From assembly GCF_032595075.1 (NCBI RefSeq), contig NZ_CP118735.1, positions 1,020,001 through 1,084,000 on the forward strand: a DNA stretch of 64,000 nucleotides, in the 5' to 3' direction. Below are positions 1 to 64,000 of the stretch, piece by piece. Origin of the DNA: Streptococcus sp. 29887 (GTDB taxonomy: Bacteria > Bacillota > Bacilli > Lactobacillales > Streptococcaceae). The position numbers and the translations under genes were made by a program. A model generated the notes under the pieces. That model was not told the DNA's origin. It did not search any database and worked only from the letters and a program-made list of their open reading frames with translations. Positions within the stretch are counted from its first letter, which is position 1; every line of letters begins with the position of its first letter.

Positions 1-1007
1 CCGAAATCATGCTCCAACAGACACGGGTGGATACTGTTATTCCTTACTACGAACGGTTTCTTCATCACTTGCCGACTATTGCTGATTTGGCTAAGGCTCC
101 AGAGGAGGTCATTCTCAAACTATGGGAAGGTTTGGGGTATTATTCCCGTGTTCGCAATATGCAACAGGCAGCTCAACAAATGGTGGACGACTTTGCAGGG
201 CAATTTCCGACCACGCATGCGGAAATTTCTAGTTTGAAAGGCATAGGTCCCTATACTGCTGGAGCCATTTCAAGTATTGCCTTTAACTTGCCAGAGCCAG
301 CAGTGGATGGCAATGTTATGCGTGTTCTCAGTCGTCTATTTGAAGTGGATTACGACATTGGCTTGCCAGCTAATCGCAAGATTTTTCAAGCTGTGATGGA
401 AATTTTGATAGACCCCGACAGACCCGGAGATTTCAACCAGGCTTTGATGGATTTGGGTTCTGATATAGAATCACCAGTCAACCCACGCCCCCAGGACAGT
501 CCAGTCAAAGACTTTAGCGCGGCCTATTTAAACGGCACCATGGACAAGTACCCTATCAAAGCACCAAAGAAAAAGCCAGTTCCAGTTGCATATCAAGGTT
601 TTATTATCCGCAATAAAGACAATCAATTTTTATTGGAAAAAAATAATGAAGCCGGGCTCTTATCGGGGTTTTGGTCCTTTCCGCTTTTGGAAAAAGGGGC
701 AGTCGTTGACAAACAAGTTTCCCTCTTTGAAGTTGCAGAAGAAGTTGTACAACTAGATATTCGGCAGAGCTTTACAGAACATTATGGCATGGCTGTTGAT
801 TGGCAGAAGCAAGAATTTGACACCGTTCAGCACATTTTCAGTCACCGCAAATGGCAGATAGAATTGGTCGAAGGAGTTGCAGAAACAACCAAACTTCTAG
901 GAACCAAAGAATTAAAATGGGTTTCCGTAGAAGATTTTCCTATCTATCCCTTTGCCAAACCCCAGCAGAAGATGTGGGAAGCATATGTTAAAAAAATTGA
1001 GCAATAA
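1..1007 (+). CDS. mutY: A/G-specific adenine glycosylase MutY (5' end missing)
   Basis: MutY removes adenine mispaired with 8-oxoguanine in base-excision repair. The frame is open from base 3, so about 50 N-terminal codons lie outside the window. The first visible residues, EIMLQQTRVD, contain the usual catalytic Glu. A helix-hairpin-helix (LKGIGPYTAGA) and the catalytic Asp in AVDGNVMRVL follow, and then a NUDIX-like 8-oxoG-recognition domain in the last 140 residues. The four cysteines that normally bind a [4Fe-4S] cluster after FNQALMDLG are absent; from general knowledge, clusterless MutY is typical of lactobacillales. The gene ends in TAA just before an independent promoter. Confidence 0.95.
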   Translation, partial: EIMLQQTRVDTVIPYYERFLHHLPTIADLAKAPEEVILKLWEGLGYYSRVRNMQQAAQQMVDDFAGQFPTTHAEISSLKGIGPYTAGAISSIAFNLPEPAVDGNVMRVLSRLFEVDYDIGLPANRKIFQAVMEILIDPDRPGDFNQALMDLGSDIESPVNPRPQDSPVKDFSAAYLNGTMDKYPIKAPKKKPVPVAYQGFIIRNKDNQFLLEKNNEAGLLSGFWSFPLLEKGAVVDKQVSLFEVAEEVVQLDIRQSFTEHYGMAVDWQKQEFDTVQHIFSHRKWQIELVEGVAETTKLLGTKELKWVSVEDFPIYPFAKPQQKMWEAYVKKIEQ

Positions 1008-1033
1008 AAAATAACATTCGAGCACATAATTGT

Positions 1034-1062
1034 TTGATAGCGTTTTCTAAAAGTGGTATACT
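1034..1062 (+). promoter_or_regulatory. Sigma-A promoter of the structured RNA
   Basis: TTGATA (1034-1039) and TATACT (1057-1062) are separated by exactly 17 bp, which is near-consensus. The predicted transcription start is about 1069. No open reading frame of useful size follows on this strand before the terminator at 1548, so the promoter serves a non-coding transcript. Confidence 0.8.
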
Positions 1063-1068
1063 ATTCTT

Positions 1069-1548
1069 AGAAGAAATCAGATAATGAAGTTGAGATGTTG
1101 AACGCCATCTATCCTGGTTGAAAGGAGTATTCCAGCGTTCATTTAATCAAGCTAACTACTAGCCATTTTCTCCAAAGGACGATGGCTAATAGGGGAAAAG
1201 TCCGTTATCCCTACTTTGATGCCCAAAGGCATCTGTTGGCAAAATGCTTAGCATTCACTCACACTTAGCCTTGCTACCCAGTTCAATCAAAAGTAGGCTA
1301 ATCCTTATTCGTGTCGTAAATACTGTATGGTCAAGGTAGATCCTTGGCTAGCAACCAAGAAAATCAGAAAACCTCTAGTGATTTTCATCATAATAAGCAA
1401 TCTCCACACTTAGACAACAAAATAAGAGGACAATCAAAGACATAAGGGTAGCAGAATAATTACTTAATCATTAACTATTTGTCGTGCAACTTTGGTAATG
1501 GACTTTTCCAATTTAAAAGACAAAAGGGAGGCTGAAAGGCCTCCTTTT
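1069..1548 (+). ncRNA. Large structured non-coding RNA, family not recognised
   Basis: This is a stand-alone transcription unit of about 480 nt between mutY and a convergent gene. Hairpins seen by eye are TGAACGC 1099-1105 with GCGTTCA 1135-1141, TAGCCAT 1160-1166 with ATGGCTA 1182-1188, GATGCC-CAAA-GGCATC 1218-1233, AATGC/GCATT 1243-1255, TTAGCCT 1265-1271 with AGGCTAA 1295-1301, CAAGG/CCTTG 1332-1346 and GAAAATCA 1359-1366 with TGATTTTC 1379-1386. Two long-range pairings tie the molecule together: 1194-1209 with 1494-1509 (16 bp, two G-U) and TGCTACCC 1272-1279, inside a hairpin loop, with GGGTAGCA 1446-1453. It lacks the landmarks of tmRNA, RNase P RNA, 6S, SRP and T-box RNAs. It could be a member of a large ornate class (ROOL, GOLLD, OLE-like), but I cannot assign it. 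Confidence 0.75.
1522..1548. terminator. Intrinsic terminator, probably bidirectional
   Basis: GGAGGC (1527-1532) pairs with GCCTCC (1539-1544) around a 6-nt loop, flanked by AAAA upstream and TTTT downstream. It ends the structured RNA on the plus strand. Read on the minus strand it also has a T-rich tail and can end the S24 repressor gene. Confidence 0.8.
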
Positions 1549-1578
1549 CGCTATTGTTATGTTTGGCTTTCCTATATG

Positions 1579-2376
1579 TTAGGATTGACTATAGACAGCA
1601 ATTACTCTACCGATTGGACGGATGTCATCTTCCTGGTTTAAATAAATATCCTCATAGTCAGGGTTGAGGGATTGTAAGTAAGAGCCCTTGTATTTTTTAA
1701 CAAAATTTTCCCCATTAACTGAGAAAATCCCAATTGAGTTCAGAGGAATGTCTGGTGTCAGACGAATAAAGAGGTAGTCCCCATCCTGAATACTAGGTGC
1801 CATGGAATCTCCGACAACCTGAGCGATTGTATCATATTGATAATTTTCAGGGATATCTTCGCTATAAAAGGATACTAGGTTGTCAAAGTCTGTATCCTGC
1901 CAGTAGCCAGTACCAGCTGAAACCTTGCCAGGAACAGCCAATTCCGTTCGTTCACGGTAGTCATCTAGATGAAGTACAGTTGCTGATTTAGAATTAGAGG
2001 TTTGCATTGCTGCTACTTGTTCTTGCCCGAAAGCAATCCACCTGTCATGAAATTCACCCTCTAGTGTCTGATCTAAAACTTGCGCTTGCTGAGAAATAGA
2101 TTGTTTAAATTGTCCAAATTGGGCAGGGGTAAGCGTCAGGGCTATAGCTTGGTCGTCATCAAGTTTCTGAACCAAATCAGAAACAGCTATGTTCATGCCT
2201 TTTGCAACCTTCTCCAGTGTTTCCATGGTGGGAAGGAGAGCTTTTTTTGTTTTAGGATGCTGATTTTTTTCTAACATAGAAATATATCCCTTTGTTAAAC
2301 CAGAAAGTTCTGCAAACCTATCCATAGATAGTTTGTTTTTAGTTCGAAATTCTTTTAAGATATCACCTAGAATCAT
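1579..2376 (-). CDS. XRE-HTH / S24 peptidase repressor (LexA/HdiR-like)
   Basis: This 265-residue self-cleaving repressor has an N-terminal HTH_XRE domain (about 1-70, with LTKGYISMLEK as recognition region), a linker, and a C-terminal S24 (LexA-like) peptidase domain. The nucleophile Ser lies in GDSMAPSIQDGD, the general-base Lys in ENFVKKYKGS, and a likely Ala-Gly self-cleavage site in VSAGTGY. Streptococci lack LexA, and HdiR-type proteins perform SOS-like repression. It is divergent from the operon starting at 2506, with a shared promoter region full of GTTTGACA/TTGTTTAAC motifs, so it probably represses itself and that operon. The start is ATG at 2376. Confidence 0.85.
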   Translation of the reverse strand: MILGDILKEFRTKNKLSMDRFAELSGLTKGYISMLEKNQHPKTKKALLPTMETLEKVAKGMNIAVSDLVQKLDDDQAIALTLTPAQFGQFKQSISQQAQVLDQTLEGEFHDRWIAFGQEQVAAMQTSNSKSATVLHLDDYRERTELAVPGKVSAGTGYWQDTDFDNLVSFYSEDIPENYQYDTIAQVVGDSMAPSIQDGDYLFIRLTPDIPLNSIGIFSVNGENFVKKYKGSYLQSLNPDYEDIYLNQEDDIRPIGRVIAVYSQS

Positions 2377-2401
2377 GCCAGTACCTCGCTTTGTTTAACA
2401 T

Positions 2402-2475
2402 ATTATACCACAAGAATATTTTTTTGACAAACATTGTTTAACGTGTTTGACAAAAATCAAAAATGGTGTTATGAT
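2402..2475. promoter_or_regulatory. Divergent promoters and putative S24-repressor operators
   Basis: Plus-strand promoter: TTGACA 2447-2452, 17 bp, TATGAT 2470-2475. Minus-strand promoter: TTGTCA (complement of 2425-2430), 17 bp, TATAAT (complement of 2402-2407). Between and over the -35 boxes lie related motifs TTTGACAAAC, TTGTTTAAC and GTTTGACAAA in both orientations, which are good candidates for operator half-sites. Confidence 0.7.
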
Positions 2476-2505
2476 GGTATCAAATCCTAGTTGGAGTGTG
2501 TAGAA

Positions 2506-2979
2506 ATGAAAAATAATCTTGAGATTACTTGGGCAGATATTTACAGAGAATGGGAAGTCTATGCAGAACATTTTCATTTGCATCCCTTGATGAGCAAGGA
2601 AAGCAAGTTTCAAGTAGTTAGTCCTGAAATGAGTAGAGGTAGTCTGCTAACTTTTCAGCTATTAAATCATTATCTAGAGGATGAAGAAAAGTATGCAGCA
2701 GTATGGCTAGCCTCATTTTGTCGTGATTTAATGCAGGATTATGCTTATTTGTTAAATAGCAGAGCCTATATGTTGGTTAGTCAAGTTTATTTTCAGTCAG
2801 TAAAACAATTTGATGATGGCATTCAAGACTGGGCAAAACCGCTCACGAGATTACAACCAAAGTTATTTATCTCTCACCGAATGTTTGAAAATGTAGACTT
2901 AACCAATCTTGCTTGTCTTGTAGAATTAGCAATGATACAAGCTAGTTTAGTTCAAGCCCAGATGCTGGAAAGAATGTAG
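2506..2979 (+). CDS. Unknown helical protein, first gene of S24-controlled operon
   Basis: A protein of 157 residues that I do not recognise. It starts at ATG 2506, with TTGGAG at 2491-2496 as ribosome-binding site; an in-frame TTG at 2491 is that same SD and is not used as start. The sequence looks soluble and mostly alpha-helical, with no signal peptide, no membrane segment and no cysteine cluster (one FCRD Cys). It is followed after 10 bp by the zinc-ribbon gene at 2990 and driven by the promoter facing the S24 repressor. The two genes probably form a damage- or stress-inducible pair (inference from context only). Confidence 0.75.
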   Translation: MKNNLEITWADIYREWEVYAEHFHLHPLMSKESKFQVVSPEMSRGSLLTFQLLNHYLEDEEKYAAVWLASFCRDLMQDYAYLLNSRAYMLVSQVYFQSVKQFDDGIQDWAKPLTRLQPKLFISHRMFENVDLTNLACLVELAMIQASLVQAQMLERM

Positions 2980-2989
2980 AAAGGTAGAT

Positions 2990-3538
2990 ATGAACATGTT
3001 TATTTGGAATAAGAAAACGACCAACCTCTTGTCAGTTGTAGAATATTGGTCGGACCAATTGCTGGACTTAGGTATTTTAAAGAATACTGAAACATTAAGC
3101 CCTTTTTGCTGGCGCTGCCACAGCACTTGTGGAGTAAAAAATGTTCCGATTGTTTCAGGGAAATGGTTTCATGTAGAAAGCTTATCCAACCAGTTATTGC
3201 TGTGTCAGGCCTGTGAAGTAGAAAAGCCAAAGTCCAAGCAAGCTGATGTTGTTTGGAAATGGTTAAAAGATGAAAGTAGTGAATATTACTGGACCATTGA
3301 GGCCATGAAAGAATACGAAAAACAGTTTCATACAAGTGTTCTACAAGAACTTTGGAATATAGGAATTAGGGATGGAGAAGAGGTAGAAACCCTAGTTCAA
3401 AAAGTGATGACAGATAGACACAAAATAGCTCCATCCTTCAATCGTGCCAGTCTTGCCCAAGCTTTCCGAGTAGAAATTGAAAAAATGCGTAAGGAAGCCT
3501 TTGCAAACTGGACAGGGATATTTCAAATTGCCAGCTGA
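2990..3538 (+). CDS. Zinc-ribbon protein resembling a degenerate HNH domain
   Basis: This is a 182-residue protein. CWRCHSTC (about residues 41-48) and LLLCQACEVEKP (about 74-85) give two CxxC knuckles spaced as in HNH/McrA-type nucleases, whose usual pattern is CWxC...HxIP...LLCxxCHxEaP followed by a Trp-rich helix. Here the catalytic His positions are replaced, so nuclease activity is doubtful. The rest is helical with many charged residues. It is the second gene of the operon next to the S24 repressor. The family resemblance is my reading and has not been tested; a zinc-binding structural or regulatory role is the safer statement. Confidence 0.65.
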   Translation: MNMFIWNKKTTNLLSVVEYWSDQLLDLGILKNTETLSPFCWRCHSTCGVKNVPIVSGKWFHVESLSNQLLLCQACEVEKPKSKQADVVWKWLKDESSEYYWTIEAMKEYEKQFHTSVLQELWNIGIRDGEEVETLVQKVMTDRHKIAPSFNRASLAQAFRVEIEKMRKEAFANWTGIFQIAS

Positions 3539-3625
3539 GTAAATCAGAATGAAATGTAATATGATTGCAAGCAAGGTTAGGAGTTTTAGATATCATTTTA
3601 TTTTGTTAAAAACGTCACATAATAG

Positions 3626-3654
3626 TTGAATACATCTAAGAATTATAGTATAAT
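3626..3654 (+). promoter_or_regulatory. Promoter of the alcohol dehydrogenase gene
   Basis: TTGAAT 3626-3631, 17-bp spacer, TATAAT 3649-3654, giving a leader of roughly 48 nt before the ATG at 3709. The ribosome-binding site AGGAGGT lies at 3697-3703. Confidence 0.75.
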
Positions 3655-3708
3655 AACATAAAGAAAAACAATGTCATTAACTACTATAAATCTTACAGGA
3701 GGTTGTCT

Positions 3709-4860
3709 ATGGCAACATTTTACGTCCCAGCGGTCAACTTGATTGGTCGCGGTTGTGTCAATGAAATCGGTGGTTACGTTAAGGATTTGGGTTATAAGAA
3801 GGCTCTGCTTGTGACGGATGAATTTATCCGCACTAGCGATATTCTTCCTAAGGTAACCAAGCCTCTGGATGAAGCAGGAGTAAACTATGTGGTATTCAGT
3901 CAGGTTGATCCAAACCCAACCTGTAAAAATGTTTATGATGGACTAGCTACTCTTCAAGAAAATGACTGTGATTTCATCATCTCAGTTGGTGGCGGATCAC
4001 CTCAAGATGCGGCAAGCTGTATTTCCATTATGGCAACTAATGGTGGAAAACCGCAAGACTATGAAGGTCTTCATAAGTCTGAAAAACTTGGTTTGCCTGT
4101 TGTGGCTATCAACACAACAGCGGGCACCTCTGCTGAAATTACCATTAACTATGTTATTACCGATGAAGAACGTAAGGTAAAAATGGTTATGGTAGACAAA
4201 AATAGCTTGGCTGTCATGTCAGTCAATGACCCTGAACTGATGCTCTCTAAACCAGCGGCTCTGACAGCAGCGACAGGTATGGATGCTTTAACTCATGCTA
4301 TTGAAGCTTTGGTAACACCGGGTGCTTATGGCGTGACGAAGAAACTCTCTATGGGTGCGATTGAGCTTATTAAAGAGTACTTACCTCGTGCAGTTGAGAA
4401 TGGACAGGATATCGAAGCTCGGGAAGCTATGGTCCATGCTATTTTCTTGGGCGGTATGAGTTTCAACAATGCTGGTCTAGGCTATGTGCATTCTATGGCT
4501 CACCAATTGGGGGCTGTCTATGATCTGCCACACGGTGTGTGCTGTGCTATGATTTTACCGATCATCGAACGTGAAAATGCCAAACGTGTGCCTGCAGCCT
4601 TCCGTGATGTTGCTAAAGCACTGGGACTTGATATTGCAGGTAAATCTGATGAAGAATGTGCAGACTACGCCATTGCACAAATTGAAGAATTGTCGGCTAA
4701 AGTTGGTATTCCTAAGAAATTGACAGAGTTGGACATCAAGGAAGAAGAGTTTGACTTTGAATACCTATCTAAGAATGCCTTGATTGATGCCTGTGCACCA
4801 GGTAATCCATTCATGCCAACATTGGAAGAAACCATCGCTTTTTATAAAGAATTGTTTTAA
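3709..4860 (+). CDS. Iron-containing alcohol dehydrogenase (FucO/YiaY-like)
   Basis: A 383-residue group III, NAD(P)-dependent iron alcohol dehydrogenase. The N-terminal Rossmann-like half carries the nucleotide-binding GGGSPQDAA, followed by NTTAGTSAEITINYV. The metal-binding helical half has TGMDALTHAIEALV and GYVHSMAHQLGAVYDLPHG, which supply the Asp and three His ligands. Close relatives are lactaldehyde reductase/1,2-propanediol oxidoreductase and YiaY; the substrate cannot be fixed from sequence. The start is ATG 3709, 5 nt after AGGAGGT; an upstream in-frame TTG at 3703 overlaps that SD. It is monocistronic, with its own promoter and terminator. Confidence 0.93.
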   Translation: MATFYVPAVNLIGRGCVNEIGGYVKDLGYKKALLVTDEFIRTSDILPKVTKPLDEAGVNYVVFSQVDPNPTCKNVYDGLATLQENDCDFIISVGGGSPQDAASCISIMATNGGKPQDYEGLHKSEKLGLPVVAINTTAGTSAEITINYVITDEERKVKMVMVDKNSLAVMSVNDPELMLSKPAALTAATGMDALTHAIEALVTPGAYGVTKKLSMGAIELIKEYLPRAVENGQDIEAREAMVHAIFLGGMSFNNAGLGYVHSMAHQLGAVYDLPHGVCCAMILPIIERENAKRVPAAFRDVAKALGLDIAGKSDEECADYAIAQIEELSAKVGIPKKLTELDIKEEEFDFEYLSKNALIDACAPGNPFMPTLEETIAFYKELF

Positions 4861-4880
4861 CCAATAGATTTTAGAATTTA

Positions 4881-4926
4881 AATACCTACAATTAAGTATG
4901 TAAACGAAGATTGTAGGTATTTTTAA
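4881..4926 (+). terminator. Terminator of the alcohol dehydrogenase gene
   Basis: AATACCTACAA (4881-4891) pairs perfectly with TTGTAGGTATT (4911-4921), followed by TTTTAATTTT. Confidence 0.85.
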
Positions 4927-4969
4927 TTTTGCTATAATAGGACAAAACAAGCCGTTTGACGGCTTTTTT
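4911..4969 (+). promoter_or_regulatory. Original rbgA promoter and attenuator-like leader
   Basis: TTGTAG (4911-4916) and TATAAT (4933-4938) are 16 bp apart. The leader has a short hairpin AAGCCG-tttga-CGGCTT (4949-4965) followed by T-rich sequence, then AAAGGAGGT (4984-4992) and the ATG at 4998. This is the promoter and SD that the uninterrupted rbgA would use; the island now separates it from the rbgA body at 40357. Confidence 0.7.
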
Positions 4970-4996
4970 CAATGAAGTAATACAAAGGAGGTTTTA

Positions 4997-5017
4997 CATG
5001 GCAATTATTCAATGGTT
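4997..5017 (+). repeat. Left attachment core of the rbgA island
   Basis: The direct repeat is C followed by ATGGCAATTATTCAATGGTT, identical to 40356-40376. It diverges immediately on both sides (GAATTA here, TCCGGG in rbgA). The insertion lies just inside the rbgA coding start. Confidence 0.9.
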
Positions 5018-5060
5018 GAATTATTACCATGGTGTGAGAGAAGACGTAAATCAACGATAA
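4998..5060 (+). CDS. 20-codon micro-ORF made by promoter capture
   Basis: The island end fuses the first rbgA codons to a new tail, giving MAIIQWLNYYHGVREDVNQR and then TAA (5058-5060). It keeps the native rbgA promoter and the strong AAAGGAGGT SD and is followed by a terminator at 5081. Translation is therefore likely. A function is unknown and may not exist; the peptide may only insulate the junction. Confidence 0.55.
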   Translation: MAIIQWLNYYHGVREDVNQR

Positions 5061-5080
5061 AATAGAGTTGCTAACTATGT

Positions 5081-5105
5081 AAAGCCTTGATTAATAAGGC
5101 TTTTT
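5081..5105 (+). terminator. Terminator just inside the island's left end
   Basis: AAAGCCTT (5081-5088), loop GATTAAT, AAGGCTTT (5096-5103), with a T run. It stops transcription coming from the former rbgA promoter about 20 nt after the micro-ORF. Confidence 0.8.
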
Positions 5106-5177
5106 CTATTTTTAATTCAATTCTATTTTTTATAATATTTTTCGTTGCTATGCAATAATGTGCAATGATAATCAAAA

Positions 5178-5200
5178 TTTGTCCAAAATTCTGCCCATTT
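5178..5200 (+). repeat. Putative integrase arm-type sites, left
   Basis: TTTGTCCA followed by TCTGCCCATTT, about 165-180 nt inside the left core. The same tandem pattern (TTTGCCCA then ACTGCCCATTT) occurs at 40277-40298 near the right core. The stretch 5106-5362 otherwise holds only an AT-rich leader and a perfect 11-bp hairpin, AAGATGTATTG 5213-5223 with CAATACATCTT 5231-5241. Confidence 0.45.
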
Positions 5201-5362
5201 GAAGGTTAAAAAAAGATGTATTGTAAACTGCAATACATCTTAGGCTGGATTTCATCAGTAGTAGCTTAATCTGTCTGTGTATTTTTTAGTTATTGGCTAG
5301 TTTTTGCCTAGCCTCTTACTTAACTTAATCAATCGTTTTATATATAATATACTTTCTATGAT

Positions 5363-6355
5363 CTATTTTTTCCATCTATCGAGTATTATTTTTTCAATGG
5401 TAGTGCTCTTAGTTCTCAAAGAGAGAAGGTTGTTATAGATAGTTATCCTTGTTTTGCTGTTAAATGGTTTTAGAGATATTACTTTCATTCCCACATCATT
5501 GAAATTTTGATTGACAGTTGTTGATTGAATCTCGTCACAGTAGATGTAGGAGTTCATAATTTTTAATATTATTAAGGTTTGCCATGTTATCATTTTTGAA
5601 AGTATGTACTTCTTGTCCTTACTTTGAATAATACACTCATTAATCAATCGTCTTCTGATCCGGCTTTTATTTTTAGAAGACTTGATAAATAGTAGTTCTA
5701 AATGACAAAAAATTTCTTCATCTAAAGCAATTGCCATGGATTTTTCTAGTGCAGGAGTTAGAATACCAGAGAAAAAACGACGAATATAATCATTATTGCC
5801 AAACTCTTTAAAATAGTAATTCAATGTCCTATCAGTTAATTGTACTGATTTTTTTATTTCAAGAATGAGATTGTTGACGGCTAGGTTGATCTGTTCATTA
5901 AAAAAATTTTTATGGTTTCGTCAGAAATATCTGATAGGATTCGTGATCCAAGCAATTCATTAATTTTCCCTTTTTTTTATTACAAACTCAAGTCTATAAA
6001 TTCTATAACCATGGTTTTTAATATTCTCTAAGTAATTGTCTGATTGTGCTTTTGCTGTTTTATCATATAATACTATCGCGTAGTTGTATCCTAACTTTGA
6101 GGAAATGATGTGATGATCAAAAGGATTGTCATTAATTCCCACATACCTTGACTTATTTGGTTGTTCAACTTTTGAGAATAGTCTTAGTAGAAGTAGTCTT
6201 GTCTGATATGAGATTTTTTCTAATATAGAAAAGGTGTATGCAATCTCAATTCCTTGAATAATGATATCTTCTTCTGTTGGATGGATAATGTCAATATTTG
6301 AAAAAAGTGTTACACAGGTTAATACGTTTTTCAATTTCGACATTATTTGTTTCAT
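5363..6355 (-). pseudogene. Broken rolling-circle-type replication initiator (tentative)
   Basis: Two minus-strand pieces (5960-6355 and 5363-5824) join into one protein of about 330 residues if two homopolymer indels are allowed, one in the T run near 5971-5978 and one near 5907-5918. The reconstructed text includes YAIVLYDKTAKAQ followed by YRIYRLEFVIKK, a pattern seen in phage/plasmid replication initiation factors, and a C-terminal RR-rich region. Both frameshifts lie in A/T runs, so sequencing error is possible in principle. The neighbourhood is generally decayed. Family assignment is weak. Confidence 0.5.
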
Positions 6356-6730
6356 TGTAGAAGTTTTTACATTTCAAATCACCTAAAACCAGTCGAACGA
6401 AACAATTTGAGCTTGATTTATCAGTATGGATTTGAAGAAAAAATTGATGAAACTTCTATTGCGATTGCAAAATCTCGGATTCGAGGATTTTGTAGTTCTG
6501 TTTGATGAATTTATCCAATCTATACATACATTAGCGAAATTAAGGTCTGATATTCAAAAAAAATTATTAATATTGGGGCTGAATTAGATGAAAATAAGAA
6601 AAAAGCGACCTCTAGAGAAGTTGCTTTACATAGAATAGACTAATAAATGATCCGTTATTTTTGAATCAATTTCTTTTAATGAATAATGAATTGCAAATTT
6701 ATATCAATGAATCTTTTGAGCTATCTTAAA
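6356..6730. other. Degenerate sequence without a gene
   Basis: Short plus-strand reading frames such as FVVLFDEFIQ and NNELQIYINESFELS suggest eroded coding sequence. None has a start and SD, and no RNA or repeat is evident. Confidence 0.4.
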
Positions 6731-7015
6731 GTCAAAATTGCTAAGCAACCTGAAACTGAGAGCCAATCTGGCAAGCAAGAAGCATAGTCATCAATACCAT
6801 TGAAAAATATGGGTTTAAAAACTGAAAATACAACAGTAAGAAAAGTCCAAAATAGCAATGCTGTACTTTCAAAATTAGCTGAAAAAACAGTTTATTCACA
6901 TGTGGAAGGGACAAAGACCCTACCGAGTACTGGTCAAACAAATAGTTCAATACTACAAATGTTTGGACTTGGTTTGGCAAGTATAGGATTGGTAGTAAAA
7001 AGAAAAAAACATTAA
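6731..7015 (+). pseudogene. C-terminal relic of an LPXTG surface protein
   Basis: The frame reads VKIAKQPETESQSGKQEA, an in-frame TAG (6785-6787), then a spacer, LPSTGQTNSS, a hydrophobic segment and the tail KRKKH. This is the classic sortase-A anchor end of a wall protein. No signal peptide or N-terminal domain is present, and the stop separates the last 75 codons. An ATG at 6800 could start a short piece, but it has no signal peptide. Confidence 0.7.
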
Positions 7016-7023
7016 TAAGATTT

Positions 7024-7491
7024 TTGAGGGTAATAAAACATTTTATGCTATCAATTTCTTATAAAATAGAAGGTAAGTCGAAAGTAAAAGCTTCATTCAA
7101 TGGTGCGAAGAAGGAAATCGAGGTGCCTAGAATCAGGATATATGAAAATTTAGGAACAATAAAGTCTACCTATATGCTTAAACCGTATCTTAAAGAAGAT
7201 AATCTAAGTATAGACAGTGGTTATTTTCGTTTAATGCAGTACATATACATTTAAATGAAAATACTAACTTTTTTAAACCAGATGATTTACATCCTGATAA
7301 TTACATATTTCCTAAATCATTTATTTCAAATAACCCAAATGAAAACCAATCTCATTTTATCTTTTGTCTATTCGAGGGAGTAGATGGTTCATATAAACTA
7401 TTATTACTTGTCTATATAAAAAATACAGTCGGGAATTATTATCTTGAAGTAATTGATAGAGCAGATGCTCTAAGTAAAAACAACTGCAATC
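7024..7491 (+). pseudogene. Frameshifted unknown gene
   Basis: The first frame (7024-7254, starting near MLSISYKIEGKSK) stops, and an overlapping frame continues as WLFSFNAVHIHLNENTNFF to CNQC and a stop near 7490. Composition in both frames is protein-like, so one indel around 7210-7225 probably split one gene of about 150 codons. No recognised domain. A downstream inverted repeat (CTGCAAT/ATTGCAG) lies near 7480-7512. Confidence 0.35.
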
Positions 7492-7549
7492 AATGTTGAT
7501 AAGTAATTGCAGTCAGGTTACTATTGGTAATAAGAATACAGTAGAAAGT

Positions 7550-7590
7550 AAAAAGTGGTTATCAACTTCTCGGCCGATAACCACTTTTTT
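7550..7590. terminator. Bidirectional terminator
   Basis: AAAAAGTGGTTATC (7550-7563) pairs with GATAACCACTTTTT (7576-7589). It can end the decayed plus-strand gene and the minus-strand doc gene, whose stop codon it touches. Confidence 0.85.
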
Positions 7591-7996
7591 ATTTTTTGTA
7601 CACTCGATTTTTTTCTTTCAAGAACTGGATAATGTAATCCTTTAGCTCCTCGAAGTCACCTTGAAAAGTAGCAATATCAATCGTTTTTTTCAGTCCATCG
7701 TTTAAGGAAAGATTGGATTGATATCCATTCATTGCTAGAAACATATGTAAAGCAAGCACGGCAGTTCGCTTGTTAGCATTCTTGAAAGGGTGTTTCTTAA
7801 TTAGGTTTATCCAGATAATGGCAGCTTTACTATAAATGTCGGGATAGAGTATTTTTCCAAAAATTTCTTGTTTTGGCTGCTCAACAATCATCTGAAGGCT
7901 ATTTGGATCAGCTATCCCAACTGGTTCCTTTGGGGAATATTTGCCAATGACCATGACATTGATTTTGATAATGTCTTCAGCGGATAGGTATTTCAT
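7589..7996 (-). CDS. doc: Death-on-curing (Doc) toxin, Fic fold
   Basis: A 135-residue protein with the Fic/Doc motif HPFKNANKRTA (about residues 69-79; consensus HPFxxxNKRT). In phage P1 Doc this motif phosphorylates EF-Tu and arrests translation. It is the second gene of a type II toxin-antitoxin operon: its ATG overlaps the antitoxin stop by 4 bp, implying translational coupling. It lies in the decayed left arm of the island, where such a pair can stabilise the element. All motif residues are present, so the toxin is probably active. Confidence 0.9.
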   Translation of the reverse strand: MKYLSAEDIIKINVMVIGKYSPKEPVGIADPNSLQMIVEQPKQEIFGKILYPDIYSKAAIIWINLIKKHPFKNANKRTAVLALHMFLAMNGYQSNLSLNDGLKKTIDIATFQGDFEELKDYIIQFLKEKNRVYKK

Positions 7997-8214
7997 CTAT
8001 CTACCAACTCTTTCAATAATTCATCGTATTGGCTCATAGCTTTTTCTAACTCTTTGTCAAAGTCAAATGTTGGTTCAGCTTTACGGATGATGACATTATT
8101 TCCTGAAGTGACGAATTCGATTTCTTCACCAATTTCTGCACCAAGTGCTTCTTTAATAGCGTTTGGGATAGTGATAACAGTGCTGTTACCTGTTTTGCGT
8201 AATAAAACATTCAT
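7993..8214 (-). CDS. AbrB/MazE-type antitoxin of the Doc pair
   Basis: A 73-residue protein starting MNVLLRKTGNSTVITIPNAI, a swapped-hairpin AbrB/SpoVT-type DNA-binding fold, with an acidic C-terminal tail expected to neutralise Doc. The start is ATG at 8214 behind a GGAGGT SD (complement near 8222-8228). A longer in-frame extension upstream has no SD and includes promoter-like sequence. It probably autorepresses the operon with Doc. Confidence 0.85.
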   Translation of the reverse strand: MNVLLRKTGNSTVITIPNAIKEALGAEIGEEIEFVTSGNNVIIRKAEPTFDFDKELEKAMSQYDELLKELVDR

Positions 8215-8295
8215 CGGATATACCTCCTGCATTTGTAAATACATTATACATGATATATACAAAAAATAAAAGTGAATACTACTAGTTGCTTCCAT

Positions 8296-8468
8296 TTTCT
8301 AGAATCATTATAAGGTAAACTTTTGTATTTTCTGGTTCGATTTTGCTTAATTTGCTTGAAAATTTACCTTATTTTGATGAAAGTAGTTGAAATTGGATGA
8401 AATTTTGGGTTTTGAAAAACAGTGAAAACGTTGATATTGCAAGCTTTTGAAATTAGTTGAAATAAACA
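8296..8468. other. AT-rich spacer with short TTGAAAT-type repeats
   Basis: There is no gene here. Several GTTGAAAT or ATGAAATT-like repeats precede the rpsI fossil. They could be integrase-binding repeats of an older rpsI-targeting element or simply AT-rich drift. Confidence 0.3.
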
Positions 8469-8525
8469 ATGGTCCAACCAGGTCTAAAGAAAGCTCGTAA
8501 AGCTAGCCAGTTCTCAAAACGTTAA
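8469..8525 (+). pseudogene. rpsI: Fossil 3' end of rpsI (ribosomal protein S9)
   Basis: The frame reads MVQPGLKKARKASQFSKR and stop. PGLKKARKASQFSKR is the C-terminus of streptococcal ribosomal protein S9. No other S9 sequence is present, and a strong terminator follows at 8551. The 3' end of rpsI is a known integration site of streptococcal ICEs and IMEs, so this is most likely the att scar of an older element. Confidence 0.8.
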
Positions 8526-8550
8526 GAACCAGCTACATTACAGCATTTAC

Positions 8551-8584
8551 AACACTTCATGGTTCACACCATGGGGTGTTTTTT
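8551..8584 (+). terminator. Terminator of the rpsI fossil
   Basis: AACACTTCATGG (8551-8562), loop TTCACA, CCATGGGGTGTT (8569-8580) with two G-U pairs, followed by T residues. It is presumably the native rpsI terminator carried along with the fossil. Confidence 0.8.
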
Positions 8585-8708
8585 GTACTTGTTCAAGGTG
8601 TTCAGGATAGCTTGTGTATCGCCTTGGCCTTGTTTCTTGTTTACCGGTGTTCCGTAATTCCTTCTGTGGCTAAATAGACCATTTAGTTGTCGAAGGGAAA
8701 ATTCAGCC

Positions 8709-8737
8709 TTGTCAGTTAAGCATTTATTTTGTATAAT
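8709..8737 (+). promoter_or_regulatory. Promoter of the second S24 regulator
   Basis: TTGTCA 8709-8714, 17 bp, TATAAT 8732-8737. The gene starts at ATG 8771 behind a GAGGTGAAGG SD. Confidence 0.8.
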
Positions 8738-8770
8738 AGAGTTACTTTATAAAGAAACTTGAGGTGAAGG

Positions 8771-9448
8771 ATGTTTTCAGGGGAGCGTTTGCGAGCGATT
8801 CGTTTGGTCAATGAGATGACGCAGGAAAATCTAGGGAAGCTGGTTGGTGTTGGGAAGGTGACGATTTCTAAGTGGGAATCGGAGACGACAGTTCCCAATG
8901 CCAAGCATCTGCGAGCTTTGGAGGAGACTTTTTGGGTAGCTAAAGGTTATTTTGAGTTGGATTTTGAGCTCTTGTCGGTCTACCATAAACTGACTAGCAC
9001 TCATCAAGGAAAGGTGATACGTTACTCACGGCGTTTATTGGAGGAACAAGAGCAGTCTGTACAATTTGTGGCCTATCAGGTTCGAACCAATATTTTGCTG
9101 TCGGCGGGGCCTGGTGAGAGCTTTGAGGATGAGTTTGAGACAGAAACGGTCTATTTTGATAAAGAGATGGACCATGACGTAGCGACTTGGATTAAGGGGA
9201 ATTCCATGGAGCCAATGTTCCAATCAGGAGAGGTGGCGCTTATCAAGGAGACTGGTTTTGATTATGACGGCGGTATATATGCCATTGTCTGGTTTGGTCA
9301 TACCTATATCAAGCGTGTGTATCGGGAGGAGGAAGGTTTTCGTCTCGTGTCCATCAATCCAGACCATCCGGATAAGTTTGCCTTCTATGAAGACCAGCCT
9401 AAGATAGTAGGGAAGGTTGTTGGTCATTTTATGCCTTTGGCAGTTTAG
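8771..9448 (+). CDS. XRE-HTH / S24 peptidase regulator (HdiR-like)
   Basis: A 225-residue protein with an HTH_XRE domain at about 1-60 (TQENLGKLVGVGKVTISKWE) and a C-terminal S24 peptidase. The Ser nucleophile is in IKGNSMEPMFQSGE, the Lys in TYIKRVYREE, and a likely Ala-Gly cleavage site in LLSAGPGES. It resembles the Lactococcus HdiR repressor, which self-cleaves after DNA damage. It is distinct from the repressor at 1579. It lies directly downstream of the rpsI fossil and terminator, suggesting it travelled as the rpsI flank. Targets are unknown. Confidence 0.85.
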   Translation: MFSGERLRAIRLVNEMTQENLGKLVGVGKVTISKWESETTVPNAKHLRALEETFWVAKGYFELDFELLSVYHKLTSTHQGKVIRYSRRLLEEQEQSVQFVAYQVRTNILLSAGPGESFEDEFETETVYFDKEMDHDVATWIKGNSMEPMFQSGEVALIKETGFDYDGGIYAIVWFGHTYIKRVYREEEGFRLVSINPDHPDKFAFYEDQPKIVGKVVGHFMPLAV

Positions 9449-9591
9449 GGACTATGTAAAGACAACTCAGCTAAAGAGTGGGCGTCAGGGCTAGAGGGGG
9501 GAATATTCGGAAGGGTTTTTGTGTGTTTACCTTAACTTTCCGGATGGAATTTGCTATAATTTAGGTAGAATGTAAGTCTAGGAGGCTACTT

Positions 9592-10041
9592 ATGGAAGTC
9601 AAAGATGTCATGGAAATTTTGGAAGGAATGAAGCTAGGGATTTTTGCGACGGTTGATGAAGCTGGAAATCCCCATGCGCGTCCTATCCATATCACAGCAG
9701 CCAATGAAGATGGTATCTTCTTTATGACGGGTTCGGAAACGCATTTCTATCAGCAATTGATGGGGGATGAGCGTGTTGCGCTAACAGCCCTGTCAGAAGA
9801 AGACTACTTGATTCAAGTGATTCGTATCGAGGGCAAAGCTCGTCCGGCTAGTCAAGAACTCTTGGAGAAGGTTTTTGTGGACAATCCTTATGTCCAACAT
9901 GTTTACAAGGATGAGGAAAGTCGCAAGACCATGCAGATTTTCCAAGTCTATGAGGGAGATGGCTTCTATCATAGTTTGACGCAGGGGCATAAGTATGTCT
10001 TTAAAATCAATAATGAGGTAGGTCAAGCTCGAACAATCTAA
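9592..10041 (+). CDS. Pyridoxamine-phosphate-oxidase-like flavoprotein
   Basis: A 149-residue FMN-binding split-barrel protein (general stress protein 26/PPOX-like). The N-terminal strand pattern MKLGIFATVDEAGNPHARPIH followed by FFMTGSETHFYQQL is typical of the family. Members bind flavin and act as small oxidoreductases or stress proteins; the substrate is unknown. SD AGGAGG lies 6-7 nt before the ATG and a TATAAT-type -10 lies near 9554. It is monocistronic, between the S24 regulator and the glycosylation genes. Confidence 0.85.
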   Translation: MEVKDVMEILEGMKLGIFATVDEAGNPHARPIHITAANEDGIFFMTGSETHFYQQLMGDERVALTALSEEDYLIQVIRIEGKARPASQELLEKVFVDNPYVQHVYKDEESRKTMQIFQVYEGDGFYHSLTQGHKYVFKINNEVGQARTI

Positions 10042-10109
10042 GCTACGAGCTTCGCATTCATGCTATTCTGTGCTATACTAGAACGAAATAACCGAAAGCA
10101 GGAAATGCC

Positions 10110-11069
10110 ATGACCAAATATGCCCTTTTTAGTTACACAACAGGTAATATAGGAGATGAGATTCAATCCGTTGCGACCAGTCGCTTTTTACCACGGATTG
10201 ACTACTTCATCAATCGTGATTACATGAATGAGTTTCAGGCGGAAACGGATGAAGAAATAAAAATCATCATGAACGGATGGTACTCACATCGGCCGGAAAA
10301 TTTTCCATTAAAAAATGAAAAAATCGATCCTCTATTGATATCGATGTTTATCGATGATCCGGTGCAAGAGCAATTTTCTACAGAAGAAAATAGAGCATTT
10401 TTCAAAAAATATGGTCCAGTTGGTGCGAGGAGTGGAGCTACCAAAGACTTCCTTGAATCGATCGGTGTAGACTCGTACTGGTCTGGTTGCTTGACATTAA
10501 CCATTCAACCAGAAAAGAATGTGAAAAAGCAGGATTTTGTCTTAGCGATTGATTTGCCCAATGCTGTTTATGATAAGTTGGCAAGAGAATCTATTTATCC
10601 GGTTATTCGGATGAGTGCGGATATCAACCACCAGTACATGAGCCCTTCTCAACGGATGAAAGTGGCTCAGTACTACCTCTACCTCTATCAGTCAGCACGT
10701 TTTGTCGTTACCACTCGTTTGCATGGAACCTTGCCATGTTTGGCGCTTGGAACTCCTGTTTTGAATATTCAAGAATAAGGGTTTGAAGAAGGGCGTTTTG
10801 CTGGTTTGCGTGAGTTGGCCAACCACATGACGGTTGAGGAGTTTTTGGCAGGAGCTTGTGATGCGAACCAGCCTTTGCCAAATCCACAAAAGCATCTGGA
10901 CATTCGGAAGGAACTAGAGGAACGCTGCCAAGCTTTCACAGGTTTTAAGAGTGAAGCTGGATACCTCAATGGGCAGGAAGTTATAGATTTCTTGATGGAT
11001 CCAGAGTTGGTTCAAGCCATGGTGACGGGACTGTGGTCAGCTCACCAGCATTATGGAATCTATCGTTAA
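10110..11069 (+). pseudogene. Polysaccharide pyruvyl transferase family gene with a nonsense codon
   Basis: The full frame would be 319 residues. After 222 residues ending in LGTPVLNIQE an in-frame TAA (10776-10778) appears where the same frame continues as GFEEGRFAGLRELANHM to GIYR. One substitution (for example GAA to TAA) explains it. The N-terminal part has GNIGDEIQSVA and the C-terminal half TTRLHGTLPCLALGTPV, which is the signature of polysaccharide pyruvyl transferase-like proteins. It sits at the head of the SRR glycosylation cluster and may once have modified a glycan. A truncated product is possible. Confidence 0.8.
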
Positions 11070-11091
11070 AAAAGGGGAAAATCCCCTTTTT
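11068..11091 (+). terminator. Terminator of the pyruvyl transferase pseudogene
   Basis: AAAAAGGGG, loop AAAAT, CCCCTTTTT immediately after the stop. Confidence 0.85.
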
Positions 11092-11117
11092 GTTTACAGA
11101 AAAATGACAGACTATTT

Positions 11118-11146
11118 TTGCATTTCTAGTCTAGGCATGCTATGAT
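11118..11146 (+). promoter_or_regulatory. Promoter of the glycosyltransferase operon
   Basis: TTGCAT 11118-11123, 17-bp spacer, TATGAT 11141-11146. It drives four tightly packed glycosyltransferase genes (11181-15698). Confidence 0.8.
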
Positions 11147-11180
11147 AAAGGTAATATTTAAGAGGGAATGAGGCGTTTAA

Positions 11181-12059
11181 GTGGAAAAAGTGAGTGTAAT
11201 TGTACCTGTTTACAATGGGGAAAAACATCTTCGTCAATGTGTCGAAAGTATTATGGCACAGGATTATAAAAATCTAGAGATTTTATTGATCAATGATGGT
11301 TCGACAGACGGGTCAGCTCTCTTGTGCGAGCAGTTACGTCAGCAAGATCGACGGGTTAGAGTGGTTCACAAGGTGAAGAATGAGGGTCTAGGCGCAGCCC
11401 GCAATACATCGCTTGAGGTGGCGACAGGGGACTATATTGTATTTGTGGATGCAGATGATTGGATTGATCCTAATCATGTTTCTGATTTGCATGAACTACT
11501 TACTCGTACAGGAAGTGATGTAGCCATTTCCAACTTTACTCAGTATTACGAGGAAACTGGGCAGTTCAATTTACATATTGCGGCAGATGATTATTACGAG
11601 GCTGTTTATAGCCCAGAAGAGTGGTTTGCTTTCCAATATGGTGTTGGCCACAATATTTCCCTCTGTTTCACAGTACCTTGGAGCAAAATGTATAAAAAGT
11701 CTCTGTTTGAATACATCCTCTATCCGACAGATGGTTTTGGGGAGGACGACCGGACAACTTGGAAAACATATTTGGCAGCGAATCGAATCGCCTATATGCA
11801 TCGCTCTAGTCTGATTTATCGTGTCAATGCGGGGTCGATGACCCAGACAGCCGATCAGGCGACAATATTTTCAACGGAGCCAGTGGCAGAACGCCTTGAG
11901 GTGCTGGGCTTGCTTGGTTTTGATTTGTCACGGGAAATTGCCGCCTACAAATGGCGTTCGCAGATAAATCGGGATAGCAAACTGCGTAATGGGGATGTAG
12001 TAGCTTATAAGAACCTGGAATTCCGCAAGCGGATGATAGATAAATACGGAAACAACTAA
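11181..12059 (+). CDS. Family 2 glycosyltransferase of the SRR glycan pathway
   Basis: A 292-residue GT-A fold enzyme. It begins VSVIVPVYNGEKHLRQC with the nucleotide-binding NDGSTDGS, and the DXD-type metal site is in FVDADDWIDP. The C-terminal half is a helical acceptor region. It starts with GTG at 11181. It is the first gene of an operon with gtf3, dGT1 and a second GT2, so it probably adds a later sugar to the O-linked glycan of the adhesin. It is closely similar in architecture to the 14820 gene, suggesting duplication. Confidence 0.88.
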   Translation: MEKVSVIVPVYNGEKHLRQCVESIMAQDYKNLEILLINDGSTDGSALLCEQLRQQDRRVRVVHKVKNEGLGAARNTSLEVATGDYIVFVDADDWIDPNHVSDLHELLTRTGSDVAISNFTQYYEETGQFNLHIAADDYYEAVYSPEEWFAFQYGVGHNISLCFTVPWSKMYKKSLFEYILYPTDGFGEDDRTTWKTYLAANRIAYMHRSSLIYRVNAGSMTQTADQATIFSTEPVAERLEVLGLLGFDLSREIAAYKWRSQINRDSKLRNGDVVAYKNLEFRKRMIDKYGNN

Positions 12060-13064
12060 ATGAGAGTCTATATTACGAATTTAAACGGTCAAGCAGCATC
12101 TTCAACGGCGCAGCTTGGACAAAATATGGTGACAGATATTGCGATTGGGCTTGGCTATCGTGAACTAGGGGTTTATGCTTATAATATGGAGGCAGATAGT
12201 CCGTCTGAACTCAGTAAACGCTTGGATGGGATTGTGGCTGGCTTGCGGCATGGGGATGTTGTCATCTTCCAAACGCCGACTTGGAATACAACGAATTTTG
12301 ATGAGCGCTTGATGGCAAAGTTGAAGGCCTATCAAATCAAAATTGTGATTTTTATCCACGATGTTGTTCCTTTAATGTTTGCGGGAAATTACTACTTGAT
12401 GGACCGGACCATTGCCTACTATAATCTAGCAGATATCATTGTGGCCCCGAGTCAAAAGATGATTGATGTCTTGCGTGAACATGGTTTGACTGTGAAAAAG
12501 ACACTAGTTCAGGGGATGTGGGATCATCCGACCAATGCTCCGCAATTACCAGCTTATTACAAGCCCTTGATTCACTTTCCGGGCTCACCAGAGCGTTTTA
12601 GCTTCATGAAAAGTTGGAACTATCCTGTTCAGGTTCATCTTTATTGTCGCCAAGAGGTGGAGTTGCCAACCATGGTAAAACGCCTGCCTTATCGCCCAGA
12701 TGAACAGCTCTTGTTAGAAATGTCGCAGGGCGGATTTGGCTTGGTCTGGATGGATGATCATGACAAGGGGTATCAAACCCTCTATTGTCCGTATAAATTA
12801 GGTGCTTTTGTAGCAGCAGGAATCCCTGTGATTGTTCAGAGAGGAATTGCCAATCAGGAAATCATCGAGGCGAATGGACTTGGTTTGGTTGTGGACAGTC
12901 TGGATGAAGCAGTTGAAAAAATTCAAGCTATGACGCCAGCTGACTATCAGGGATTTGTGGCTAGAGTAAGAGCCTTTAATCCCTTGGTTCGACAAGGGTA
13001 TTTTACGAAAAAATTATTGATCGATGCTGTCTTTAGTGCCATATGTGATGGGGGAGAAGGATGA
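12060..13064 (+). CDS. gtf3: Gtf3-type glucosyltransferase (nucleotide-sugar-synthetase-like)
   Basis: A 334-residue protein with the Gtf3/Nss signature: [12 protein letters not shown] at the start, [21 protein letters not shown] and the late motif [18 protein letters not shown] for UDP-sugar binding. In S. parasanguinis Gtf3 adds glucose to the first GlcNAc laid down by GtfA/GtfB on the SRR adhesin, and the same step is expected here. The ATG follows the previous stop directly, and its end overlaps the next gene by 4 bp (ATGA). Confidence 0.9.
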
Positions 13065-14818
13065 GAAAATTAGAAGAAATTCGTGTTTTGCCGATTTTGG
13101 ATAGTCTTGCTTATATCAAAGAACACCAGTCCTCTGTTGTGCGATTTGGAGATGGAGAAATTGATGTGATTCAGGGGTCTAGCATCCCCTATCAGCCATA
13201 TGATTCAGAATTAGCGGCGGCCTTAAAAGCTATTTTGACCATTCCAAGTTCTCCGGAATTAGTGGTGTGTTTGCCAGATGTCTTTCAAGGATTGGAACGG
13301 TATAATTCAAATGCTCAACAATTTTGGAAGAGTCATTTTGAGCGCTATGGTCAATTTTATGCCCACGAGTGTCAATCTGATTGGTATGGTTCAACCTTTA
13401 TTTCGCGTCCCTATATCGACTTGGTGGATAAGGAACCTGCGGCAGCCTATTTTGCGGCCATTAAGGACTTATGGCAGGGGCGAGATATTTTGATTGTCGA
13501 AGGTGAAACCAGTCGATCGGGGGTTGGAAACGACCTGTTTGCTGGAGCAGATTCTGTTTCTCGTATCGTTTGTCCCTCAAAGAATGCTTTTGCTAAATAC
13601 GATGACATTTTAGAAGCGATTCTAGAGCATGCAGATGATAAGTTGGTCCTTCTGATGTTGGGGCCGACAGCCAAGGTCTTGGCAGTTGATTTGATGCAGA
13701 GGGGTTATCAGGCTATTGACTTGGGACACATCGATTCCGAGTATGAATGGTTCCAGATGAAGGCAACATCCAAGGTGAAACTTGACCACAAGCACACCGC
13801 TGAGCATAATTTTGATACAGATATTCAGTTTACAGAAGATGCGGACTACCTTTACTCCGTAAAGGCTTGGGTGGGTGTTGCGCCGCAAACTCTACAGGAG
13901 GTTTCGGTGAAAGAAGAACACGAAGTGCAAGCAGTACCTGCTTTAATTAGTATTATTGTCCCTGTTTATAATGTAAAGCCTTACTTAAACCGCTGCATTG
14001 ATTCTTTATTGAAACAGACTTATCCTCATTTTGAATTGATATTAATTAACGATGGTTCGACAGATGGGAGCGCCTTTGTTTTGGAAGAATATGCCAAAAA
14101 AGATGAACGTATCCGTGTCATTCACCAGGAAAATGCAGGGGTGTCTGCGGCACGCAATAAGGGGATTGACAGTGCGAAGGGGGAATATATTACCTTTGTC
14201 GATTCAGATGATTTTGTAGAAGATTACTATCTCCAGCATCTATATGACGGAGCGAGAGAGTCAGGTTCGGATATTGCCGCCACTAATTTCACCTCTTTCA
14301 ATGAGGAACGGCAGTCTTTCCTTTTTTACCATCATGAAGGAAACTATTTCCAGACGGTCTATTCCATCCAAGACTGGTTGGACTTAGAGGGAAATATGAA
14401 AAACAATATGCACCTTGCTTTCACCTTCTCTCCGTTGAAATTATTTAAAAGGTCCTTATTTGGAGATATTCGCTACCCGACAGGTCGTCTCAGAGAAGAC
14501 GATGCAACGATCTATAAATTGTATTTGAAAGCCAATCAGATACATTTCACCAATGAAGGTCCTTATTACTATTCTCAACGGCCGGAAGGACTATCTCGAT
14601 CTGCTATGTTGCAGGATATTACGACCATGATTAGTAATGCCGAGGAGCGTATTGCTCTGCTAGTGACGATGGGGTACAATCCAAAAGCTCAGATCGCTTC
14701 GTATGTTGCGCGCTTAGAAAAATGTCAAGCAGATGCCCTCTATGCAGGACAGATAGAATTGTATCGAACGATAAGGGTGAAGTTAGAATTATACGATCAA
14801 TTTAGAAAGTTTAAGTAG
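13061..14818 (+). CDS. dGT1: dGT1-like two-domain glycosyltransferase (DUF1792 + GT2)
   Basis: A 585-residue fusion. Residues about 1-275 are a DUF1792 (GT-D fold) domain with [24 protein letters not shown] and a late HIDSEYEW. Residues about 295-585 are a GT2 domain starting [17 protein letters not shown] with NDGSTDGS and [10 protein letters not shown]. The same architecture is known for S. parasanguinis dGT1, which extends the adhesin glycan by one sugar per domain. It starts within the gtf3 stop. The next gene starts at its end with only one base between. Confidence 0.9.
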
Positions 14819-14819
14819 G

Positions 14820-15698
14820 ATGGAAAAAGTATCGGTTATCGTTCCTGTGTTTAATGCGGGTATTTATTTGAAACAGTGTTTGGATAGTATTATAAATCAA
14901 ACCTATCAAAATCTTGAAATAATATTGGTGAATGATGGTTCAACGGATGAAAGTGCTAGCGTTTGTGAGCAGTACCGACAAAAAGATAGTCGAGTTAAAC
15001 TGGTGAATAAACCACTGGGTGGGGGCGGAGTAGGTGCAGCCAGAAATACAGCCTTACAATTGGTGAGTGGAGACTATATTCTCTTTGTTGATAATGATGA
15101 TTGGTTGGATCCTCAGCATATTGATTACCTCTATCAGTCTTTGAAAGAGGCGGAGGCAGATATTGCCGTGGTCAATTTTACTCAATTTATGGAAGAGACG
15201 AGTTCATTTGCTTTCCATTTACAAGCTCAAGATTACTTTAGACAGGTTTATAGTCCGCAAGAATGGTTTAAAAAAGAGTATGAAGGCCGATTTGCGATTA
15301 GTCAATGCTTTACAGTTCCGTGGTGCAAACTATATAAATCCTCCCTATTGGAAGGCATTGTTTATCCAGAAGATGAAAAAGTTGAGGACGACTATACAAC
15401 CTGGAAAATTTATCTGAATGCTGATCGCATTGTCTTTTCAAATACGAGTTTGTATTACCATCGAAAAAGACAAACAAGTGTTACTAAAACGGTCGAAATC
15501 TCTTCTGTCTTTCCTCTGAAAAGTATTGAAGAACGAATTACTGTCTTGTCATTGATTGGTTTTGATATCGAGCCAGAATTACGAGCCTATAGATGGCGAT
15601 TGAATCTACATAAGGATTTTTATTTGAAAGCTGGTAGGATGCAAGACTATCAAAAATGTATACAAAAGATTTCAATTTTAGAAAAATGGAAAAGGTGA
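14820..15698 (+). CDS. Second family 2 glycosyltransferase
   Basis: A 292-residue GT2 protein, similar throughout to the 11181 product (VSVIVPVFNAGIYLKQC, NDGSTDES, then FVDNDDWLDP with DND in place of DAD). The shared late motif VEDDYTTWK matches GEDDRTTWK of the paralogue. It probably adds a terminal sugar to the adhesin glycan. It is the last gene of the GT operon, 34 bp before an SRR relic. Confidence 0.88.
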   Translation: MEKVSVIVPVFNAGIYLKQCLDSIINQTYQNLEIILVNDGSTDESASVCEQYRQKDSRVKLVNKPLGGGGVGAARNTALQLVSGDYILFVDNDDWLDPQHIDYLYQSLKEAEADIAVVNFTQFMEETSSFAFHLQAQDYFRQVYSPQEWFKKEYEGRFAISQCFTVPWCKLYKSSLLEGIVYPEDEKVEDDYTTWKIYLNADRIVFSNTSLYYHRKRQTSVTKTVEISSVFPLKSIEERITVLSLIGFDIEPELRAYRWRLNLHKDFYLKAGRMQDYQKCIQKISILEKWKR

Positions 15699-15732
15699 GA
15701 GTAATCTTATCTTTTCTTTTCATTACCAGCCT

Positions 15733-16044
15733 ATGACAGAGAGTTTGAGTCTCTCCGTATCGGAATCTGTCTTTGAGTCCGTCTCCGAATCCATCTCCGA
15801 ATCGATTAAAGAATCTGTTTCTGAGTCAGTCAGCGAGTCAGTTTCAGAATCGATCTCAGAATCAGTCTCCGAATCTGAAGCGATTACGCCTGCTCAGCAA
15901 GTCCCATCTCAAACCCTATCCGAATCTGTTCTCCAAGCCTTGCCAAGCACAGGTCAGGAATCTCAAACCTCCCTCTCCTTGCTCGGAGGAATGCTGTTAT
16001 TTGGGCTACTCAAAAAGAAAAAACAAAAAGAAGAGCAAGAATAA
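15733..16044 (+). pseudogene. C-terminal relic of a second SRR glycoprotein
   Basis: This 103-codon frame has about 14 SES(V/I) units, a short spacer, LPSTGQESQTS, a hydrophobic segment and KKKKQKEEQE. There is no signal peptide, no SD and no promoter of its own. It resembles the end of the full adhesin at 16297 but with a different sorting-signal sequence, so it is the leftover 3' end of another SRR gene. It may be read through from the GT operon, but the product could not be exported. Confidence 0.75.
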
Positions 16045-16046
16045 TT

Positions 16047-16080
16047 ATGAACCCAGTTGTAATCAACTGGGTTCATGATT
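16047..16080. terminator. Strong terminator between the SRR relic and the adhesin gene
   Basis: ATGAACCCAGTT (16047-16058) pairs perfectly (12 bp) with AACTGGGTTCAT (16065-16076), followed by GATTTTATT. Confidence 0.85.
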
Positions 16081-16183
16081 TTATTGATATAAAAGTGAAA
16101 ATATATTTTGAAAACTATTTTTAACAATATATTAAAATTGAAAACAAAAGACGAAAAATACGTTTTCATTTCAGTAAAATCAT

Positions 16184-16212
16184 TGACTTTAGTATAATTT
16201 ATTGGTATAATA
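16184..16212 (+). promoter_or_regulatory. Promoter of the SRR adhesin gene
   Basis: TTGACT 16184-16189, 17 bp, TATAAT 16207-16212, giving a leader of about 78 nt. The SD AGGGGGA lies at 16281-16287 before ATG 16297. A second TATAAT at 16194 is too close to the -35 to be used with it. Confidence 0.8.
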
Positions 16213-16296
16213 GATGAATTATTTAGGGGGACTATTGGGCAATAGGACATTTTTAGGACACTAAATGATAAAGAAACATCAGGGGGATTTCTTTGA

Positions 16297-19200
16297 ATGA
16301 AAATGCAAAGAAAAGATGACTTTACCGAAGTATCTCGAAAAAGTCGTGTAAAAATGCATAAATCCGGTAAGCACTGGGTGAGGACAGTCATGTCGCAAAT
16401 CGGTTTGATACGTATTGGAGGCAAGTCTTCGGCAAGTTCAGCCGAGGTCAACCTTGCTACTGTAAAACGTTCAATGACAGCAAGCCAATTGTTACGCGGG
16501 TTAGCAGCAGCAGGAGCTGTTGTGGGGGGGAATGTCGTGGTTGAAACCGTTATGGCTTCTGAAGTTGTCGCGACATCAGAGACAAGTACATCAACCTTGG
16601 CAGAAGCAGATACTGTCGTGTTGACGACAGTTGTCGACTCAGACTCAATTTCAGTAAGCTCCTCGGAATCGACATCGATTTCCGAATCAGCGAGTCAGTC
16701 TGAGTCAACCTCAGCATCGGAATCGACATCGATTTCGGAGTCCGAATCGCTCAGTTCATCAGAGTCCGTATCGAACTCAGAAAGTCAATCGGCTTCAGAG
16801 TCGCTCTCTGTTTCAGAATCAACTTCTGTATCACATTCGGAATCTGAATCAGCATCGACTACGCCATCAAGTTCGACAAGCTCTGAAACCAGCACAAGTG
16901 AATCAGCAGCAAGTGAAACAGGTTCGGAAACCAGTGCGAGCGAAACAGGCGCTATAACTGTAGCAGAAGAAAAGCAAACCTTAGAGCAAGTTGTTTCGGA
17001 AGCAGAGGTTTTAGTACAAATCGCAAGTAACCAAACTGCACCAAGTCAAGCCTTGCTAACTGCAATTGGAACCAGTCGTAATCAGCTGCTGTTGGCTCAA
17101 ACCATCTTAGGAGATGCGAATGCGACTGCGGCTGACCTTGCTACCATTATCAGCAGTTTGCAAGCAAGCAACCAAGCAATTGGTTTTTTGTTGTTGGAAA
17201 ATGATGAAGACGGAGTGATTACTTTTGCTCTTAATACTTCAACGACAGCAACACTTAAAGTTGGTGAGGGTGAGGGTATCTTAGTTGATACACTTTCAAC
17301 GGCAACCCCTGAAATGACAGATGCTAAAGGGGCGAAAGTGTCTGATTTGACATTTTCATCGCCATATGCTGGTACAAGTGTAGCTGGTTGGCATACATTT
17401 AGTTATACATCAACAGATATTTATGATCAAAACCATAAGAGTTCAGGTGGTACAGCTTTAAATGCTTATATTCGCTATTCATTAGACGAAGATACAAGTA
17501 CTTACACAGTACTGGCAGAATTGGTAAGTAAAACTGGTACAGTATTAGAGTCTTATAAAATTGATCCAGGATCTAGTGCAACCTTTACTTATCCAAGCAC
17601 TCTTGATACTGACAACTCACCTATCACAATTACCTATGACACTTCCTTGGCAACAGCTTCAGGAATTCCTGGTGGATTAAGGTTTAGTACCAGCTCAGCT
17701 AATGTATATGGGACTACATTGGTGCCAACATATACACTAAATACCACCTATTATAAAACAACAGACGGTACAATTATTGCTACCTATTCTGTCATGACAA
17801 TTGGTGGACAAACAGTGACACCATCTGGCAATCGTTCATTTGTTGGCTATGACTATTCCACGACTACAAATGCAACTTCAACCAGAGCTTTGACTCCAGG
17901 TACTACCTATATGCACGGTAAGGTTGAAGCACAGGGAACTAAGACCTTGATCACAGTCATTGATGATCAAGGGACAATTAAAAGAAGTTTATATTATCGT
18001 GATCCAACCTATACAGGTACAGTTGATTGGAATGGCACAGATACTACTGGATTCATTAAGTTATTTGAAACAAGTGAGATAGCAGCTTCGACTTCGACAT
18101 CAGGGACTAATTATAATACCTATTCGACTATTGAACCGAGTTATACAACGACTACTTACAATGGTCAACGTATTATGGTCTTCTATACTAGTCCGGCTAA
18201 AAATTGGCGTTTAATCGGGTATTGGACTGGTGGTACAGGTACTGGCGGTACTCAATATGGTCAGTTCTATTTTGGAAGGCAGTCGTTGGATAGAGCTGGT
18301 AACTGGGGGCTTTGGAAACCTAACTTTAGTTCGATAGGTGTGGGTGACTATGGGTCTCAGTATGTTTTGGGAAATCCGTTGTCTACATTGGTTAACGAAA
18401 CAACGCACTGGTACACAGTTGATACATCTGAGTCTGAATCACTCTCGAATTCAAACTCACATTCATTGTCTGAATCTGAATCAACTTCTAACTCAGAATC
18501 AGCATCAAATTCAGAATCCATCTCAAACTCTGAGTCACTGTCTAATTCTGAATCAACATCAAATTCAGAATCACTTTCAAATTCGATTTCTGAATCTGTT
18601 AGAGAATCCGTTTCCGAGTCAATCTCAGAATCAGTATCTGAATCCATTTCTGAATCAATTTCAGAATCCGTTTCAGAGTCTGTATCTGAATCCGTTTCAG
18701 AATCTATCTCTGAGTCAGTAAGCGAGTCAGTTTCAGAATCCATTTCAGAATCAGTATCTGAATCAATCTCTGAGTCTGTATCAGAATCAATCAGCGAATC
18801 TGTCTCTGAGTCTGTATCTGAATCAGTAAGCGAGTCAGTGTCTGAATCCGTATCAGAGTCAATCTCTGAGTCAGTTTCAGAATCAATCTCAGAATCTGTA
18901 TCAGAGTCAGTGTCTGAATCAATTTCAGAATCAATCTCAGAATCAGTATCTGAATCAGTATCTGAATCAGTATCTGAATCCATTTCTGAATCAATTTCAG
19001 AGTCAGTGTCTGAATCCGTATCAGAGTCAATCTCTGAGTCCGTTTCAGAATCAGTGTCTGAATCCGTATCAGAGTCTGTGTCAGAATCAATTTCAGAATC
19101 AGTTTCCGAGTCAATCTCAGAATCAGTATCTGAATCCATTTCTGAATCAATTTCAGAATCCGTTTCAGAGTCTGTATCTGAATCCGTTTCAGAGTCCGTT

Positions 19201-21912
19201 TCAGAATCAGTGTCTGAATCCATTTCAGAATCAGTATCTGAATCCATCTCAGAGTCTGTCTCTGAATCAGTATCTGAATCAATTTCTGAATCCGTTTCAG
19301 AGTCTGTATCTGAGTCAATTTCAGAGTCCGTTTCAGAATCAGTGTCTGAATCCGTATCAGAGTCTGTATCAGAATCCATTTCAGAATCCGTTTCAGAATC
19401 TATCTCTGAGTCAGTAAGCGAGTCAGTTTCAGAATCCATTTCAGAATCTGTATCGGAGTCAATCTCTGAGTCAGTTTCAGAATCAATCTCAGAATCTGTG
19501 TCTGAATCCATTTCAGAATCCGTTTCCGAGTCAATCTCAGAATCAGTATCTGAATCCATTTCTGAATCAATTTCAGAGTCAGTGTCAGAATCCATTTCAG
19601 AATCAGTATCTGAATCAATCTCAGAGTCTGTATCTGAATCAGTATCTGAATCAGTATCTGAATCCATTTCAGAATCCGTTTCAGAGTCTGTATCTGAGTC
19701 AATTTCCGAGTCCGTTTCAGAATCAGTATCTGAATCCATTTCTGAATCAATTTCAGAGTCAGTGTCTGAATCAATTTCGGAGTCAGTGTCTGAATCAGTT
19801 TCAGAATCCATTTCAGAATCCGTTTCAGAGTCTGTATCAGAATCAGTCTCTGAATCAGTTTCAGAATCTATATCAGAGTCAATCTCTGAGTCAGTATCAG
19901 AATCCGTTTCAGAGTCAATCTCAGAATCAGTCTCTGAATCAATTTCAGAGTCAGTGTCTGAATCCGTTTCAGAGTCTGTATCTGAGTCAATTTCCGAGTC
20001 AGTTTCAGAATCAGTGTCTGAATCCGTTTCAGAGTCTGTTTCAGAATCAATTTCAGAATCCGTTTCAGAATCCGTTTCAGAGTCAATCTCAGAATCAGTA
20101 TCTGAATCCATTTCTGAATCAATTTCAGAATCCGTATCAGAGTCCGTTTCAGAATCCGTTTCAGAGTCAGTGTCTGAATCCATTTCAGAATCGGTTTCAG
20201 AGTCAGTGTCTGAATCAGTATCAGAATCTGTATCAGAGTCTGTGTCAGAATCAATTTCAGAATCAATTTCAGAATCCGTTTCAGAATCAATCTCTGAATC
20301 AGTAAGCGAGTCTGTGTCAGAATCCATTTCAGAATCAGTATCTGAATCAGTATCTGAATCAATTTCTGAATCCGTATCAGAGTCTGTATCTGAGTCAATT
20401 TCCGAGTCCGTTTCAGAATCTGTGTCTGAATCCATTTCTGAATCAATTTCAGAGTCAGTGTCTGAATCAATTTCAGAGTCTGTATCTGAGTCAATTTCCG
20501 AGTCCGTTTCAGAATCAGTGTCTGAATCCGTTTCAGAGTCTGTATCAGAATCCGTTTCAGAGTCAATCTCAGAATCAGTATCTGAATCAGTATCTGAATC
20601 AGTATCTGAATCCATTTCAGAGTCTGTATCAGAATCCGTTTCAGAGTCAGTGTCAGAATCCATTTCAGAATCAGTATCTGAATCAATCTCAGAGTCTGTA
20701 TCTGAATCTGTATCAGAATCAATCAGCGAATCTGTCTCTGAGTCTGTATCTGAATCAGTAAGCGAGTCAGTGTCAGAATCCGTTTCAGAATCAGTGTCTG
20801 AATCCGTATCAGAGTCAGTGTCAGAATCCGTATCAGAGTCAGTGTCAGAATCCATTTCAGAATCAGTATCTGAATCAATCTCAGAGTCTGTATCAGAATC
20901 AATCAGCGAATCTGTCTCTGAATCTGTATCAGAATCAATCAGCGAATCTGTCTCTGAGTCTGTATCTGAATCAGTAAGCGAGTCAGTGTCTGAATCCGTT
21001 TCAGAGTCTGTATCAGAGTCAGTTTCAGAATCAGTGTCTGAATCCGTATCCGTATCAGAGTCAGTGTCAGAATCCATTTCAGAATCAGTATCTGAATCAA
21101 TTTCCGAGTCAGTTTCAGAATCTATTTCAGAATCAGTATCTGAATCCGTTTCAGAATCTATATCAGAGTCAATCTCTGAGTCAGTATCAGAGTCAGTTTC
21201 AGAATCAATCTCAGAGTCTGTATCTGAATCTGTATCAGAATCAGTCTCTGAATCCGTTTCAGAATCTATATCAGAGTCCATCTCTGAGTCAGTGTCAGAA
21301 TCCATTTCAGAATCAGTATCTGAATCAATCTCAGAGTCTGTATCAGAATCAGTATCTGAATCAATTTCTGAATCCGTTTCAGAGTCAGTATCAGAGTCCG
21401 TTTCAGAATCAGTGTCTGAATCCGTTTCAGAGTCTGTATCTGAATCCGTTTCAGAGTCCATCTCTGAGTCCGTTTCAGAATCAATCTCAGAATCCGTTTC
21501 AGAGTCTGTCTCTGAATCCGTTTCAGAATCAATCTCTGAGTCAGTATCAGAGTCAGTTTCAGAATCAATCTCTGAGTCAGTAAGCGAGTCCGTTTCAGAG
21601 TCTGTGTCAGAATCAATTTCAGAATCCGTTTCAGAGTCAATCTCAGAATCTGTATCAGAATCAATCAGCGAATCTGTCTCTGAATCTGTATCAGAATCAA
21701 TCAGCGAATCTGTCTCTGAGTCTGTATCTGAATCCGTTTCAGAGTCTGTCTCTGAATCAACTCCTTCACAGGATTCACAGCTTCCTCGTAAGTTGGCAGT
21801 ATTGCCAAGTACAGGTGAGGAGTCGTCATCTTGGGCAGGATTGCTTGGAGCAGGCCTCTTGTTTGGTGGTTTGTACAAACGTCGCAAAAAAGACGAAGAA
21901 GAAGCAAAGTAA
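16297..21912 (+). CDS. Serine-rich-repeat glycoprotein adhesin (SssP1-like)
   Basis: This 1871-residue surface adhesin is exported by the accessory Sec system. It has a long signal peptide with the KxYKxGKxW-type motif (KMHKSGKHW, residues 19-27) and likely cleavage after VMA (87). A short first serine-rich stretch spans about 113-218. A non-repeat, presumably ligand-binding region spans about 219-708 (aromatic and Thr-rich, ending near [11 protein letters not shown]). A very long second repeat of SES(V/I) units runs from about 709 to 1823, then LPSTG (1836-1840), a hydrophobic helix and a KRRKK tail. The serine repeats are the O-glycosylation substrate of the flanking enzymes. Serine codons vary between units, so the DNA repeat is imperfect. 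SRR adhesins bind host glycans or platelets; the ligand here cannot be told. Confidence 0.95.
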
Positions 21913-22417
21913 TCAAAGCTAGAAGGCAAAAAGAAAAGGGCTCTTTGTCAACTGTAGTGGGTAGATGAAAAGCTAACACCTAGAGAGGACGAACTTCGTT
22001 CTCTCTTTCTTTATGTTCAAAGCAATCAAAATTCGCTTTTTAAAGTTTTCAAAGTTCCTGAAACCAAAGGCATTTCTCTTAATGACTTTGATGAGATTAT
22101 TAGTAGCTTCCAGTTTGGCGTTGGAATAAGGCAATTCTAGGGCATTCAAAACCTTGTCTTTATCCTTTAGAAATGTCTTAAATACCGTCTGGAAAATAGG
22201 ATTAACAGTGGCTATTTCCTGTTCGATGAGGTCAAAGAAATGGTCTGAGTTCTTCTCTTGGAAATGAAATAAGAGAAGCTGATAGAGTTCATAGTGCTGT
22301 CGGAGTTCATCTGAGTAGGATAGGAGTTTTTCTAGAATTTCCTTGTTAGTCAAGTGCATGCGAAACATAGGGCGATAAAATCGTTTATCGCTGAGTTCGC
22401 GGCTATCTTGTTGAAGT

Positions 22418-22469
22418 AAATCAGTCCGGTGGACTGATTTAGCCTGAGCCTAGAAATAAGAAAGCGAGG
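22418..22469 (+). repeat. Palindromic mini-repeat, copy 1
   Basis: AAATCAGTCC (22418-22427), loop GGT, GGACTGATTT (22431-22440), then AGCCTGAGCCTAGAAAT and an AGCGAGG end. It is inserted in the transposase gene after codons for RYWK. Confidence 0.8.
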
Positions 22470-22611
22470 TTTCCAGTAACGTTTCAAAGCACGGTATTCC
22501 TGCGATTTTCTATCGAGTTGGTTCATAATTTGAATACGAATACGGTTCATAGCACGACTAAGGTGTTGCACGATATGAAAGCGGTTGAGTACAATTTTTG
22601 CATTGGGGAGT

Positions 22612-22667
22612 GAAACAGTCTGGGAATAGACTGTTTCAGCCTGAGCTTAGAAATTGGAGAGCGAAGG
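22612..22667 (+). repeat. Palindromic mini-repeat, copy 2
   Basis: GAAACAGTCT (22612-22621), loop GGGAAT, AGACTGTTTC (22628-22637), then AGCCTGAGCTTAGAAAT and AGCGAAGG. The tail matches copy 1, while the arm bases differ but remain paired. Confidence 0.8.
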
Positions 22668-22844
22668 GGTTAGCAAGTTGATAATAGGGACTAAACATAT
22701 CCATGGTAATGACTTTGACTTGATTTCTAACCTTTCTAGGATAGCGTAGAAAGTGGTTTCGGATGGTTGCTTGTGTTCTTCCGTCCAGAATAGTAATGAC
22801 ATTTAGGGAGTTGAAATCTTGAGCGATAAAGCTCATTTTCCCCT

Positions 22845-22890
22845 TCTTGAAGGCAGCTCAAACAGTCTATCCCCAGACTGTTTGACTCCC
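22845..22890 (-). repeat. Palindromic mini-repeat, copy 3 (inverted, short)
   Basis: CAAACAGTCT (22859-22868), loop ATCCCC, AGACTGTTTG (22875-22884). Read on the minus strand, the loop GGGGAT matches the loop GGGAAT of copy 2, so this copy is in opposite orientation. Its tail is shorter or degenerate. Confidence 0.7.
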
Positions 22891-23488
22891 ATCTCATCAC
22901 CTCAGGTAAGGTATTCCAATCTGTTTTAAACTTGAACTCATTAAGCTTTCTCAGAACTGACGATGTTGAAATTGATAGCCTGTGTGCAATATGTGTCATT
23001 GCTTGCTTTTCGATGAGTAATTGGGCGATTTTCTGGTTAACCGCGACAGAGATTTGGTGGTTCTTCTTGACAAGAGGAGTTTCAGCAACCGCTATTTTTC
23101 CGCAATCTTTACACTTGAAGCGACGCTTTCGAAGACGAATAAGCAGTGGGAAACCAGCAGTTTCTAGATAGGGGATTTTGGAGGCTTTTTGGAAATCGTA
23201 TTTAGCCATTTGTCCCTTGCAGGAAGGGCATTTAGGGGCTGTGTAATCCAAGTGACCGTGGAGTTCTAAGTGAGTTCCCATATCATATTCATCAGTGATA
23301 ACGATATTTTTATCTTTAATTCTGAGAAAATTTGTGATAAGATTTAGTTGTTCCATATGAGTCTTTCTAATGAGTTGTTTAGTCGCTTTTCATTATAGGT
23401 CATATGGGACTTTTTTTCTATACTCAAAAAGGCTCCATAATCTCTACAGTGGATTTACCCACTACAGAAATTATAGAGCCAAGAAAAG

Positions 23489-23921
23489 TAGCTAGCAAAT
23501 GCCAGCTACTTTCTTTGTATCAAGTTCTGATTTAAATATGGAAAAACCGATAATCAGTTGAATAATAGACAAAGAAACAGTACACTAATAGATAAGTAAT
23601 GGAACGGTTAGCAGTTTTTATGGAAAAAGCTGGCGCATAAGATTTTTTAGACTCATTTAACCTTAAAATAGTAGAATCAAAAAAGGAAAAATAAGTGTCA
23701 ACTAGCTATATTTTCTGTAGGAAAATTGAAAATGTATTCATTGAAAAACTTAGTATTTTCACAGTCTTGTTATTGACTTAGCCTAGCAATAGTGCTAAAA
23801 TTGAGAGACTCTTTTGGACATATTTAAAACTAGTAAGACATGAGCAAAAACGCAGTTAAAAAATGATTTTTTAACACTTTTATTGAAACAGCGAATAAGA
23901 ATGAACAAGTCATACTAGTTG
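23489..23921. other. AT-rich intergenic region before the accessory Sec operon
   Basis: No gene is seen. A short inverted repeat, GTAGCTAGCAAATGCCAGCTAC, lies near 23487-23510, and a possible promoter (TTGACTTAGCC followed by weak -10 candidates) lies near 23775-23800. This sequence presumably joined the adhesin gene to secY2 before the IS arrived. Confidence 0.35.
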
Positions 23922-23994
23922 AATCGAAGCTGCCCTTTAACGAGGGCGACTTCGATTTATCATATGTGGGGATAAGGTCTTATCCCTAGATATG
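23922..23994 (+). promoter_or_regulatory. Tandem stem-loops in the secY2 leader
   Basis: Hairpin 1: AATCGAAG-ct-GCCCT, loop TTAACG, AGGGC-ga-CTTCGATT (23922-23957). Hairpin 2: CATAT...GGGATAAG/CTTATCCC...ATATG (23961-23994). Neither has a proper T run, so an RNA-stability, processing or translation-control role is more likely than simple termination. The secY2 ATG follows at 24018. Confidence 0.6.
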
Positions 23995-24017
23995 ATAAGG
24001 AATAGGAAGTTTATATT

Positions 24018-25271
24018 ATGAAAAATATATGGAGAAACTATCGTTCTTCTACTCTAGCTAATCGCCTGACCTGGATGGTTGGCATCGTATTTGTCTATAC
24101 GTTGGGGAAATATATCCCAATCGCAACCCTTCCTGCTGCAGGCATTGAAGCGGGTGCATATAAATTAGATAGTGCCTTGGAGAACTTGGCCATGGTAACA
24201 GGCGGTCAGTTTTCGACCCTGAATCTATTTTCTCTCGGGCTGAGTCCTTGGATGACAGGGATGATCTTGTGGCGTTTTTTGACACTCTTTAAGACAATTA
24301 AAGGTTTAACTGCCCAACAAAGCCATCGCTACCGCATGTTACTGATGTTTATTATAGCCTTGATCCAGTCCATTGGGTTTAGCTCCCTATCAGATTACTA
24401 TCAGTTTAGTCAGTTTGGTGACTATTCACTCCCAATCTTAAGGGGAATTACAATGGTAGTGATGATTGCCGGTAGTTTTGTCCTCATGTGGTTGGCAAAT
24501 GTGAATGGCCGTAAGGGCTTAGGAGGCCCATCGGTTATTATTGTCTCCAACATGATTTTAACCTTTATCATCAATATTATCCGGTATTTTTCAGAAAATC
24601 GGTTGGGAGGCCTCGAATTTTTGTTGACGATTGTGGTGATTGCACTAATCGCTTCTGCCTTGATTTGGATTACAGTCGTCGTCTATCGAGCAGAGTATCG
24701 GATTCCGATTCGACGGATTATGATTATCAGTGCATTTGTCGAATCCACCTATATCCCAATTCGGGTGACGCCGGCAGGAGGGATGCCTTTCATGTATGCG
24801 ATGACGCTGATGTCCTTGCCTCCAATTCTGATTTCAGCTCTGTTGCAGATTTTTCCAGAAAATCCTATATTGAAGGAGCTGGTTGGGAAGGTGAGTATTT
24901 CAGAATTACTCGGGATTCTGGTGTATATCTTCTTGCTCTTCATCTTAGCTATTGGTTTTGCCTACTTCAATATAGACCCGACTGAAGTCGCGGAAAATAT
25001 GCAGAAAAGCGGGGACTATATCGAGAATGTTCGTCCAGGAGAGGCAACTCGGAAGTACATTTCTTTCTATCTAAATCGTTTAACCTTGGTTGGTGCGATC
25101 TATACCTGCTTGATGGGAGGTGTGCCCTTGCTTCTGGTGTGGAGCCAGCAAGGGCAAATCAGTATCGCACTGTTGATCAACAATATTTATATTGTCACTA
25201 CCCTTTTGTTGGGCATAGTGGAACAGGTTCGTATTCTTCGTTCATGGAGAGAATACGACGAGATTATTTAA
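24018..25271 (+). CDS. secY2: Accessory Sec channel protein SecY2
   Basis: A 417-residue polytopic membrane protein with about ten hydrophobic segments, shorter than housekeeping SecY as usual for SecY2. It begins MKNIWRNYRSSTLANRLTWM and shows SecY-type segments such as NLFSLGLSPWMTGMILWRF and YIPIRVTPAGGMPFMYA. It forms the dedicated channel for the SRR glycoprotein. It is the first gene of the operon secY2-asp1-asp2-asp3-secA2-gtfA-gtfB-asp4. Confidence 0.95.
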   Translation: MKNIWRNYRSSTLANRLTWMVGIVFVYTLGKYIPIATLPAAGIEAGAYKLDSALENLAMVTGGQFSTLNLFSLGLSPWMTGMILWRFLTLFKTIKGLTAQQSHRYRMLLMFIIALIQSIGFSSLSDYYQFSQFGDYSLPILRGITMVVMIAGSFVLMWLANVNGRKGLGGPSVIIVSNMILTFIINIIRYFSENRLGGLEFLLTIVVIALIASALIWITVVVYRAEYRIPIRRIMIISAFVESTYIPIRVTPAGGMPFMYAMTLMSLPPILISALLQIFPENPILKELVGKVSISELLGILVYIFLLFILAIGFAYFNIDPTEVAENMQKSGDYIENVRPGEATRKYISFYLNRLTLVGAIYTCLMGGVPLLLVWSQQGQISIALLINNIYIVTTLLLGIVEQVRILRSWREYDEII

Positions 25272-25281
25272 AGGAGTTACT

Positions 25282-26853
25282 ATGTTTTATTTTGTCCCAT
25301 CCTGGTATCAAGGAAATCGTAAGTGGTATATGGAAGCCCCATTATGGTTTCGTGTCATTGAAAATATGACCTTTGACGATGCCGTGAATCAATTGAAGAC
25401 CTTCCAGGCTGCGGGTGAAGAAACGATGATGCTCTTGTTGGGGTACCAACCCCATTTGCGCTATTTTTTGCACCGTCAAGATATTCTTTCAACCCCTTAC
25501 TGGTCCTTCTTTGACGAGATTCAAAATATCCAAAGCAAAAATACCAAGGTGCTCCAGGTAACTGATTTGACTTGGCCACAGGGGGCACGTTTTGTCTATA
25601 CTCCCTTTGCCTTGTTGGTCAAAATTGGGGATGAACGGATTGCGGAAGTGCATTTTGCTGAAAGCGGCAATCTCTTGAAAGTGGAATACTTTAAGGAGAA
25701 TGAAGTTACCTACCATTACCTGTTTGACGATCGTGGATTTTTATCGAGTATCCTTTATTTTTCAGATGGGCAGCCTAGCCATCAGGACTATCTGAATGAA
25801 AATGGGGTCTGGCAGGTTCGTGAGCACTTGGCAGAAGCTTCCAATCTCATTACCGTCAACCCACGGGCAGATCAGGAATTCTTCCAGCTGGCTTATGAGA
25901 GTTGGGATGATTTGATTTTAGAGAAATTATTCTTCTTCAAACGTCTGCGTATGACAGAACATGACTACTTGGTTATGGCAGTCCATGAACAACATAATCG
26001 CCTATTGTTGGATGTTTTTGAGCAACAGAAAAAAGTGTTGTCCTTTAGCGGTGACCGTTACAGTCTCCAAGAGGGCAGTGACTTAAAGCGTCTTGCTCAG
26101 GAAGGTGATGTCCTGGTAGTGGATTCGGAGAAAAACAAGCTGGCTCTTGAGTACAGTCTGGCCCAGCTGGGAACCCCTGCTCACCATGTCAGCAAGGTGA
26201 CGCCGTTTGATACACGTTTGCGTTTAGGACGCAGTCAGACGGTCAAGGAATTGATTATTTACTGGCAGATAGACGGTGCAAGCCGTGAAGACTATTTACA
26301 AACCCTGCATGTTTTATTGCAGTTAATGGAAGAAAATCCCTTGATTGAATTAGATATTGTCAGCTATGAACGTGCACGCAATATGAAGGCTTTGGAAAGT
26401 GAATTAATTGCTCTTCTGCAGGAAAAATACACACTTGCTCGGTTCATGAAAGTATCGGAAGAGGCCGGTGAAAACCAATTGGAAGAGGATCAAGAGATGA
26501 CCTTGTCCAGCATTCGCTTCCATACCTTTACCAATGAAAATCAGATCATTCGCCAATTAGATACGACCCGATTGGTATTGGATTTGGGACAGGTTCCGCA
26601 TCTTTATACTCAGATTGCTAGTATTAGCGCCGGAATCCCACAAGTCAATAGCCAAGCTTCAGAGTATGTAACGCATGGGGAAAATGGTTGGATTGTGATG
26701 GGAATTAAAGATCTGACAGAAGCAGTAGCTTATTACTTTGATGGTCTGACAAACTGGAATAGGTCCCTTGTTTCAACTGTTCAAAAAATGGGGGATTACA
26801 CTAGCGGTCGCATTATAGATCAGTGGAAAGAATTATTAGAAAATAAAGGCTAA
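25282..26853 (+). CDS. asp1: Accessory Sec protein Asp1
   Basis: A 523-residue cytoplasmic protein with the typical Asp1 start MFYFVPSWYQGNRKWYME. Asp1 has a GT-B-like fold without catalytic activity and forms the Asp1/2/3 complex that brings glycosylated substrate to SecA2. SD AAAGGAG lies before ATG 25282, 10 bp after the secY2 stop; asp2 follows after 4 bp. Confidence 0.93.
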   Translation: MFYFVPSWYQGNRKWYMEAPLWFRVIENMTFDDAVNQLKTFQAAGEETMMLLLGYQPHLRYFLHRQDILSTPYWSFFDEIQNIQSKNTKVLQVTDLTWPQGARFVYTPFALLVKIGDERIAEVHFAESGNLLKVEYFKENEVTYHYLFDDRGFLSSILYFSDGQPSHQDYLNENGVWQVREHLAEASNLITVNPRADQEFFQLAYESWDDLILEKLFFFKRLRMTEHDYLVMAVHEQHNRLLLDVFEQQKKVLSFSGDRYSLQEGSDLKRLAQEGDVLVVDSEKNKLALEYSLAQLGTPAHHVSKVTPFDTRLRLGRSQTVKELIIYWQIDGASREDYLQTLHVLLQLMEENPLIELDIVSYERARNMKALESELIALLQEKYTLARFMKVSEEAGENQLEEDQEMTLSSIRFHTFTNENQIIRQLDTTRLVLDLGQVPHLYTQIASISAGIPQVNSQASEYVTHGENGWIVMGIKDLTEAVAYYFDGLTNWNRSLVSTVQKMGDYTSGRIIDQWKELLENKG

Positions 26854-26857
26854 CAGA

Positions 26858-28432
26858 ATGAAAATTTTACAGATAGGAAGCCAAGATTGGTCGCAGGGAA
26901 AGGAGCTTCCAGCAGATCTGGAATGGCTTTATACGAGTGCAGAAGGCATTACAGACCTTCTCCAAGAGTTAAACGATGCAGCTTTGGCAAAAACTCCTGC
27001 TGAAAAATTAGCAGAAATGGGAGAAAATCCCAAGGTACCACTTTACTTTACAGGTATCCTAGTGACCGATTCTCTATCGGAAAAGCAACTTGAACCTTTG
27101 ATGAATAACATCGAAGCTTACGCTGTCTTTATGACAGAAAATGTGGAGGTCTTTGATATAGCTCCGACTGGTTTTTACCGCAGAAAGGTGATGTCTTACC
27201 TACCTATACAGGGAAGTCAGGAAGAGTTGATCGCTTTTCTCCATATGAACCTTTTTTCAGGACAATATGGGGCTAAGTTAAAGATCCCTGAGATTGATGT
27301 TAATCCCAACTTTACAGGTCAAGTTGATTATGAGGGCAATGTCGGTGTTACGTTTACAGGTGATTTTTGGGAGAATTTTCAACCCCTAATGACATTTCGT
27401 TATAACTTGGGGACCTTTCCCATGTCTCTTGAAATCTGGTTGGAATACATAAAAAATGGAGACTGTGAACTTCGTCTAGAGTTGGATCTGATCCGTAAGG
27501 GATCTTTAGCGGATGTTTTTGAGAAACAGATCTTGAGTGAAGAAGAAATGAAAGAACCTTATGTTCTAGCACCCCATCCAGAGGTTGGTTTCTATAGTGT
27601 GTCTGTTTCTGCCAGAGGGACAGGATCTATCAAGACTGGTGTACTCCATTGGCGTTATTCGCGTTCTGGACTTGGCCGCTTTGTCTTAGGGGGCAAGCGC
27701 CATTCGGATGCCAAACGCCAAGAAATTTTTCATTACTTTAACCCGGGAGATATGAAACCTCCTTTGAATGTATATTTCTCTGGTTTTCGGGGAGCGGAAG
27801 GGTTTGAAGGTTTCTTCATGATGAAACGCTTGGGAGCTCCCTTTCTACTCGTAGCCGATCCGCGTTTGGAGGGTGGATGCTTCTATTCTGGGACAGATGA
27901 ATTAGAAGAAGGGGTTCAAAAAGCGATTGAGGATGCTTTAGATTACCTAGGTTTTGAAAAGCAACAGCTGATTCTTTCTGGTCTATCAATGGGGGCATTC
28001 GGAGGTCTTTACTATTCTTCTTATTTTAATCCCCATGCTGTTATCGTCGGGAAGCCGTTTACAAACTTAGGAGAGACTGTTTCTAATTTGAAGTTGAAGC
28101 GTCCCGGCGAGTTTGAAACCAGTGGTGACATGATTCGTAATGTTGTCGGTGGAGCTGATTCTGCCTCGGTTGAAGCCTTTAACCAACGATTCTGGGATAA
28201 ATTTGGCGAATCTGATTTTCATACGACTCAATTTGCGATTGCGTATATGGAGCAGGATGACTATGATGGCAATGCTATGGAACGCCTGATTGATTATTTG
28301 GCGGATAAAGATGTCCATATTTTCTGTAAGGGGTATGAAGGCCGACACAATGACAATAGTCGTGCCATCAACCGTTGGTTTATGGCTCAGTACCATAAGA
28401 TTTTAAAAAATGATTTTGGAAGGGACATGTAA
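26858..28432 (+). CDS. asp2: Accessory Sec protein Asp2 (acetyltransferase-like)
   Basis: A 524-residue protein with an alpha/beta-hydrolase-like C-terminal half. The nucleophile Ser is in LSGLSMGAFGGLYY and the late His in YEGRHNDNSRAINRW. In S. gordonii Asp2 both supports export and O-acetylates GlcNAc on the adhesin. The catalytic pattern is intact here. It ends in TAA overlapping the asp3 start (ATG at 28432). Confidence 0.93.
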   Translation: MKILQIGSQDWSQGKELPADLEWLYTSAEGITDLLQELNDAALAKTPAEKLAEMGENPKVPLYFTGILVTDSLSEKQLEPLMNNIEAYAVFMTENVEVFDIAPTGFYRRKVMSYLPIQGSQEELIAFLHMNLFSGQYGAKLKIPEIDVNPNFTGQVDYEGNVGVTFTGDFWENFQPLMTFRYNLGTFPMSLEIWLEYIKNGDCELRLELDLIRKGSLADVFEKQILSEEEMKEPYVLAPHPEVGFYSVSVSARGTGSIKTGVLHWRYSRSGLGRFVLGGKRHSDAKRQEIFHYFNPGDMKPPLNVYFSGFRGAEGFEGFFMMKRLGAPFLLVADPRLEGGCFYSGTDELEEGVQKAIEDALDYLGFEKQQLILSGLSMGAFGGLYYSSYFNPHAVIVGKPFTNLGETVSNLKLKRPGEFETSGDMIRNVVGGADSASVEAFNQRFWDKFGESDFHTTQFAIAYMEQDDYDGNAMERLIDYLADKDVHIFCKGYEGRHNDNSRAINRWFMAQYHKILKNDFGRDM

Positions 28433-28974
28433 TGGTAGAAGCGTTAGTGCAAAAATTACTCTGGACAGGAGTAACTCCAGGTGTGAACTACTTGTACGGT
28501 TCAATGATTCAGATACAGGATGACTCGATTTTCTTTGAGAACCTTCATTTTTCACCAGGTAAACCCATTAAAACTTGGCGGTCTCAGACTAACTACCAGG
28601 CCAATCGTTCTTGTCCAGAACTCCCCTTGCTCTATCCAGGAGTTACCTATCGCCTAGAGCAAAAGGTCACCATTGTGCCTGAACAGACCGCCTATTTTCA
28701 AATTCAATATTTCAATCGCCAGAATGAGGAAATCCAACGGGATATCCTCAGAAATGGGCAAGAAGAATTTACCTTTCCTAAAGATGCCTTCAGTTATCGG
28801 ATTTCCCTAATGAGTGCAGGTTGTCGGCAGGTGGAATTCTTCCATATTGCGATTTATGGACCTGAAAATAGCGCCAAACCTTTGATAGAAGGAAATCATG
28901 TCAGCAGTTACACATCAGGTCAGGAACCTGAGGAACTAAGATTGGTGAGTCGCTTGATTCACCAAAAAGGATAA
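28432..28974 (+). CDS. asp3: Accessory Sec protein Asp3
   Basis: A 180-residue, beta-rich, carbohydrate-binding-module-like protein of the Asp1/2/3 complex. It shows the family's core YLYGSMIQIQDDSIFFEN and TYRLEQKVTIVPEQTAYFQIQ. Length is within the usual range. It overlaps asp2 by one base and is followed after 13 bp by secA2. Confidence 0.9.
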   Translation: MVEALVQKLLWTGVTPGVNYLYGSMIQIQDDSIFFENLHFSPGKPIKTWRSQTNYQANRSCPELPLLYPGVTYRLEQKVTIVPEQTAYFQIQYFNRQNEEIQRDILRNGQEEFTFPKDAFSYRISLMSAGCRQVEFFHIAIYGPENSAKPLIEGNHVSSYTSGQEPEELRLVSRLIHQKG

Positions 28975-28987
28975 GGGAATAGCAACC

Positions 28988-31366
28988 ATGCAATACAAGA
29001 CTTCTTTGCTGAATCAGATACGGTTGAGAAAGATTAAAAAATTAACCCGACAGATTAATGCTCTGTCCGATACCTATGAAGGGATGACCGATCAAGACTT
29101 GGCTAATCAAACAAATCTCTTTAAGGCGCGCTTGGAAGCAGGTGAGGACCTAGACGATTTGCTGGTAGAAGCGTTTGCGGTTTGTAGGGAGGCCTGTTAC
29201 CGTGTCCTAGGTCAATTTCCTTATGATGTGCAGGTGATGGGGGGAATTGCCCTCCATCAAGGGACCATTGCGGAGATGAAGACTGGTGAGGGAAAAACCC
29301 TGACGGCGACAATGCCCCTATACCTCAATGCCCTATCAGGAAATGGCGCGATTTTGGTCACCACCAATGAGTATCTGGCCAAGCGGGATGCTCTGGAAAT
29401 GGGGCAAGTCTATGAGTTTCTCGGCCTAACTGTTGGTCTTGGTGTCTATGATGATGACCAAGAAGGAGATGCAGAGACCAAACGAATGGTCTATGGAGCC
29501 GATATCACCTATGTAACAGGTGCTGGTCTGGGTTTTGATTACCTGTCTGATAACCTTGCTTCTTCAAAGAGCGAGAAGTTCCTACGTGACTTTAACTATG
29601 TTATTGTTGATGAGGCGGATGCGGTCTTGCTAGATAGCGCCCAAACTCCTCTCATCATATCAGGGACCCCTCGAGTTCAATCCAATATGTACGATATCTG
29701 CGATCAGTTTGTACTAACTTTGGGCGAAGAGGAGTTTTACTTTGACCCAGATAAAAAGGAAGTCTATTTGACGGACAAGGGCAATGACTATGCGGAACAC
29801 TATTTCGCAGAAGAGAGTATTTACAATGCAGACAACTGGGAGCTTAATCGCCATATCAACCTAGCCTTACGGGCCCACTATCTCTACAAGAAAAATCATG
29901 ATTATGTGGTACAGGATGATGAGGTCAAGCTCTTGGACAATCGAACAGGACGTGTGTTAGAAGGCACCCGTCTACAATCTGGTATTCACCAAGCCTTGGA
30001 AACCAAGGAAAATGTGAAGAAAACCAAAGAAAGTCGTGCCATGGGCTCAGTTACCTATCAAAGCCTCTTCAACATGTTCCCTAAACTTGCAGGAATGACA
30101 GGTACAGGACACCAGGCAGAGGATGAATTGATTTCGACTTATAAGGTTCCAGTTATCTCCATTCCGACCAATGTGCCGATTCAACGAATCGATTATCCAG
30201 ATAAAATTTATACCACTCTTCCAGAAAAATTGTATGCAACGATGGAGCTGGTTAAGGAGCTGCATGCCAAGGGACAACCTGTGCTGTTGATTTCTGGAAC
30301 TGTGGAAATCACCCAAATTTATTCGCAACTGCTCTTGCAAGAAGGGATTGCCCATTCGACGCTGACAGCCAATAACGTGGCAAAAGAAGCCTTGATTATC
30401 AAAGAGGCTGGTCAGTTGGGAACGGTGACTTGTGCGACTATCATGGCCGGCCGTGGGACTGATATTAAGTTGGGACCAGGTGTGGAACAATTGGGTGGTT
30501 TGGCAGTTGTTGGAACCGAGCGGATGGCCAATAGTCGGATGGACTGGCAGTTGCGCGGTCGAGCAGGCCGTCAAGGTGAACCAGGTATGTCTCAGTTCTT
30601 TGTCTCCTTGGAAGATGAATTGTTGACCAACTATGGTCCGGAATGGGTCAAAAAATACTTTAAAAAGCATAATCGTGAAGATCGTAGAAATTATGGTCGA
30701 GCTTTGACAGGTCGCCGCTTCCATGCGGCTATTCATCAAGCTCAAGAAAAGAGTGAGGATAATGCTGTCAGTGCTCGTCAATCAACTATTCGCTTTGATG
30801 AAAGCCTGCGAGTCCAGCGCCAGAAGATTTATGGCTTGCGGGACCGCTTGATTCTTGATGATGAGAACTTGGCGGAAAATGTTCGCCAGATCATGGAAGA
30901 AGTGATCGATTCTTATTTGGCCGAGAACAAGGAGCGAACACGCCATCAGCTACGCCGCTATATCTTGGACAACTATAGCTATGCTTTCAGGTATTTCCCA
31001 AGAGCTTTAGACTTGGACGATGACCAGGACGTTAAGAACTATTTGTTAAAATTGGTGGAAGAAGAAGTGGCTAAAAAAGGGATGCTTTTGCAGTCAGAAG
31101 AAGCTTTGTCAGAGTTCTATCGTCTGTCTGTTTTGAAGGCAATTGATGAGTGCTGGGTCGAAGAAGTTGACAGTCTCCAACAATTGAAGGGGGTTGTCAC
31201 AACACGATCTACAGCCCAGAGGGATGGGATGTCCGAATACTACCAAGAATCCCTGCGTTCCTACAAACAGATGTCTGATTTTGTCAAACAGAAAATCGCT
31301 CGAAATGTTATGCTCAGTACCATAGAGCAATCGAAAGATGGAAAACATTCTATTTATTTTGTATAA
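28988..31366 (+). CDS. secA2: Accessory Sec ATPase SecA2
   Basis: A 792-residue SecA-family motor. Walker A is in EMKTGEGKTLTATM, the DEAD-type box in YVIVDEADAVLLDS, and motif VI-type QLRGRAGRQGEPG is near residue 520. The C-terminal zinc/SecB-binding tail of SecA1 is missing, as expected for SecA2. It drives the SRR protein through SecY2. The start is ATG 28988. Confidence 0.96.
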   Translation: MQYKTSLLNQIRLRKIKKLTRQINALSDTYEGMTDQDLANQTNLFKARLEAGEDLDDLLVEAFAVCREACYRVLGQFPYDVQVMGGIALHQGTIAEMKTGEGKTLTATMPLYLNALSGNGAILVTTNEYLAKRDALEMGQVYEFLGLTVGLGVYDDDQEGDAETKRMVYGADITYVTGAGLGFDYLSDNLASSKSEKFLRDFNYVIVDEADAVLLDSAQTPLIISGTPRVQSNMYDICDQFVLTLGEEEFYFDPDKKEVYLTDKGNDYAEHYFAEESIYNADNWELNRHINLALRAHYLYKKNHDYVVQDDEVKLLDNRTGRVLEGTRLQSGIHQALETKENVKKTKESRAMGSVTYQSLFNMFPKLAGMTGTGHQAEDELISTYKVPVISIPTNVPIQRIDYPDKIYTTLPEKLYATMELVKELHAKGQPVLLISGTVEITQIYSQLLLQEGIAHSTLTANNVAKEALIIKEAGQLGTVTCATIMAGRGTDIKLGPGVEQLGGLAVVGTERMANSRMDWQLRGRAGRQGEPGMSQFFVSLEDELLTNYGPEWVKKYFKKHNREDRRNYGRALTGRRFHAAIHQAQEKSEDNAVSARQSTIRFDESLRVQRQKIYGLRDRLILDDENLAENVRQIMEEVIDSYLAENKERTRHQLRRYILDNYSYAFRYFPRALDLDDDQDVKNYLLKLVEEEVAKKGMLLQSEEALSEFYRLSVLKAIDECWVEEVDSLQQLKGVVTTRSTAQRDGMSEYYQESLRSYKQMSDFVKQKIARNVMLSTIEQSKDGKHSIYFV

Positions 31367-31381
31367 GAAAAGGAACAGAAG

Positions 31382-32881
31382 ATGACCATTTATAATGTCA
31401 ACCGTGGAATTGGTTGGGCCAGCAGCGGAGTAGAGTATGCCCAAGCCTATCGGGCCAGCATTTTTAGAAAGATTGGCCAAGATAGTAAATTTATTTTTAC
31501 AGATATGTTTCAAGGAGAAAACCTGGCTCATTTTACAGCCAATATTGGCTTTGAAGACCAGGAAATTATCTGGCTCTATGGCTTTTTTACCGATGTCAAG
31601 ATTGCAGCGACAACCTATCCTTTGATGGAGTTTGAAGCCAGTCTAGATTCTGATTTTATCAAGGTTTCACAGAGCCCCGAATCTGTCAAATACCAGCATA
31701 AAGACAAGGACTTGGTCATCTTGGTGTTTACACGGAAAAATCATCCAGACTATGTACAAAAGGTAGAGTTTCTTTCCAAAGGGAAGCTGATTCGCAAGGA
31801 CTACTATAGCTATACCAAGATGTTTTCGGAATACTATGCTCCAGTGGATAATGCACCTGTTTTAAATGTGCGGGTATTTTTCAACGAAGATGGTTCTATC
31901 GCCTATGAAGAAAACTGTTCTGGTGACCAGAGTATCTTCCGTTTTCCTGATGCTATCCTTTGTACAAAAGAGGAGTTGATTGGTCGCATGTTGGAGCGAT
32001 TGGCTCTGACAAAAGAGGACATTATCTTGATTGATCGTGCTACTGGGACAGGTCAGGCGATTCTGCGCCACCGAGGAGAGGCCCGTGTGGCGGTCGTGAT
32101 TCATGCAGAGCATTACAATATGAATTCTGTGACGGAAGAAACCATTCTTTGGAATAACTATTACGAATATCAGTTTTCGAATGCGGATAAGATTGATGCC
32201 TTTATTACCTCAACCAAGGCGCAAGCGGAAACGCTGGCGGCCCAATTTGAGACCTATACGCCTTTCCGCCCGAAAATTTTTACTTTACCAGTTGGTAGTT
32301 TGGATGAATTGCGCCAGCCCGAAGGGGACCGTCGTCCTTTCTCTTTAGTGACCTGTTCGCGACTGGCTAGTGAGAAACACATTGATTGGTTGGTGGATGC
32401 GGTGATTCAGGCCCAAAAATACTTGCCAGACCTTCAGTTTGATATTTATGGTGAGGGTGGGCAACGTAGCCGCTTGGAAGCCATGATCAAAGAACACGAT
32501 GCTTGGTCTTTTATTCGCTTGATGGGGCACCATGATTTAACAGAGGTTTATAAACACTACCAAGCCTACTTGGCAGGTTCGACCTCAGAAGGTTTTGGTT
32601 TGACCTTGATGGAAGCCATTGGTTCTGGCCTGCCGATTATTGGCTTGGATGTTCCTTATGGCAACCAAACCTTTGTGCAGGATGGACGAAATGGCAGCTT
32701 GATCAGTCGTTTGGACATTGATGATCCAACTGTCTATGGCCGACTCTTTGCCGAAAAACTGCTGGACCTATTCCAATCAGGTCAGCTGGAAGACTGGCAG
32801 GCGGCATCCTATGACCGTGCTAAGGAATTTCTGACGGTCGAATTGGAAAAAGCGTGGCTGCGCTTTATTGAGGAGGTTTAA
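31382..32881 (+). CDS. gtfA: O-GlcNAc transferase GtfA
   Basis: A 499-residue GT-B enzyme (GT4 family). It starts MTIYNVNRGIGWASSGVEYAQ. The donor-binding C-terminal half has CSRLASEKHIDWLVDA and STSEGFGLTLMEAIGSGLP with the EX7E pattern. With GtfB it adds the first GlcNAc to Ser/Thr of the adhesin. It lies 15 bp after secA2; gtfB follows after 1 bp. Confidence 0.95.
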   Translation: MTIYNVNRGIGWASSGVEYAQAYRASIFRKIGQDSKFIFTDMFQGENLAHFTANIGFEDQEIIWLYGFFTDVKIAATTYPLMEFEASLDSDFIKVSQSPESVKYQHKDKDLVILVFTRKNHPDYVQKVEFLSKGKLIRKDYYSYTKMFSEYYAPVDNAPVLNVRVFFNEDGSIAYEENCSGDQSIFRFPDAILCTKEELIGRMLERLALTKEDIILIDRATGTGQAILRHRGEARVAVVIHAEHYNMNSVTEETILWNNYYEYQFSNADKIDAFITSTKAQAETLAAQFETYTPFRPKIFTLPVGSLDELRQPEGDRRPFSLVTCSRLASEKHIDWLVDAVIQAQKYLPDLQFDIYGEGGQRSRLEAMIKEHDAWSFIRLMGHHDLTEVYKHYQAYLAGSTSEGFGLTLMEAIGSGLPIIGLDVPYGNQTFVQDGRNGSLISRLDIDDPTVYGRLFAEKLLDLFQSGQLEDWQAASYDRAKEFLTVELEKAWLRFIEEV

Positions 32882-32882
32882 A

Positions 32883-34208
32883 ATGATTCAATTATATGAT
32901 AGCTTCCATCAGGCCAGTAAGGATCTGTATTATTCACTGACTCAGGCAGGTTTCCAAGGTCCTGTGGTTGTCATTAATGATGATGGTTTTCTACCAGAAG
33001 GTGTGACCTCTGCCTATTCATACTATTGCCAAATGGAGACAGGTCAGGGGTGCTCGCTTTATTTCAACCAACTCCAAGTCCCTCCTTTTTGGGAAATTAC
33101 AGGGACCAATGGTGAAGGGGAAGTCTGGGATTACAGCCAACGGAAGGCAAAGATTTTTTATGCCGAACCCAAGCACCTCCGTCGCATCAAAAATGTTGAC
33201 TGGTTTGGACCAAATGAAAAGGTACGTTTTACAGACCACTACAATCGCTTTGGTTGGTTGTTTGCACGAACCTATTTTAATGCCGAGCAGAAGGTGACTA
33301 GCCGTATTTATTTCAATCAGGCAAAACAAGAGGTCTTGGTTGAGAATTTCATGACGGGTGACATTCAGTTAAACTGGCAGGGAAAAGTGTATTTCTTTGA
33401 CAATCGTGTGGAATTGTTCCGCCATTATTTTGCGGAAATGGGCTGGGAATTGTCAGAGATTTGGTACAACTCTTTATCGACTCCTTTTTTCCTCTCCTAC
33501 AACAGTCCAGAAGCAGGTCAAGATATCCTATTTTGGCAGGAAGGTATCCAGGAGGACATCCCAGGAAATATGAAGGTCATGTTGAATTCTTCCCACGTTC
33601 GTACACAACGTGTTTTGGTACAGCAGCGTCAGGTTTATCAGAAGATGATGGATATCTTGCCGGAAGAACAAAAGGCCAAGATTGCTTACCTAGGTTATAT
33701 CTATCCAAGCTTGCGTGAGAATGCTGGACGAAAGGAAATCCTTATCCTAACCAACTCGGATCAGATTGAGAAATTAGAGGAGCTAACCCAAGCACTACCA
33801 GACTTCCACTTCCATATCGGCGCATTGACAGAAATGTCTCAACGATTGATGGCTTTTGAAGCGAAGTCAAATATTACCCTCTATCCAAATATTTCACAGA
33901 AACAGCTGCAACAATTGTTCCAAGAATGCGATATCTACCTCGATATCAATCATAGTGGAGAAGTAATGGATGCGGTTCGCAAGGCCTTTGAGCAAAATAT
34001 GGTGATTTTGGCCTTTGAGCAAACCATTCATAACCGTGATCTGATTCCAGCTTCCCACCGCTTTGATGCCAGCCAGCCAACTAACATGGTGATGGCTTTG
34101 GCAGGCTTTGCAGCATCTTATCCACAGATGGTGGCCTTGCAACGTGAAGAAACTAGCAATGAATCTGTTACTGGCTACCAACTGTTACTTGGGAAGGAGG
34201 AGCGCTAA
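32883..34208 (+). CDS. gtfB: GtfB, stabilising partner of GtfA
   Basis: A 441-residue GT-B-like protein starting MIQLYDSFHQASKDLYYSL. GtfB lacks its own transferase activity and binds the substrate polypeptide for GtfA. The start is ATG 32883 behind GAGGAGGT, which overlaps the gtfA end; an in-frame TTG at 32868 is not preferred. The stop TAA directly precedes the asp4-like start (ATG 34209). Confidence 0.92.
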   Translation: MIQLYDSFHQASKDLYYSLTQAGFQGPVVVINDDGFLPEGVTSAYSYYCQMETGQGCSLYFNQLQVPPFWEITGTNGEGEVWDYSQRKAKIFYAEPKHLRRIKNVDWFGPNEKVRFTDHYNRFGWLFARTYFNAEQKVTSRIYFNQAKQEVLVENFMTGDIQLNWQGKVYFFDNRVELFRHYFAEMGWELSEIWYNSLSTPFFLSYNSPEAGQDILFWQEGIQEDIPGNMKVMLNSSHVRTQRVLVQQRQVYQKMMDILPEEQKAKIAYLGYIYPSLRENAGRKEILILTNSDQIEKLEELTQALPDFHFHIGALTEMSQRLMAFEAKSNITLYPNISQKQLQQLFQECDIYLDINHSGEVMDAVRKAFEQNMVILAFEQTIHNRDLIPASHRFDASQPTNMVMALAGFAASYPQMVALQREETSNESVTGYQLLLGKEER

Positions 34209-34376
34209 ATGGCAGAGAAACGCAATCCCTTATTGGATGAAGCGATTGAGAAACAGATCAAGGAAGCTCGCTATGTTGAGCCTAAGAAAGACAAGCAGAG
34301 ACGGAATTATTTTTACCTCACCATCATTTTCCTTGTGACATTGGCAGTTATTTTCTCCCTCCTTCGTTACTTATAG
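34209..34376 (+). CDS. asp4: Asp4-like small membrane protein (SecE-like)
   Basis: A 55-residue protein, MAEKRNPLLDEAIEKQIKEA..., with a charged N-terminal half and one C-terminal membrane helix (YFYLTIIFLVTLAVIFSLL). It directly follows gtfB, the position Asp4 has in S. gordonii, where Asp4 and Asp5 are SecE- and SecG-like partners of SecY2. No Asp5 candidate follows; IS debris starts about 100 bp later. Confidence 0.75.
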   Translation: MAEKRNPLLDEAIEKQIKEARYVEPKKDKQRRNYFYLTIIFLVTLAVIFSLLRYL

Positions 34377-34479
34377 AAATTCTTGCCTACAAGCTAATTG
34401 AAATCTTGAAAATTGCATGAAAATGTGAGAAAATATGTCAAATAAGAATGTGGGGGAAGAGCCATGTGAGACGATATAC

Positions 34480-34838
34480 TCTTGAATGACCGAGCGGCTG
34501 CTCTTGCTGATCAATTGGTCCCAGTTTTAGGGTATTTTGGATGGTTTTTAGAAGTCGTACTTGGCCATCTGCCCTTGGTAATGTTGGCATATGGGAGCAG
34601 GGCAATCCAGCTTAGCTATGACCACTTTGCGGCTCCTGGCATCCACAACCTCCAAAATAACGATATTAGGGTCTTTAATTCCGAGTAGTTGTGTGATAAA
34701 ATTGAATTGTTCCATATGAGTCTATCTAAATGATAGTTTTGTCGCTTTTCATTGTAAGTCATATGGGACTTTTTTTCTACACTCAAAAAGGCTCCATAAT
34801 CTCTACAGTGGATTTACCCACTACAGTCTTATAGAGCC
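34480..34838 (-). mobile_element. ISL3-like insertion sequence remnant (N-terminal end)
   Basis: On the minus strand from 34715, MEQFNFITQLLGIKDPNIVI and later GQMAKYDF, then stops, match the start of the ISL3 transposase at 23356 with clear divergence. The outer end (GGCTCCATAATCTC... to TAGAGCC at 34838) is nearly the same as the end at 23432-23480. About 350 bp remain; the other end is missing. The 34377-34479 gap before it holds no gene. Confidence 0.8.
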
Positions 34839-34853
34839 TGTTTGTCTTTTTCT

Positions 34854-36770
34854 GTGTACGAAGGAGCATGTCGTACACCTGAGGTGGAAGTTCTCCGTGG
34901 GCACCCGCTACAGGTGAACCCAATAGCGACTCCCAAGCCTGACTATCGTGAGGTAGCGGATTAAAACGGTCTGAGGAGAGACCGATTTAAGTCTGACGCT
35001 AGAAACCAAGATCGTCAGAGGAAGGGATAGCGAAAACGTGGCACTACGAACAGAAACGTGATACGAAGGCGTATATAGCGGACAAGGTGGCTCAGAAAAC
35101 TAAAATCCAAAAAGGTAGTCGTACCTATATGCGTAAATCACGAGTGTAATTGAATTCGGACTAAGGTCAGTGTGAAAAAGATAATTCCTCCTAGAGTCAC
35201 TGGATTCTTCGTCGGAATTCCTATTCTCACTTAGACCTTTTAACGTCCTCATATCTTGTGTAAACGAGGAAAGATGTATGACTTATTCCGTGAGGTCTCA
35301 TGGTCGTCAATAAGATGCAGTAACAACGAATCATGAGAAGCACCTCGCCTATTGTTGTTATCAACATATTCTTCGTTGAACAACAATGGCTGGGGCAAGC
35401 TCTCAGCCGAAGCTATAGTAGTGATGAAATTTCTGTAATGGAAACGGAACGAAGGACTGAATATTTCAATAGTCAGGGGAGTGACTGTTGAAAGTTTGAC
35501 ACTAAAGATATAGGCTGTCAAACAGAAGTATACTTACTTCACTTGTGTCTGTAAAGAATGGTCTGATAGAATTGGATGCAGTCATGTATTGACTAGAAGA
35601 AAGTTCGCCAATAGAAGATATCCTACAGACACCGAAACAAGAAAGCTAATATACACATGTCACAGTTACTAGATAATATCCTATCTCGTTCAAATATGTT
35701 GGATGCTTACAATCAAGTTAGAGCTAACAAAGGTTCAGCAGGAATTGACGGTATAACTATTGACGAAATAGATGACTATCTCCGCAAACACTGGCGGTCA
35801 ACTAAAGAACTCATAAAGCAGAGAAAGTACAAACCTCAGCCAGTTTTACGAGTTGAAATTCCCAAGCCTAACGGCGGAGTTCGTCAGCTAGGTATCCCAA
35901 CGGTCATGGATAGAATGATACAACAAGCTATTGTCCAAGTCATTAGTCCTATTTGTGAACCCTATTTCTCTGAGAAGAGCTACGGATTCAGACCCAATCG
36001 GTCCTGCGAACATGCCGTTATCCAGTTATTAGAATATCTTAATGACGGCTATGAGTGGATAGTGGACATAGACCTTGAGAAGTTTTTCGATACTGTTCCT
36101 CAAGATAGACTGATGTCACTTGTTCATAACATTATCCAGGATGGAGATACAGAATCTTTAATTCGTAAGTACCTTCATTCTGGTGTAGTCATCAACGGAC
36201 AACGGTATAAAACACTAGTTGGAACGCCACAGGGAGGAAACCTATCACCGCTCCTGTCCAATATCATGCTTAATGAGCTAGATAAAGAGTTGGAAAATCG
36301 CGGACTTCGCTTCGTTCGCTACGCAGATGACTGCGTCATTACAGCTGGTAGTGAGGTGGCGGCTAAACGTGTGATGCATTCAATTAGTCGTTATATTGAA
36401 AAACGATTAGGTTTGAAAGTCAACATGACCAAGACCAAGATTGTGAGACCGAGCAAATTAAAGTACCTAGGATTTGGGCTCTGGAAATCATCTGAGGGCT
36501 GGAAAAGTCGTCCACATCAGGATAGCGTACAGAGTTTCAAGAGAGAACTCAAGAAACTAACAGGCCGTAAGTGGAGCATTGACTTAGACAACCGAATTGA
36601 GCGACTAAACTGGGTCATCCGAGGTTGGATAAACTACTTTTCTATGACGAACATGAAATCAGTCATGGAAAGCATTGATGAACGACTAAAAACTCGAATA
36701 AGAGTTGTTATCTGGAAACAATGGAAGAAGAAATCTAGGCGACTATGGGGACTTCTCAAAAAATAACAAA
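34854..36770 (+). mobile_element. Group II intron, truncated at its 3' end
   Basis: The 5' end GTGTACGA is compatible with a group II boundary and is followed by about 800 nt of intron-like RNA (many paired segments). Next is an LtrA-like reverse transcriptase. No domain V/VI is found after the ORF, where a GAGC-GTTC-closed 34-nt hairpin is expected, so the intron cannot splice. It begins 15 bp after the ISL3 remnant end. Exact ends are uncertain. Confidence 0.7.
35657..36766 (+). CDS. Group II intron reverse transcriptase, C-terminally truncated
   Basis: A 369-residue RT with the full fingers-palm set: IPKPNGGVRQLGIPTVMDR, YGFRPNRSCEHA, VDIDLEKFFDTV, GTPQGGNLSPLLSNI and catalytic RYADDCVI. 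The maturase X domain follows (WINYFSM, then RIRVVIWKQWKKK). It stops at RRLWGLLKK, about 50 residues short of intact relatives. It probably no longer supports splicing or mobility. Confidence 0.9.
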   Translation: MSQLLDNILSRSNMLDAYNQVRANKGSAGIDGITIDEIDDYLRKHWRSTKELIKQRKYKPQPVLRVEIPKPNGGVRQLGIPTVMDRMIQQAIVQVISPICEPYFSEKSYGFRPNRSCEHAVIQLLEYLNDGYEWIVDIDLEKFFDTVPQDRLMSLVHNIIQDGDTESLIRKYLHSGVVINGQRYKTLVGTPQGGNLSPLLSNIMLNELDKELENRGLRFVRYADDCVITAGSEVAAKRVMHSISRYIEKRLGLKVNMTKTKIVRPSKLKYLGFGLWKSSEGWKSRPHQDSVQSFKRELKKLTGRKWSIDLDNRIERLNWVIRGWINYFSMTNMKSVMESIDERLKTRIRVVIWKQWKKKSRRLWGLLKK

Positions 36771-36905
36771 ATCAAAACGCTCCATATCCACTTGGAGTGG
36801 TAGGTGGCTATTTTCTACCATTTGTCAAGCCTATCAAGGTATTTGATGAAAAATATTTTGAGTTCAATAGTCAAAATAAGGAAATTGTTTTCTTTTGGAC
36901 TAAAG

Positions 36906-36967
36906 TTTCGTGTAAAAAAGAGTACACGAAATTAACACCTTATGTTGAAAATTTTTGATAAGGTGTT
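36906..36967. terminator. Two inverted repeats between intron and IS110 element
   Basis: TTTCGTGTA/TACACGAAA (36906-36931) and AACACCTTAT/ATAAGGTGTT (36934-36967). They may end transcription or be the end structures of neighbouring mobile DNA. The rest of 36770-36990 shows no gene. Confidence 0.4.
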
Positions 36968-36990
36968 ACAATAATATTGCATAAACAATC

Positions 36991-38193
36991 TTACTGATTT
37001 TGGGTTAAAGTGTAATCGTAAAGTTTGTTATGCATAATGAGGTAATACATTGTCCGAATGAGACGATGTATGGAGGCAATCGTGTGTGGCTTTGTAGAAG
37101 TCGTTTGCGATTGTCTTTTTCTTTTCTCATAAAAGTCGGCGATATGGCAAGGATTGGTGTGACTGGCTGAAGCGATATTGTGAATGCATTTGAACAGAAT
37201 CTTTCTAGCGTAGGGATTGCCACGCTTGGTAATGTGTTCCTTAGCGAGGAAGTTACCAGATTCATAGTGTCTCAGGTCAATACCGATAAAGGCATTGATT
37301 TGATTGGTAGACTGAAAACGGCGAATATCTCCCAGTTCACCAATAATACTTGTTGCAGTAGTCTCAGCTATTCCAGGAATAGAGAGCAGAATGTCATATT
37401 CAGGTAATGGCTGAGCTAGTTCCACCATTTGGTCTAGGACAGCTTGTCTCTGTTCAGAAAGCCGAAGCAATTCTTTTGCATAGTAACGCACCTCTTCTAG
37501 TATTGGAGAGGTTTTCTTGACGGCACAGTAAGATTGATTAGCTAGTGCTATCAGCTTCTCGGCTAAGTACGCTACACGCTTGTCCGAAATCCGTTTTGAA
37601 GTAGATTGACGAATGCTTTCTGAGAGTTCGTCCTTGCTTAAATCAAGCACGAAGTCCTTGCAAGGAAAAGCTATGACCAGGTTCCAGTATTGTTCGCCAG
37701 ATGGTGTTGATAAGATATTTTCCAATTCAGGAAAAGTGACTTGTAAGACCTTGTGCAGACGGTTTTTAGCTCGAACAATGTCCTCGGTCAGATTCTGATA
37801 GAAACGGCTAAGATCCCGCAAGTTTTGGTAGACTTCTTCTTGGACATAAGTGGGTTTACGATTCAGCACAAATTGAGATTGAGCCAGTTTTTCGGCGTCA
37901 ATTTGATCTGTTTTCCGCACACGCAAGCTATCCAGTTGCTTCTTAGCTTCTAAGGGATTAAGCCGCGTATAAGCGTAGCCATGATTATCCAGAAAAGCTT
38001 GAAGACGACGAGAATAGACACCTGTTGCTTCAAAGATGATTTCTGGCTTATGAACGGTTTTCAAATCGCCAAGTAGCCGAGCAAAGCCGATGGCATCATT
38101 GGACATGGTATAGCCATGAACTTTCTCACCATTGACTAGAATGGCCACTTCTGAACTTGCCTTACTCACATCAATCCCAAAAACTGCACGCAT
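36991..38193 (-). CDS. IS110-family transposase (recombinase)
   Basis: A 400-residue DEDD transposase. The RuvC-like domain has FGIDVSKASSEVAI, FEATGVYSR and TDQIDAEKLA; the C-terminal Tnp_20 domain has LLSIPGIAETTATSIIGELGD and YESGNFLAKEHITKRGN. The frame is intact. The start is ATG 38193 after AGAGGTAA; a further 47 in-frame codons upstream overlap the structured leader and are probably not translated. IS110 enzymes act with a bridge RNA encoded in the non-coding end. Confidence 0.9.
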   Translation of the reverse strand: MRAVFGIDVSKASSEVAILVNGEKVHGYTMSNDAIGFARLLGDLKTVHKPEIIFEATGVYSRRLQAFLDNHGYAYTRLNPLEAKKQLDSLRVRKTDQIDAEKLAQSQFVLNRKPTYVQEEVYQNLRDLSRFYQNLTEDIVRAKNRLHKVLQVTFPELENILSTPSGEQYWNLVIAFPCKDFVLDLSKDELSESIRQSTSKRISDKRVAYLAEKLIALANQSYCAVKKTSPILEEVRYYAKELLRLSEQRQAVLDQMVELAQPLPEYDILLSIPGIAETTATSIIGELGDIRRFQSTNQINAFIGIDLRHYESGNFLAKEHITKRGNPYARKILFKCIHNIASASHTNPCHIADFYEKRKRQSQTTSTKPHTIASIHRLIRTMYYLIMHNKLYDYTLTQNQ

Positions 38194-38199
38194 GATATT

Positions 38200-38430
38200 A
38201 CCTCTTTGTCTTGAATGATTCCTTGTTTTAGTGATGTCATTTTCAATACTCGACGTCTGGCGTCCCACATACTTTGATAACATTCTTTCTAAAACAGGTG
38301 TCTTGCCAGTTTTTGATGCGACGTCTAGCGTCAAAAAGCCCCACGACTTAACAAGACACCTCTACTTTATCATAAAGAAAAAGTAGTGAGTACTCTCTCC
38401 CGTCGGAGATTTCTTCACTACTAATCTTAG
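38200..38430 (-). ncRNA. Candidate bridge RNA region of the IS110 element
   Basis: The non-coding end upstream of the transposase is structured. CGACGTCTGGCGTC (38251-38264) and CGACGTCTAGCGTC (38319-38332) are direct repeats that each fold locally. AGGTGTCTTG (38296-38305) pairs with CAAGACACCT (38352-38361). AGTAGTGA/TCACTACT with an inner TCTCC/GGAGA forms a hairpin at 38382-38422. In the IS110 subgroup the bridge RNA comes from this side. Ends and loops are not defined here. Confidence 0.5.
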
Positions 38431-38439
38431 TATGTTTTT

Positions 38440-38713
38440 GATTTTAAATGAGTATTAACTTTATGAAAATTGACTTCAAGTTCGGAGGACTATAATATAT
38501 TTGCCTTTTGTAGAATCAGTGATTTTCGTCTGTAAGTTTATTTTTTGTCTATATATAAATAATAAGAATCACTGCCAATTGAAGCATTTTATATCATCTA
38601 TTAATCTTTATTTAATCACTTCTATGTAACTTTTTTTCATCAGAAAAAGACTTACTGTTATTTTTTGTCTAAATTTCACTGCAATTGTGGCATACTATTT
38701 TTGAGTTAAGAAA
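38440..38713. other. AT-rich gap before the excisionase
   Basis: No gene, no clear repeat. It probably contains the xis-int promoter. Confidence 0.3.
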
Positions 38714-38980
38714 GTGGATCAATTTATGAATTCAAAAAATAGTAAGTATCGCAATGATATGAATTTTGGTATCGAAAGTGGCTGGGGTGATAAGAAAACT
38801 ATTTTGAAAATTTGGTCAGGGCTGTCTATACACACTTTGAACAGATGGCTACGTGAAATGAAGAAGAGTAAAAAATTTCGAGATGCAGTTATTAATCCAT
38901 CACATAAAACATTGTTTGTTCAAATTGACCGACTTGAAGAATTTCTGAGATATAAGGACAAAAAGAAAATAAAACAATGA
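38714..38980 (+). CDS. Small HTH protein, probable excisionase
   Basis: Up to 88 residues with the helix-turn-helix-like stretch SIHTLNRWLREMKKSKKF and FVQIDRLEEFLRYKD, as in MerR/Xis-type excisionases that bind DNA beside an integrase. It overlaps the start of the next frame by 4 bp and lies just upstream of int. The start is either GTG 38714 or ATG 38726; the SD is weak in both cases. Confidence 0.65.
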   Translation: MDQFMNSKNSKYRNDMNFGIESGWGDKKTILKIWSGLSIHTLNRWLREMKKSKKFRDAVINPSHKTLFVQIDRLEEFLRYKDKKKIKQ

Positions 38981-39054
38981 AGACGAAAATTAAAAAAAAT
39001 GGTAGAATAGATGGGTTAGCTATCTATTTTATCGTTTTTAATGAAAGGAAAAAT

Positions 39055-40288
39055 ATGTATTTAGAAACGAGAATAGATAAAAATGGCAATGAAACTTATG
39101 TTGTAATAGAACGATATAAAGATCCATTTACAAATAAGACTAAAAGAGCTTCCGTTTCATTTAAACAGAATAGTCCAAAAGCTATTCGACAAGCAGAACG
39201 CGAACTATTGGACAAGATTGATAAAATCATAAATGATATTGAATCAAAATATAAATCAAATAAAAACTTTCGGAGAATTAATCGAACATTGGTTTTCAAC
39301 TTGGTCTACAACAGTCAAACCTAACACAGTTAATCGTGAAAGAGTGGTATTAAACAGACTTTCCGAGATGCTTCCTAATGACATACTTCTAGATGTCATG
39401 ACACCTCTTATGATAAGAAATAGTTTAGAAGAATATCGAGCTAAATATAATGCTAGTCATTCACCCATGCAACATATTAAATCAACATTAAATAAAATTT
39501 TTGATTACGGAGTGTTGCATTCAGTTGTTCCTTATTCACCATCTAGAGTGATTAAGCTTTATGCTTCAATTTCAGATAAGAAAGAACGTAAAGAAGCAAA
39601 GTTTTTGACAGAAGCAGAAGTGCAAGTTCTATTTATAGAACTAAATAAGCGAAGGAATAAAAATTACTTTGATTTAGCAATTTTTCTAGTAGGTTCAGGT
39701 TGTCGAATTGGTGAAGCCTCCGCGTTGCGTGAAACAGATTTTGATTTTGATAAACAAAGTGTTGAAATTTCAAAGTCACTTCAATCTCATAACTTGAAAG
39801 TTGAAGATTTTTATGATGATTCAACAAAAACTACAGCTGGTGAGCGGACAATCTTGCTACCAGATTTTGTTATAGAGGCAATTCAACGAGTTTCCATTCG
39901 TAATAAAGATTTTCAAACACATATAACAACCCATCCATCAGAGGCATTTTGGGAGAATGATTATCTTTTTAAGACGGAGTACGGTTTACCAATCACCTCA
40001 CAAAGTTTTCGAGCGATACTGACACGAATCAATAAAGATTTACGAAAAAACTGCGAAGCTCGGTATGGTTTTAAATGGAATAAAAACGTGGTTCCACATA
40101 GTTTTCGTCATATTCACACTTCAGCTTTGAGAAATAATAATGATGTACCATTAAAAGAAATTCAATTAAGAGTTGGACACGTTGAAGTCGAGACAACTAA
40201 TGGATCTACACATCTTGAAGTTGGGACTCAGGAAAAATCAGTTCAAGCAATCACAACTTATTTTAATAAGCTTGATTTTGCCCAATAA
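39055..40288 (+). pseudogene. Tyrosine integrase of the rbgA island, frameshifted
   Basis: Two frames make one integrase of about 410 residues. The N-terminal arm-binding part starts at MYLETRIDKNGN (ATG 39055, SD GAAAGGA). In the A run 39262-39266 one extra A shifts the frame; the second frame continues TFGELIEHWFSTW to the end. Catalytic Arg (GCRIGEASAL) and HxxR (PHSFRHIHTSAL) are present, and the RVGHVEVETT block is followed by NGSTHLE where a Tyr is expected before TH. The protein is therefore doubly damaged. It lies 68 bp from the right att core. Confidence 0.85.
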
Positions 40289-40298
40289 CTGCCCATTT
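40277..40298 (+). repeat. Putative integrase arm-type sites, right
   Basis: TTTGCCCA then ACTGCCCATTT, matching TTTGTCCA and TCTGCCCATTT at 5178-5200 in the same orientation. It lies about 58 nt from the right core. Confidence 0.45.
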
Positions 40299-40355
40299 CT
40301 TATAAAGAATATCAAGTTAGGCTCACAAAAGCCCAAAGTAAAGGAGTTTTAATCC

Positions 40356-40376
40356 CATGGCAATTATTCAATGGTT
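40356..40376 (+). repeat. Right attachment core of the rbgA island
   Basis: Identical to 4997-5017. It contains the present start codon and first six codons of rbgA. A new upstream sequence brings the SD AAAGGAG (40340-40346). Confidence 0.9.
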
Positions 40377-41208
40377 TCCGGGCCACATGTCCAAGGCTCG
40401 TCGACAGGTACAGGAGAACATCAAGCACGTTGATTTCGTGACCATTTTGGTCGATGCCCGCCTGCCCCTATCCAGCCAAAACCCCATGCTGACCAAGATT
40501 GTTGGCGACAAGCCCAAGCTCATGATTCTCAACAAGGTCGATTTGGCTGACCCCGTTCGTACCAAAGAATGGCAGAGCTACTTTGAAGAACAGGGCATCC
40601 GTACCCTTGCCATCAACTCAAAAGAGCAAGCGACGGTGAAAAAGGTGACCGACGCAGCAAAGAGTTTGATGAAAGACAAGATTGAACGCCTCCGCGAAAG
40701 AGGGATTCAAAAGGAGACCTTGCGAACCATGATTATCGGTATTCCAAACGCTGGAAAATCCACCCTCATGAATCGTTTGGCTGGGAAGAAGATTGCCGTT
40801 GTCGGCAACAAACCAGGTGTAACCAAAGGCCAACAGTGGCTTAAATCTAACAAGGACCTTGAAATCCTTGATACGCCAGGAATTCTTTGGCCTAAGTTTG
40901 AGGACCAAGAAGTCGGGCTCAAATTGGCTCTGACAGGAGCTATCAAGGACCAACTCTTGCCTATGGATGAAGTGACCATTTTTGGTCTGGACTATTTCAA
41001 GGCAAACTATCCAGAACGCCTAGAAGAGCGATTCAAGGGCATAGATTTGGAGCAGGAAACGCCTGAACTCATCATGGACTGGACCAAGAAATTGGGCTTC
41101 CGTGATGATTATGACCGTTTTTATAATCTCTTTGTCAAGGACGTTCGAGATGGTCGTTTAGGCACTTATACATTAGACAGGGTGAGTGACTTAGATGGCA
41201 ACGATTAA
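40357..41208 (+). CDS. rbgA: Ribosome biogenesis GTPase RbgA (YlqF)
   Basis: A 283-residue circularly permuted GTPase needed for late 50S assembly. Motif order is G4 (ILNKVDLAD), G1 (GIPNAGKST), G3 (LDTPG), then a C-terminal RNA-binding domain. Coding is intact because the island integrated within repeated codons. Its original promoter is now 35 kb away at 4911-4938, so expression must come from island sequence. It overlaps rnhB by 14 bp. Confidence 0.96.
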
Positions 41209-41974
41209 GGAATTGACTGCTCTGCTGGCCCAGGTAGACAGTCTGGACAGTCCAGTCTGGGCGGACTTAGCTCAGGATGAGCGAGCAGGGGTTCAGGCTG
41301 CCATAAAGAAACGCCGTAAGGAGCTGGAAAAAGAAGCAGCAGAAGATGCCCGCTTAGAAGCTATGCTATCTTACGAAAAAGCCCTTTATGAAAATGGGGT
41401 GGAGTTCATCGCTGGTATCGACGAAGTCGGCCGGGGGCCTCTAGCAGGTCCTGTGGTGGCAGCGGCGGTCATCTTGCCCAAGGGCTGTAAAATCCGATAC
41501 CTCAACGACTCCAAGAAAATCCCTAAGTCCAAGCACGAAGCAATCTACCAAGAGGTCCTGGAGCGAGCAGTGGCAGTCGGTGTTGGAATAAAAGATGCAG
41601 CTGTCATCGATCAGGTCAACATCTACGAGGCGACCAAGTTAGCCATGTTGGAGGCTTTGGGGAAATTAAGCCAGAAACCTGACCACCTGCTCATCGATGC
41701 CATGAAGCTGGATACGCCTATTTCGCAAACTTCCATCATCAAGGGAGATGCCAATAGCCTGTCTATCGCAGCAGCCTCAATCGTTGCCAAGGTGACGCGG
41801 GACAAGATGATGGCGGGCTATGACAGGGAGTTTTCAGGCTACGGCTTTGCCAAGAATGCAGGTTATGGCACGGCGGAGCATCTGGACGGCTTGAACAAGA
41901 TAGGAATTACGCCCATTCACCGTAAGACCTTTGAGCCTATTAAGTCAATGCTAGCAGGAGGGGAATCGTCGTGA
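41195..41974 (+). CDS. rnhB: Ribonuclease HII
   Basis: A 259-residue enzyme that removes RNA from RNA-DNA hybrids and single ribonucleotides. Catalytic acidic residues are in [15 protein letters not shown] and LLIDAMKLD; a later [12 protein letters not shown] also fits the family. The N-terminal extension is typical for streptococci. The start lies inside the rbgA end, and the stop overlaps the next GTG by 4 bp. Confidence 0.96.
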
Positions 41975-42978
41975 CGGTCTTTTTCTGGCTTTTACTAGCT
42001 TCCTTTGGATTATTTGCCCTTCTTTATTTCTGGGAGCGACGGTCGATTTTTATCTCCCTATTTGCCTTGAACATCCTTGTCTGGGCTTTGGCCTGGGTCG
42101 TGTCAACAGGTATTTTAGAAACCAATGAAATCTTGCGGGTCTTGGCAATCGCTCTGGCAATGTTATTGGCTCTAGCTTTGTTAAGTGGTCCATTTGTCTT
42201 GTTGATTACCCTCTATCTGAACGGTTTTCGGATTTTGAAGCGAGAGGGTGTCCGTTTTCATAACTTTTTATCGTTAGGATTGGCTATCGGCTTAACTTTT
42301 TATCTCTTTATCGCGCCGTCTGTAGCAAGCACCCTTTCTGCTATCAGCTTTTTCAATATGGTGTTTGTCTATGTTGGATTTTTAGTGTCCTATGCCATTA
42401 TCATCAGCATGCTTTATACGACATCTAGCTTTGTCAACTTTGTCAATCTTTTCCCTGGAAAACTTGATTATGTGGTGGTCTTGGGAGCAGGCTTGATTGG
42501 CGACCAGGTGACACCACTTTTGGCTTCGCGGATTGATAAAGGCATAGCGGTCTACCAGAAACATCCTGGCAGCAAGCTCATCATGTCAGGCGGACAAGGT
42601 CCTGATGAAATCATAACAGAAGGACAGGCTATGGCAAATTATGCTATGGAACAGGGTATCCCTGCGGAAGATATCATTATTGAAAACCAATCGACCAATA
42701 CAGAAGAAAATTTGAAATTCTCCTATGCCTTGATGAAACCAGGCAGTCGATTTGCCCTTGTAACCAATTACTATCACGTTTTCAGAGCTCTGCTATTGGC
42801 CCGACAATTGAAAATCAAGTGTATCGGCTATGGCGCCAAAACCAAATTTTACTTTAGCCTTAATGCCTTCATTCGTGAATTTGTAGGTTATGTGGTCATG
42901 AGCCGAAAGGCGCATTTGGTCTTTTTGAGCATCGTGTCAGTCCTTTATCTGCTTGGTATGATCATCAGTTTAATGTAG
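41971..42978 (+). CDS. YdcF/ElyC-like DUF218 membrane protein
   Basis: A 335-residue protein with about six N-terminal membrane segments, then a DUF218 domain ([52 protein letters not shown]) and a C-terminal helix. DUF218 proteins take part in cell-envelope processes, but the reaction is not established. It starts with GTG 41971 behind AGGAGGGGA, translationally coupled to rnhB. Confidence 0.88.
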
Positions 42979-42980
42979 TA

Positions 42981-43015
42981 AAAACAGCCTCTAGAACAAT
43001 CTAGAAGCTGTTTTC
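42981..43015. terminator. Bidirectional terminator
   Basis: AAAACAGC-c-TCTAGA, loop ACAA, TCTAGA-a-GCTGTTTT. It serves the YdcF-like gene on the plus strand and the hemolysin III gene on the minus strand. Confidence 0.85.
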
Positions 43016-43666
43016 TTATAGCATAAAATAGACAATGGCCATATATTGTAGTGCGGAAGCCAGTAGGATAAAGAGATGCCAAATCATATGGAAATATGGT
43101 TTTTTCTTAGCATAAAAGAGGGCGCCGATAGTGTAGGATAAGCCGCCAGCCAGCATAAGAATGCCGAACACCATTCCAGTCTTTTGCAGAATTGCAGGCA
43201 GGATAAAGACAACTAACCAGCCCATAAAGAGATAGAGAAAGAGGCTGAATTTCTCATTGATTTTTTTGGCAAATATTTTGTATAGAATACCAAAAATAGT
43301 TAATCCCCATTGTAGACCAACAATTAGATACCCCAACCAACCACCGACCAAGGAAAGGGCAACAGGTGTGTAGCTCCCAGCGATGGCAATGTAAATCATG
43401 CTATGGTCGATAATCCTCAGGATGTACTTGTGAGTAGAAGCATAGGGCATGGAGTGGTAGATGGAAGAGGATAGGAACATGAGGAAGAGGCTAATAACAA
43501 AGATGGACATGCCGACTACCGCTGTCACATTATAATCTTGAAAAGAATGAATAGCAGTAATAGGGAGTAAAATCAGCATAAGCAAGGCCCCAACTGCATG
43601 TGTGACACTATTTGCGACTTCTTCACCAAATGAAAGTTTTAGACTTAATTTCAAACTAGGATTCAT
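43016..43666 (-). CDS. Hemolysin III family membrane protein (TrhA/YqfA)
   Basis: A 216-residue seven-helix protein of the PAQR/hemolysin III family. Conserved polar residues are in GEEVANSVTHAVGALLML, SSSIYHSMPYASTHKYILRIIDHSMIYIAIAGSYTP and FHMIWHLFILLAS, with the paired His that bind zinc in this family. Its role is in membrane homeostasis; the hemolysin name is historical. It overlaps the upstream DUF1836 gene by 11 bp. Confidence 0.88.
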   Translation of the reverse strand: MNPSLKLSLKLSFGEEVANSVTHAVGALLMLILLPITAIHSFQDYNVTAVVGMSIFVISLFLMFLSSSIYHSMPYASTHKYILRIIDHSMIYIAIAGSYTPVALSLVGGWLGYLIVGLQWGLTIFGILYKIFAKKINEKFSLFLYLFMGWLVVFILPAILQKTGMVFGILMLAGGLSYTIGALFYAKKKPYFHMIWHLFILLASALQYMAIVYFML

Positions 43667-44207
43667 GAAATTTCCTTTCTAATTCAACAGTGAGTTGACG
43701 GGTTTTGTAGTAGAGTTTGACGGATTGACAAGCGTAGCGAATGATGTCAGGTGTTTCTTCATTTTCCTCGTTTCGCATACAGTCAACAAAATGATTGTAT
43801 AGTGTTTCAGAACTGTTTGTCTGGAGAAGAAGATGTAAGGTCTGACTGATTTCTTGAATGGAAAAGACATTTTTTAAGATAGTGAGGGCAATCAAGCGCG
43901 CCACTTGCTGCTTCTGGTATTTTTTCTTAACAGGTTTTTCGAGCTGCTTGTGTTTGACATAGTTATTGATCATGGCAGCCGTTAATACTCTTCGAATATC
44001 AACATTATCCGTTGTCAACTTGCCTTGATGAACCCCAGTTCTATCATCGGCTTCGTTTTCTAGGCTACTGTTGATTTTCATTGAGTATAAACTTTTCTGT
44101 TCAAGGCTTTCCTGAGAATTGACTACTTGATTAACATAGAGCAGAACTTGGTCTAAATAGAGGTCCAAATCAGGTAATTCATGCCAGTAGGGGAGGGAAT
44201 GTTTCAT
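43656..44207 (-). CDS. DUF1836 domain protein
   Basis: A 183-residue protein. An N-terminal helical region is followed by a MerR-like HTH-type segment (TDNVDIRRVLTAAMINNYVKHKQL then KKKYQKQQVARLIALTILKNVFSI). DUF1836 proteins are thought to bind DNA, but no target is known. It forms a two-gene unit with hemolysin III. Confidence 0.8.
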   Translation of the reverse strand: MKHSLPYWHELPDLDLYLDQVLLYVNQVVNSQESLEQKSLYSMKINSSLENEADDRTGVHQGKLTTDNVDIRRVLTAAMINNYVKHKQLEKPVKKKYQKQQVARLIALTILKNVFSIQEISQTLHLLLQTNSSETLYNHFVDCMRNEENEETPDIIRYACQSVKLYYKTRQLTVELERKFHES

Positions 44208-44274
44208 AGATTATTAACCTTCTTATATCTAGTAATAATAACTAGATTGTAAGATATTGCATATTAAAAGTCAA

Positions 44275-44309
44275 GAAAAAACCTTCTGGACCCAAAATCA
44301 CAGAAGGTT
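44275..44309 (-). terminator. Terminator of the CoA-disulfide reductase operon
   Basis: On the minus strand, AACCTTCTG, a 12-nt loop, CAGAAGGTT, then TTTTTTC. Confidence 0.8.
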
Positions 44310-44315
44310 AGTTGC

Positions 44316-45968
44316 TTATGGATGGATTATATTTTCAGGCAATGCCATCTTATAGAGTGAATAGGCACCATCTAGGTTTTTAACGCTAAATCCCTTTTCT
44401 TTTAAGATTCGTTCGGCAATATAAGAACGAAGTCCACTATGGCAGCTGACAATGTATTCTTTTGAAGCATCCAGTTCTCCAATTCTCTCACGGAGTTGGT
44501 CTAAAGGAATATGAATGAATTCCTTGAACTGGCCCTTTGCTACCTCGCCAGGATTACGAACATCAAGCAAGATTTTTCCGTTTGCTAGCTCCTCATCTAA
44601 CTGGTGCCACTGGATGTTTTGGCTAATCCCTTCTGCGATGTTCATAGCAGCGTAGCCAATCATATTGACAGGGTCTTTGGCTGAGCCAAATGGCGGAGCG
44701 TAAGTCAATTCAAGCTCAGGCAAATCAAAAATCGTCAGTCCAGCCTTGATAGCAGTGGCAAGGACATCTATCCGCTTATCAATACCTTTTGGACCGACTG
44801 CCTGGGCACCGAAGATTTTTCCGTCAGTCGGTGAGAAAATGAGTTTTAAAACAATATCAGTTGCACCAAGATAGTAACCAGCATGGTCCTTTCCAGTCGT
44901 ATGAACGACGGCATATTTATAGCCGAGTGATTGGACAGTACCTTCGCTTAAACCAGTTGAAGCGGCAGCTAGGTCAAAGACTTTAACGATAGCTGTTCCA
45001 ATAGAACCTTTATTTTTTCTGGCAAGTCCAGCGATAACATCCGCCACCTGTCTGCCTTGTCGGTTGGCAGGAGAAGCCAGAGAAATCAAGGCGTCTTGAC
45101 CTGTAATTTCTTGTTTAACAACAATAGCATCACCAACGGCATAAATATTCTTCTGACTAGTTTGGTAGTTTTGGTCCACGAGAATACCACCGCGGAGGCC
45201 CAGTGCAATTCCAGCATTTTTAGCCAGTGGACTATCAGGCGCAACGCCAACCGATAAAATGGTCACATCAGATGACAAGGTTTGTCCGTTAGACAATTCT
45301 AGAACCTGTCCTTTTTCATGAAAAGCAGTGACAGACTGCCCAGTGATAACCTCGACACCCTTACTTGTTAACTCTGCTTCCACATATCGAGCCATCTCTA
45401 GGTCAAATGTTGGCAAAACATGGGGAGCCTGTTCGACAAGTGTCACCTTCAAGCCTTTTAAAGCTAAGTTTTCAGCCATCTCTAGACCGATAAAACCTGC
45501 ACCAATTACCACAGCATGACCAGACTTGATTTGGTCTAACTTGGCCATAATCTTGTCCAAATCAGGTACGTTCCGAAGAGTAAAGAGATTGCTTGCTTCT
45601 TCAATACCAGATAGATTTGGAATGACAGGCTTGGCGCCAGGGGATAGGATTAGTTTGTCGTAGCTTTCAATGATGTCACCATTTGGAGTATTCACTGTGA
45701 CAGTCTGCTTGTCAGCATTGATACTAATGACTTCATGGAAGGGGCGGACATCTAGATTGAAGCGTTGTTTCAAACTTTCTGGCGTTTGAAGCAATAAACT
45801 GTCATGCTCTGCTATTTCTCCAGAAATGTAATAAGGTAAACCGCAGTTGGCAAAGGAAACATAAGGTCCTTTCTCAAAAACAATGATTTCAGCATCTTCC
45901 ATCAGACGACGGAGACGAGTAGCTGCTGACATACCACCAGCGACACCACCTACAATAATTATTTTCAT
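44316..45968 (-). CDS. cdr: CoA-disulfide/CoA-persulfide reductase with rhodanese domain
   Basis: A 550-residue flavoprotein. The FAD site is GGVAGGMSAATRLRR, the active Cys in YVSFANCGLPYY, the NAD(P)H site HAVVIGAGFIGLEMAE and the second FAD motif YAVGDAI. A C-terminal rhodanese domain (about 455-550) has an active Cys in SCHSGLRSYIAE. Fusions of this kind reduce CoA-persulfide and clear reactive sulfur in Enterococcus (CoAPR). It overlaps the single rhodanese gene by 4 bp, under a CstR-type operator. Confidence 0.92.
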   Translation of the reverse strand: MKIIIVGGVAGGMSAATRLRRLMEDAEIIVFEKGPYVSFANCGLPYYISGEIAEHDSLLLQTPESLKQRFNLDVRPFHEVISINADKQTVTVNTPNGDIIESYDKLILSPGAKPVIPNLSGIEEASNLFTLRNVPDLDKIMAKLDQIKSGHAVVIGAGFIGLEMAENLALKGLKVTLVEQAPHVLPTFDLEMARYVEAELTSKGVEVITGQSVTAFHEKGQVLELSNGQTLSSDVTILSVGVAPDSPLAKNAGIALGLRGGILVDQNYQTSQKNIYAVGDAIVVKQEITGQDALISLASPANRQGRQVADVIAGLARKNKGSIGTAIVKVFDLAAASTGLSEGTVQSLGYKYAVVHTTGKDHAGYYLGATDIVLKLIFSPTDGKIFGAQAVGPKGIDKRIDVLATAIKAGLTIFDLPELELTYAPPFGSAKDPVNMIGYAAMNIAEGISQNIQWHQLDEELANGKILLDVRNPGEVAKGQFKEFIHIPLDQLRERIGELDASKEYIVSCHSGLRSYIAERILKEKGFSVKNLDGAYSLYKMALPENIIHP

Positions 45969-46288
45969 GCTATTCCTCCTGTCCAGGCATTCATACCGCC
46001 TTTAATGTTGATTGCTTGATAGCCTTGGGATTTTAGATATTCTGTCGCCCGTTGGCTACGCATGCCAGATTGACAAATGATAAGATAGTTCTTGGTTTTG
46101 TCGCCTTTAAATTGGTCAAGCTGACTTAAGGGCTGGTTGATAGCTTGTGGAATATGACCACTAGCAAATTCGTCAATTTCGCGGACATCAAGCAAAACAG
46201 CATTCGATGATTGTATTGCTTGTTCTACATCAGTTATCGGAAGACTGTCAGAGTTTGAAAAAAATCCAGATAATAGTTGTTTAAACAT
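45965..46288 (-). CDS. Single-domain rhodanese
   Basis: A 107-residue sulfurtransferase with active-site Cys in IICQSGMRSQRA and the LLDVREIDEFASGHIPQAIN front motif. It is the first gene of the minus-strand persulfide operon, opposite the CstR-like regulator, with operator ATACCC-TTAG-GGGTAT 15-30 bp before its start. Confidence 0.9.
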   Translation of the reverse strand: MFKQLLSGFFSNSDSLPITDVEQAIQSSNAVLLDVREIDEFASGHIPQAINQPLSQLDQFKGDKTKNYLIICQSGMRSQRATEYLKSQGYQAINIKGGMNAWTGGIA

Positions 46289-46302
46289 TGTTACTCCTTT
46301 TT

Positions 46303-46398
46303 ATACCCTTAGGGGTATCTAAAATATATCAAGGAATTCGAAAGATGTCAAGGTTAAAAATTGACATTTTGTGAAGCAAGCAGTACCATATAGGGTAT
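46303..46398. promoter_or_regulatory. CstR/CsoR-type operators and regulator promoter
   Basis: Operator 1: ATACCC-TTAG-GGGTAT (46303-46318), a perfect 6-4-6 palindrome in front of the rhodanese gene. Operator 2: GTACCA-TATA-GGGTAT (46383-46398), imperfect, overlapping the regulator start codon. Plus-strand promoter: TTGACA 46361-46366, 17 bp, TACCAT 46384-46389, which would start transcription at about the ATG itself. Confidence 0.75.
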
Positions 46399-46657
46399 GA
46401 ATACTGATAAGAAAAAGATGATTAACCGTTTGAAACGGGCCGAAGGTCAGCTCCGTGGCATTCAGAAAATGATTGAAGAAGACCAGGAATGTATTGATAT
46501 CGTAACTCAGTTGAGTGCTGTTCGTTCCAGCATCAATAGTATGATGGGAATGGTCATTGCTCAGAAGGTCCAAGATTGTATCGCTCATCCGTCTGAAAAC
46601 CCTGAAGAACAAGAGGCTCGTCTTGCACAAGCCATCAATCTAATCATTAAAAAATAG
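46397..46657 (+). CDS. cstR: CsoR/CstR-family regulator, probably persulfide-sensing CstR
   Basis: An 86-residue all-helical DUF156 repressor (NRLKRAEGQLRGIQKMIEE). Cys occurs in DQECIDIV and QDCIAHP, spaced as the CstR pair. The His found four residues before the second Cys in copper-binding CsoR is Lys here, so copper sensing is unlikely. CstR forms sulfide/persulfide-dependent disulfides and releases operators like those at 46303. Neighbouring persulfide genes agree. No good SD is visible, which fits a leaderless mRNA. Confidence 0.82.
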   Translation: MNTDKKKMINRLKRAEGQLRGIQKMIEEDQECIDIVTQLSAVRSSINSMMGMVIAQKVQDCIAHPSENPEEQEARLAQAINLIIKK

Positions 46658-46667
46658 GAGTAGGGGT

Positions 46668-47225
46668 ATGTCGACAGAAAGAGAAAAAATGATTACAGGT
46701 CAGTTTTATCAGGCTGGTGATCCAGAATTGGTTCAGATGCGGATTTTAGCTCGTCAAAATATGAAACGATTTAACGATGAATTAGATGGTCAGGTTCGTT
46801 CGGAACAATTGAAAATCTGGCTAGGGAGTACGGGTGAGCGTATATATATGGAGCCCAATTTCTACTGTGACTACGGTAGTAATATTCATGTCGGAGAGGA
46901 TTTTTACGCTAATTTCAACTGTACCATGTTGGATGTCTGTCCTATCACCATTGGCAAAAATGCCATGCTTGGTCCCAATGTACAGTTGCTAACTCCTCTT
47001 CATCCACTGGATCCTGATGAACGGAATTCTGGTTTGGAATATGGAGCTCCAATTACCATTGGTGATAATTTTTGGGCTGGGGGCGGAGCCATTATCTTAC
47101 CTGGGGTGACCTTGGGCAACAATGTCGTTGTTGGTGCTGGTTCTGTCGTGACTAAGTCTTTTGGTGATAATGTTGTTTTGGCTGGCAATCCTGCGCGTGT
47201 TATCAAAGAAATACCTAAAAAATAA
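46668..47225 (+). CDS. Sugar O-acetyltransferase (maltose/galactoside type)
   Basis: A 185-residue left-handed beta-helix acetyl-CoA transferase. It has an N-terminal Mac domain (MSTEREKMITGQFYQAGDPEL) then hexapeptide repeats (IHVGEDFYANFNCTMLDVCPI, ITIGDNFWAGGGAIILPGV, NNVVVGAGSVVTKSF). The catalytic His is in TPLHPLDP. It lies 10 bp after cstR and is probably co-transcribed with it; a sulfur role is not implied. The acceptor sugar is unknown. Confidence 0.9.
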   Translation: MSTEREKMITGQFYQAGDPELVQMRILARQNMKRFNDELDGQVRSEQLKIWLGSTGERIYMEPNFYCDYGSNIHVGEDFYANFNCTMLDVCPITIGKNAMLGPNVQLLTPLHPLDPDERNSGLEYGAPITIGDNFWAGGGAIILPGVTLGNNVVVGAGSVVTKSFGDNVVLAGNPARVIKEIPKK

Positions 47226-47283
47226 TTCTTCTTCGGGAGAATTTTTTCTTTGCCTTGCGAATAGACTAAATGAGGTGAAGAAA

Positions 47284-48126
47284 ATGAATAATTTTGAATT
47301 GTATAAATGGAAAAAAGCAGGTTTGACAAATCTCAACATTAACAAGGTCTTAACCTATCAGGAAACAGTTGGCAAAAAGTTATCCCTACGCAATATTGCA
47401 GTGGTATCCGAGTGTAAAAATCCCATTCTCTTCATGGAGAATTATAAGAATTTAGATGTAAAAGCCTGTCGGGAAGAATTTAACAAGTTTCCATCTTTTT
47501 CGATTTTGGATGACGTCTATCCACTAGCATTGAAGCAAATTTACAATCCACCTGTACTTTTGTTTTACAAAGGGGATTTAGAATTGCTGGAAAAATCCAA
47601 GCTAGCAGTTGTTGGTACTCGAAATGCTAGCAAAAATGGTATTCAGTCTGTTCAGAAAATTATCAAGGAATTGAGCAATCGTTTTGTCATTGTTAGTGGT
47701 CTGGCAAGGGGAATTGATACAGCTGCCCATATTGCTAGCCTGAAAAATGGTGGACAAACCATTGCCGTTATTGGAACAGGTTTGGATAAGATTTATCCCA
47801 AAGAAAACAGAGAATTACAGACCTACATCGGAAAACACCATTTAGTTTTGACTGAATACGAACCAGGTGCAGACCCTCTCAAATATCATTTTCCAGAACG
47901 CAATCGCATTATAGCTGGTTTGGTGGAAGGATTGGTAGTTTGCGAAGCTAAAATGCGGTCTGGTAGCCTTATTACCTGCGAACGTGCCTTGGAAGGTGGA
48001 AGAGAAGTCTATGCCATTCCTGGTTCCATTTTGGATGGGAAATCAGATGGTTGCCATCATTTGATTCAAGAAGGCGCAAAGTGCATTACATCAGGCTTGG
48101 ATATCCTTTCAGACTATCAATTATAA
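47284..48126 (+). CDS. dprA: DNA-processing protein DprA
   Basis: A 280-residue DprA that loads RecA on incoming single-stranded DNA in transformation. The Rossmann-like domain has KLAVVGTRNASKNG, VSGLARGIDTAAH, AVIGTGLDKIYPKEN and FPERNRIIAGLVEGLVVCEA. The start is ATG 47284 behind GAGGTGAAG; a longer in-frame extension covers the acetyltransferase end and is not real. It is followed by topA, a common order in streptococci. Confidence 0.95.
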   Translation: MNNFELYKWKKAGLTNLNINKVLTYQETVGKKLSLRNIAVVSECKNPILFMENYKNLDVKACREEFNKFPSFSILDDVYPLALKQIYNPPVLLFYKGDLELLEKSKLAVVGTRNASKNGIQSVQKIIKELSNRFVIVSGLARGIDTAAHIASLKNGGQTIAVIGTGLDKIYPKENRELQTYIGKHHLVLTEYEPGADPLKYHFPERNRIIAGLVEGLVVCEAKMRSGSLITCERALEGGREVYAIPGSILDGKSDGCHHLIQEGAKCITSGLDILSDYQL

Positions 48127-48218
48127 AATAAGTTCTCCTATAGGAAAATAAAAATCTTGACACTGACTGAAAAATAGTATATTCTTTGTGAGGTTAAACA
48201 TATTTGTAAGGAAATAGA

Positions 48219-50312
48219 ATGGCTACAAAATCAGTTAGTAAGAAAAAAACAGTAAGTAAGAAAAATCTTGTTATTGTAGAGTCGCCTGCAAAGGCAAAGA
48301 CCATCGAGAAGTATCTTGGTAAAAATTATAAGGTTGTTGCCTCAGTCGGACACATTCGTGATTTGAAAAAATCCAGTATGTCTATTGACTTTGATAATGA
48401 CTATGCGCCAGAGTATATCAATATCCGTGGTAAAGGTCCGCTTATCAATTCTTTGAAGAAAGAGGCGAAAAATGCCAAGCAAGTCTACCTGGCAAGTGAC
48501 CCGGACCGTGAAGGAGAAGCGATTTCTTGGCATCTGGCTCATATTTTAGGATTAGATGAAAAGGATAAAAACCGGGTTGTTTTCAATGAAATCACCAAGG
48601 ATGCTGTAAAAAATGCCTTCAAGGAACCACGCGCTATCAATCATGACTTGGTTGATGCCCAGCAGGCTCGTCGTGTCTTAGACCGTATCGTTGGATATTC
48701 GATTTCACCCATTCTCTGGAAGAAAGTCAAAAAAGGCTTGTCAGCAGGGCGAGTACAATCCGTTGCCCTCAAGCTCATCATTGACCGTGAAAATGAAATC
48801 AACAATTTCAAACCAGAGGAATATTGGACAATTGATGCCACCTTTAAAAAGGGGACAAAGAAATTCCAAGCAAGTTTCTATGGACTAGATGGCAAAAAAG
48901 TTAAGGCTGAAAACAATGAGCAGGTCAAAGAAATTTTAGGACGCTTAAAGGGTGACGATTTCTTAGTTGAACAGGTGGAGCGTAAGGAACGCAAGCGAAA
49001 TGCCCCACTACCTTATACAACCTCGACCATGCAGATGGATGCGGCTAATAAAATCAACTTCCGTACCCGTAAAACCATGATGGTTGCCCAACAGCTTTAT
49101 GAAGGGGTTAGTCTTGGTACAGGCGGTACCCAAGGTTTGATTACCTATATGCGTACGGATTCTACCCGTATCAGTCCAGTTGCTCAGGCTCAGGCAGCGG
49201 GGTTTATCACAGAACGTTTTGGAGAAAAGTATTCCAAACATGGTAGCAAGGTTAAAAATGCGACAGGTGCCCAAGATGCCCACGAAGCCATTCGCCCTTC
49301 AAATGTTCAATTGACACCGGAATCCATTGCCAAATATTTGGATAAGGATCAACTTCGTCTGTATACTTTGATTTGGAATCGTTTTGTGGCTAGTCAGATG
49401 GCTGCAGCGGTCTTTGATACCATGAGTGTTCGTCTAGGTCAAAATGGAGTGATTTTTGCTGCCAATGGTAGCCAAGTTAAATTTGATGGTTATATGGCTG
49501 TCTATAATGATTCTGATAAGAATAAGATGTTGCCAGATATGGAGCAAGGCGATACAGTTGTACGCACATCAACAAATCCTGAACAACATTTTACACAGCC
49601 GCCTGCTCGCTATTCGGAAGCAACTTTGATTAAGACTTTGGAAGAAAATGGTGTAGGGCGTCCGTCAACCTATGCTCCAACCATTGAAACCATTCAGAAA
49701 CGCTATTATGTTAAGCTTGCTGCTAAGCGTTTCGAACCGACTGAGCTTGGTGAGATTGTCAACAAACTCATTGTCGAATTTTTCCCTGATATCGTCAATG
49801 TCAAGTTTACGGCTGAAATGGAGCAAAAACTAGATGATGTTGAGATCGGAAAAGAGCAGTGGCAGAAGGTCATCGATGGATTTTACCAACCATTTAAGGT
49901 AGAACTGTCTAAAGCAGAAGACCAGATGGAAAAAATCCAAATCAAAGATGAACCAGCTGGATTTGATTGTGAAGTTTGTGGACACGAAATGGTTATTAAA
50001 CTAGGTCGTTTTGGAAAATTCTATGCTTGTAGTAATTTCCCTGATTGCCGCAACACCAAACAAATTACCAAAGAAATCGGCGTGACTTGCCCAGTGTGTC
50101 AACAAGGCCAGGTCATTGAACGTAAGAGCAAACGCAATCGTTTATTTTATGGTTGTGACCGTTATCCAGAATGTGAATTTACTTCATGGGATAAGCCGGT
50201 TGGTCGTGCCTGTCCCAAATGTGACCACTATCTCGTTGAGAAAAAAGTCCGTGGTGGTGGTAAACAAGTTGTCTGTCCGAATGGTGACTATGAGGAAGAT
50301 AAAATTAAATAA
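48219..50312 (+). CDS. topA: DNA topoisomerase I
   Basis: A 697-residue type IA topoisomerase relaxing negative supercoils. The TOPRIM domain has [17 protein letters not shown] and [14 protein letters not shown]; the active Tyr is in [28 protein letters not shown] is conserved. There are three C-terminal zinc ribbons (CEVCGHEM...CSNFPDC, CPVCQQG...CDRYPEC, CPKCDHY...). A probable promoter (TTGACA at 48157, -10 near 48178) precedes it. Confidence 0.97.
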
Positions 50313-50318
50313 GATAAG

Positions 50319-50351
50319 ACTGCTATTCTCAAGGGAATGGCAGTTGTTTTT
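50319..50351 (+). terminator. Terminator of topA
   Basis: ACTGCTATTC (50319-50328) pairs with GAATGGCAGT (50335-50344), one G-U, followed by TGTTTTTC. Confidence 0.8.
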
Positions 50352-50391
50352 CAAAGTATGGGAATTTTTTTAAAAAAATAAGAGAAAAGTC

Positions 50392-50420
50392 TTGCATTCT
50401 ATAAAATACTGTGTTAAGAT
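50392..50420 (+). promoter_or_regulatory. Promoter of the rplJ-rplL operon
   Basis: TTGCAT 50392-50397, 17 bp, TAAGAT 50415-50420. Confidence 0.75.
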
Positions 50421-50427
50421 AAATAAG

Positions 50428-50560
50428 GTTTGAAAAAACTGACCTAAGACAGTAGGGGAGCTGGACTCATAAACATCCTACCGAGGCACAAAACGATTAT
50501 TGAGATAAACGTATTTGTACTTTCGTGTCTAGGTTTAGGTGCGATTTTTTTGTGCCTAGC
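50428..50560 (+). promoter_or_regulatory. Ribosomal protein L10 leader
   Basis: The 160-nt leader before rplJ has the position and hairpin-rich form of the Firmicutes L10 leader, including GTAGGGGAGCTGG...CCTAC and a 3' helix formed by AGGCACAAA (about 50485) with TTTGTGCCT (about 50549). In this family the L10(L12)4 complex binds its own leader and represses. The call rests on position and partial folding by eye. Confidence 0.65.
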
Positions 50561-50585
50561 CAAAAATAAAAACGGAGGTAAAAAA

Positions 50586-51080
50586 ATGAGTGAAGCTATT
50601 ATCGCTAAAAAAGCGGAATTAGTAAATGCCGTTGCTGAGCAAATGAAAGCTGCAACATCTATCGTTGTTGTAGACGCTCGTGGTTTGACAGTAGAACAAG
50701 ATACAGTTCTCCGTCGTAACTTGCGTGGTGCTGAAGTTGAGTACAAAGTTATCAAAAACTCAATCTTGCGTCGTGCTGCTGAGCAAGCTGGTCTTGAAGG
50801 TCTTGCAGAATTGTTTGTAGGTCCATCTGCGGTTGCATTCTCAAACGATGCAGTTGCTCCAGCTAAAACAATTTACGATTTCGCGAAAACTGCTGATGCT
50901 CTTGAAATCAAAGGTGGAGCTGTAGAAGGTAAAGTTTCTTCTAAGGAAGAAATCGAAGCACTTGCTACATTGCCAAACCGCGAAGGCATGCTTTCTATGT
51001 TGCTTTCTGTACTTCAAGCGCCAGTTCGCAACGTTGCATACGCTGTCAAAGCTGTTGCAGAAAAAGAAGACGCTGCTTAA
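50586..51080 (+). CDS. rplJ: 50S ribosomal protein L10
   Basis: A 164-residue protein anchoring L7/L12 dimers on the ribosome stalk. It starts [20 protein letters not shown] with core [16 protein letters not shown] and [18 protein letters not shown]. The start is ATG 50586 behind CGGAGGT; an upstream in-frame ATG has no SD. Codon use is strongly biased to optimal codons, as expected. Confidence 0.97.
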
Positions 51081-51146
51081 TGCGTCAGAGCGTAGCTGCT
51101 TAGTGCTACAAACTATTTAAAAAACCTAAATTGGAGGAATATCACA

Positions 51147-51512
51147 ATGGCATTGAACATTGAAAACATTATTGCTGAAATTAAAGAAGCTACTATCCTT
51201 GAGCTTAACGACCTTGTTAAAGCTATCGAAGAAGAATTTGGTGTAACTGCAGCTGCTCCTGTAGCTGTTGCTGCAGCTGGTGCTGCTGCTGAAGAAGCTA
51301 AAGACTCATTTGACGTTGAATTGACATCTGCTGGCGACAAAAAAGTTGGCGTTATCAAAGTTGTACGTGAAATCACAGGTCTTGGTCTTAAAGAAGCTAA
51401 AGAACTTGTTGACGGTGCACCAGCACTTGTTAAAGAAGGTGTTCCAACAGCTCAAGCTGAAGAAATCAAAGCTAAATTGGAAGAAGCAGGCGCTTCAGTT
51501 ACTCTTAAATAA
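51147..51512 (+). CDS. rplL: 50S ribosomal protein L7/L12
   Basis: A 121-residue stalk protein. It has an N-terminal dimerisation part, an Ala-rich hinge ([18 protein letters not shown]) and a C-terminal factor-binding domain ([22 protein letters not shown]). The gene end contains the ICE attachment core; the coding sequence remains intact to VTLK and TAA. Confidence 0.97.
51498..51512 (+). repeat. ICE attachment core at the 3' end of rplL
   Basis: GTTACTCTTAAATAA, the last codons of rplL. This 15-bp core is known for rplL-integrating ICEs. The partner copy should lie beyond 64000. Confidence 0.8.
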
Positions 51513-51614
51513 TAAATTAGAGTATATTTGAGGTGAGAATCCTAATAGTTAGGCTTTTTAAAGCCTCTATGGAGATTTTAAATGGTGTGGAATCACTTGA
51601 TTCCCCACCACAAA

Positions 51615-51644
51615 CCCCACCACGATTTCGCGTGGTGGGGTTTT
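51615..51644 (+). terminator. Terminator after rplL (ICE-borne)
   Basis: CCCCACCACG (51615-51624), loop ATTTCG, CGTGGTGGGG, TTTT. The 5' arm sequence CCCCACCAC is also present at 51604-51612, so the 3' arm has two possible partners. Confidence 0.9.
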
Positions 51645-51663
51645 GTCATAATTTAGATTATCG

Positions 51664-51697
51664 AGCAATCAGAATTCCTCTGGTTGCTTTTCTTTTT
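51664..51697 (+). terminator. Attenuator-like hairpin before the ICE rep gene
   Basis: AGCAATCAGA (51664-51673), loop ATTCC, TCTGGTTGCT (51679-51688; one G-U), then TTTCTTTTT, ending about 25 nt before the rep start codon. Confidence 0.65.
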
Positions 51698-51721
51698 AAA
51701 GAATATTTAAAGGAGGTGTCT

Positions 51722-52681
51722 ATGAATGCTCTCTTGTTTGATGAGCGACCAATTGTCGCAAATCCTGTCTTGGCCAGAGAAATAGGTTTGAATGAAGCAA
51801 TTGTACTCCAACAAATAAATTTCTGGCTAGAAGTAAATAAACAAAATGGGAAAAATTTCCACGATGGTAGATATTGGACATATAATTCGATTCGGGCTTG
51901 GCATGAGTCCGATTTTTCATATCTTAGTTATGAAACAGTTAAAAGGACTTTTTCAAAACTCGAAAAAGCAGGTTTTCTTTTAACTGCCAATTACAATAAA
52001 GATCCAAGGGATAAAACCAAGTGGTATTCATTGGACTTAGAAAGAATTTTTGAATTACAGGAAATGGTAAAAATAAAAAGAAATCAAATTGCAGAGAAAG
52101 CATTGGATGAAGGAATAAATTCTACATTAACTAATGCATTGGGTCAAAATGACCCAATGGAAAAGTTCATTTTGACCCAATGCACTCGTTCAAAAAGTTC
52201 TACTGCATCAGGTCAGAATGACCCAATGCATAGTATCAATTTGAACCAACCATTACCAAATAATTCAACAAATAATACAACAGATGATACTGCATTTTAT
52301 ATCAATCAATCTATTGAAGAGGGGGATGAACTTGAGAAATTAAAGAAACAAGTACAGTATGAATTATTAGTACAGTCAGGTTGTCGAGAAAAATTATGTG
52401 AATGGGATGAGGTTTTACCAGTGATAGCTGATGTGTTTTATCAGCATGATGGAACAATTTCAATCAATCAGATGCGATTGCCGATTGACTTTGTAAAAGA
52501 TAGATTTAGACAGCTGACAATGTATCATATTGACTACATCTGCGAATGTTTATCAAAGGTTGATACAAACATTCGAAATATCCGAGCTTATATTTTAACA
52601 ACAGCTTTTAATGCACCTCAGACTATTGGTGCCTATTATTCAAACCAAGTGAAACAAGATTTTGGAGGAAATAACTTATGA
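51722..52681 (+). CDS. Replication initiator protein (RepA N-terminal domain)
   Basis: A 319-residue protein starting at ATG 51722 behind AAAGGAGGTG; in-frame upstream codons cross the terminators and are not used. The N-terminal winged-helix part reads ERPIVANPVLAREIGLNEAIVLQQINFWLE and ESDFSYLSYETVKRTFSKLEKAGFLL, as in RepA_N-type initiators and phage-like DnaD-type proteins. A low-complexity middle (52135-52240) encodes iteron-like DNA repeats. It probably allows autonomous replication of the excised ICE. Confidence 0.85.
   Translation: MNALLFDERPIVANPVLAREIGLNEAIVLQQINFWLEVNKQNGKNFHDGRYWTYNSIRAWHESDFSYLSYETVKRTFSKLEKAGFLLTANYNKDPRDKTKWYSLDLERIFELQEMVKIKRNQIAEKALDEGINSTLTNALGQNDPMEKFILTQCTRSKSSTASGQNDPMHSINLNQPLPNNSTNNTTDDTAFYINQSIEEGDELEKLKKQVQYELLVQSGCREKLCEWDEVLPVIADVFYQHDGTISINQMRLPIDFVKDRFRQLTMYHIDYICECLSKVDTNIRNIRAYILTTAFNAPQTIGAYYSNQVKQDFGGNNL
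52135..52230. repeat. Iteron-like repeats inside rep (candidate origin)
   Basis: TGACCCAATG occurs at 52150-52159, 52173-52182 and 52219-52228, and inverted at 52137-52146. TGCATTGGGTCAAAATGA (52135-52152) and its exact reverse complement at 52167-52184 form an 18-bp inverted repeat with a 14-bp centre. RepA_N plasmids commonly have their origin iterons in the middle of rep. Confidence 0.7.
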
Positions 52682-55230
52682 TTTCAAAAAAATGTAAATT
52701 TTGTCTACGTAAATTAACTATTGGACTGGTTTCTCTTACCATAGGACTTATATGTCTTAATTCTACACAAATTTCATCTGTAAATTCATCTACAGTATAT
52801 GCCAATGAAGTAATTTCTCATCGAAATGATGTAGATGGGAGTAGTAAAGATTGGGGTACTCTAAATGGGAATCAATTCGTTGTTGATTATACAGATACAA
52901 GTTTGGAGATTGCTAAGGGGGCACATTCGAGCCTTACTGAGAATTATCAGGCTATTCGTATTCCTGAAGCTTATCCATACAAATTATTAGTCAATGGACA
53001 ACCTAAAACTTTGTCAGATTTTAAGCGTGATAAACTCGGTAAGCTAATCGCAGAGATTGATGGTCGTGAAGTTCCATTATTAGATTATGGAATGGTTGAA
53101 TATCAATTGAACCGTTATTTAGGTCAAGATATTTATAATATATACGGGAACCTTTCTTACACTGCATATGCATTTCTAACAACTCGAAATTCTCATCACG
53201 GGTATTTTGAATTGACAGAAGCAGACAATGTACTAGATACAAATGGTCAATTAGTCACAGGATTTTTTCAGACTCCACAATACTATGAAATGGCTTCAGC
53301 ATATCAGAAATCAAATGCAGGCTATTTAAAAGTGCAGGTTGGTGACAAGGAGTTATCAACTAACATCATTGATGGTAGACTAAAGGGGTTGAAATCAGCT
53401 ACTAAAAAATATTTCTTAGTTTTAAACAGTGAGTTTTCAATAGAGCCACAAACAGGGAAATCTATTAAGCATTTGAAAGAACTTACTGAAGAGGAAGTTC
53501 AGCATTTGAATGTGACCGACCAAAAAGTAAATTCGAATATTGAATTTATTATTGACGGAAAAATATACAAGACGAGTGGAAGAATCAACTCATGGAAAAA
53601 CTCTACAATCAATCCGTTAAAAACTCGACTTGCGATTATGTCGATTGGAGATGGAAGCAACCTACATGGATTTGATTTATATGCTTCTAATCACAACTAT
53701 ATTGAGGTTGTTGAAAAAGTTGAAAACACTCCTGTTATTCCTGAAACAATTGCTAAGAAAATTGAGTATGTAACAGAGGATGGAGAAAAAATTGGTGACG
53801 GACATACAATAACCGGCAATAAAGGTGATGAGGTAACACTTGAAGTGACACCACCTAATGGATATGTATTTTCCACAACACCTCCAACAAGTATAATACT
53901 CAAAGATAATAGCCCTTATCAAATCATTGTGAATGAGGTAGTTGGCCGAGAGACCGTTGAAAGGAAAGAGGAAATTGACTACCAGGTAATACGTCAAGAA
54001 AATTCAGAAATGTATGAAGATGAAGAAGTTATTGTAAGTAAAGGTAGTAAAGGTATCAGAATAATTCAAGAAACATTCGAAACAAGAAAAGGTACTAGAA
54101 CACAAAAATTGCTTGATACGAAAACTATCATAAATAAAGAAGCGGTAGACGAAATCATTCAGTATGGGACGAAACAAATTGAAAATGAACAAGTAATAAC
54201 AAGAACAGAGATTATACCATTCGATGTAATTGAAGAATCAGATCCAAATATGTATGAAGGTGAAGCTGTAATTGTTACTGAGGGTCAGAACGGTGAGGTA
54301 ACTATCCATGACCACTATAAAACGTTTAAGGGTGTAAGAGATCCTGAACCATTTAATTCAGAATCTACTGAAACAAAAATAAAAGTAAATAAGGTTGTAA
54401 GAATTGGAACTAAGAAAACAGAAGGGGAGACAACTGAAAAAAACAGTGAAATAACCCCATTTGGAGTTCTTGTTGAGGAAGATGATTCGTTGTATGAGGA
54501 TGAGCGAATTATTGTGAGAAATGGCGTTCCAGGGCTTGTAGATTTAGTTACAACTTACAAGACAAACAAGGGGGAGAAGGTTGGTGACCCAATCAATATA
54601 TCTGAAAGTGTTGTAAGAGCACCAGTTGATGAAGTGGTTAAAGTGGGAACAAAACCAATAGAATCTATCACTAGTTCTGAAAAATTGGTTGATATTCAAT
54701 TCGAAGTGGAGAAAAAGATAGATGACACACTTGAAGAAGGTATTGTGAAAACTATTCAAGAAGGCAAAAACGGTCAGAAAAGAGTGATTGTCGTTACGAA
54801 TTACCTAAGAGGTGTTCAAAATGGTGACGTCCAAATTGAAGAGGAAGTCATTTTGGAACCAGTAAAAGAAATAATATTGGTTGGTACAAAGAAGGTGCAA
54901 AAACAGAATCAAACTCCGAACAAAAACGAGACTGATGATAATTCAAAATCTCCAATCCTACCACAGGTAACAGAGGGTGATAATGGTAAACCAAAATATC
55001 AAGAGCCCAATCGATCTGTATCAGACTATCCAGTGAAATCAAAAGAGAAAATTAGTCAAACGCAGGCGAATGGTAGTGATAATTCTGACAAGAAAATAGT
55101 GTCTGAAAAATTGCCAGAAACTGGAGAGACAGTTCTAAATCCTCTTTTAGTCATAGTAAGCAGTTTACTGTGCCTAGTTACCTCAATAGGAATGATAATG
55201 TGGAAGGATAAGAAATCAGATGATAAATGA
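52678..55230 (+). CDS. LPETG surface protein with four G5 domains
   Basis: An 850-residue wall-anchored protein. It has a signal peptide (LTIGLVSLTIGLICLNS, cleavage near VYANE) and an N-terminal domain of about 300 residues that I do not recognise. After that comes a short linker and four G5-type repeats of about 80 residues (from about 420 to 745), each ending in IxxGTK. A hydrophilic spacer, LPETGETVLNP, a membrane helix and KDKKSDDK close it. ICE-borne surface proteins can aid mating-pair contact or host adhesion. It overlaps rep by 4 bp (ATGA). Confidence 0.88.
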   Translation: MISKKCKFCLRKLTIGLVSLTIGLICLNSTQISSVNSSTVYANEVISHRNDVDGSSKDWGTLNGNQFVVDYTDTSLEIAKGAHSSLTENYQAIRIPEAYPYKLLVNGQPKTLSDFKRDKLGKLIAEIDGREVPLLDYGMVEYQLNRYLGQDIYNIYGNLSYTAYAFLTTRNSHHGYFELTEADNVLDTNGQLVTGFFQTPQYYEMASAYQKSNAGYLKVQVGDKELSTNIIDGRLKGLKSATKKYFLVLNSEFSIEPQTGKSIKHLKELTEEEVQHLNVTDQKVNSNIEFIIDGKIYKTSGRINSWKNSTINPLKTRLAIMSIGDGSNLHGFDLYASNHNYIEVVEKVENTPVIPETIAKKIEYVTEDGEKIGDGHTITGNKGDEVTLEVTPPNGYVFSTTPPTSIILKDNSPYQIIVNEVVGRETVERKEEIDYQVIRQENSEMYEDEEVIVSKGSKGIRIIQETFETRKGTRTQKLLDTKTIINKEAVDEIIQYGTKQIENEQVITRTEIIPFDVIEESDPNMYEGEAVIVTEGQNGEVTIHDHYKTFKGVRDPEPFNSESTETKIKVNKVVRIGTKKTEGETTEKNSEITPFGVLVEEDDSLYEDERIIVRNGVPGLVDLVTTYKTNKGEKVGDPINISESVVRAPVDEVVKVGTKPIESITSSEKLVDIQFEVEKKIDDTLEEGIVKTIQEGKNGQKRVIVVTNYLRGVQNGDVQIEEEVILEPVKEIILVGTKKVQKQNQTPNKNETDDNSKSPILPQVTEGDNGKPKYQEPNRSVSDYPVKSKEKISQTQANGSDNSDKKIVSEKLPETGETVLNPLLVIVSSLLCLVTSIGMIMWKDKKSDDK

Positions 55231-55714
55231 GGATGTTGGAAATCGTTTGGTTACATTAAATCTTCGTCTGGCGAAGGTATCAGCTAAATTGATAGTAGCA
55301 GCTTTAAAAGTATTGGCTAAGGAGGCTGAATCAAAAAAGTTATCTGTTAAACAATATTTATCACAAAAAAGTGAACAAGGAGAGGTTCCTTTAAAAGATT
55401 TGGTAGGCAAGGGAACTCTAGAGAATATTCCTATGAAGCAGCCTGAATTACTTGAGTTAAAGAAGGAGTTAAATAAACATGGTGTTCGGTTCTCCATTTT
55501 AAGAAACAAAGAGAACAAAAACTTTGAAGTATTTTTTCAAGCGAAAGACACAGCAATTTTAGAACACTCATTCAAACAAGCAGTTCAAAAAGCTGAAAAG
55601 AAAACAAGAATCAAGCAATCAACCTTGAAAAAAATCAAACAGTATCAAAAATCTCTTGGAGAACAGATTATCAAACCGAAAATCAAACAAAAACATCAGG
55701 AACAGTCATTATAG
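55220..55714 (+). CDS. DUF3801 (PcfB-like) conjugation protein
   Basis: A 164-residue protein with N-terminal helices (LNLRLAKVSAKLIVAALKVLAKEA), a middle GTLENIPMKQPELLELKKELNKHGVRFSIL and FEVFFQAKDTAILEHSFKQ, and a basic tail. DUF3801/PcfB proteins lie before the coupling protein in Gram-positive ICEs and plasmids and help present the relaxosome. It overlaps the surface-protein gene by 11 bp. Confidence 0.82.
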   Translation: MINEDVGNRLVTLNLRLAKVSAKLIVAALKVLAKEAESKKLSVKQYLSQKSEQGEVPLKDLVGKGTLENIPMKQPELLELKKELNKHGVRFSILRNKENKNFEVFFQAKDTAILEHSFKQAVQKAEKKTRIKQSTLKKIKQYQKSLGEQIIKPKIKQKHQEQSL

Positions 55715-55725
55715 GAGGTGATAGG

Positions 55726-57513
55726 ATTGAAGTAATCGAACAAATTAAACTTGACATTCTAAATAGTATTCCAATAGGAGATAGGCGAACACTTATTAAG
55801 AGTTTAATTCCCTATCTTCTTTTTTTCTATCTTGGAACCTGTTTAGGTCACCATATCCGAAGTTTTAAAGGGGGTGATGTATTAGATAGGCTATTTCAAG
55901 CAATTTTAGAAATTGAATCTATGAGTTGGTTATTCATTCCGAGTTTTGATGATTTGCTTCTCGGTTTAGGTTTATCTATAAGCGTTTGGGGAGTGATATA
56001 TTCCAAAAAGCGTCATGCAAAAAAATTTAGACACGGAGTTGAATATGGTTCTGCAAGATGGGGAGATGGGAAAGATATTCAACCTTATGAGGACCCAATT
56101 TTTGAGAATAATATCTTGTTGACAAATAGCGAAAAGCTAACTATGAATTCTCGACCGTCAAACCCAAAGTTTGCCAGAAATAAAAATATTCTGGTGGTAG
56201 GTGGCTCAGGCAGTGGTAAGACTAGATTTTTTGTCAAACCCAATCTTATGCAAATGCATTCTAGTTACTGTGTAACTGACCCAAAAGGAACGATAGTTCT
56301 AGAATGTGGCAAGATGTTAGAAAACAATGGTTATCAGATAAAAATCTTAAATACTATCAACTTCAATAAATCCATGAAATACAACCCTTTCGCATATTTG
56401 AAAAGTGAGAAAGATATTCTCAAGTTAGTTCAGACAATCATTGCAAATACTAAGGGTGAGGGTGAAAAAGCTGGAGAAGATTTTTGGGTCAAGGCTGAGA
56501 AACTTTATTACACGGCACTTATTGGTTATATCTACTATGAAAGTCCTAAGGAAGAACAAAACTTTAATACTTTACTTGCAATGTTGGATGCTAGTGAGGT
56601 GCGTGAAGATGATGAGAATTTTAAGAATGCCATTGATTATCTATTCTTAGCTTTAGAACGGAAAAAGCCTCATCATTTTGCTGTTAAACAGTACAAAAAG
56701 TATAAGTTAGCAGCTGGGAAAACTGCAAAATCAATCTTGATTTCTTGTGGTGCAAGGCTAGCACCTTTTGACATTGAAGAGTTGAGAGAATTGATGAGTG
56801 ATGATGAGTTAGAATTGGATACTCTTGGTGACCGAAAAACGGCACTCTTTGTCATTATTTCAGATACAGATGACACATTTAACTTTGTGGTTTCCATTAT
56901 GTACTCGCAACTATTCAATTTACTCTGTGACAAGGCGGACGATGTTTATGGGGGTCGATTACCAGTACATGTACGTTGCCTATTAGATGAATTTGCCAAC
57001 ATTGGTTTAATTCCACGGTTTGAAAAGTTGATTGCTACCATTCGTTCTCGTGAAATTTCTGCTGCTATCATTCTTCAAGCAAAATCCCAACTTAAAGCCA
57101 TTTATAAAGATAATGCAGATACAATTATCGGAAACTGTGATACCGAGTTATTTCTTGGTGGCAAAGAAGGAACTACTCTGAAAGAATTAGCGGAGAATTT
57201 AGGTAAAGAAACAATCGATCTATACAATACAAGTGAAACTAGGTCCAATCAGAAATCATTTGGTCTGAATTACCAGAAACTAGGAAAGGAGCTAATGTCA
57301 CGAGATGAGTTAAAAGTCATGGATGGTGGAAAATGTATTCTTGAGATTCGTGGTACACGGCCATTTTATTCAGATAAGTATGATATTACCAAGCACAAGC
57401 ATTACAAATTATTAGAGGATTTTGATAAGAGAAACAAGTTTGACATAGAAAAGTATCTCAAGAAAAGAGGAGGAGTCAAACTGACGGAGAATACAAAGGT
57501 TATTCAATTGTAG
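55726..57513 (+). CDS. VirD4/TraG-type coupling protein, likely ATT start
   Basis: A type IV coupling ATPase that links the relaxosome to the channel. Walker A is VVGGSGSGKTRF, Walker B is VRCLLDEFANIG, and AKSQLKAIYKDNADTIIGNCD is typical. Starting at the first ATG (55921) would leave 530 residues and only one membrane helix. The same frame is open back to an ATT at 55726, 7 nt after GGAGG (55714-55718), adding 65 residues with another membrane helix (LIPYLLFFYLGTCLG). Two N-terminal helices are expected for VirD4, so ATT is the probable start (595 residues). Confidence 0.88.
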   Translation: MEVIEQIKLDILNSIPIGDRRTLIKSLIPYLLFFYLGTCLGHHIRSFKGGDVLDRLFQAILEIESMSWLFIPSFDDLLLGLGLSISVWGVIYSKKRHAKKFRHGVEYGSARWGDGKDIQPYEDPIFENNILLTNSEKLTMNSRPSNPKFARNKNILVVGGSGSGKTRFFVKPNLMQMHSSYCVTDPKGTIVLECGKMLENNGYQIKILNTINFNKSMKYNPFAYLKSEKDILKLVQTIIANTKGEGEKAGEDFWVKAEKLYYTALIGYIYYESPKEEQNFNTLLAMLDASEVREDDENFKNAIDYLFLALERKKPHHFAVKQYKKYKLAAGKTAKSILISCGARLAPFDIEELRELMSDDELELDTLGDRKTALFVIISDTDDTFNFVVSIMYSQLFNLLCDKADDVYGGRLPVHVRCLLDEFANIGLIPRFEKLIATIRSREISAAIILQAKSQLKAIYKDNADTIIGNCDTELFLGGKEGTTLKELAENLGKETIDLYNTSETRSNQKSFGLNYQKLGKELMSRDELKVMDGGKCILEIRGTRPFYSDKYDITKHKHYKLLEDFDKRNKFDIEKYLKKRGGVKLTENTKVIQL

Positions 57514-57523
57514 GAGGTTGCTT

Positions 57524-57601
57524 ATGCGGATTAGGGCACCACCAACATACACAAAACGTAAAGAAAAAATAGAAAGAGGAAAATTATGGAACATGAAATG
57601 A
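57524..57601 (+). CDS. 25-codon basic ORF between virD4 and ssb
   Basis: MRIRAPPTYTKRKEKIERGK... ends in TGA at 57599-57601, with a perfect AGGAGG SD (57512-57517). It overlaps the ssb-like start (57586), so its translation may couple to that gene. No known function. Confidence 0.45.
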   Translation: MRIRAPPTYTKRKEKIERGKLWNMK

Positions 57602-57894
57602 TAAATATTAACGCTCATCTTGTAAAAGATGTTGTGTTTTCAAGTTTTGAATCCGAGGACGGAATTGTCCCAGTTGTAAATTTCTCCCTTGTTAAAAAAT
57701 ATGGAAAGGGTAAGGAATACACTAACTGTTCTGCCTATGGTGATAAGGTAGAGATTGCAAAAGAATTTGAAAAGGGAGATCTTATCCATGTTTTCGGTTA
57801 CTTTAAAGAAAATCGCAAAGGTGATAAGGTATACAAGAATTTTATTGTTAAATCAATGAATAAAATTGAACAAGATGAAATGGAGGAAGAGTAA
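57586..57894 (+). CDS. Single-strand DNA-binding-like protein
   Basis: A 102-residue OB-fold protein: INAHLVKDVVFSSFESEDGIVPVVNFSLV, YTNCSAYGDKVEIAKEFEKGDLIHVFGYF. It is shorter than chromosomal SSB and lacks the acidic DDDxPF tail. It may protect transferred single strands in the recipient. Start 57586 (or the second Met at 57598) with AGAGGAAAA as SD; the stop overlaps the next ATG by one base. Confidence 0.8.
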   Translation: MEHEMININAHLVKDVVFSSFESEDGIVPVVNFSLVKKYGKGKEYTNCSAYGDKVEIAKEFEKGDLIHVFGYFKENRKGDKVYKNFIVKSMNKIEQDEMEEE

Positions 57895-58109
57895 TGGATT
57901 TTTTCACACAAGGAGTGGACGTATTAAAAACATTGGTTATCGCAATTGGCGGTGGTTTAGGTGCCTGGGGCGTTATTAACCTCATGGAAGGCTATGGTAA
58001 CGATAACCCAGGAGCTAAGTCACAGGGTATCAAGCAACTGATGGCAGGTGGTGGCATTGTGTTAATTGGTTTAAAACTAATTCCTCTGCTTGCTAATTTA
58101 ATCCAATAG
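57894..58109 (+). CDS. Maff2 family small membrane protein
   Basis: A 71-residue protein with two hydrophobic helices around NLMEGYGNDNPGAKSQGIKQLMAGGG. This motif is typical of Maff2/TrbC-like (VirB2-like) proteins in Gram-positive ICEs, which may form a channel or pilus-like subunit. Confidence 0.85.
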   Translation: MDFFTQGVDVLKTLVIAIGGGLGAWGVINLMEGYGNDNPGAKSQGIKQLMAGGGIVLIGLKLIPLLANLIQ

Positions 58110-58117
58110 GAGGAGCT

Positions 58118-58981
58118 ATGTTTGATATATTCGGAAAACTAGAAGAGATGATTCAAGAAATTCTTTTGGATATGATAAAAGGGACTTTGACAAGTATGTT
58201 TACTGATTTGAATCATCAATTAGACTTTGTATCTGGTCAGGTCGGTCAATCGCCAAGCCAGTTCAATGCTGAAGTGTTTTCCTTTATCAAACACATCAAT
58301 GATAGTGTCGTACTACCAATAGCTGGTTTGGTAATTACAGCTGTATTATGTTTAGAATTGATCCAAGTAGTGATGCAAAAGAACAATATGGCAGAAGTTG
58401 ATACGTTTGAATTTTTCAAATATGTCATTAAGATGTGGGTTGCAGTATACTTGGTATCGCATGCTTTTGAATTTGCCATGGCAGCATTTGATATGGGACA
58501 GCACATGATTGGACAAGCAACAGGAGTCATTCATGGCGAAACATCTATATCATCCGAACAGATTACAGCAATGGTTGACAGTTTAAAAGATAAGAATATT
58601 GGTGAATTAGCTGGTATTGTTTTTGAACTTCAAGCGGTTAAGCTAACGATACAGATTATTTCCTTAATCATTCTTATCATCACTTATGGAAGAATGTTCG
58701 AAATTTATGCTTATAGTTCGGTTGCTGCCTTGCCATTTGCTACACTTGGCAATAGGGAGTGGGGCCAACTTGGACATAACTACATACGTGGACTGTTCGC
58801 TTTGGCTCTGCAAGGTTTGTTCCTCGTTATCTGTTTTGGAATCTATGCGGTATTACTTAGAGGTGTAAAAATGACGGATATTCATATGACCGTCTTTTCC
58901 ATTTTAGGTTATACAGTTCTGCTAGGATTCATGATGTTGAAAACTGGTACACTTGCAAGGTCGATTATGAATGCCCACTAG
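58118..58981 (+). CDS. VirB6/TrbL-like conjugation membrane protein
   Basis: A 287-residue polytopic protein. It has an N-terminal soluble part and about six membrane segments (for example VVLPIAGLVITAVLCLELI, IQIISLIILIITYGRMFEIY, FALALQGLFLVICFGIYAV). The ICE order Maff2-VirB6-PrgI-VirB4 supports an inner-channel role. SD AGGAGGAG precedes ATG 58118. Confidence 0.82.
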   Translation: MFDIFGKLEEMIQEILLDMIKGTLTSMFTDLNHQLDFVSGQVGQSPSQFNAEVFSFIKHINDSVVLPIAGLVITAVLCLELIQVVMQKNNMAEVDTFEFFKYVIKMWVAVYLVSHAFEFAMAAFDMGQHMIGQATGVIHGETSISSEQITAMVDSLKDKNIGELAGIVFELQAVKLTIQIISLIILIITYGRMFEIYAYSSVAALPFATLGNREWGQLGHNYIRGLFALALQGLFLVICFGIYAVLLRGVKMTDIHMTVFSILGYTVLLGFMMLKTGTLARSIMNAH

Positions 58982-58993
58982 AGAGGAGAGTAT

Positions 58994-59362
58994 ATGGCCT
59001 ACGTTCAAATTCCAAAGGATTTATCCAAGGTAAAAACTAAAATTGCATTTAATTTAACCAAGCGTCAGTTAATTGGTTTTTCATTGGCAGGCTTTGTTAG
59101 TCTGCCTGTTTATTTATCAATTAGGGAAAGTGTTGGAAATGATTTGGCAATGTTAGTCTTTATTATTCTTGCTTTCCCATTTTTATTTTTAACTTTTTAT
59201 GAAAAAGATGGGTTAACGAGTGAAATCTATCTAAAGTATATTTTCTTACAACAACACTATCAGCCATGTGTGCGGTATAAAAGAGCACTTTATAAAGCCA
59301 AATTCAAGGAGGAGGTACATGAGACCAGAAAGAAAAAGAAAACAGGCACAAGAATTTCTTGA
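58994..59362 (+). CDS. PrgI family protein (VirB3-like)
   Basis: A 122-residue protein starting MAYVQIPKDLSKVKTKIAFNLTKRQLIGF, with two membrane helices (LIGFSLAGFVSLPVYL, LAMLVFIILAFPFLFLTFY) and a basic C-terminal tail. PrgI proteins occupy the VirB3 position and bind the VirB4 ATPase. Its last 44 bp overlap the virB4 start. Confidence 0.88.
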   Translation: MAYVQIPKDLSKVKTKIAFNLTKRQLIGFSLAGFVSLPVYLSIRESVGNDLAMLVFIILAFPFLFLTFYEKDGLTSEIYLKYIFLQQHYQPCVRYKRALYKAKFKEEVHETRKKKKTGTRIS

Positions 59363-61748
59363 AGTGAAGCAGGCCCAACTAAAAAAGATACAAAAGGAAA
59401 CAGCAAAACAGGAAGGAAATTCGTTTGTAGCTTCTATAAAATCATTTTTTGAATTAGGTGAAAAATGTTTTACTGTAGAAGATACAATTCCTATTGAGAA
59501 AGTGTATGAGAATGGGATTTGTCGACTAACTGATGGCTATTTTACTAAAATGATTGCTTTTGAAGACATCAACTACCAACTAGCATTGGAAGAGCAACGA
59601 GATTACATCTTCAATCAGTTTGCTTCATTTTTAAATAGTTTTGATAACAATACCAGATTGCAACTCTGTTTTACGAATCAACTTGGAAGGTTAGAAGAAT
59701 TAGCTGATGCAATTACAATCCCAATTAAAAATGACGGACTTGAGGAAATTCGAAGTGAGTTTAGGACTATGCTTCAAAATCAATTGGAGAAAGGAAATAA
59801 TGGATTAAGGCAGACAAAGTATATCGTTTTTGGTGTAAAAGAGGATTCGTATAGGCAAGCAAAGGTTGTATTATCAAGGCTAGAAATTGACTTACAATCT
59901 CATTTAAAAGGGATGGGAATTCGTTCTACTGTATTAAACGGTTTTGAACGTTTGATTGTACTTCATCATATTTTGAACCCGACTGAGCACTTATCTACAT
60001 TACCTGATGAATTGGAAAATCGGGATTGTCGTTCTATAATCGTACCAGATAAAATTCACTTTCAGAAGAAGTATTTTTCAATGGATAATGTCCTATGTCA
60101 GACTAGTCATGTGCAGATATTAGCATCAGAATTGTCTGATAGATTCTTAACTGAATTACTTTCACTAGAGGAGAACATGGTTCTATCATTGCATATTCAA
60201 GCCTTGGATCAAGTTGATGCGATAAAGTTAGTCAAACGTAAGTTCACCGATGTGCAACGGATGACGATGGAAGAGCAGAAGAAAGCTTATCGTTCTGGTT
60301 ATGATTTAGATATTATTCCTTCAGACTTGATGACCTACGGTACTGATTTGAAACACCTATTGAATGATTTACAAAGTCGTGACGAGAAGATGTTTCTCGT
60401 TTCGTTTATCATTCTAAACCAAGGATTGTCAAAAGCTAAACTGGACAATGCAGTCTCCCAGTTGGCGACCATCTGCAGTCGCCACAATTGTATGCTGAAA
60501 TGTTTGGATTACCAACAGGAGCAGGGCTTAATATCAGCACTACCATTAGGAATGAATTGCATCAAAATAAAGCGGCAATTAACAACTTCAAGCACGGCCG
60601 TATTTATTCCGTTTACGACTGAAGAATTATTCATGACCTCTAGTACATCCATCTATTATGGTCTAAATGCCATTAGTCATAACTTAATCATGGCAGACAG
60701 AAAGAAACTAAAGAACCCCAATGGTTTAATCTTGGGGACGCCAGGGTCTGGAAAATCATTCTCAGCAAAGCGTGAAATCACCAATGCTATCTTAGTAACT
60801 GATGATGATATTCTCATCTGTGATCCGGAAGGAGAGTATGGTGCTTTAGTTGAAGCATTTGGTGGAGAGGTTATTCATGTATCCGCAAAATCAAAAGATT
60901 ACTTAAATCCCTTGGATATTAACTTTAACTATGGGGATGGGGATGCACCTTTGAAGGATAAAGCGAATTTTATTATGTCTATGCTTGAATTGGTTGTAGG
61001 TGGTTCTGGTTTAACTGCAGCAGAAAAGTCAGTTATCGATAGGTGTCTTCCAAAAATTTATGAAGCTTATTTTGAAAATCCGATACCAGAGAATATGCCA
61101 ATTTTACAAGACCTATATGAATTATTGTTAAAACAGGAGGAAAGTGTTGGCCGGAAATTAGCGACTGAAATGGAAATTTATGTGACAGGTTCCCTTAATG
61201 TTTTCAATCATCGTTCCAATGTTGACTTGAATAAGTCCCTCTTATGTTTCGATATTAAAGAGTTAGGTACCCAATTGAAAAAGATTGGTATGTTAGTTAT
61301 TCAAGACCAGGTATGGAACAAGGTTTCACAAAATAGGCAGAGCCAAAAGTCAACTCGCTATTATATAGATGAATTTCACTTACTACTAAAGGAAGAACAA
61401 ACAGCTCAGTATTCTGTTGAAATTTGGAAGAGGTTTAGGAAGTGGGGAGGTATTCCAACTGGATTAACACAGAACGTGAAGGATTTATTGGCAAGCAAAG
61501 AAATTGAAAATGTTTTTGATAACACCGATTTTATCATGATGTTAAACCAGGCTTCTGGCGATAGAGAAATATTAGCTAGAAAGCTAAAAATTTCACCTTA
61601 TCAGCTCAATTACGTGACAAACTCTAATGCAGGTGAGGGGCTACTATTCTTTGGGAATACCATTGTCCCATTCCTAGACCAATTTCCTAAGAATACACTC
61701 TTGTATCAAAAGATGACTACCAAACCAGAGGAGGTCAAGAAAGGCTAG
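59319..61748 (+). CDS. VirB4-type conjugation ATPase
   Basis: An 809-residue ATPase energising the secretion channel. Walker A is LGTPGSGKSFSAKRE, followed by ILICDPEGEYGALVEAFGG; Walker B is in STRYYIDEFHLLLKEE; then WGGIPTGLTQNVKDLL and FIMMLNQASGDREIL. The start is ATG 59319 behind GGAGGAGGT; the longer frame from 59268 has no SD and lies inside the PrgI gene. Confidence 0.93.
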   Translation: MRPERKRKQAQEFLEVKQAQLKKIQKETAKQEGNSFVASIKSFFELGEKCFTVEDTIPIEKVYENGICRLTDGYFTKMIAFEDINYQLALEEQRDYIFNQFASFLNSFDNNTRLQLCFTNQLGRLEELADAITIPIKNDGLEEIRSEFRTMLQNQLEKGNNGLRQTKYIVFGVKEDSYRQAKVVLSRLEIDLQSHLKGMGIRSTVLNGFERLIVLHHILNPTEHLSTLPDELENRDCRSIIVPDKIHFQKKYFSMDNVLCQTSHVQILASELSDRFLTELLSLEENMVLSLHIQALDQVDAIKLVKRKFTDVQRMTMEEQKKAYRSGYDLDIIPSDLMTYGTDLKHLLNDLQSRDEKMFLVSFIILNQGLSKAKLDNAVSQLATICSRHNCMLKCLDYQQEQGLISALPLGMNCIKIKRQLTTSSTAVFIPFTTEELFMTSSTSIYYGLNAISHNLIMADRKKLKNPNGLILGTPGSGKSFSAKREITNAILVTDDDILICDPEGEYGALVEAFGGEVIHVSAKSKDYLNPLDINFNYGDGDAPLKDKANFIMSMLELVVGGSGLTAAEKSVIDRCLPKIYEAYFENPIPENMPILQDLYELLLKQEESVGRKLATEMEIYVTGSLNVFNHRSNVDLNKSLLCFDIKELGTQLKKIGMLVIQDQVWNKVSQNRQSQKSTRYYIDEFHLLLKEEQTAQYSVEIWKRFRKWGGIPTGLTQNVKDLLASKEIENVFDNTDFIMMLNQASGDREILARKLKISPYQLNYVTNSNAGEGLLFFGNTIVPFLDQFPKNTLLYQKMTTKPEEVKKG

Positions 61749-61755
61749 GTGAGAA

Positions 61756-64000
61756 ATGGGAAAGTCAAAACGAATGGTCCGAGAGACCAATAAGAAACGC
61801 TATTCTAAATCTAAACCTGATATAGGACAACGGAAAGAAGTACAAGATTTTTCTGGGAGAGCGGTTGATGAGAAAGTTCGCTTTCAGCACCAAATTATTC
61901 ATAAGGGAAGTAAACTAGAGTGTAACCATCTTAAAGGTGATACGTCAGAAAAAAAGAATCATATTCACAAAAAATCAAATGATAAATCCCTGCAAACACA
62001 TTCAAACAATCAAGACGCAAACAAATCAACTATACAACTTGATAGTTTACGAACTAAAATGGTTAATCAGGAAAGTTCGCAACAGTCTCATCCACCAGAA
62101 AGATTACAAGTTGAATCAAGGCCACCGACACAGAGGAGACAAGTTCAATTAAATCAACGTAATTCTTTTGAAAAACAAAAATTTTCACAAACACAGAACG
62201 ACAACGCAACTACTGTCCAGACTAGTTTACATTCCGAAATCAAAACAAGTTTTGAGGAGGATATTCAACCACCCCCTCTTGAGATGGATGCCCGACCTCC
62301 TGAACTTGTAAGTATACATGAAGACTTTGTTAATTCAACTGAATTATATATAAAGAAGCATGGGGATATAGAGTCAAAAACTAGTCATATTCAGGGAAAA
62401 AGCGTTTCTCTGAGCAATCAGTCAAATGTTAGAAAAAATCCCGAAAGTCCATTTCGTAGATTTGAGACTAATCAAAGTAGAATCGTTGATGCAGACTCAA
62501 AGTTTTCCCATCGTAGAAATGAGGGAGAAACAAAACTTATTCATCACCAAAGCCAAGAAAATACTTCTCAACTTAGAAAAAAGAAGAGAAGAATACACGG
62601 TCAAGGTGAGTTAGTTAAAGAGCGTGGCAATATTTTCTCAGATAGACCTTTATCACCATTTGAAACTGGTTTAGAGTTATCTCAAAATGAAGCAGATTCC
62701 ACTGGTTTTGTTGAGACAGGTTCAATAATTGAAAGTGAAAGAAATGGAAAAGTTATTGATGATTCAATTCTTTCAAGTCGGATTATTCCGAGTAATAAAA
62801 ACTCTCAAAAAAATGTTTTTGAATATTCAAATAGTCCGAATAACAGAAGGAAGATTTTAAAAAATAGTCAGTGCCTTCAAAATGATAAAACAGTTACTCT
62901 AATTGATGAAGCTTGTCAAAGTTCAGAGCAATTTCAGCCAAATCTTAATGATAATACAATTACGGTTGGACAAACAGAACTGTCTATAAATGCCTGGTCA
63001 AAAAAGTTACATCAATCAAAATTTAGCCTATTCTCAAGTAATATTCTGCAATCAAATGCTGTCATTGAAAAGGTAAAGATTGGAGAGAATCAGTTTTCAA
63101 CACGAACAAGAAAGCAATCTTCAAGTAGACAGGTAAAAAAGGAAGCAAAAGTAATTGTTGATAATGGATCTATTCTAGATTCTACTAATAACAAAGATAG
63201 TCAAATTGATTCTGTAGTATCCAAACCCACGTCAAATACTAGCCTACTACCTGTTGATAGAAGACCAACTTATGCTTTGACAAAAACAACTATGAATCAA
63301 ACATATAAGGGGCGTCTTCCGTCAAAAAATAACATTAAGGTAAAACCAAATAAACCACTCAGATTTCCAAATGGACAGGCACAGGTACACGAAAAGATAA
63401 ATTCATTAGTAAATGAACCTATTGAATTCGTCAAGGATAGGAAGAATAACTGTTCATTAAAAAACATTGAAAAAAGTAAACTTGGTCGAATCCAAAGAAC
63501 TCCATATAAAAAAGTAATGTCAGTAATGGCCAATAGTGAGTTTCTAGCAGCTAGTTATCTTCAAGCGGGGGCTGAGGAGAATGTGGCAGTGGATGCAACA
63601 ACAAAAGCGATGAATATCCATGCAACTGCAACTATGAAGATTGCCCAAAAATCTAATCGAAAAAAGACTTTGAAGAAACTGACAAAGAAGGCAAAGATTA
63701 GACAATCACAGTTGGAGTTTCGACATAAGTATCGTTTGTTGAAGGAAGATAAAACTTTTAAACGGCAATCATTCTACCGCAAAGCGATGTATCGACATCG
63801 AATGAGGCAACAAATACGTAAGAAACACCTTCCTAGATTCAGAGACAGGATAAAAGAAGAAGCAATAAAAATACTTAATCAATTCGTTCAATACATTACC
63901 ACAAAATGGAAGAGTATGTTAGTTTTGGTTTTGGCTGTATTTTCACTGTTGACGGTTGTTTACTCTAATAGTCAATTTATGTTCGGTGCTCTATCATCAG
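61756..64000 (+). CDS. Large conjugation protein with VirB1-like position (3' end missing)
   Basis: The frame is open from ATG 61756 to the window end (748 codons). The first 590 or so residues are hydrophilic, Ser/Gln/Lys-rich and disordered in appearance. A basic helical part then precedes one membrane helix (MLVLVLAVFSLLTVVYS) near residues 722-738. In related ICEs this position after virB4 encodes a bifunctional cell-wall hydrolase (lysozyme plus CHAP/NlpC) with an N-terminal tail and membrane anchor. The catalytic domains would lie beyond the window, so this is inference. Confidence 0.7.
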   Translation, partial: MGKSKRMVRETNKKRYSKSKPDIGQRKEVQDFSGRAVDEKVRFQHQIIHKGSKLECNHLKGDTSEKKNHIHKKSNDKSLQTHSNNQDANKSTIQLDSLRTKMVNQESSQQSHPPERLQVESRPPTQRRQVQLNQRNSFEKQKFSQTQNDNATTVQTSLHSEIKTSFEEDIQPPPLEMDARPPELVSIHEDFVNSTELYIKKHGDIESKTSHIQGKSVSLSNQSNVRKNPESPFRRFETNQSRIVDADSKFSHRRNEGETKLIHHQSQENTSQLRKKKRRIHGQGELVKERGNIFSDRPLSPFETGLELSQNEADSTGFVETGSIIESERNGKVIDDSILSSRIIPSNKNSQKNVFEYSNSPNNRRKILKNSQCLQNDKTVTLIDEACQSSEQFQPNLNDNTITVGQTELSINAWSKKLHQSKFSLFSSNILQSNAVIEKVKIGENQFSTRTRKQSSSRQVKKEAKVIVDNGSILDSTNNKDSQIDSVVSKPTSNTSLLPVDRRPTYALTKTTMNQTYKGRLPSKNNIKVKPNKPLRFPNGQAQVHEKINSLVNEPIEFVKDRKNNCSLKNIEKSKLGRIQRTPYKKVMSVMANSEFLAASYLQAGAEENVAVDATTKAMNIHATATMKIAQKSNRKKTLKKLTKKAKIRQSQLEFRHKYRLLKEDKTFKRQSFYRKAMYRHRMRQQIRKKHLPRFRDRIKEEAIKILNQFVQYITTKWKSMLVLVLAVFSLLTVVYSNSQFMFGALSS

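Follow-up and report, generated by a model that had tools for sequence, protein, structure and literature searches.

To our knowledge, few bacterial RNAs of a size and complexity comparable to the one described here are known, and several of these are without a known function. RNAIII of Staphylococcus aureus, at about 500 nt, combines many hairpins with long-range pairing and with SD-complementary strands. OLE, ROOL and GOLLD are large, structured RNAs of bacteria; their functions are described as poorly understood, with pseudoknots named for ROOL and a length of over 800 nt given for GOLLD (PMC12286853). In the window analysed here, a stretch of 64,000 nucleotides from Streptococcus sp. 29887, a first-pass annotation had proposed that an RNA comparable to these three lies beside mutY. 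The likeness proves to be one of kind, the mutY-side RNA being likewise large, structured and pseudoknotted (for the pseudoknots of ROOL, see PMC12286853). ROOL and GOLLD lie in phages or prophages, often near tRNAs, whereas the mutY-side RNA is chromosomal and 3' of mutY; it is also set apart from these two and from OLE by a cre-like promoter and by the absence of any Rfam covariance-model match at the cut-off, theirs included. The mutY-side RNA is also smaller than all three, and, unlike them, it is not known to assemble into homo-oligomeric RNA complexes. Its resemblance to RNAIII extends to size, hairpins, long-range pairing and SD-complementary strands; it differs in genus, in matching no Rfam family and in having no conserved ORF that we could see.

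Among the sRNAs already reported from S. suis, the mutY-side transcript may be one of the 29 that Wu et al. (2014; doi 10.1261/rna.041822.113) described for strain P1/7, as told in PMC4438229. It could even be rss04, an sRNA reported to lower ccpA expression (PMC5862822). The locus is different from that of sRNA23, which is 302 nt long and is placed between the glucosamine-6-phosphate deaminase gene and SSU05_0635 (PMC8667912). A 50-genome survey gives for Streptococcus the idnO, yjbJ and fthC motifs, and the genes described with these place them at other loci; its smtA motif and other candidates are likewise large ncRNA candidates without known function, and the word "suis" is absent from its main text (PMC11109978). 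Searches of the open literature, at the level of listed records and the openings of their abstracts, showed us no prior description of the mutY-side RNA.

Consistent with the earlier claim that the sequence bears no signature of tmRNA, RNase P, 6S, SRP or T-box, none of these models reaches its Rfam gathering score, and a search of Rfam with 1069-1548, the check by which the annotation had wanted novelty judged, brings no family to its cut-off. In a lax scan of 900-1700 the top row scores 28.3 bits (E 0.015) where the cut-off is 55, and it was rejected, as it sits on the terminator end of the RNA. Among 14 relatives' loci only one model reaches its gathering score, Srn266 in L048, and it does so outside the RNA. 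When seven of these loci were scanned at E up to 0.5, the further rows all fell in L059 and were set aside: one is a sub-threshold SSRC8_2 hit on the opposite strand, outside the RNA, and three are miRNA-model rows (E 0.06-0.32) on the long terminator hairpin that directly follows the closing helix on its 3' side. Elsewhere in the window, Rfam finds two copies of the Streptococcus sRNA Srn266, a repeated RNA element (RF02822; 23369-23480 and 34729-34838, plus strand), a group II intron domain (RF02001; 35002-35163, plus strand) near the second of them, and a match to the Listeria sRNA rli38 (RF01470; 51504-51648, plus strand) of 57.1 bits against a cut-off of 49. The Srn266 copy of L048 lies at 211-320 on the minus strand, about 1.2 kb from the RNA. 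The 15-mer AAGTGTAAAGATTGC, probably part of a repeat element, has 14 copies in the own genome, including one at window positions 23102-23116 (minus strand).

The features of the locus are collected in Table 1. The promoter and the terminator-like hairpin that had been claimed are both present, and transcription is predicted to start near 1069. As for the claim that there is no ORF, the gene seems to encode no protein: the longest plus-strand ORFs inside the RNA have 31 and 33 aa, and listings of ORFs of at least 18 aa from 19 loci, compared by eye, reveal no conserved short ORF. At blastn sensitivity its own genome holds one copy of the RNA. The promoter sits at the cre-like site in 30 of 34 related loci by script and in L013 by eye, where the script ranked another site; by count of consensus matches it is not special, with four such promoters in a 1201-base stretch against 3.3 expected.

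Table 1. Positions of the RNA gene and its elements within the window (cre, catabolite-response element; SD, Shine-Dalgarno)
Feature	Positions	Strand	Basis or remark
RNA gene	1069-1548	+	about 480 bases; ends placed from promoter and terminator
Promoter TTGATA-17-TATACT, extended -10 (TG before -10 box)	1034-1062	+	
cre-like operator TGATAGCGTTTTCT, overlapping -35 box	1035-1048	+	13/14 to TGWAARCGYTWNCW
Possible 5' pseudoknot with next helix, GATG (1094-1097)/CATC (1106-1109)	1094-1109	+	
5' hairpin GAACGC (1100-1105)/GCGTTC (1135-1140)	1100-1140	+	
SD-like purine stretch GAAAGGAG, between 5' hairpin arms	1120-1127	+	
Hairpin CTACTAGCCAT (1156-1166)/ATGGCTAATAG (1182-1192)	1156-1192	+	
Closing helix, 5' arm, 16 bp	1194-1209	+	comparison across loci
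Variable local hairpin GATGCC/GGCATC	1218-1233	+	poorly supported: 52-76% of cells paired (MAFFT alignment)
Hairpin TTAGCC (1265-1270)/GGCTAA (1296-1301), loop bears pseudoknot arm	1265-1301	+	
Pseudoknot loop arm TGCTACCC	1272-1279	+	comparison
Hairpin GAAAATCA (1359-1366)/TGATTTTC (1379-1386)	1359-1386	+	weak: 80.5% of cells paired
Possible second pseudoknot CCTCT (1372-1376)/AGAGG (1425-1429)	1372-1429	+	
AAGCAATCTCCACACTT, best conserved of the long unpaired stretches in the S. suis group	1395-1411	+	
Pseudoknot 3' arm GGGTAGCA	1446-1453	+	comparison
Closing helix, 3' arm	1494-1509	+	comparison across loci
Intrinsic terminator (terminator-like hairpin)	1523-1548	+	

Work on S. suis uses the cre consensus given in the table, and at apuA of that species a cre lying over the -35 box is bound by CcpA (PMC3958366). 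At the promoter of the mutY-side RNA, a slightly loosened form of this consensus, the core TG(A/T)(A/T)A(A/G)CG(C/T)TT, covers the -35 box in 31 of 34 loci, where the site agrees with the consensus at 12 or 13 of 14 positions; it is absent from L048, L055 and L056. Because the best match of a locus arises in shuffles at a frequency of 0 to 0.145, often at least 0.1, the evidence rests on conservation and not on single sites. The own genome encodes one protein over the NCBIfam cut-off for ccpA. Control of this promoter by sugar is likely, judging from sequence conservation, and an operator so placed suggests repression by CcpA while a preferred sugar is present; from this we infer the direction of control, in which the RNA is perhaps switched on when good sugars run out.

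The stretch 1069-1548 has an MFE of -131.2 kcal/mol; its shuffles average -101.85 (z -5.09), and none of 100 is as good. Present in the MFE structure is the 16-bp helix that the first-pass annotation had drawn between 1194-1209 and 1494-1509, which we find at exactly that place and which closes the core. It has 10-17 uninterrupted pairs in all 34 loci examined, the anchor and its partner being picked in each locus as the longest helix; when the tail is shuffled and the partner chosen identically, the mean is 5.9 pairs, and 10 or more are attained in 54 of 3400 shuffles (1.6%). The inner letters of the closing helix vary widely, as in CCGTTATC/GGTAATGG, CTTTCGTC/GATGAGAG and CTACCA/TGGTAG. In a MAFFT alignment of the 31 distinct sequences, three duplicates having been dropped from the 34, 92.5% of its cells are paired and 10 of 16 pairs have changed on both sides, even with L048-L050, which stand one base out of register in the alignment, counting against it.

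For the named structure as a whole, 88.9% of cells are paired, as against 33-48% when it is slid, with none of 500 shuffles reaching the observed value, and 22 of 49 pairs have changed on both sides among the 31 sequences. A tree null, in which substitutions are re-dealt along a FastTree tree, gives for the closing helix a maximum over 100 nulls of 61.1% paired and five double changes, against 92.5% and eight observed; this null shuffles over all columns, so that the share of paired cells also goes up when the arms are simply conserved. Our own unsupervised covariation scan of the full-length alignment of 34 sequences returns no pair at E <=1, which we attribute to few independent lineages and to an imperfect alignment. 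The named helices do carry compensatory changes, by which a structured ncRNA is generally recognised, and the RNA is very probably real, with a predicted fold that matching mutations have kept.

Inside the core, the 8-bp match between a hairpin loop (1272-1279) and a downstream strand (1446-1453) is exactly as had been claimed. Measured directly, the loop arm finds a downstream partner of at least seven contiguous bases in 31 of 34 loci. S. minor and S. varani are among these; there MAFFT misplaced one arm and the direct measurement recovered the pairing. Fewer than seven pairs form in L052, L055 and L056. A helix as long as the one observed turns up in shuffles at frequencies of 0.03 (L014), 0.095 (L017) and 0.055 (L022). 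In the 31-sequence alignment 91.9% of the pseudoknot's cells are paired and five of its eight pairs have changed on both sides. The tree null reaches at most 79.0% paired with five double changes, against 91.9% and four observed, so that the double changes alone lie within it. The annotation had argued that chance was unlikely to yield both long-range pairings and that homologues should keep them; the former is borne out, and the latter holds for the closing helix in all 34 loci examined and for the pseudoknot in all but L052, L055 and L056.

Local hairpins had been put at seven or more. Five were compared: the one whose loop bears the pseudoknot arm (97% of cells paired, two of six pairs changed on both sides), the 5' hairpin at 1100-1140 (99.1%, one of six) and the hairpin at 1156-1192 (four of ten pairs changed on both sides), and those at 1218-1233 and 1359-1386, which are weak. 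The 5' domain overall has 96.1% of cells paired in 19 sequences, among which the GATG/CATC pairing is invariant and hence neither supported nor refuted. In the possible second pseudoknot, 94.1% of the cells with letters are paired and no pair has changed on both sides. Three further pairings were rejected by eye: that of TTATTC (3' of GGCTAA) with GAATAA (3' of GGGTAGCA) is broken in L013 and L014, each side of a pairing between GAAAGGAG and UCUCC occurs alone (L048, L049, L052), and the terminators whose 3' strand might pair with GAAAGGAG differ in L019, L119 and L127. In one allele group (L009, L010, L011, L024), about 20 nt of the arm AGAAAATCACAAAAACCT are tandemly duplicated inside the RNA.

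Relatives of the RNA were found in Streptococcus genomes or records numbering at least 33, among them S. suis clusters, S. minor, S. gallinaceus and S. varani; the count is made up of 23 strong, four weak and four mutY-flank cases together with S. minor and S. varani. Of 197 Streptococcus genomes searched with blastn, 18 gave a match, one of them (L018, in G010) a stray 58-base match; no RNA was found in the 4 kb 3' of mutY in that genome (L143). The sequence-only model R1, run over 284 Streptococcus genomes, gave 34 at E <=0.01, 23 of them strong. The weak matches in G280, G107, G121 and G263 are real, with mutY adjoining and motifs shared; L051, L053 and L054 show by eye neither recognisable motifs nor an adjoining mutY and were rejected, and four genomes without a locus and likewise five R1 rows at E 0.003-0.01 were left out. 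The 1 kb 3' of mutY in 60 further genomes yielded four more RNAs (G122, G126, G115 and G059), which R1 had missed in the genus search; its sensitivity is thus limited, and a diverged member outside Streptococcus is possible. Outside the genus, R1 has no match in 196 family genomes (14 hits, all Streptococcus) or 295 order genomes (four hits, all Streptococcus).

A pattern scan of the named genome collection returned 23 stretches, seven of which were dismissed as chance by appearance. The 16 from Streptococcus comprise 11 of S. suis and those of S. minor, S. gallinaceus, S. varani, a record titled S. gallolyticus BSJ31 and an uncultured Streptococcus; 15 of these stretches contain mutY, and the remaining one (L121) starts past it. 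MutY itself was found in all 137 genus genomes. It is full-length and at least 74% identical in 22, and 21 of these have the RNA, the exception being G010; in G013 the RNA lies about 2.6 kb 3' of mutY. In 56 of the other 115 MutY genomes (54 downstream stretches plus G077 and G099) no RNA was seen, the scan giving one weak row at E 0.39. Five proteins neighbouring the RNA in the window are 97-100% identical to those of S. suis 2219, and the own genome accordingly belongs to the S. suis group.

Wherever the fetched stretch reached mutY, the RNA lies 3' of it on the same strand, and this association is kept although the 3' neighbour changes between lineages or inserts intervene. Besides mutY, no gene was seen adjoining the RNA in all lineages. 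Over 18 loci the downstream gene differs between lineages and is often convergent, with no same-strand downstream gene kept across lineages as there would be for a cis-regulatory leader or riboswitch. Pfam identifies the gene 3' of the RNA in L019 and L050 as a phosphoglucomutase gene, in convergent orientation; by eye, an ORF with phosphoglucomutase-like termini follows in L052, L055, L057, L059, L119 and L127 (farther downstream in L017). The neighbour is an S24-type repressor in L002, L008, L020, L021 and L040, and other genes follow in L013, L014, L048 and L049. On the mutY side, two transposase-like ORFs intervene in S. varani and a 272-aa ORF on the other strand in S. gallinaceus. In the window, an S24-type repressor (minus strand) and two plus-strand ORFs without a Pfam match span 1579-3538 and occupy the place of phosphoglucomutase in several other RNA-bearing lineages; the neighbourhood in the main S. 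suis group differs.

The identity of the own RNA to that of L008, L013 and L014 is 0.77, 0.70 and 0.62, against 0.40, 0.36 and 0.44 at fourfold-degenerate mutY sites, the RNA values being flattered by computation over ungapped columns of a free alignment. At 0.46-0.52, in L017, L019, L048, L049 and L052, RNA identity is little informative. The L020 (G117) allele is a mosaic, its mutY being 97% and its RNA 73% identical to our own, which suggests a likely exchange of RNA alleles by recombination.

Two sequence motifs have drawn our attention. The motif RARGGAG, of which the SD-like stretch is an instance, is present towards the 5' end of the RNA in 32 of 34 loci and in 13 of 14 lineages against 1.9 lineages expected, an expectation that is only a guide since the lineages are our own grouping and not independent. 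It is absent from L048 and L059, its distance to the closing helix varies by lineage (about 55 to 214 nt), and the S. gallinaceus copy sits in a different hairpin; given the last two points, it is perhaps not one homologous element. The stretch is often partly, if weakly, paired in single-sequence folds, and by eye no start codon consistently follows it. The second motif, AAGCAATCTCCACACTT, hardly varies within the S. suis group, and its core CAA[AT]CTCC[AG][CT][AG]C is found in 25 of 34 loci and eight of 14 lineages, which indicates that its letters matter. It is absent in S. gallinaceus, in L052, in L057/L059 and in the S. minor/varani lineages; L014 and L019 hold a close variant outside the search pattern. 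A search of five genomes for targets of this strand, with up to two mismatches, gave 40 sites, five being the RNA gene itself; the surroundings of 14 of the 35 outside sites, compared by eye, showed no shared target. Two of the sites, L161 and L163, are terminator-like hairpins that resemble each other.

We read the locus as a structured RNA on the strength of its conserved synteny, of compensatory changes, which the closing helix shows more strongly than the pseudoknot, of selection on the RNA, of a conserved promoter and of our seeing no conserved ORF. This supports the earlier interpretation of a large structured RNA apparently outside known Rfam families, to which it adds the cre-like operator at the promoter of most lineages and the recurring SD-like stretch, and we are highly confident that an independent noncoding RNA gene of a family absent from Rfam lies here. 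Were the element instead to serve mutY or the downstream gene in cis, as a 3' UTR or an attenuator, its closeness to mutY in most loci read would follow, but its own promoter and terminator, the changing and often convergent next gene and the ORFs that separate it from mutY in S. varani and S. gallinaceus make such a cis role very improbable. A mobile-element or phage RNA in the manner of ROOL and GOLLD is just as hard to sustain. One IMG/VR contig, IMGVR_UViG_2698536340_000002 (L024, L138), does carry the RNA, yet this contig, filed as viral, also holds mutY and the S24 repressor, and in L024 an alcohol dehydrogenase gene, host genes that mark it as probably host flank; moreover, 50,697 phage and 72,556 plasmid records give no blastn match, and the RNA has a fixed chromosomal place at mutY. 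That there is no functional RNA, only a spacer folding by chance, could appeal to the empty covariation scan; set against the z of -5.09, the ubiquity of the closing helix, the paired-cell and tree nulls and the RNA identity beside that of fourfold sites, it is scarcely credible.

The rivals that grant an independent RNA differ over how it would act. As a multi-domain regulator like RNAIII, it would use conserved unpaired strands (the SD-complementary UCUCC, and GAAAGGAG) to pair with target mRNAs under sugar limitation. The near invariance of the 1395-1411 strand in the S. suis group and the RNA's own promoter and terminator speak for such a regulator, but that strand is missing from the four groups listed above, and the target search, made for this strand of the RNA in five genomes and viewed at 14 of 35 outside sites, brought no shared target to the eye; we think this doubtful, if worth keeping in mind. 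A different proposal would have the SD-like loop bind the 3' end of 16S rRNA, titrating or parking 30S subunits when sugar is short. The recurrence of RARGGAG across lineages, with neither a consistent start codon nor a conserved ORF seen by eye, speaks for it; the loss of the motif from two loci, its shifting place, its partial pairing and the single copy of the RNA gene weigh the other way, and we hold it to be improbable. We judge equally improbable the bolder form in which the RNA belongs to a new large-RNA class, acting under carbon limitation with both SD-like loop and pseudoknotted core to bind 30S or the initiation machinery; if true, streptococci would possess a catabolite-controlled RNA brake on, or store for, ribosomes.

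Our preferred account is that of a sugar-controlled noncoding RNA that would act as a fold-based scaffold. Its own promoter would drive transcription, and CcpA would probably repress it for as long as a preferred sugar is at hand. Its 5' domain of hairpins carries the SD-like purine stretch, and its core is closed by the long helix, inside which the hairpin loop pairs back to the downstream strand, as comparison across loci shows for these helices. Such an RNA would most likely act in trans as a fold, offering a scaffold to itself or to at least one protein, and not as a simple antisense seed. We favour a scaffold since the closing helix is kept in every locus examined and the pseudoknot in nearly all, while most single-strand sequence is not kept. 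For this mode of action we put the chances slightly short of even, and for the account as a whole we regard the balance as even.

The mutY-side RNA adds a family that current Rfam-based annotation misses. Since it is single copy, sits beside mutY in a zoonotic group, and has a defined fold and a cre-like promoter, its function, partners and three-dimensional structure are directly testable, and that cre-like promoter says in which condition to look for the RNA.
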